Origin: a virus
Direction: 5' to 3' (one strand)
DNA: 20,411 bases
Virus record (IMG/VR): IMGVR_UViG_3300037141_000074
Location: 1-20,411 of that record
Shown here: piece after piece, positions 1 through 20,411 of the stretch
Position numbering within the stretch: position 1 is the first letter of the stretch
How the letters are laid out: each line of letters opens with the position of its first letter
Translations under genes and position numbers: made by a program
Notes under the pieces: generated by a model
Told to the model about the DNA's origin: nothing
Databases searched by the model: none
What the model saw: the letters and a program-made list of their open reading frames with translations, nothing else

Positions 1-203
1 GGCTTGTCTCCGTGCATGACGATCTTTCGATAGCCGCACACGTTCACTAAGCCAACCGGCGGCGCGAGCCGCGCAATGATCGGATGTGCGACCACGGAGA
101 CCAGAGCCTCGTAATCGTGGCGCGGCGGCGTGTTGATGACTACATCGTACAAATGCGCCGAGAGCTTGGGATCTCGATGCGCAATGCAGTACGTCGGGAT
201 CAT
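1..203 (-). CDS. Unknown protein, 3' end cut off by the window edge
   Basis: The ATG at 203 overlaps the TGA of the LamG gene (ATGA), the same junction style used through the operon, and the frame stays open for 67 codons to the window edge. The visible part begins MIPTYCIAHRDPKLSAHLYD and later reads VGLVNVCGYRKIVMHGDK. It is a mixed alpha/beta-type sequence with no signal peptide or membrane segment. I do not recognise the family. Its position after the tail-tip and lectin genes allows a tail accessory protein or a modifying enzyme. The cytosolic look, without the low-complexity, Gly/Ser-rich style of its two neighbours, leans towards an enzyme, but this is only inference. Confidence 0.6.
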   Translation of the reverse strand, partial: MIPTYCIAHRDPKLSAHLYDVVINTPPRHDYEALVSVVAHPIIARLAPPVGLVNVCGYRKIVMHGDK

Positions 204-895
204 GAATTAGGAAACGGCAACGTCGGCGGCGAGAAATTCGCGAGATAGCGGGCGACGCCTTTCGTGATGCGCCACTCTTGCGCGAGCCCTTCTTTTGCCG
301 GGCCGTACTGCGTGGCGCCGAAATACCACGTATCTGCCGACCAGGCGGCGCGAGAGACGGCGGCCGGCGTGAATTGCTGAATGCCGTTCACGTACACGGT
401 CGCGTGGTTCGTTGCGTCCATCACGAGCGCGACGTGGTTCCATTGATTGAGCGGGATGGTCGCGGTACCGATCGTCGCGCCCTGGACCTCCACTGGGCAA
501 CTGCCGCCCGTCGGCAGAAGCAATATGGCTTGGTCGGTGCCGTAGGTCAGCCCGAAAATAATGTACGCGGCCGAGGCGCGCTGATAATCCCAGCACTCGA
601 CCGTGTAGGCGCCTAAGCCCAAATCGATCGGGCCGCCCGGCGTCATCGGCAGATACAGATTGCCGCCCGCCGCACTGCCGCCGGCGGCGCTCGCGAAGTC
701 CGAGCAGTCTGCGCCGACCTGCTGGTGCGTTGAGTCGAGAAACGGCGCGGTTCCTCCCACTGCGACGCTCAACGCATTACCCGACGAGTCGACGAGCGAC
801 GAGCCCATGTGCACGAGCAGGCCGACGTTCGCAAAATACGGATCGGTCGCGCCGCCGCCGCCCACCACATCGTCAGCGTAAGAGTTGATCAGCAT
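200..895 (-). CDS. LamG / concanavalin A-like tail protein
   Basis: This 231-residue protein has the pattern of a Laminin_G_3-type jellyroll: an N-terminal VGLLVHM strand, then FTVEC-like YTVECWDYQ near residue 117, the hallmark NQWNHVALVMD near 150, YVNGIQQF near 168, and a closing EWRITKGVARYLANF near 208. In phages such domains bind surface glycans and are carried on tail fibres or tips. It starts at ATG 895, overlapping the stop of the upstream gene by 4 nt, and no signal peptide is seen. It lies downstream of the hub gene in the last part of the tail module, which fits an adhesion role in the virion. The fold call is firm; receptor binding is inferred. The first 20 residues are Gly/Asp-rich and may be a linker or an attachment segment. 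Confidence 0.85.
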   Translation of the reverse strand: MLINSYADDVVGGGGATDPYFANVGLLVHMGSSLVDSSGNALSVAVGGTAPFLDSTHQQVGADCSDFASAAGGSAAGGNLYLPMTPGGPIDLGLGAYTVECWDYQRASAAYIIFGLTYGTDQAILLLPTGGSCPVEVQGATIGTATIPLNQWNHVALVMDATNHATVYVNGIQQFTPAAVSRAAWSADTWYFGATQYGPAKEGLAQEWRITKGVARYLANFSPPTLPFPNS

Positions 896-1533
896 CAGAC
901 GTGCCCGATCAGCGAGACGATCAACCCTTTGGTTCCGGTGCCTGCGACCGTGACGTCGATCGTCAGCAAATCATCGTCCGCGATCGCCGGGACCGAGATC
1001 ACGGCCGGCGTCGTCGCGCCGACGCTGGTGTAGGCGCCGGAATTTATCGACAGATTCGTCGAGAGAACAGTCACGCCATTTTTCTTGATGTTCACCGTCG
1101 GCAATCCCGAGCTCGATGCCACGAGCACAGATGCGCGCACGGCGGTCAGCGTGAACGCATGAGGCGCGCGCACATAGCCGACGCTCGCCGCGACGATGAG
1201 CGCCGTCACGAGATCGGAGCAGGCGAGCTGGAGAGTCACTGGCGTGCCGGGACTGCTGGGAGAGTCGACATCGCCGCCGCCGCCGCTCTCGGGACTGTCC
1301 GTCGGATAGTCGATCGTGACCAGCGCCGCGTCGTCGGTTTCCGCTGTCACGGTCGCGCCCAGGAACCGTAAGGTTCTCACTTTGATGACGCCAGGCGAAG
1401 ATCCCGACGCCTCGACGTTCAACGGACTTAGAAGCCCGTCGAGCAAATTCAAATCGAAATTGATCGGCACTTCCGGCTGCGCTTGGCTCGGGTCGAGCAG
1501 CTGCAAACCTAGATTCGGGGTAACGCCTGCCAT
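895..1533 (-). CDS. Putative tail-tip or fibre-associated protein of unknown family
   Basis: This 212-residue protein begins MAGVTPNLGLQLLDPSQAQP, a style of N-terminus seen in phage tail-associated proteins that attach to the hub. It has a Gly/Ser/Pro linker near residues 78-97 (SPESGGGGDVDSPSSPG). The C-terminal half is rich in short beta strands (FTLTAVRASVLVASSSG, VNIKKNGVTVL, LLTIDVTVAGTGTKGLIVSL), so it looks like a beta-sandwich. The ATG at 1533 is preceded by AAGGA with a suitable gap, and the hub gene ends at 1548, leaving 14 nt between them. The role is inferred from position between the hub and the LamG protein. It could equally be a chaperone or a decoration of the tip. No catalytic motif is visible. 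Confidence 0.7.
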   Translation of the reverse strand: MAGVTPNLGLQLLDPSQAQPEVPINFDLNLLDGLLSPLNVEASGSSPGVIKVRTLRFLGATVTAETDDAALVTIDYPTDSPESGGGGDVDSPSSPGTPVTLQLACSDLVTALIVAASVGYVRAPHAFTLTAVRASVLVASSSGLPTVNIKKNGVTVLSTNLSINSGAYTSVGATTPAVISVPAIADDDLLTIDVTVAGTGTKGLIVSLIGHV

Positions 1534-1547
1534 GATGGGGTTTCCTT

Positions 1548-4500
1548 CTAGCTAATCGGTAGGGTCGCGATCAGCGGCGTCCCGCGCCCGGTGATGGCTG
1601 AGAGTTGATAGATCGCCACAGTGATCGTCGCCGGCAGCGGCGAACCGAAATCGGTCTCCTGATTCGCGTGAGAGTACAGCACCGACACGGTGGAGCTCGT
1701 GAGCGTGCGCAGCACCGTATGCGGGCTCCCTAGCTCGATGATGTCGATCGAGAACGCCTCCGTGGCTTCGCCCAACGGGATATCGATACCCGACATGAGC
1801 GTGCGGCCCAAGCGACTGCGGCGAATCCACGTGAGCAGAATGTCGCCGTCGCTCTGGCGCTGCGCGGTGGCGTCGACCGGCGAGAAACACACAAGCGCCT
1901 GGCCGTGGCCGGTGAACGCTTGCGTGACCGCGCTCGATATCGCAAGCCCGATCGAGCAGACCTGATAGGTGCGCGCTGCGCCGATCTCGGTGCTCTGCAA
2001 GACGACGTGGCCGAGATCTCCACCCGACACGAGCACGAATTTATCCGCCGGCTGGCTCGTGCCCATCACGTGTTCGGTGCCGCGTCGGCCGCGCAGCAAG
2101 TGCGAGAGCTGCCAGTGGGTCGGATCGATTTGCGTCGCTCTGCCGAACTGCACGATCTCCCATCGGCCGTCTGAGCCCATCGCGGCCGCGTTGGCGCCGG
2201 CGAGCACGGCGGCATCGCTCACGCCCTCGAAGGTGATCGCGGCGGCCGCCACGGTGACGTCGATCAGCGTCACATCGTCCCACGTGAACGCCTGCGAAGC
2301 CGGGACCGCCGCGCCCAAAACTCCCAGCGGCGCCTCGTTGATCACGGTGGACACCAAAGTATAGGTCGCGCCGCCGTCGATCGACTTGTAGATGCTCGCG
2401 CCCTTCCAGGCGCCGACGCCGTTCAATCGCTGCGCAGCGACGTAGAAGCCCGGATCCGAATCAGCGTCCTGCAAGCATGGCAAGTCGAGGAATTCAAACG
2501 AGGCCGGCGCGATGAACGTCAGCGGCGCCGGCAGATACGCCGGCGCACTCGCGACAGCGAACGAAATATAAGCGCCGTCTGAATCGCGCACGCATGTCAG
2601 CTTGCGCAAGACGCCCGACGCGAGAGTGTCGCTCACGATGCGCAGCCGCTCGATCACGGCGTCGATCGGCACGCCGATGCAATCGGCTGGGTCGAGATTG
2701 AGCCACGCTTGATCGACCGAAAGGGTGTGCGAGTTGCGCGCCGCCCAAGCCGAAGCCCACAGCACATTCGCACACCGCAGCGCTTGCGTGTCATCGAGAC
2801 ACAGCGGCAGCGTCACATCGATATCGTTGGTCGCATTGGTCGCGAGGCGAAATTCTGAATCCTGCTCGGCGTCCTGATAATCGCGCGACGTCGCCATGTA
2901 GTGCAGGCGGATCGAGCGCGGCAGCTCGACGTCCTGCATGCGCGCCGTCGTGACCGATGGCGGACACTTCGAGGGGTCGGTCGATGCGGTCGCATCGTAT
3001 GCGCCGAAGTCGTCAGCTGTGAGCGTCGCCACGATCGGCTTGCCGCGCGCCAGAAATTTTAGCGTGCCCTCGCTTTCGACAGCATCGAAAAAGCCGACCG
3101 AGCGCAATGGCGTGATGATCGCCGAGCCGGTGGACACGGCGGCGACCGGGTATCCGTTGATGTCGATCGACTCCATGTCGGTGACATCGATCGCCGTGAG
3201 GCCCGCGCGATTGCAGACCTTGCTGATGATTTGCGCGAGGCTCACGGTCGCGCCCGACGCTTCGCAAATGACTTGCTCGACCGTCCAGTAGAAATTTTGC
3301 AGCATCGGATAATCGACGCCGTAGACTTTCCCCGCTGTCATCCATCCGTGCGTGACTGCCGCAGTGTACGCGGCCGTCCAAAACGTCGCGTTGCTGTAGT
3401 TCGGATCGCCGACGAGCAAGCAGGGATCGAGCGGATAGGTGCAACTCGGATTCGCGCCGGCGTACTGTTGCAGCACCTTGACTGTGCTACTCCCGAGCGT
3501 CACGCGAGTCCACGGATTGCACTGGATCAGCTTGCCGTCGAGCATCACCGAATAGCCGATGATCGCGCTCGGTGGCAGCCCGTCGCACAGCGGCAGCGGC
3601 GAGGATGGGAATCGCCTGACTTCCACTTGCGCATCGAAGCTAAGAAAAAACCAGTAGGCGGAACCGAAGGAGCCGGCGACTCTGACCCACGGCGGCGTGA
3701 GCGGCGGCACAAAGGTAAGCGAGCCGGTATTCAGCGCGAGCTGGCCGCCCCCGTTGCCTGCGCGAAATAGCGCGTTCGGCGTATTTTTGACCGGGATCAA
3801 GCCGGCTGTTGAATCGGCGGCGCTGTAAAAACCGTCTCTCGGGTAGGCAAAATTATAAGCGATCTGAATCTCTTGCGGATCTGGCACGCCACCAATGTGA
3901 TCGGTGACTGCCGTTCCGCCCGATTGAATGATCTCGTAGTTTCCGGCTGTCGTGTAAGCGTATCCGATGTACTGAATCCCGTTGCCATATCCGAAAGCGT
4001 TGAGCGCTGCGAGCGTGTCGGCCTCGCTCGTGTAGATCGTGGCCGGATTGTATGTCGACCAGCCCGCCAAGGAAGGGTCGATGCCCTGTATCTTGAACGT
4101 GTGGGTATTGCGCGGGTTGACTGGATCGTTTGCCAAGCCGCCGCCAGCCCAAGGGTAAAGCACCTCATTGGAGTTGAGCGTGGTCGTGACGCAATTACTC
4201 GCGCCGGCCGCGTACACCTCGAATTGAAAATTCGGATGCCGCAGTCCTTGCGCCATCGTTAGATTGCGATTCGGATACACGATATAGGCGAGGCCGCGAA
4301 ACGCCGGCACATTGCCCGCGCCCTGCACGGCTTCGATTGTCGGGTCCGGCAGCTGGATCTCGTCGCCTAAGTACAGCGTGAAAGTCTCGGCATAGGCCGC
4401 GCTCGCGGTCAATCGGTTCGCATACTCTTGATCGGTCTCGGCCAGCCGATTGAGCAGGCTCGTCGAGCTCGCGAGCTGTTGCGGCCGGATGTCATACACG

Positions 4501-4913
4501 ATCGCGCCATTTTCCCAGATGCGGCTCACGCCACCGATCGCGCCCTCGGCGTCCGGAGCGTAGTCGTCGACGCGCTCGCACAGCGCGATCGCGATCGACT
4601 GCGTGTAGTTGTACAGCTTTTGCACCGGGCCGCCCTTGCCGCCGCCGCTCGAATGTTCGACGTATGGCGCGAGCCAGATGACGGTGCCGGCGACGGCGCA
4701 AGTACCGAACACGATCGGCACCGGGCCGCCAACGCTCGCGGTCGTGGTGCGCGTGTCGGCGATGCGCGGACCTGCGGGAAGCTGCGTCGGAAAGAGCACA
4801 GAGCCTGCGAGGCCGCCCAGGGCAAAGCCGAGTTGAGCGCCTGCAGGTCCGCCGAAATAGGCGCCGACGACGGTCCCGACGACAATGAGGACGCCTTGGC
4901 CTAGGTTACTGAT
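1548..4913 (-). CDS. Large central tail/hub protein (phage tail protein, GTA-type)
   Basis: This protein forms the central tip of the tail and is the usual partner of the NlpC/P60, DUF2163 and DUF2460 proteins upstream. Visible landmarks are a Gly-rich hydrophobic N-terminus (VVGTVVGAYFGGPAGAQLG), then GPRIADTRTTTASVGGPVPI, a RIWENGAIVYD segment, a putative phage-tail core around SVGFFDAVESEGTLKFLARG, LPRSIRLHYMATSRDYQDA, and a C-terminal HLLRGRRGTEHVMG motif typical of this family. The first in-frame GTG is at 4799, but the family-typical N-terminus continues in frame up to the stop at 4917-4919, with no ATG, GTG or TTG. An ATC at 4911-4913 followed by SNLGQG fits the expected start and would overlap the NlpC stop by 8 nt. 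I therefore use it, giving 1121 residues. If GTG 4799 is used the protein has 1083 residues. Roughly residues 240-530 look like an inserted domain. Confidence 0.85.
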   Translation of the reverse strand: MSNLGQGVLIVVGTVVGAYFGGPAGAQLGFALGGLAGSVLFPTQLPAGPRIADTRTTTASVGGPVPIVFGTCAVAGTVIWLAPYVEHSSGGGKGGPVQKLYNYTQSIAIALCERVDDYAPDAEGAIGGVSRIWENGAIVYDIRPQQLASSTSLLNRLAETDQEYANRLTASAAYAETFTLYLGDEIQLPDPTIEAVQGAGNVPAFRGLAYIVYPNRNLTMAQGLRHPNFQFEVYAAGASNCVTTTLNSNEVLYPWAGGGLANDPVNPRNTHTFKIQGIDPSLAGWSTYNPATIYTSEADTLAALNAFGYGNGIQYIGYAYTTAGNYEIIQSGGTAVTDHIGGVPDPQEIQIAYNFAYPRDGFYSAADSTAGLIPVKNTPNALFRAGNGGGQLALNTGSLTFVPPLTPPWVRVAGSFGSAYWFFLSFDAQVEVRRFPSSPLPLCDGLPPSAIIGYSVMLDGKLIQCNPWTRVTLGSSTVKVLQQYAGANPSCTYPLDPCLLVGDPNYSNATFWTAAYTAAVTHGWMTAGKVYGVDYPMLQNFYWTVEQVICEASGATVSLAQIISKVCNRAGLTAIDVTDMESIDINGYPVAAVSTGSAIITPLRSVGFFDAVESEGTLKFLARGKPIVATLTADDFGAYDATASTDPSKCPPSVTTARMQDVELPRSIRLHYMATSRDYQDAEQDSEFRLATNATNDIDVTLPLCLDDTQALRCANVLWASAWAARNSHTLSVDQAWLNLDPADCIGVPIDAVIERLRIVSDTLASGVLRKLTCVRDSDGAYISFAVASAPAYLPAPLTFIAPASFEFLDLPCLQDADSDPGFYVAAQRLNGVGAWKGASIYKSIDGGATYTLVSTVINEAPLGVLGAAVPASQAFTWDDVTLIDVTVAAAAITFEGVSDAAVLAGANAAAMGSDGRWEIVQFGRATQIDPTHWQLSHLLRGRRGTEHVMGTSQPADKFVLVSGGDLGHVVLQSTEIGAARTYQVCSIGLAISSAVTQAFTGHGQALVCFSPVDATAQRQSDGDILLTWIRRSRLGRTLMSGIDIPLGEATEAFSIDIIELGSPHTVLRTLTSSTVSVLYSHANQETDFGSPLPATITVAIYQLSAITGRGTPLIATLPIS

Positions 4914-5322
4914 ACGTCACCCCAGGCAGCGCCCACACGCTCGCGGTGCGGCGCAGCCACGGCCCCCGGTAGCCGTGCTCGACCACTTTGCGATTCTCCT
5001 GCGTGCAGTGGACCAGGTTGACGCCCGTAAAAATTCCCGCGTGCGAGGGGAAGGCCTGCTTCGGCCATTGGATCAACACGAGCGCCGCCGGCTGCAGGGG
5101 GATCTGGTGCGTGAGTTCTGTCAAGCGCGTCAGCAGCAACGCCTGCGGCTCGCGCCCGTAATTCTCAGGCAGATTATCGAGAAACACTCCGTTGCCGAGC
5201 TCGGAGAGCAGCGCCGCGATGAACCCCAGGCAATCGGCGCCATCGCGGGATCTGCCCTGATGCAGAAACTTGACGCCGACCCAATGGCGCGCCGCCTCGA
5301 CGAGCTGCTCCGGTGTGATCAC
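4906..5322 (-). CDS. NlpC/P60-family peptidoglycan hydrolase of the tail tip
   Basis: This is a 138-residue cysteine peptidase of the NlpC/P60 superfamily, which in phage tails cuts stem-peptide bonds in the cell wall during DNA entry. The catalytic Cys sits in GADCLGF (Cys31) and the His in SHAGIF (His94), with a further His in NLVHC (His105) as a possible third residue. The domain fills the whole protein, as in the gene transfer agent homologues. The start is GTG at 5322, which overlaps the TGA of the preceding gene (GTGA). The longer open frame upstream of it is out-of-frame shadow of the DUF2163 gene. The position between the hub-type DUF2163 protein and the large tail protein is the conserved order for this cassette. 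Confidence 0.9.
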   Translation of the reverse strand: MITPEQLVEAARHWVGVKFLHQGRSRDGADCLGFIAALLSELGNGVFLDNLPENYGREPQALLLTRLTELTHQIPLQPAALVLIQWPKQAFPSHAGIFTGVNLVHCTQENRKVVEHGYRGPWLRRTASVWALPGVTYQ

Positions 5323-6257
5323 AATTCCGCCACGGTCGCCGGTCCCGCCATGATCTCGAGCAGGCCGGGGATAAAAATCCCGTAGCCGCGCCAGTTGTCG
5401 AAGTTGTGGTAAATCCCGATGCAGGTGAGCGACTGCCGGTCGCAGCCAGGGGAAAGCGTGAAGGTGTCGCCCGGCGCCATGTCCGAGGGAAAGTTCTCCC
5501 AGAATTCGATCACGCCCTCGTTGAAATTCGGATCCACCTTGACTTCGCGCGAGAATCCCTCGTTGGCGCCGTCGGTGAAAGTGAGCGTGCCGCCGACGTA
5601 AGAGTACGGCGGCCGTGGGCTCGCCTGGGCCAGCGTGACCGAGAACTTCTGCTGGTCCGTCTCGGCGACGACGGCGCCGGTGATGGTGATCGCGGCGACG
5701 TTGAATTTGCAACGATGGTCGCCGAACTTCACCACGTTGCAGGTCGCGGCAAAGGTGCGGATGACGACTTGCGAGAGCAGCTGCGTCAGGCCGCGAACTT
5801 CGGTCACATACTTGCCGTCGCTGTCGCGGCTGATGTCGCCCAGGGTGCCGGTCTTGACCGCGAAATAACCGTGACCCGGCGCCTGCCAGTTGCAGATCAG
5901 CACCGTGACCGGCGCCAGGTCGAGCAAGCCCGCTTCGATTTCCTCGACGGTCACGTCTGGGATCACGGTATAGGGCGCCTGCGGCATCGCGCCCGTCATT
6001 TCCAGATTGTCGACGGTCAAATCGCTGGTCGAACTGATGTCGCCGGCGGTCACGTTGGCGATCGCGTAGTAGGTGCCCGCGTACTTGTCCGGCGGCGAGT
6101 CCGCAGGCGAGTTGATCGAATCGCCCAATGTGATGTCGAGGTCGTGCTCGGTGCCGCGGATCATTTTCCCGTTTGCCATTTCGATGGTCCACAGGAAGGC
6201 CATGCACGTCAGGTCTTTGCGCAGGTCGGCGAGAAGCAGCGGCGGAATCGTTTTCAT
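5319..6257 (-). CDS. DUF2163 / BR0599-type baseplate hub protein
   Basis: This 312-residue protein belongs to the DUF2163 family, with a C-terminal BR0599-like region. In the gene transfer agent it is one of the tail-tip hub proteins. The N-terminal MKTIPPLLLADLRKDLTCMA and the FLWTIEMANGK strand are typical. The C-terminal part has the family's cysteine pattern: CNVVKFGDHRCKFN near residue 175, and GCDRQSLTCIG followed by FDNWRGYG near 275. The ATG at 6257 overlaps the stop of the small gene before it, and its own stop overlaps the GTG of the NlpC gene. No enzyme motif is seen, and a structural role is expected. The paired Cys may bind metal or form a structural cluster, as suggested for relatives, but the sequence does not prove it. 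Confidence 0.9.
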   Translation of the reverse strand: MKTIPPLLLADLRKDLTCMAFLWTIEMANGKMIRGTEHDLDITLGDSINSPADSPPDKYAGTYYAIANVTAGDISSTSDLTVDNLEMTGAMPQAPYTVIPDVTVEEIEAGLLDLAPVTVLICNWQAPGHGYFAVKTGTLGDISRDSDGKYVTEVRGLTQLLSQVVIRTFAATCNVVKFGDHRCKFNVAAITITGAVVAETDQQKFSVTLAQASPRPPYSYVGGTLTFTDGANEGFSREVKVDPNFNEGVIEFWENFPSDMAPGDTFTLSPGCDRQSLTCIGIYHNFDNWRGYGIFIPGLLEIMAGPATVAEL

Positions 6258-6442
6258 AGTTCCTTGACCACGCGCCCGTCATTTTTTTTGCGCGCCCCCC
6301 TTTTCGCAATCGCTTTCTCTGCATCGTCGATTGTGAGGAACCAGCCGAATCCCGGCATGAACGCAGCCGTCCAAAAGGGCCACCACTTGAATTTGCAGCG
6401 AACGGTGAAGCCTTCGCCACTGGTGATGATCCGATATCTCAT
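6254..6442 (-). CDS. 62-residue basic protein of unknown function
   Basis: The frame starts at ATG 6442, overlapping the stop of the DUF2460 gene by 4 nt, and ends in a TGA overlapping the DUF2163 start. Both junctions fit the operon's ATGA style, which argues that it is translated. The sequence starts MRYRIITSGEGFTVRCKFKW, has an aromatic stretch (WWPFWTAAFMPGFGWF) and ends with a basic, charged tail (KAIAKRGARKKNDGR). The FTVRCKFKWWPFW strand pattern followed by a helix (TIDDAEKAIAK) suggests a small alpha/beta fold. The family is not recognised. It could be a small tail-assembly factor. Confidence 0.7.
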   Translation of the reverse strand: MRYRIITSGEGFTVRCKFKWWPFWTAAFMPGFGWFLTIDDAEKAIAKRGARKKNDGRVVKEL

Positions 6443-7095
6443 GCGAGAGGCACCCGGATCTCGGCGAGCTGCACGGTCACATTCATGACCGCGTTGGTGC
6501 CCCAGTCCGTGATCGACGGATTGAAAATCGCATCGAAGCGGCACCACACATCAAACTCGCCGCCCCAGCGCGTCGGCACGCCCGAGAACGTGCCGCCCGG
6601 CGTCAAGAGGCCCGTCGATTCGTCGAGCGACCAATCTTCCTGCGTGACGCCGAGCGCGTTCGCGACGAGCACCGTCGAGCCGATCGGGCGCTGAATATAA
6701 CGCTGCTGGATCGTGCGCCCGCTCAAGGTGGAGTACTGCTTCACCAGCCTATAGCTCACCGGCGAATCGCCGGAGAGCACGAGCGGCTGATCGAGCGCGG
6801 TCGGCGTCTGGCTCGTGTGGCACGACTTGTAATCGATCCAATCCTTGAAGCGAAACCCCGAGGACATGCCGCCCATCGCGTTCCAGAAATCGAGCAGGAT
6901 TTCGATGTCCTCTGAGGGCTGGTCCCCCGACGGCACGCCCGTGTATTTCGAGAGCGGCATCGCCCACACCCGCTGTCGGCGTTCGTAGCCGCCCTCGCGC
7001 GCCGTGATTTTCACGAGGTAGTTGGGCTCGGCGATAAAGCCGAAGGTGGGACACGTCGGAAAGACTTCGGCGATATCCGGGATAATCGTGCTCAT
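6439..7095 (-). CDS. DUF2460-type distal tail protein
   Basis: This 218-residue protein matches the DUF2460 family, the distal tail (Dit-like) ring protein of gene transfer agents and related siphophages, which joins the tail tube to the hub. The first half is characteristic: FPTCPTFGF near residue 12, then YERRQRVWAMPLSKYTG, a helix ILLDFWNAMGGMSSGFRFKDWIDYKS, and later a DESTGLLTPGGTFSG turn and a WGGEFDVWCRFD strand. Length is normal. The ATG at 7095 overlaps the end of the tape measure gene, and the product's place between tape measure and DUF2163 protein follows the conserved order of tail-tip assembly. Confidence 0.92.
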   Translation of the reverse strand: MSTIIPDIAEVFPTCPTFGFIAEPNYLVKITAREGGYERRQRVWAMPLSKYTGVPSGDQPSEDIEILLDFWNAMGGMSSGFRFKDWIDYKSCHTSQTPTALDQPLVLSGDSPVSYRLVKQYSTLSGRTIQQRYIQRPIGSTVLVANALGVTQEDWSLDESTGLLTPGGTFSGVPTRWGGEFDVWCRFDAIFNPSITDWGTNAVMNVTVQLAEIRVPLA

Positions 7096-9632
7096 GAATT
7101 ATTCCTGTGGTTCGCCTGGCCGATGCTGCGCGCGGCGGCCGCCGCCATCTGCATCTGCGACTGCCGCGAGATCGTGCCGCCCGGCGCCTCGACGGTGAAG
7201 TGGTTCGTGACGCTGACATTTTTCGACTGAGTGCTCGCAGAGGGCACCACTTGCATGTCGGCCGCGCCCGAGTACGCATACTCCGGTCCGTTCTCGCCAA
7301 CGATGCCGACTTTGCCCGACGGAATCGTGCCGCCCTCCGCGAAGCTGCCGACGATGTTGCCGATGCTGCCGCCCATGCCGGCATTTTGCGTCACGCCTGG
7401 GATCGTGGCGTTCGCGACGCCATAGTTGCTGCCGCCGCCCGCGAACAGGCCCGCGAGCATCGGCGCGAGACCTCCGAGCATCCCGCCCGAGCTGCCGCCT
7501 GGGCCGCCTGCAGGGGCGAAAAGCTGCTGCGCAAAATTCTTGGCGATGAGATCCGCAAACTGTTTCTCGATGTCCTGCAACATGCTGACGACGGCTTTGC
7601 GGAAGGATTCGGCGCCGGTGATCAGCTTCGAGAAGTTATTGCCGAACGATTGTTCGAGCCCATTGCGCACCGAATCCGTCAGCTGCGTCGTCTGCCCCTT
7701 CAAGGCGTCGATGGATACGCCGAACTTTTTAACGCCGTCGACGAGCGCCGGATCATTCGCGGCCGCGGCGATCTGCTGCTCGGAGACATAGATCCCCTGC
7801 AGCTGGACGAGCGCGGCGGAGCGCGCGTCGGTCTGCTCGGCCTGCGCGGTCAAGTCGCTGATCTGCCCTTGGGTCCGCTCCAGGTTAATCTTCGACTCGG
7901 TTGCGGCGAGCGTGGCGTTGATCTCGGCCGCATGCAGGTTCAACTCGTTGATCTTCGCGACGTTGATGATGTGGTCGCGTTCGATCTCGAGTTTCGCTTG
8001 CCCGTCGCTGTTGTTCGTCGAGGATAAATCCTTCGAGAGCGCCAAGTGCTGCAGGTCAAAAGCGTGGGTCGCGGCGTCGACCAGGTGGCCCGAGAGCTTC
8101 TGCGCGTCGTCATCCATCTGTTGGATCGCGTTGACGTTTTTCGCTTCGATTTGAACCTTGGTCAGCGCCAGGATGGTGTCGCGCGCCTCGATGCCCTTCT
8201 GCCCCATGCGGTGGAGCTCCTCGCCGATCGCGCCGGTCGAGAGCTTGTAGGACTCAGCGGCGAGCGTTCCCATGTTGAGCGTGATGATCTGCTCGGCGAT
8301 CTTCGCGGTGTAATTCTCGACCGCCAGGTCGTCTTTTTTGGTTTGCAGCGCGGTCGCAAAGCTGATGGCGTCGGCCGCCGCCTTTTTGCCTGCGGCGCCC
8401 GCTTCGCTCAGCGTCAGGGCGAGATCGCCGACCGAGAGCTTGTACCGCACGAGCGCGGCGCCGCCCAGGCCGAAGGCCGCCGACTGCGCCTCGATACCTT
8501 TTGCAAAATTCTCGAGCTTGATGTCCGCCGCGTTGGCTAGCAGCTCCGCCGCTAGGTTTTTACCTTCGGTCTTGACCTGCTCGCCCGTATCCTTGGCGAC
8601 CGCCACCGCTGCCGCGCCGCCCGCCTTCCAGATTGCAACGATGCGGTCCTGGGATGACTTGGCGATCGCCTCGTTGTCCGCCGTGTTCTGCTTGAAGATG
8701 TCGGCCGCCTCGGCAAAGTGGCCGTGCGCGACGGCGACCGCCTCCGCCCCCAGTGCGCCGAGAGACTTTCCCATCATCTCGAACTGGGCGACGATCTCGA
8801 TCACCTCGACCGCCACCCACTTGAAAGCGTCGACGAGGATGCCCACCGTGGTCGCGAGCAGGCTGCCGGCGCCGCCCGTACTCGTAAATTGGTTCATCAG
8901 CTCGTTGAGCACCGGCAGAAACTGCTCGGCGATCTGGATCTTGAGGCCGTCGATCATCGTCGCCTTCAAGATCGACATTTTTTGCGAGAATTCCTCCGCC
9001 GACTTGGCGAGCTCGCCCGACATGACGATGCCGGCGGCCGTGGCCTGGTCTTTGAGCGCCGCGAGGCCTTCGGCTCCCTTGTTGAGCACCGGGATCATCG
9101 ACTGGCCCTGTTTGCCCAAGAGCGCGACGGCGAAAGCGACCTTGTTCGGGCCGTCCGCCATCCCGGCGAACTTAGTCCCCATCTCGCTGATGACGGTGCT
9201 GGCGTCCTTCATGTTGCCGTTGGCGTCGCGCACGTCGATGCCGAGCGCGCGGAATGCGACGCCCGCTTTGCTGTCGGCGTTGCCGGCCGCCTCGGCGATG
9301 TTCACGTTTAATTTCTTGAGCACCGTCCCGAGGCCGTCCGCGTCGAGGCCGGAGGCGGCGGCGGCGAGGCGCAAGCCCGACAAGGCCTCGACCGCGATGC
9401 CGGTCGATTCGCTCATGCGTTCCATCGAGGCCGCGCCTTCGATGGCCGATGCTGTGAATTCGACAATCGCGCCGACGGTAAAGGCGCCGGCCAGTTTCTC
9501 CGCGAGACTGCCGAGCATGTCGCTCTGATCTTTCGAGAACTGCGAGAGTTTAGCGGTGGCCTGATCGAGCCCTTTGATGTACTCGGAGTTGTCGGCCTGC
9601 ATCCGAACGACAAGGGCGGCTAGATCGGGCAT
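7092..9632 (-). CDS. Tape measure protein
   Basis: The 846-residue protein sets tail length and is threaded through the tail lumen. It is Ala-rich and helical over most of its length, starts MPDLAALVVRMQADNSEYIK, has a hydrophobic stretch (LAGAFTVGAIVEFTASAIEG, about residues 45-64) that may act in membrane passage, and a second Gly-rich region near 725-760 (GGPGGSSGGMLGG, LAGLFAGGGS). The C-terminus carries a lambda gpH-like VGIVGENGPEYAY motif near 783. ATG 9632 overlaps the last codons of the G-T chaperone extension, and GGAAAAG lies ahead of it. By the usual rule of about 0.15 nm per residue the tail would be near 125 nm; this is an estimate only. Confidence 0.93.
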   Translation of the reverse strand: MPDLAALVVRMQADNSEYIKGLDQATAKLSQFSKDQSDMLGSLAEKLAGAFTVGAIVEFTASAIEGAASMERMSESTGIAVEALSGLRLAAAASGLDADGLGTVLKKLNVNIAEAAGNADSKAGVAFRALGIDVRDANGNMKDASTVISEMGTKFAGMADGPNKVAFAVALLGKQGQSMIPVLNKGAEGLAALKDQATAAGIVMSGELAKSAEEFSQKMSILKATMIDGLKIQIAEQFLPVLNELMNQFTSTGGAGSLLATTVGILVDAFKWVAVEVIEIVAQFEMMGKSLGALGAEAVAVAHGHFAEAADIFKQNTADNEAIAKSSQDRIVAIWKAGGAAAVAVAKDTGEQVKTEGKNLAAELLANAADIKLENFAKGIEAQSAAFGLGGAALVRYKLSVGDLALTLSEAGAAGKKAAADAISFATALQTKKDDLAVENYTAKIAEQIITLNMGTLAAESYKLSTGAIGEELHRMGQKGIEARDTILALTKVQIEAKNVNAIQQMDDDAQKLSGHLVDAATHAFDLQHLALSKDLSSTNNSDGQAKLEIERDHIINVAKINELNLHAAEINATLAATESKINLERTQGQISDLTAQAEQTDARSAALVQLQGIYVSEQQIAAAANDPALVDGVKKFGVSIDALKGQTTQLTDSVRNGLEQSFGNNFSKLITGAESFRKAVVSMLQDIEKQFADLIAKNFAQQLFAPAGGPGGSSGGMLGGLAPMLAGLFAGGGSNYGVANATIPGVTQNAGMGGSIGNIVGSFAEGGTIPSGKVGIVGENGPEYAYSGAADMQVVPSASTQSKNVSVTNHFTVEAPGGTISRQSQMQMAAAAARSIGQANHRNNS

Positions 9633-10239
9633 GGTCTTTTCCGTTTGGCGCGCTGTGGTCTGTCGGCGACCGCGGTCAGTTGCGCGACGAATCTCGCGCG
9701 CGCCAGCGCATCGAGTTCCGCTCGCGGCCGCAGCATGAAGCTATCGGTGTTCAACGTCGCGCCCTCTTTCAAATGCGGCCGCAGCAATTCGCTGACGATC
9801 AGCGCCGCGTGCAAGTTATCGCGATACGGCCCCCACGGCTCCTCGCTCCAGTACATCGCCCATCGCTCGATCTCGCGCGACGGCAGCTCGTCGAGCTCGT
9901 CGAGCGTGCGCCCGAGCAGTGCGGCGAGCCGATGCTCGAACAGCTGCTCGGGCGTCAGGCGTTTTTTGCCGCGCCCTCCTCGGCCGAGATCGGCGCCGAC
10001 AGGCGGAAAGCCTCCTCGCTCAAGGCCTTCAAGACCGCGTGCGCTTCGTCGGCGGCGGCCGACTCCGAAGCGAACGGCGGCGACACGGTGCAGGCCCAGG
10101 CGAGATACGCTTCGATCGTTTCGGGCGAATCCTTCAAGCGCTTGCGCACTTCGCGCATGTGCCGCCCGTTGATTTCCCGCACCACATACGACACCTCGCG
10201 CACCGCGATGGTGTTGGTCAGCAGCTTCTCGCCGCTCAT
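9620..10239 (-). CDS. Tail assembly chaperone G-T, made by -1 frameshift
   Basis: The G frame (start ATG 10239) shifts -1 at 9961-9967 and continues to the TAG at 9620-9622, giving about 206 residues. The T part begins RLTPEQLFEHRLAALLGRTL and contains DELPSREIERW and EEPWGPYRDNLHAALIV, typical of the C-terminal tail-chaperone extension of the lambda G-T type. Its frame has no start codon before an internal ATG at 9856, which would remove half of the conserved domain, so frameshifting is the natural way to make it. In lambda-like tails G and G-T bind the tape measure and recruit tube subunits, and G-T is the minor product. The T end overlaps the tape measure start by 13 nt, so the two are translationally linked. 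Confidence 0.88.
9909..9967 (-). promoter_or_regulatory. Programmed -1 ribosomal frameshift signal for G-T
   Basis: The G frame reads GCA AAA AAC GCC TGA. The heptamer A AAA AAC (9967 to 9961) is in the right phase for tandem -1 slippage. After a 6-nt spacer comes a perfect 11-bp inverted repeat, CGCCCGAGCAG at 9954-9944 pairing with CTGCTCGGGCG at 9919-9909. Within its 24-nt loop is a second perfect 5-bp stem (CGAGC, loop ATCG, GCTCG). The G stop codon lies within the spacer region. This is the canonical layout of a phage tail chaperone frameshift element. Confidence 0.9.
9955..10239 (-). CDS. Tail assembly chaperone G (unshifted product)
   Basis: This 94-residue protein is the product when ribosomes do not shift. 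It begins MSGEKLLTNTIAVREVSYVV, is followed by helical segments (RHMREVRKRLKDSPE, AYLAWACTVSP) and ends EEGAAKNA at a TGA at 9955-9957, only one codon after the slippery site. The ATG at 10239 overlaps the tail tube stop. The position between tail tube and tape measure is the fixed location of G genes in lambda-like siphophages. It coats the tape measure protein before the tube polymerises and is absent from the finished virion in characterised systems. Confidence 0.88.
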   Translation of the reverse strand: MSGEKLLTNTIAVREVSYVVREINGRHMREVRKRLKDSPETIEAYLAWACTVSPPFASESAAADEAHAVLKALSEEAFRLSAPISAEEGAAKNA

Positions 10240-10664
10240 GAGCGAACGATCGGGCCGGTGATCTTGCCGATGAACTTGATAACGTTTTGCTTCGCGACTT
10301 GCGGATCCAATTCCCAGTCGAGCATCGCGAGCGTCATCTTGAAGATGTGCATCGGCGACTCGCCGTCGATCTGGATCTCGATGTTGCGATTAGCCTTTGC
10401 CTCAACGTCCGCAATCAAGCCCTCTTGGATCGGTTCGTTCATGGCGTAGTTGGCGCCGAACGTCACCTGCTTGCCGTCCGAGAGGCCCGGTATGTACTGC
10501 TTGACTCCGTTGCTGCAAAACGTGGTGACGTCGATCAGCGCATTGGCATGGCCGATGCCCGACATCGTGTCTATCTCGCAGTAGCGCGTGAACACTTCGG
10601 GCGAAGCGCCATTGCCGACGGCGAGGAAAATTTGCCCGACAAAGGGCTTGGTGTCTTCGATCAT
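10236..10664 (-). CDS. Major tail tube protein
   Basis: The 142-residue protein begins MIEDTKPFVGQIFLAVGNGA and has the features of small siphophage tail tube subunits: an early strand leading into a loop (RYCEIDTMSGIGHANALIDV), the central YIPGLSDGKQVTFGANYAMN segment, and a late strand (HIFKMTLAMLDWELDP). The fold stacks as hexameric rings around the tape measure. The ATG at 10664 has a good GGAGG ribosome site 6 nt upstream, one of the strongest in the operon, as expected for a protein needed in many copies. It lies between the tail terminator and the tail chaperones, the usual order. It is short compared with lambda gpV, lacking the extra C-terminal Ig-like domain. Confidence 0.85.
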   Translation of the reverse strand: MIEDTKPFVGQIFLAVGNGASPEVFTRYCEIDTMSGIGHANALIDVTTFCSNGVKQYIPGLSDGKQVTFGANYAMNEPIQEGLIADVEAKANRNIEIQIDGESPMHIFKMTLAMLDWELDPQVAKQNVIKFIGKITGPIVRS

Positions 10665-10665
10665 T

Positions 10666-11061
10666 TCAATCCTCCAGGTACCAGACGTTATAGAGCTGCA
10701 CTACTCGAATGACCCCAGGATCGGGATCGACCATCGGAAACTCGTTGGTGAGAAACATGCGATCGACGAGCGTCGTGCCCATCGTGACCTTCGTCAAATT
10801 CTTGAACAGGAGGCGCAGCGCGCGCGCCAGCGTCCACACGGCATCGCCGTTGATCGCGAAGCTGTCGATCTGCATCGAGGCGTCGACTAAGGGCGCAACG
10901 CCCGAGAACAATTCCTGCCTGGCGCTGTGAACGCGCTGGATCATGATCGCGGGCAGCGCCGCGGCGGGCTCGCGCAGCATGCCATAGACGCGCGCGCCGA
11001 CCAGCGTCGAGATCGAGGGCGCCGCGACGAGATAATCCCGCAGGTCTGATTCGAGCCTCAT
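10666..11061 (-). CDS. Tail terminator / tail completion protein (DUF3168-type)
   Basis: The 131-residue protein is of the DUF3168 type: N-terminal helix MRLESDLRDYLVAAPSIST, then LVGARVYGMLRE and PAIMIQRVHSAR strands, a central VDASMQIDSFAINGDAVWTLA stretch, and a C-terminal IRVVQLYNVWYLE strand. This family caps the end of the tail tube and joins it to the head. I choose ATG 11061 because it overlaps the TGA of the gp10-like gene by 4 nt and starts the conserved region; in-frame codons upstream to 11157 are shadow coding. It ends 1 nt before the tail tube start codon. Confidence 0.85.
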   Translation of the reverse strand: MRLESDLRDYLVAAPSISTLVGARVYGMLREPAAALPAIMIQRVHSARQELFSGVAPLVDASMQIDSFAINGDAVWTLARALRLLFKNLTKVTMGTTLVDRMFLTNEFPMVDPDPGVIRVVQLYNVWYLED

Positions 11062-11492
11062 CGCTTGGCCGCCGCGCGCGCGACGGCACGCCCGATCGAC
11101 TCCTTGAACGCTGTCTCGCCTGCGTCGCGCGTATCCAGGAGCGCGCGGCGCAGCCACGGATGCGCCGGCATCTTCCAGGTGCCGATCTCCTGAAAAACCG
11201 CCTCGTAGTAGGCGAGCGCGCGCGTCGACATGATCGCGCTCGCGATATTTTTCGCGCTGTTGATGGTCGTGACAATGCGCAACGTCGAGCGCGCGTAGCC
11301 GGGAGCGACCAGCAATCCGTTTTTCAATCGGTGCGGCATGCTACCCACCGGCGCCGTCATCTGCGCCTGCAGAAGCGCCGGTTTCATTCCTGCACGCACC
11401 GCGCCCTTGAGTGCGCGGCCTTCCTCGAGCACGGTGAGCGCGTTCAACTGCTGCGTGAGCGCGGCGACGCCCTCCAGAGTGGAGCGCTTCAC
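11058..11492 (-). CDS. HK97 gp10-like head-tail protein
   Basis: The 144-residue protein looks like the HK97-gp10 family of head-tail joining/tail completion proteins. Visible are an N-terminal helix of the type seen there (LEGVAALTQQLNALTVLEEGRALKGAVRAG), the turn APVGSMPHRLKNGL, a beta stretch STLRIVTTIN, and the conserved C-terminal AHPWLRRALLDTRDAGETAFKE with W and P near residue 115. The start is GTG at 11492, overlapping the TGA of the head closure gene. It sits between head closure and tail terminator, its standard place. The C-terminus is basic (ARAVARAAAKR). Confidence 0.87.
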   Translation of the reverse strand: MKRSTLEGVAALTQQLNALTVLEEGRALKGAVRAGMKPALLQAQMTAPVGSMPHRLKNGLLVAPGYARSTLRIVTTINSAKNIASAIMSTRALAYYEAVFQEIGTWKMPAHPWLRRALLDTRDAGETAFKESIGRAVARAAAKR

Positions 11493-11902
11493 GGTGTTGC
11501 TCCGACGCGGTAGCCCGCCGCGTCGCGCAATGAACAGGTGAGCTGCAGTTCCACGCGCAAATTGATGTCGCGCACGGCGCCGAGGACGTCGTAATACTCA
11601 TTGATCGCCGGGGATTCGCCTGGATTCGTGCAGTAAACAAGGCGAAATTGATTCGGCCCCGCGTCCGACATGCCCGGCCTGTAGCGGATCCGGATGCGCG
11701 TGATGGTCGATCGCTCGACGGCCTGGGCGACTTCGGCTTCGTAGGGCTTCCAATCGTCGATCGCGAAGCGCACATTTTCCGCCCACAGCGCATAGATGAC
11801 CGACGGCGCGCCGGTCGAATCGGTGCCCGTGACGCGGTTTTCGATGTTGCACAGGTGGCGCAGCTCGCCCGACTGCGTGGGCCGGATCTCGCGGCGCTTC
11901 AT
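11489..11902 (-). CDS. Head closure protein (SPP1 gp16-like)
   Basis: The 137-residue protein begins with the typical N-terminus of this family, here MKRREIRPTQSGELRHLCNI, followed by the beta-barrel strands ENVRFAIDDW, STITRIRIRYRPG, FRLVYC, and a late INEYYDVLGAVRDINLRVEL that matches the family's last strands. These proteins close the portal-connector channel after packaging and bind the tail. The ATG at 11902 overlaps the stop of the CxxC microprotein gene, and the stop overlaps the next GTG. Length is normal or slightly long for the family. Confidence 0.88.
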   Translation of the reverse strand: MKRREIRPTQSGELRHLCNIENRVTGTDSTGAPSVIYALWAENVRFAIDDWKPYEAEVAQAVERSTITRIRIRYRPGMSDAGPNQFRLVYCTNPGESPAINEYYDVLGAVRDINLRVELQLTCSLRDAAGYRVGATP

Positions 11903-12057
11903 TGGCGCTGCCTGCGCTGAGCGTCCGCGACCTTATAGGCGATCGCGATGCGCGCATTGACTCGCCGCGCCTCCATGCGCCGCTCGACCTCCTCCAGGCG
12001 CGCGCGGATCGCGGCCGGAAGGTGCGCGCGAACTTTGGCGCAAGTGGCGCAGCTCAT
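11899..12057 (-). CDS. 52-residue basic microprotein with CxxC
   Basis: The frame begins at ATG 12057 (overlapping the connector stop by ATGA) and stops at TGA 11899-11901 (overlapping the head closure start by ATGA). The product starts MSCATCAKVRAHLPAAIRAR, then a highly charged helix (LEEVERRMEARRVNARIAIA) and a basic end (YKVADAQRRQRQ). The Cys3-x-x-Cys6 pair at the N-terminus could bind a metal with another partner, or pair between subunits. No family is recognised. The two perfect 4-nt overlaps are the main evidence that it is real. It sits where some siphophages carry small head-tail accessory genes. Confidence 0.7.
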   Translation of the reverse strand: MSCATCAKVRAHLPAAIRARLEEVERRMEARRVNARIAIAYKVADAQRRQRQ

Positions 12058-12554
12058 ACGCCCATCCCGACGCGGTACGGGAAAAGCATGTCGGTCGCGG
12101 TCTTATCGAGGAGCTCCCAATTATCGACGTTGCGATCGAACAGCAGCTCGACGCGGAGCAGAATCGCGGCTTTCAGATCCCGACGCAGCGTCGAGGCGTA
12201 ATCCTTGAGCAGCGGATTGTTGCGGTAGTACGTCGCCCAGGTTCGCTCATCCCAGTATTGCCAATCATTGAAACCCTGAATGCCCTCGATGCCAATGTCC
12301 GGATTCTCCCAGTCATTCGAGCTGAAAGACGGCGAGTCGACTGGCTCGGGCAGCGGCACCGCGGCGCCGTCGCTCGGGCTCGAGAGCGGTAGCAGTTGGC
12401 CCAGGGAGCGGCCGCAGAAATTCTCCGCCCAGTCGATCGACGCGCCGACCAGAAACGTGATGCGCGCATCGTGCAGAGTCATCCCCAGGTCGATCGAGAG
12501 CTGGTCTTTGGCGTCGTCGAGCGTGATGAAGGTCATGGGCGGCGGGCTTGACAT
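12054..12554 (-). CDS. Head-tail connector protein (gp6-like)
   Basis: The 166-residue protein belongs to the phage gp6-like/phiE125 gp8-like connector family, which forms a ring under the portal. It has the conserved start FITLDDAKDQLSIDLGMTLHDARITFLVGASIDWAENFC-type helix pair (residues 7-45), a long loop (residues 50-110, acidic and aromatic), and the C-terminal helix LKAAILLRVELLFDRN. The start is ATG 12554 because AGGAGG lies 4 nt ahead; in-frame codons further upstream belong to the overlapping glycosyltransferase gene. The central acidic, Trp/Tyr-rich loop (WQYWDERTWATYY) is longer than in compact gp6 proteins. Confidence 0.88.
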   Translation of the reverse strand: MSSPPPMTFITLDDAKDQLSIDLGMTLHDARITFLVGASIDWAENFCGRSLGQLLPLSSPSDGAAVPLPEPVDSPSFSSNDWENPDIGIEGIQGFNDWQYWDERTWATYYRNNPLLKDYASTLRRDLKAAILLRVELLFDRNVDNWELLDKTATDMLFPYRVGMGV

Positions 12555-12558
12555 GGTG

Positions 12559-12564
12559 CCTCCT
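12559..12564 (-). promoter_or_regulatory. Strong Shine-Dalgarno site for the connector gene
   Basis: AGGAGG lies 4 nt ahead of the ATG at 12554 and overlaps the TAG stop of the glycosyltransferase gene. Unlike most genes here, which rely on stop/start overlap, the connector therefore has its own full-strength site. This is consistent with a seam where an accessory cassette was inserted upstream. Confidence 0.8.
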
Positions 12565-13282
12565 AGTGTTTCACGTGGAACGGTCGATAGTTTTCCACGT
12601 CGGGGCCGATCAGAGACTCGAGGAACTTGAGCGACGGGTCGGGCGTGTAGCCGACGACGTTTCTCCATCCCGCGCTCAACCCGACCCTTCCCGGTAAACC
12701 TTTGATCCCGACGACGCTGCCGAGATTGTTCCAGAGCTTTTTAGTGCCGGCGAATTCATGCCACAGCCGCAAGTCCACAAAAAAACCCGTACCACCAGAG
12801 CAAATCCTTTTCAGCAGAGGAAACACGGCTTGCGTTATTCCGGTCTGACATAGCGAACTGTGAGGATGGGCTGCGCCCATCGTTCGGTGACACTGTTTTC
12901 CCACGTGGTAGTAAACGATTCCCTGAAACCCGAACAGCTCGTGAGCCTTCAATCCGTCGTTGACCATTGCAATGTGATCGCAGCTGTACCAGTCGTCATC
13001 CTCGACAAAAGCCACGCGATCGTTCGACACGTGATCGAGCGCCGTCAGCAGATTGACGGGCAGCGTGTGGGCCGGATCGCTGCGCGCTGGAAGCCTGCGT
13101 ATGATCTGGACGTCAGCGATCCCGCAATACTGTTGCAATCGTTCGCGCTCATGGCTTAAGGGCGCTTTGCCGTCGTCGACGATGACCCACTGGTCGGGTT
13201 TACGCTTCTGCCGCGACATATATTCGACGCAGAGGCCGAAAGGGATCGGCCGGTCGCCGGTGCATGTGACGGCAGTGATCAC
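12563..13282 (-). CDS. GT-A type glycosyltransferase
   Basis: The 239-residue protein has a GT-A (family 2-like) nucleotide-sugar fold: the first strand MITAVTCTGDR, the acidic turn QWVIVDDG (Asp36-Asp37), and the metal-binding DxD-like motif AFVEDDDWY (residues 91-99). The SGGTGFFVDLRLW segment near 162-174 resembles the acceptor-side region of these enzymes. No membrane segment is present, so it should act in the cytosol, probably on a phage or host protein or on a soluble glycan. Start GTG 13282 overlaps the TGA of the small membrane peptide gene. It follows the ASGPSL enzyme and comes before the connector, in an insert within the head genes. Target and sugar are unknown; virion glycosylation is inferred. 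Confidence 0.82.
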   Translation of the reverse strand: MITAVTCTGDRPIPFGLCVEYMSRQKRKPDQWVIVDDGKAPLSHERERLQQYCGIADVQIIRRLPARSDPAHTLPVNLLTALDHVSNDRVAFVEDDDWYSCDHIAMVNDGLKAHELFGFQGIVYYHVGKQCHRTMGAAHPHSSLCQTGITQAVFPLLKRICSGGTGFFVDLRLWHEFAGTKKLWNNLGSVVGIKGLPGRVGLSAGWRNVVGYTPDPSLKFLESLIGPDVENYRPFHVKH

Positions 13283-13386
13283 GGCGGTCCAGCGAGCGCG
13301 CTGCGAATGACGTTGGTCGCAAAAATGAACAGCGTCACCGCGCCGCCGGCGAGCACCGTTCCGAGTAGCAGCATGGCGACGCGCAT
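13279..13386 (-). CDS. 35-residue single-pass membrane peptide
   Basis: The frame from ATG 13386 gives MRVAMLLLGTVLAGGAVTLF followed by IFATNVIRSALAGPP. It is one hydrophobic helix of about 22 residues with a basic N-terminus and a short tail. The ATG overlaps the TGA of the ASGPSL enzyme (ATGA), and its own TGA overlaps the GTG of the glycosyltransferase (GTGA). Removing it would leave a gap of over 100 nt in a tightly packed block. A GAGG lies about 10 nt upstream. A longer frame through 13560 exists but runs across the enzyme gene and lacks coding character. The function is unknown; it might anchor the two enzymes at the membrane. Confidence 0.55.
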   Translation of the reverse strand: MRVAMLLLGTVLAGGAVTLFIFATNVIRSALAGPP

Positions 13387-14054
13387 CACAGACAGTCCTC
13401 GATCGCCTTGCGCTCGAAACAAGCGATCGCTGTGCGCCGGCTGCAGTTGATGACCTCGACGCCGGCGGCCTTCAAATCCGTGGCGAGCCCATTCATGGCC
13501 GCGACCCAGCTCGGATACGATCCGCCGTTGCCGAGGCCTCTGGGATGATCCCCGTGCCAATGGGTGCGCGTGCCGTCGCGCGAGAAGTCGAACCCTAAGA
13601 GCAGGATTCGCGCGGCGCCGAACAGATGCGCGAGCCCGATCGCCTGATAGCCGGAATTTTTCCCCTGGTGAATGACGGTCGGATCGTTCGACAGGCCGCC
13701 TTTATCCTGGCCGAAAATCCAGTACAGGTCGAAGCGATCGCGGGCGCGCGCGTTCACGGTCCATTTCTCGCCGTGGAAGTTGCGCGAGACTTCGGGGAAG
13801 TAGGCCATCCACCATGTTTCGTCACACGCATAGAGCACGTCCGCCCACAGCGCGCGCCGAAAGCTCGTGTTGACGGCTATCGTTTTGCATTTGCCTTGGA
13901 CGTGGGCGCAGTCGGCTTCCGTAAGGCTTGGCCCACTCGCGATAATACAGACGGTTTCTCCGCGCCATCGGCCTCCAGGTCCGCCGATGTGTGGGACGCG
14001 AGCGAGTCCGCCGTGATGCCGCGCGACGCCGGCGGCGGCGCCGGTTGCGGATCT
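13386..14054 (-). CDS. ASGPSL-motif enzyme (DUF115/MptE-like), start not canonical
   Basis: The core is a Rossmann-like domain with GETVCIIASGPSL (near 13958-13920), AVNTSFRRALWADVLYACD, TWWMAYFPEV, and a C-terminal ARILLLGFDFSRDGTRTHWHGDHP. These features match the DUF115/MptE-like group common in phages, whose glycine-rich loop resembles GT42 sialyltransferases. The enzyme probably handles a nucleotide-activated substrate, but the reaction is unknown. The only standard start is GTG 13838, which would delete the ASGPSL loop and the first strands. The frame is open upstream to 14130 without ATG, GTG or TTG. I end the feature at 14054, where a -1 shift from the upstream gene would enter; the resulting fusion would have about 285 residues. 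An indel or rare ATT start (13944-13946) are alternatives. It ends at TGA 13386-13388. Confidence 0.75.
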   Translation of the reverse strand, partial: RSATGAAAGVARHHGGLARVPHIGGPGGRWRGETVCIIASGPSLTEADCAHVQGKCKTIAVNTSFRRALWADVLYACDETWWMAYFPEVSRNFHGEKWTVNARARDRFDLYWIFGQDKGGLSNDPTVIHQGKNSGYQAIGLAHLFGAARILLLGFDFSRDGTRTHWHGDHPRGLGNGGSYPSWVAAMNGLATDLKAAGVEVINCSRRTAIACFERKAIEDCL

Positions 14055-14242
14055 TTTCCCAAGGGTGCGCCGTCGAAGGACTGCACGCGCTCCGGCTCTG
14101 GACCTTCCGACAGAATCACGATCAGGCCCTTACTGCGCAGCGCATTCGCATAGGCCTTGTCCGCGCTAAAGCGGGTGCCTGCGCGCATATAGCAGCTGAG
14201 CTGCTCGCTGTGAAATGTTTTGATCGCTTTGCACTGTGGCAT
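13877..14242 (-). CDS. Small head-region protein with a disordered tail
   Basis: The 121-residue product begins MPQCKAIKTFHSEQLSCYMR, then AGTRFSADKAYANALRSKGL. This compact N-terminal domain of about 50 residues resembles small phage proteins that often follow the capsid gene, with the pattern of a strand, a turn with PG/AGT, and a helix ending before a G-hydrophobic strand. From residue 55 on it is Pro/Ala/Ser-rich and likely disordered (PAPPPASRG, basic end KPTAPTSKANAKR). ATG 14242 has AGGAG 6 nt upstream. It contains GGGAAAA at codons 61-63, and its last 80 nt overlap the ASGPSL enzyme in another frame. Function is not recognised. Confidence 0.75.
   Translation of the reverse strand: MPQCKAIKTFHSEQLSCYMRAGTRFSADKAYANALRSKGLIVILSEGPEPERVQSFDGAPLGKDPQPAPPPASRGITADSLASHTSADLEADGAEKPSVLSRVGQALRKPTAPTSKANAKR
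14029..14060 (-). promoter_or_regulatory. Candidate -1 frameshift signal joining two genes
   Basis: The upstream gene reads TTG GGA AAA GAT, so G GGA AAA (14060 to 14054) is a slippery heptamer in correct phase. After a 9-nt spacer there is a perfect 6-bp hairpin: CCGGCG at 14044-14039, loop CCGC, CGCCGG at 14034-14029. A -1 slip leads without a stop into the ASGPSL enzyme frame. GC-only hairpins are common in DNA of this composition, so the stem is weak evidence on its own. Confidence 0.45.
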
Positions 14243-14408
14243 CGAACTCTCCTACCAAAAATGGGGGCGTGTGCTGCAGAGTCTCTTTCGGCAGGGATCA
14301 CGCGGGCCGGATCTGGCGTTCGATGCCTTCGCCGGTTGCCGCGCTCCCGTTCTGCTGGCCGATACCCAAACTGCAGTGAGCCCCCCTGCGTTGTATTCGC
14401 CTAGCTCG

Positions 14409-15770
14409 CTACTGAGCCACTTCCGTGCTCTCACCGACCGGGATAAATCCGTGAATGAGCGCCTGGGGGCGCGACACGGCAAGTCCGATCCGTTCCTCGC
14501 ACAGAATCGAGACCATGTTGCGCACGAAGTTGTCTTGGTCTTCGTTCGACACCAGGATCTGCGCCTCCTCGCGATCGAACAGAGTCGCACACAGCTTGAA
14601 CGCGCCGACCAGGAACTCGCCGGCGGCCATCGAGTAGCACTGTGCGACGGGCAAACCCCACAACATGCCGGGCGTCGATTGCGTCGGGCTCGAGATCATG
14701 TATCGACCGAGAGAATCCTTGGTCAGCTCAAGGTCGTGCCAGTCGGTCGGGCTCATGGCGATGCCGGTGCAGGGATAGAACGCCAGGTTGACCTGCAGCA
14801 TCGCGTGGCGGATCACGTCGATGCGGGTGTCATTCCCCTTGTGGAAGCTGCCTGCGTTGTACGCGGTCGCCTGCGGGATCAAGCCCAACAAATTATCGCC
14901 GGTGCCGTCTCCGTACAGGATCTGCCGCTCCTCGACGAGCTTTAGGCCGAAGGTTAAGCGCCCGTTGATCAGCGTCATGAGCTGCGAGAAGTCCGCGAGG
15001 ATCTGCTTGCTCGCCTTGACCCAGTGCGCCACGGTGCGAATCGGAATGGACTCACGCGTGTACGTGATGTCCGACATGGGCTTTAACCCACCTTCCGAGA
15101 CCGGCGCGGCCGCGTTGGTGAATAGCGTTTCCTGCACCCACTCGATCAGGTTCTGCGTCGTCGTGCCGACGTCGAGCAGATCCCGAATGGTCAGCGGCTG
15201 GAAGGGCGGAATGACCGGAGTCGGCAGGAACTCAGGGAATGCGCCTGCGCCGCCGGTGATAGTGGTGATCGTCTTCATGGCAAACGGCTTCATGGACATG
15301 CGCAAGGAACCCGCGCGCGCCGCGAAGTCTTTCCACTCCTGCGATTCGATCACCATCTGGCCGAGCGATTTGATCTTCGCTCCGCCGCCGCCGGCGCCGC
15401 GTGCCAGGGCCTTTTGCTCGAGATCCAAGAGGCGCGCATCGTTCGCCGCCTTTTCGGCCTTGAGCGTCTGCAGGTCCGCGATCAGCTTCGCGCCATCTTC
15501 GTTCAGCTTGGCGACGGCCGTTTTCACGCCGTCCTGCACGCTGCCAAAGTCTTTGACGTTTTTCTCGACGGCATCGAGAACCTCTTTGACCTTTTTGTGG
15601 TGCTCGCCGAGCGCCTCCTTGATCGCCTTCTGCAGCGCTTCGCTCGAGGCCGCGTCGGCGCGCGCCCACTCGCCCGAATAAAAGTAACTGTCCGTCTCGA
15701 GCACTCGAGACGTCGCCATATCGATGACGCCGCGCGTGATGACGCGGCGCGGAGTTCGCAGTAACAACAT
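14409..15770 (-). CDS. HK97-fold major capsid protein with delta domain
   Basis: The 453-residue protein builds the icosahedral head. Residues about 40-125 are a charged coiled coil (HHKKVKEVLDAVEKNVKDFG), the delta scaffolding domain that the prohead protease removes. From about residue 165 the HK97 fold follows: FPEFLPTPVIPPFQPLTIRD (N-arm and first strand), TYTRESIPIRTVAHWVKASK, the E-loop/spine helix region with LTFGLKLVEERQILYGDG, GLIPQATAYN, the PTDWHDLELTKDSLGRY segment, and LVGAFKLCATLFDREEAQI. Cleavage is probably between about 150 and 175. Start ATG 15770 has GCGAGG upstream; ATG 15719 (MATSRVLE) is a possible alternative but lacks a ribosome site. It follows the protease by 12 nt. 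Confidence 0.95.
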   Translation of the reverse strand: MLLLRTPRRVITRGVIDMATSRVLETDSYFYSGEWARADAASSEALQKAIKEALGEHHKKVKEVLDAVEKNVKDFGSVQDGVKTAVAKLNEDGAKLIADLQTLKAEKAANDARLLDLEQKALARGAGGGGAKIKSLGQMVIESQEWKDFAARAGSLRMSMKPFAMKTITTITGGAGAFPEFLPTPVIPPFQPLTIRDLLDVGTTTQNLIEWVQETLFTNAAAPVSEGGLKPMSDITYTRESIPIRTVAHWVKASKQILADFSQLMTLINGRLTFGLKLVEERQILYGDGTGDNLLGLIPQATAYNAGSFHKGNDTRIDVIRHAMLQVNLAFYPCTGIAMSPTDWHDLELTKDSLGRYMISSPTQSTPGMLWGLPVAQCYSMAAGEFLVGAFKLCATLFDREEAQILVSNEDQDNFVRNMVSILCEERIGLAVSRPQALIHGFIPVGESTEVAQ

Positions 15771-15782
15771 AAAAAAACCTCG

Positions 15783-16460
15783 CTAGAGTTGTACGGGATG
15801 CGCTTTGATCATTGCCATGATCGACTCGACTTCGTCCGTCGAGATGCCCTTGTCAGCGTCACGCTGTTCTAGCAAGTACTTCAAGCCGTGGCTGGCAATC
15901 GCCTTGGCTTGAGATCGTGAATAACCCAGTGCCTCGCGCAATGAGTCCTCGAATTCTGGAAGTGTCGGCAGCTCGCCGGCGGCGAGCAAGGATTTGACCG
16001 CGGTGATGGTCGCCTCGGTGTTCGCCGGGAAAGTCGCGAACGAATATTCCCACAGGTCGATCTCGAGCAACCGGTTGACGTTGGTCTTGCCGTCGTACTC
16101 CTCGGTCACCGGGTCATAGCCGATCGAGAGGCCCCGCACGACGCCGGCCTTGGCAAGCGCCCGCGCCTCGCGCGCCAGCTGCACATCCTTGACGAGCAGC
16201 TGCCCGGCGACGCGCAGGCCCTTGCCATCCTCGGCAAGGTCGGTGGTGGCGCCGATAGGCGAATAGCTTTGGTGCTGCCAGAGCACCGGAGGCATGGCGT
16301 CCTGCGCTTTCCACTTGGCGAGAGAATTCGCGAACGCGCCCGGCATCACGACGTCGCGATAGGAATCCGTGTTGCCGAAGATCGAGGCGTAGCCCTCGAA
16401 GGTGCCATCGTCTTGGACGGCCTTGAACTGGAACGGGACCTGGCGAACTTTGAGTTTCAT
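15783..16460 (-). CDS. HK97-type prohead protease
   Basis: This is a 225-residue serine protease of the U35/HK97 prohead family that cleaves the delta domain of the capsid and itself during head maturation. The family core is clear: FEGYASIFGNTDSYRDVVMPGAF, the catalytic His in LWQHQ (His63), the catalytic Ser in VRGLSIGY (Ser112), and the acidic IDLWEYSFATFPAN region near residues 134-147. The C-terminal 60 residues are helical and charged and may bind the capsid delta domain. ATG 16460 directly follows the TAA of the portal gene. The gene order portal, protease, capsid is standard. Confidence 0.94.
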   Translation of the reverse strand: MKLKVRQVPFQFKAVQDDGTFEGYASIFGNTDSYRDVVMPGAFANSLAKWKAQDAMPPVLWQHQSYSPIGATTDLAEDGKGLRVAGQLLVKDVQLAREARALAKAGVVRGLSIGYDPVTEEYDGKTNVNRLLEIDLWEYSFATFPANTEATITAVKSLLAAGELPTLPEFEDSLREALGYSRSQAKAIASHGLKYLLEQRDADKGISTDEVESIMAMIKAHPVQL

Positions 16461-17828
16461 TTACTTATCCTCGGCTGGCGGCGGTGTGGCGCCCGGTTGC
16501 ATGAAAACATTATGGATGGGTGCCGGCGGCGGCGGTGGCGCGACGCCCAGCTTGTCGATCGGGATCAGATTCGACTGCACGGTCAGCACGTCGCCGCCGT
16601 CCATCGGCGCGAGATCCTCGCGGCCGCGAATTTCGTTGCGCGTCATGACCCCGTTCTGCGCGAAGGTCGAGTACAGCGCCGAGCGCGCGGCCGAGTCGGC
16701 GGCCAACAGGTCGTCGAGATCGACGGTCAAATACTGGCTCGGCCGATCCTTCGCCGCGACGAGCGAGCGCAGCACCTCCTGCTCGAGGCCGCGCACATAG
16801 GAGCGAAGCGAGAGGGCCGACCAGCCGAGGAGCAGCTGCTCGATCCCTGAGCCCCAGGCGGTGACGCCGGCGGCGGCGTGGCCGACGAGCACCGGCGGCA
16901 CTTGGAACCAGCGACAGATGTCCTCCACCGAGAACTGGCGCGAGGCCAGGAGCTGCGCATCCTGGGGATTCATGGTGATGGGTGTGAAGTCGAGTCCGCC
17001 TTCGAGCACCATGATGCCGCCCGACTCCGGACCGCCCGTGACGAAGCGCTTGAGCGAATCCTTCAACTCGTCGCGATTTTTCGGGTTCAAGTACTTCGTT
17101 GACTTCACAAAGCCGCCGCTGCGCAAGCCGTTCTTGAAAGTCTCCGAAGTCGAGTCCTCGCCGGCGCGCGCGATCCCCATGGAGTTGCGCGCGTACTCGA
17201 TGCGCGAGAGTCCGACCAGGCCGTCGAGCGTGCGATCCTTCCAGTGGAAAATCTGATCGGCCGAGAAATCAAGCGACTCGAGCGGCGAATAGTAGCGATA
17301 GCGGATCTCATATTGCTTGGGCTCGGTGCCGTCGATCCATTGCCGATACGGGACCACGTACTCGGGCCGCAGCGGATCCAAGGCGATCAGCTGGTTCTGC
17401 GAGTTCAAGGTCTTGAAAGCGTAGCCGTTGCCCCACAGCTGCTCGGAGGCGACCATGAATTTCCAGAACGTCACGGCCGACATCTGCTGGTTCGGCTGGC
17501 TGTTCAAGACCGTGTACAACGGCACGTCGAAGGCCGGCGCGCCGTAGGACAAGTTCGGGCCCGAGCGCTTATTGAGGATGAATGGCAGGGAAGACACCGC
17601 GTTCGACATCAGCCACACGCAGCCCCACACGGTGGAGAGCGCGAGCGCGGTATTCGGCGTGACGACGGTGCCGGCGGCCGACTTCGCAGCGTTGATGGGT
17701 GGGCGCGCCTGGCCGCCGGCGGCGACCGGATAGAAGCCGCGCGCGATCGAGCCCGAACCGTAATCGAAAAAGCTATTGAAAAATTCGGCCGTCTTCTGCC
17801 TGAGGCTAGGCCGAGTCGCGACGTTCAC
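16461..17828 (-). CDS. Portal protein (HK97-type)
   Basis: This 455-residue protein forms the dodecameric DNA channel at one head vertex and docks the terminase. Visible family landmarks are the ALALSTVWGCVWLMSNAVSSLP helix near residues 60-82, PNQQMSAVTFWKFMVASEQLWGNGYAF, IFHWKDRTLDGLVGLS, the core helix/wing region, FSVEDICRWFQVPPVLVG near 300, and the C-terminal NEIRGREDLAPMDGGDVL motif. The end is Pro-rich (APPPPPAPIHN, GATPPPAEDK). Start GTG 17828 overlaps the terminase TGA (GTGA). Length is normal. Confidence 0.95.
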   Translation of the reverse strand: MNVATRPSLRQKTAEFFNSFFDYGSGSIARGFYPVAAGGQARPPINAAKSAAGTVVTPNTALALSTVWGCVWLMSNAVSSLPFILNKRSGPNLSYGAPAFDVPLYTVLNSQPNQQMSAVTFWKFMVASEQLWGNGYAFKTLNSQNQLIALDPLRPEYVVPYRQWIDGTEPKQYEIRYRYYSPLESLDFSADQIFHWKDRTLDGLVGLSRIEYARNSMGIARAGEDSTSETFKNGLRSGGFVKSTKYLNPKNRDELKDSLKRFVTGGPESGGIMVLEGGLDFTPITMNPQDAQLLASRQFSVEDICRWFQVPPVLVGHAAAGVTAWGSGIEQLLLGWSALSLRSYVRGLEQEVLRSLVAAKDRPSQYLTVDLDDLLAADSAARSALYSTFAQNGVMTRNEIRGREDLAPMDGGDVLTVQSNLIPIDKLGVAPPPPPAPIHNVFMQPGATPPPAEDK

Positions 17829-19579
17829 GCGGTCACCGGCTTGGCAAAGAATCCTGACGCGTCGCCTTCGGCCTCACCGATCGACACGCCGAAGGCCATG
17901 AACAGCGCCGTCATGAGGTCGATCTTATCGGCGCTGCGCTTCTTGTCGGGCGCCAGGTTCTTATTTTCGTCGGTGCGGGTGACGAGGTTCGCGGCGTTCC
18001 AGGTCAAGATGGGGTTTCCGTCGTGGCGAAGGTTGCCGGCGAAGTAGGCGATTTCACAGGCCTGCATCGCGGGATTGTAGGAGCGTGGACCCTGGATAAA
18101 CTTCTCCATCGGCACCCCGGCTTCCGCTAATTCGATCGCTAGTTGCGTCGCATTCCAGTGATCGTACCCCACTTTCAAAGGCGAGAATCGCTCCCAGTCT
18201 GCAATGACAGACGCTCGGATCACTCGATAGTCGACGACATCGCCTTCCGTTTGCGTGAGATATCCGGCCTGGACCCAGCCTGCGTACGGCACCGAACGGC
18301 GCTCGGTGCGCTGGGCGACGGCCGCCTCCGGAACCCAACACCGACCCCAGGTGTAATAGATCCCGTCGAGCAGCCACAAGAGCCGCCAGGCGTTCATGTC
18401 GCGATTGCTCGCAAGGTCGAGACCGCCCCAACACGGGCACCCCGACTTGACGAGCTCGTCGAGGTTGACCGGGCCCGAGCATTTGCGCCAGCGGCGAAGG
18501 TCGATCCAGCCTTCGGCGGCGGCCGCGCGGCGGTTCAATCGCTTGATCTGAAACTCCGACAGGGCGCCCGGCTGTGCCTTGGCCTCGATCGCGTACTCCT
18601 GCATTTTTTTCAACTGAATGGAGACACCGAGCATCGGGTTGGCCTTGATCCACTTGCTCTCGTCGAAATCGTCGTCGTCATCGTCGAGCGCGTAGATCAG
18701 GACCAGCATGTGGTCGGCCTCGAGGACGCGATTCAAGATATGTTCGGCGTGGCTGCGGATCTCGGGCCACGGACCGGGCGTCTCGTACCCTTCCGTGGTC
18801 GTGTACAGGAACAACGGGTCGTTGCGCGCGCCGACCGCGGAGCGCAGCACGTCGAATAAATCGCGGGTCTTGTGCGCGTGCAGCTCGTCGAAGCACAGGG
18901 CGGATGGGTTCAAACCATCCTGGGTAGAGGCCTTGGAGTTGATCGGCATGAACGTCCCGCCCACTTCGTAGCGCACGATCGTGTTCGTGAAGGCCTCGAG
19001 CGTGAAACTCTTTTGCAGGCCGGGGTTCTGCTCGACCATCCGCTGCGCGATGTTGAACACGATGCGCGCCTGGCGCCCGGTCATCGCGGCCGAGAGGACC
19101 TGCGGCCCGTGCTCGGGCTCCATGCAAAAGACGTACAGCAGGATCGCGGCGGCCAAGGTCGACTTGGCGTTCTTGCGCGCGACGCAGTACAGCAGCGTCG
19201 TGAACCGGCGCGTGCCATCGGTGCGGCGAAAGCCAAAGAGCTGCACCAGCAAAAAACATTCGCACGGCTCGAGCGTGATCGTGTCCGACTGCCAGGTGCC
19301 CTCGACGTGGACCATGCGCTCGACGAATTTGCAGGCGGTGATGGCGCGCTGGGCGCTCCACAGGTACGGCGGCCGCCGGCGCTGCGTCGCTTTCAGGTCC
19401 CGAATGAAGCGCGCGGCGGCGAGCCGCAGCTTTTTCCCATGGCGCGCGCGATGGGTATCGGCGATCGCGTCCTCGGCGAACGCGATCGCCTCGAGGATAT
19501 AGTCCCTAGATCGGGAGATCCTTGAGGTCGTCGAACTGCGTCGCGGGTTTGCCGCTGCGCTTTTGGGCGGTGCTGACAC
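17825..19579 (-). CDS. Terminase large subunit
   Basis: This ATP-driven packaging motor and nuclease has a Walker A-like loop ARKNAKST (residues 134-141), a Walker B LCFDELHAH (residues 228-236, Asp231-Glu232), and a coupling segment FLYTTTEGYE. The C-terminal RNase H-like nuclease shows GLDLAS (Asp388), GYDHWNA (Asp473) and SADKIDLMTALF near the end. It matches the HK97/phiE125-type TerL with a normal length of about 560-584. The start given is GTG 19579, overlapping TerS by 74 nt. Family sequence begins only near residue 25 (SRDYILEAIAFAEDA), just after the TerS stop, so the first two dozen residues may be untranslated or extra; no ATG/GTG/TTG is in frame nearer. An acidic run of Asp residues (299-306) is unusual. 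Confidence 0.93.
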   Translation of the reverse strand: MSAPPKSAAANPRRSSTTSRISRSRDYILEAIAFAEDAIADTHRARHGKKLRLAAARFIRDLKATQRRRPPYLWSAQRAITACKFVERMVHVEGTWQSDTITLEPCECFLLVQLFGFRRTDGTRRFTTLLYCVARKNAKSTLAAAILLYVFCMEPEHGPQVLSAAMTGRQARIVFNIAQRMVEQNPGLQKSFTLEAFTNTIVRYEVGGTFMPINSKASTQDGLNPSALCFDELHAHKTRDLFDVLRSAVGARNDPLFLYTTTEGYETPGPWPEIRSHAEHILNRVLEADHMLVLIYALDDDDDDFDESKWIKANPMLGVSIQLKKMQEYAIEAKAQPGALSEFQIKRLNRRAAAAEGWIDLRRWRKCSGPVNLDELVKSGCPCWGGLDLASNRDMNAWRLLWLLDGIYYTWGRCWVPEAAVAQRTERRSVPYAGWVQAGYLTQTEGDVVDYRVIRASVIADWERFSPLKVGYDHWNATQLAIELAEAGVPMEKFIQGPRSYNPAMQACEIAYFAGNLRHDGNPILTWNAANLVTRTDENKNLAPDKKRSADKIDLMTALFMAFGVSIGEAEGDASGFFAKPVTA

Positions 19580-19979
19580 GTGACCTCGAGGACGGAGTGA
19601 AGCCCATCTCGACCAAACACCACTGAATTGTCTTGGCCTCGGCCTTCATGATCGAGTAATAGTAGTTCTGCATTGGCACGGCCGCGACCGGGGATTTGAT
19701 CACGACCCCAAACGCCTCGATCTTCGCGTCGCAGAAGTCGTAACGAACTTTCGCGCGACAATACAGTTCGAGCACTGAGCGATCCATCTGCGAGAGCTGC
19801 CCGGGCGCTGCGCGGTTGATCATTTCGAGCCACGCGACGCGCCGCTCGTCGCTGAAATTCTCCGGCGGCGGACCAATGCCGACCGGAGACACGGGCTCCG
19901 AATCATTCAGCGGCCTATGCCCAGGATTTCCCGTGATCGCTTTGAGCCAGGTCGGCTTCGGCTTGCGCCCCATTGCCAT
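19506..19979 (-). CDS. Terminase small subunit (P27-type)
   Basis: The DNA-recognition subunit for packaging. The protein begins MAMGRKPKPTWLKAITGNPG, the basic GRKPKPT..K...GNPG motif of the P27 small terminase family, then LNDSEPVSPVGIGPPPENFSDE, a helix RRVAWLEMINRAAPGQLSQMDRSVLELYC, and VIKSPVAAVPMQNYYYSIMKAEAKTI. Length (about 157) fits. ATG 19979 is chosen; an adjacent GTG at 19982 and an ATG at 19973 are possible. A run of seven G lies about 8 nt upstream and may act as the ribosome site. The gene lies between the HNH nuclease and TerL, the usual order. Confidence 0.9.
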   Translation of the reverse strand: MAMGRKPKPTWLKAITGNPGHRPLNDSEPVSPVGIGPPPENFSDERRVAWLEMINRAAPGQLSQMDRSVLELYCRAKVRYDFCDAKIEAFGVVIKSPVAAVPMQNYYYSIMKAEAKTIQWCLVEMGFTPSSRSRVSTAQKRSGKPATQFDDLKDLPI

Positions 19980-19986
19980 CACCAGA

Positions 19987-20014
19987 CCCCCCCTTGCACG
20001 TTAGAACCCCCCCC
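19987..20014 (-). repeat. Two homopolymeric G tracts between HNH and terS
   Basis: On the minus strand a run of eight G (20014-20007) lies inside the last codons of the HNH gene, and a run of seven G (19993-19987) lies just before terS. They are separated by TTCTAACGTGCAA, where TAA is the HNH stop. Such tracts are prone to slipping. They may serve as the terS ribosome site, or form part of a packaging site; the sequence alone does not decide. Confidence 0.6.
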
Positions 20015-20411
20015 TGTCCACTTTCGCGAGCGCAAAAATTCGCCCAAGGCGCGCTTCCGGCACCGGAGGCCCACCAGTTAGTGACCCCCTACCCGCCGGA
20101 AGGCCGCCACACGTCGGCACCCTATCGCGCGCGAGACGTCGGGCTGCGATTTCCTCGCGGCGCTTCTCACCGTTGTGACAGTGGTTGCACAGCGACTGCC
20201 AGTTGCCCTCATCCCAAAACAAACCCTGATCGCCTCGGTGCGGGATGATGTGATCGACGCACTCGGCCGGCCTCACCTTGCCGCGTCTCAGGTGCATCGC
20301 GCACAGCGGATAACGCTTGCGGAAGTCGCGCGCGCGCGCGAGCCATTCGTTTGTATAGCCTTGGCTCTGTCGCGTGCCGCGTCGTCGATAGTCATCGCCC
20401 GCGCGCGCCGC
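20001..20411 (-). CDS. HNH endonuclease, 5' end outside the window
   Basis: The frame runs open from the window edge to TAA at 20001-20003, with no start codon inside the window. The visible product contains GYTNEWLARARDFRKRYPLC, then AMHLRRGKVRPAECVDHIIP and a GNWQSLCNHCHNGEKRR core. The two Cys pairs (LCAMH/AEC and LCNHC) are the zinc knuckle, and DHIIPHRGD, N (GNW) and HNGEKRR form the HNH site. Phage HNH proteins of this type lie next to the terminase and, in HK97-like phages, help cut cos DNA during packaging. The last 40 residues are low in order and Gly/Arg-rich and pass through a run of eight G. Confidence 0.9.
   Translation of the reverse strand, partial: AARAGDDYRRRGTRQSQGYTNEWLARARDFRKRYPLCAMHLRRGKVRPAECVDHIIPHRGDQGLFWDEGNWQSLCNHCHNGEKRREEIAARRLARDRVPTCGGLPAGRGSLTGGPPVPEARLGRIFALAKVDRGGF

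Follow-up and report, generated by a model that had tools for sequence, protein, structure and literature searches.

How does a phage make an enzyme whose catalytic loop is encoded upstream of the only standard start codon in its reading frame? This question is raised by the window, i.e., the whole stretch of 20,411 nucleotides analyzed here, which is a single metagenome virus record (IMG/VR IMGVR_UViG_3300037141_000074). Genes for terminase, portal, protease and major capsid protein lie on its minus strand and are followed by a small gene and the enzyme frame; past the enzyme stop, the same strand continues with a very short ORF, a glycosyltransferase-2-like gene and a head-tail adaptor. The gene pair thus lies between the capsid gene, which it follows directly, and the head-tail adaptor. 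The features needed below are:

15770-14409, minus strand: capsid gene, a separate ORF.
13877-14242, minus strand: gene for a small protein of 121 aa, read in frame 0 (ORF call), immediately 3' of the major capsid gene.
14054-14060, minus strand: slippery heptamer G_GGA_AAA, the predicted -1 shift site (exact phase and conservation in the clade).
14024-14044, minus strand: possible stimulatory hairpin 3' of the heptamer, which it follows by about 9 nt (in the MFE structure).
13974-14053, minus strand: -1-frame linker (about RSATGAAAGVARHHGGLARVPHIGGPG), overlapping the frame-0 tail of the small gene.
13386-13973, minus strand: enzyme domain, -1 frame, with GRW, ASGPSL loop, NSG and HWHGDHP motifs and a sialyltransferase-like Rossmann fold.
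13926-13937, minus strand: SGPS catalytic-loop codons, 5' of the sole standard start (G14 and S16 invariant in the enzyme alignment).
13836-13838, minus strand: GTG, earliest standard start codon in frame with the enzyme, discounted as the place where a working enzyme begins.
12563-13282, minus strand: downstream glycosyltransferase-2-like gene (Pfam Glycos_transf_2, E 2e-4, narrowly under the cut-off), likely the enzyme's partner in a sugar-modification cassette.

A 35-aa ORF at 13279-13386 includes a hydrophobic stretch (MRVAMLLLGTVLAGGAVTLFIF...); its overlap with the enzyme stop reads TGATG, and it had no match in family searches.

No stop interrupts the enzyme frame between the TAA at 14132-14130 and the stop codon at 13388-13386, and the first ATG, GTG or TTG in this frame is the GTG at 13838, 99 nt downstream of the ASGPSL loop (the S of SGPS lies at 13937). 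Initiation at this GTG was rejected, as it would cost 45 residues including the loop and the invariant Asn35; G14, S16 and N35 are all missing from the resulting product, and in the AlphaFold model both the first strand and the loop are encoded upstream of it. The small gene (14242-13877), which is preceded by the SD AGGAGAG, carries G GGA AAA at 14060-14054 in exact shift phase, and this is the only in-phase X_XXY_YYZ heptamer of the window's overlap. The frame-0 product is a protein of 121 aa (12.8 kDa), and a -1 slip at the heptamer gives a stop-free fusion of 285 aa (31.0 kDa). The overlap is thus open in both frames with a slippery site in exact phase, which satisfies one criterion of programmed -1 frameshifting.

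Most of what a first-pass annotation, made without database searches, had claimed for this locus was borne out: the loop encoded before the only standard start, GTG 13838 (coordinates confirmed), the lack of ATG, GTG or TTG in that frame back to the stop at 14130, the exact slippery phase at 14054-14060 and the stop-free entry of a -1 slip into the enzyme frame. The 6-bp hairpin described 9 nt further on was confirmed only in part, as it exists but is not significant in the window itself. The accompanying caution, that frame 0 still looks coding past the site, needs correction: such a look is to be expected, since ribosomes that do not shift continue in frame 0 as far as 13877.

Relatives were sought in IMG/VR, GTDB genomes and GenBank phages, and 265 loci with a usable enzyme were collapsed at 85% nucleotide identity to 97. 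Of these 97 nonredundant loci, 56 have no ATG, GTG or TTG ahead of the loop in the enzyme frame. Every one of the 56 has the enzyme in frame -1 relative to an upstream ORF of the same small-protein family that extends beyond the loop; eight further loci combine this layout with an incidental upstream start. A +1 shift can be set aside, since in 56/56 startless loci the partner ORF passing the loop is the one requiring -1; two loci considered as +1 shifts at a TAA (L032 and L066) each have their own GTG or TTG. The isolates Pseudomonas phage D3, PMG1, Psp6 and the Tetraselmis-associated S20 share the layout, and the same -1 arrangement occurs in a Lysobacter spongiae genome, with no more relatives among 369 genomes of its class. 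Relatives that follow other genes initiate at an ATG or GTG of their own. Homologues of this kind, with an ATG, had been named in advance as the refuting case; they exist, but downstream of other genes, and for this reason they do not refute the shift. The alignment of relatives, proposed at the same time as a test, gave both frames open and a slippery site at the matching place, which favours a programmed shift. As to public records, the annotated start of D3 orf7 (L079, AF165214.2, 3088-3546) falls after the catalytic loop, and the deposited starts of Psp6_00048 and S20 TVGG_00049 likewise cut the loop off.

The phase of the slippery sites across relatives is strongly biased. Among X_XXY_YYZ heptamers in startless overlaps, 45 of 55 are in the shift phase and 3 and 7 in the other phases (p=2e-13); with one locus per 50% amino-acid identity cluster, the distribution is 14:1:2 (p=5e-5). 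An in-phase heptamer is present at 34/56 startless loci vs. 15 +/- 2.9 in synonymous-codon shuffles, where the maximum among 300 shuffles was 23 loci. Most, indeed nearly all, of the loci without a heptamer have an in-phase C_CCU or C_CCC, and the Pro codon at this place has T or C as its third base in 38/49 cases, vs. 233/685 in these ORFs overall. Such C_CCY tetramers are shift-prone in Escherichia coli (Sharma et al., PMC4066793), in which the best heptamers are CCCAAAG, GGGAAAG and AAAAAAG, and V_VVA_AAR, with GGGAAAA included, forms an efficient class (PMC4066793). The open -1 window often starts 0-2 codons ahead of the site. Two startless, overlapping loci (L143 and L149) have no in-phase canonical heptamer or shift-prone tetramer of the kinds tested, and L006 has weak candidate sites at best. 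Within the window's clade, GGGAAAA is found at one conserved place in L005, L011, L012, L013, L014, L016, L017, L018 and L020; in L002, L003 and L015 that place holds AAAAAAC instead. Second in-phase heptamers lie nearer the enzyme (-45 to -60) in L005, L012-L014, L016 and L020, and the slip point is therefore less certain in this clade than in D3.

In D3-like prophages CCCAAAG is kept in 67/67 sequences (45 distinct haplotypes). Variable sites favour frame-0 third positions before CCCAAAG (41/80) and -1-frame third positions after it (25/45), the change in -1 third positions at the site being significant (p=7e-5). For the window's clade, four independent pairs yielded only 15 differences in the linker past GGGAAAA, 9 of them at -1 third positions, and 28/39 differences at -1 third positions in the enzyme part. 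A further criterion of programmed frameshifting, that the site and both products be conserved and that variation by codon position switch at the site, is thus satisfied.

The upstream partner is predicted to consist of an N-terminal beta-beta-beta-beta-alpha-beta domain of ~45 residues and a Pro-rich tail. A profile of this domain matches 64/64 overlap-type loci; as an overlapping neighbour it matches 0/29 own-start loci, some of which have short upstream sequence. Relatives of the domain match phrog_2616/phrog_7993, of unknown function. Natural in-frame fusions of the small domain with the enzyme occur in L260 (E 1.5e-12), which is placed among the frameshift-type loci in the tree, and also in L027 and L029; in L089 the domain is in frame with the enzyme, as judged by eye only. 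The suggestion that an enzyme is tethered to a small head-region protein by a frameshift fusion is supported, by inference from sequence alone. Kinship with Bacillus subtilis YqbF, the top match of the fold search, is not claimed, the match being weak (E 0.058, prob 1.00), nor is kinship with lambda gpFI (profile match E 0.54).

Evidence for a stimulatory structure is uneven, being clear in the relatives whose site is close to the enzyme (proximal-site relatives) and not significant in the window. Pairing between the GRW codons (GGCCGCTGGCG) and the ASGP codons (CGCCAGCGGCC) in proximal-site relatives can form an 11-bp hairpin that begins a few nt past the site and is present in many relatives. 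Since RNAalifold retained only 6 pairs in the proximal alignment, the 11 pairs were assessed by counting: 87% of cells are paired vs. 23-58% in slid controls (34 sequences). Covariation is modest (6 double changes vs. 2.3 expected from shuffles). The mean z is -2.0 in the hairpin group vs. a weaker -0.42 in homologues with their own start, a comparison group that encodes similar residues at this stretch. The window's own hairpin, in a GC-rich stretch, is not stronger than in shuffled sequence (z = -0.5; +0.8 for a 60-nt window). At the corresponding place, stems form in the homologous loci L012 (z -4.3) and L014 (z -1.8), and the 13 hairpins folded from the wider clade are mixed (z from +0.5 to -3.2).

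The enzyme itself matches phrog_4603, labelled alpha-2,3-sialyltransferase (E 9e-51, over positions 1-173 of the 178 in the profile), and its family includes P1 PmgO and D3 orf7. Structures were predicted after exclusion of alignment rows from public phage records; the AlphaFold model of the enzyme has a pLDDT of 96, and its top Foldseek matches are human sialyltransferases with probabilities of 0.94-0.97 but E values of only 0.004-0.007. Profile search gave a weak match to a Cst-II-type sialyltransferase (E 0.0065). The larger enzyme alignment has eight invariant columns, including G14, S16 and N35. We thus describe the enzyme as sialyltransferase-like by predicted fold and by inference from sequence; there are no data on donor, acceptor or activity. 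Genes for sugar or methyl transferases adjoin it in the window, D3, Psp6 and S20. Near the enzyme, S20 has a GT-D glycosyltransferase (L084 3776-4426) and D3 a Methyltransf_23 gene (L079 5663-6280), and these neighbours suggest that the head region holds a sugar-modification cassette of variable content. Beside P1 PmgO, PmgP (pmgP, L081 3001-3627) has a weak MptE-like match (E 3e-4) and might be a second, paralogous enzyme.

We consider it very likely (probability about 0.9) that programmed -1 ribosomal frameshifting makes a fusion of the small protein and the enzyme. The missing start, the phase and its conservation, the frame-specific selection in relatives and the natural in-frame fusions are present in the sequences themselves; that the shift occurs, and how often, is inferred, in the absence of protein or reporter data. 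Confidence is very high, again by inference, that frameshifting occurs in the family, and its placement at GGGAAAA in this window is a likely one. Under the proposed mechanism, most ribosomes would stay in frame 0 along the small gene (14242-13877) and give the 121-aa protein, and a fraction would move back one base on G_GGA_AAA (14060-14054), traverse a short, basic linker in frame -1 and produce the 285-aa protein with the small domain and the complete sialyltransferase-like enzyme. Through the small domain, enzyme copies in limited number may be brought to the head or virion as it assembles; there the enzyme, together with the downstream transferases, would modify a sugar target. Action at the head or virion is inferred from the position of the small gene next to the capsid gene and from two own-start relatives, PAJU2 ORF010 and vB_KvM-Eowyn LLCLJKAH_00005, which their depositors labelled 'structural protein'.

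Of the alternatives, the one that survives best is that the family shifts but the window's clade slips nearer the enzyme than GGGAAAA. The second heptamers of several clade members speak for it; the window, however, has GGGAAAA alone in phase, and its place is conserved in the clade or taken by AAAAAAC, making this alternative unlikely. Much weaker is the possibility that the enzyme starts, without any shift, at a non-standard ATT, ATC or CTG inside the small gene. The window does have ATC and ATT in the enzyme frame just ahead of the loop, but 41/56 startless loci lack even near-cognate starts, 52/56 lack one having an SD-like sequence, and the in-phase slippery sites and in-frame fusions would be left unexplained. 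Transcriptional slippage, in which realignment of RNA polymerase would shift the frame, is also very improbable: A6-A7 or T6 runs occur in a few relatives (L022, L048, L102 and L083), but most sites are short runs (e.g., GGGAAAA, CCCAAAG, C_CCU), and the conserved ribosomal reading phase is not required by polymerase slippage. Finally, a 1-nt assembly or sequencing indel that splits one continuous gene or two normal genes, conceivable for a single metagenome record in which frame 0 still looks coding past the site, is all but excluded, and for the family is excluded, because the -1 relation recurs in the 56 nonredundant startless loci, in the D3, PMG1, Psp6 and S20 isolates, in 67/67 D3-like prophages and in Lysobacter spongiae.

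With programmed ribosomal frameshifting as the preferred reading, a bolder version can be formulated, which we rate as slightly less likely than not: that this is a widespread, unrecognised frameshift system of tailed phages, which would place a few sialyltransferase-like enzymes on the head or virion via the small protein, the catalytic-loop codons in many relatives doubling as an arm of a shift-promoting hairpin. If frameshifting is confirmed, the phage frameshifts known so far, mainly those of tail chaperones and capsid or tail-shaft extensions, would gain another conserved class. The predicted system is present in phage D3 and can be tested directly there, the public annotations of D3 orf7 and of the Psp6 and S20 homologues, which begin past the catalytic loop, are corrected, and the question arises whether these phages carry a sugar-transferring enzyme on their heads and what its target would be.

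Our search of the literature, mostly without subscription journals, found no description of this small-gene/enzyme frameshift, in agreement with the earlier statement that frameshift control of this enzyme type is not known to have been described. Frameshifting as an event is already known, and what is likely new is the gene pair and the enzyme fusion. P1 PmgO, PAJU2 ORF010 and vB_KvM-Eowyn LLCLJKAH_00005 belong to the same enzyme family but have their own ATG and do not overlap the small gene; P1 pmgO is nonessential by CRISPRi (PMC10695390). Campylobacter Cst-II and the GT42 sialyltransferases resemble the window enzyme in their N-terminal GPSL loop and through the weak profile match (E 0.0065) but are distant from it. 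In retroviral Gag-Pol (PMC5009743), a frameshift likewise ties an enzyme to a structural protein in limited copies that can be packaged, but the proteins are unrelated, and there is no evidence for packaging or cleavage in the phage system. The lambda G/G-T tail assembly chaperone (Xu, Hendrix and Duda 2004, cited in PMC10885494) also uses a -1 heptamer slip near the end of a small gene to make a minor, C-terminally extended protein, and is conserved across phages though its sequence varies (PMC10885494); its slippery heptamer is GGGAAAG. That the present fusion resembles G/G-T and is made in a minor fraction of copies, as first suggested, remains an inference, and the gene pair does not meet the G/G-T criterion of lying between the major tail and tape measure genes: G/G-T is a tail-region system with an assembly-domain extension, whereas here a catalytic domain is added in the head region. 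The frameshifts of T7/T3 gene 10A/10B and of a head protein of Lactobacillus phage A2 (PMC5009743) are similar in that a -1 frameshift in a head gene yields a minor extended virion protein, but there the major capsid protein is extended by an Ig-like or short domain; here the capsid gene is not itself extended, so that the 10B-type criterion is unmet, and it is a separate small protein encoded after the capsid gene that would be extended, and by an enzyme.
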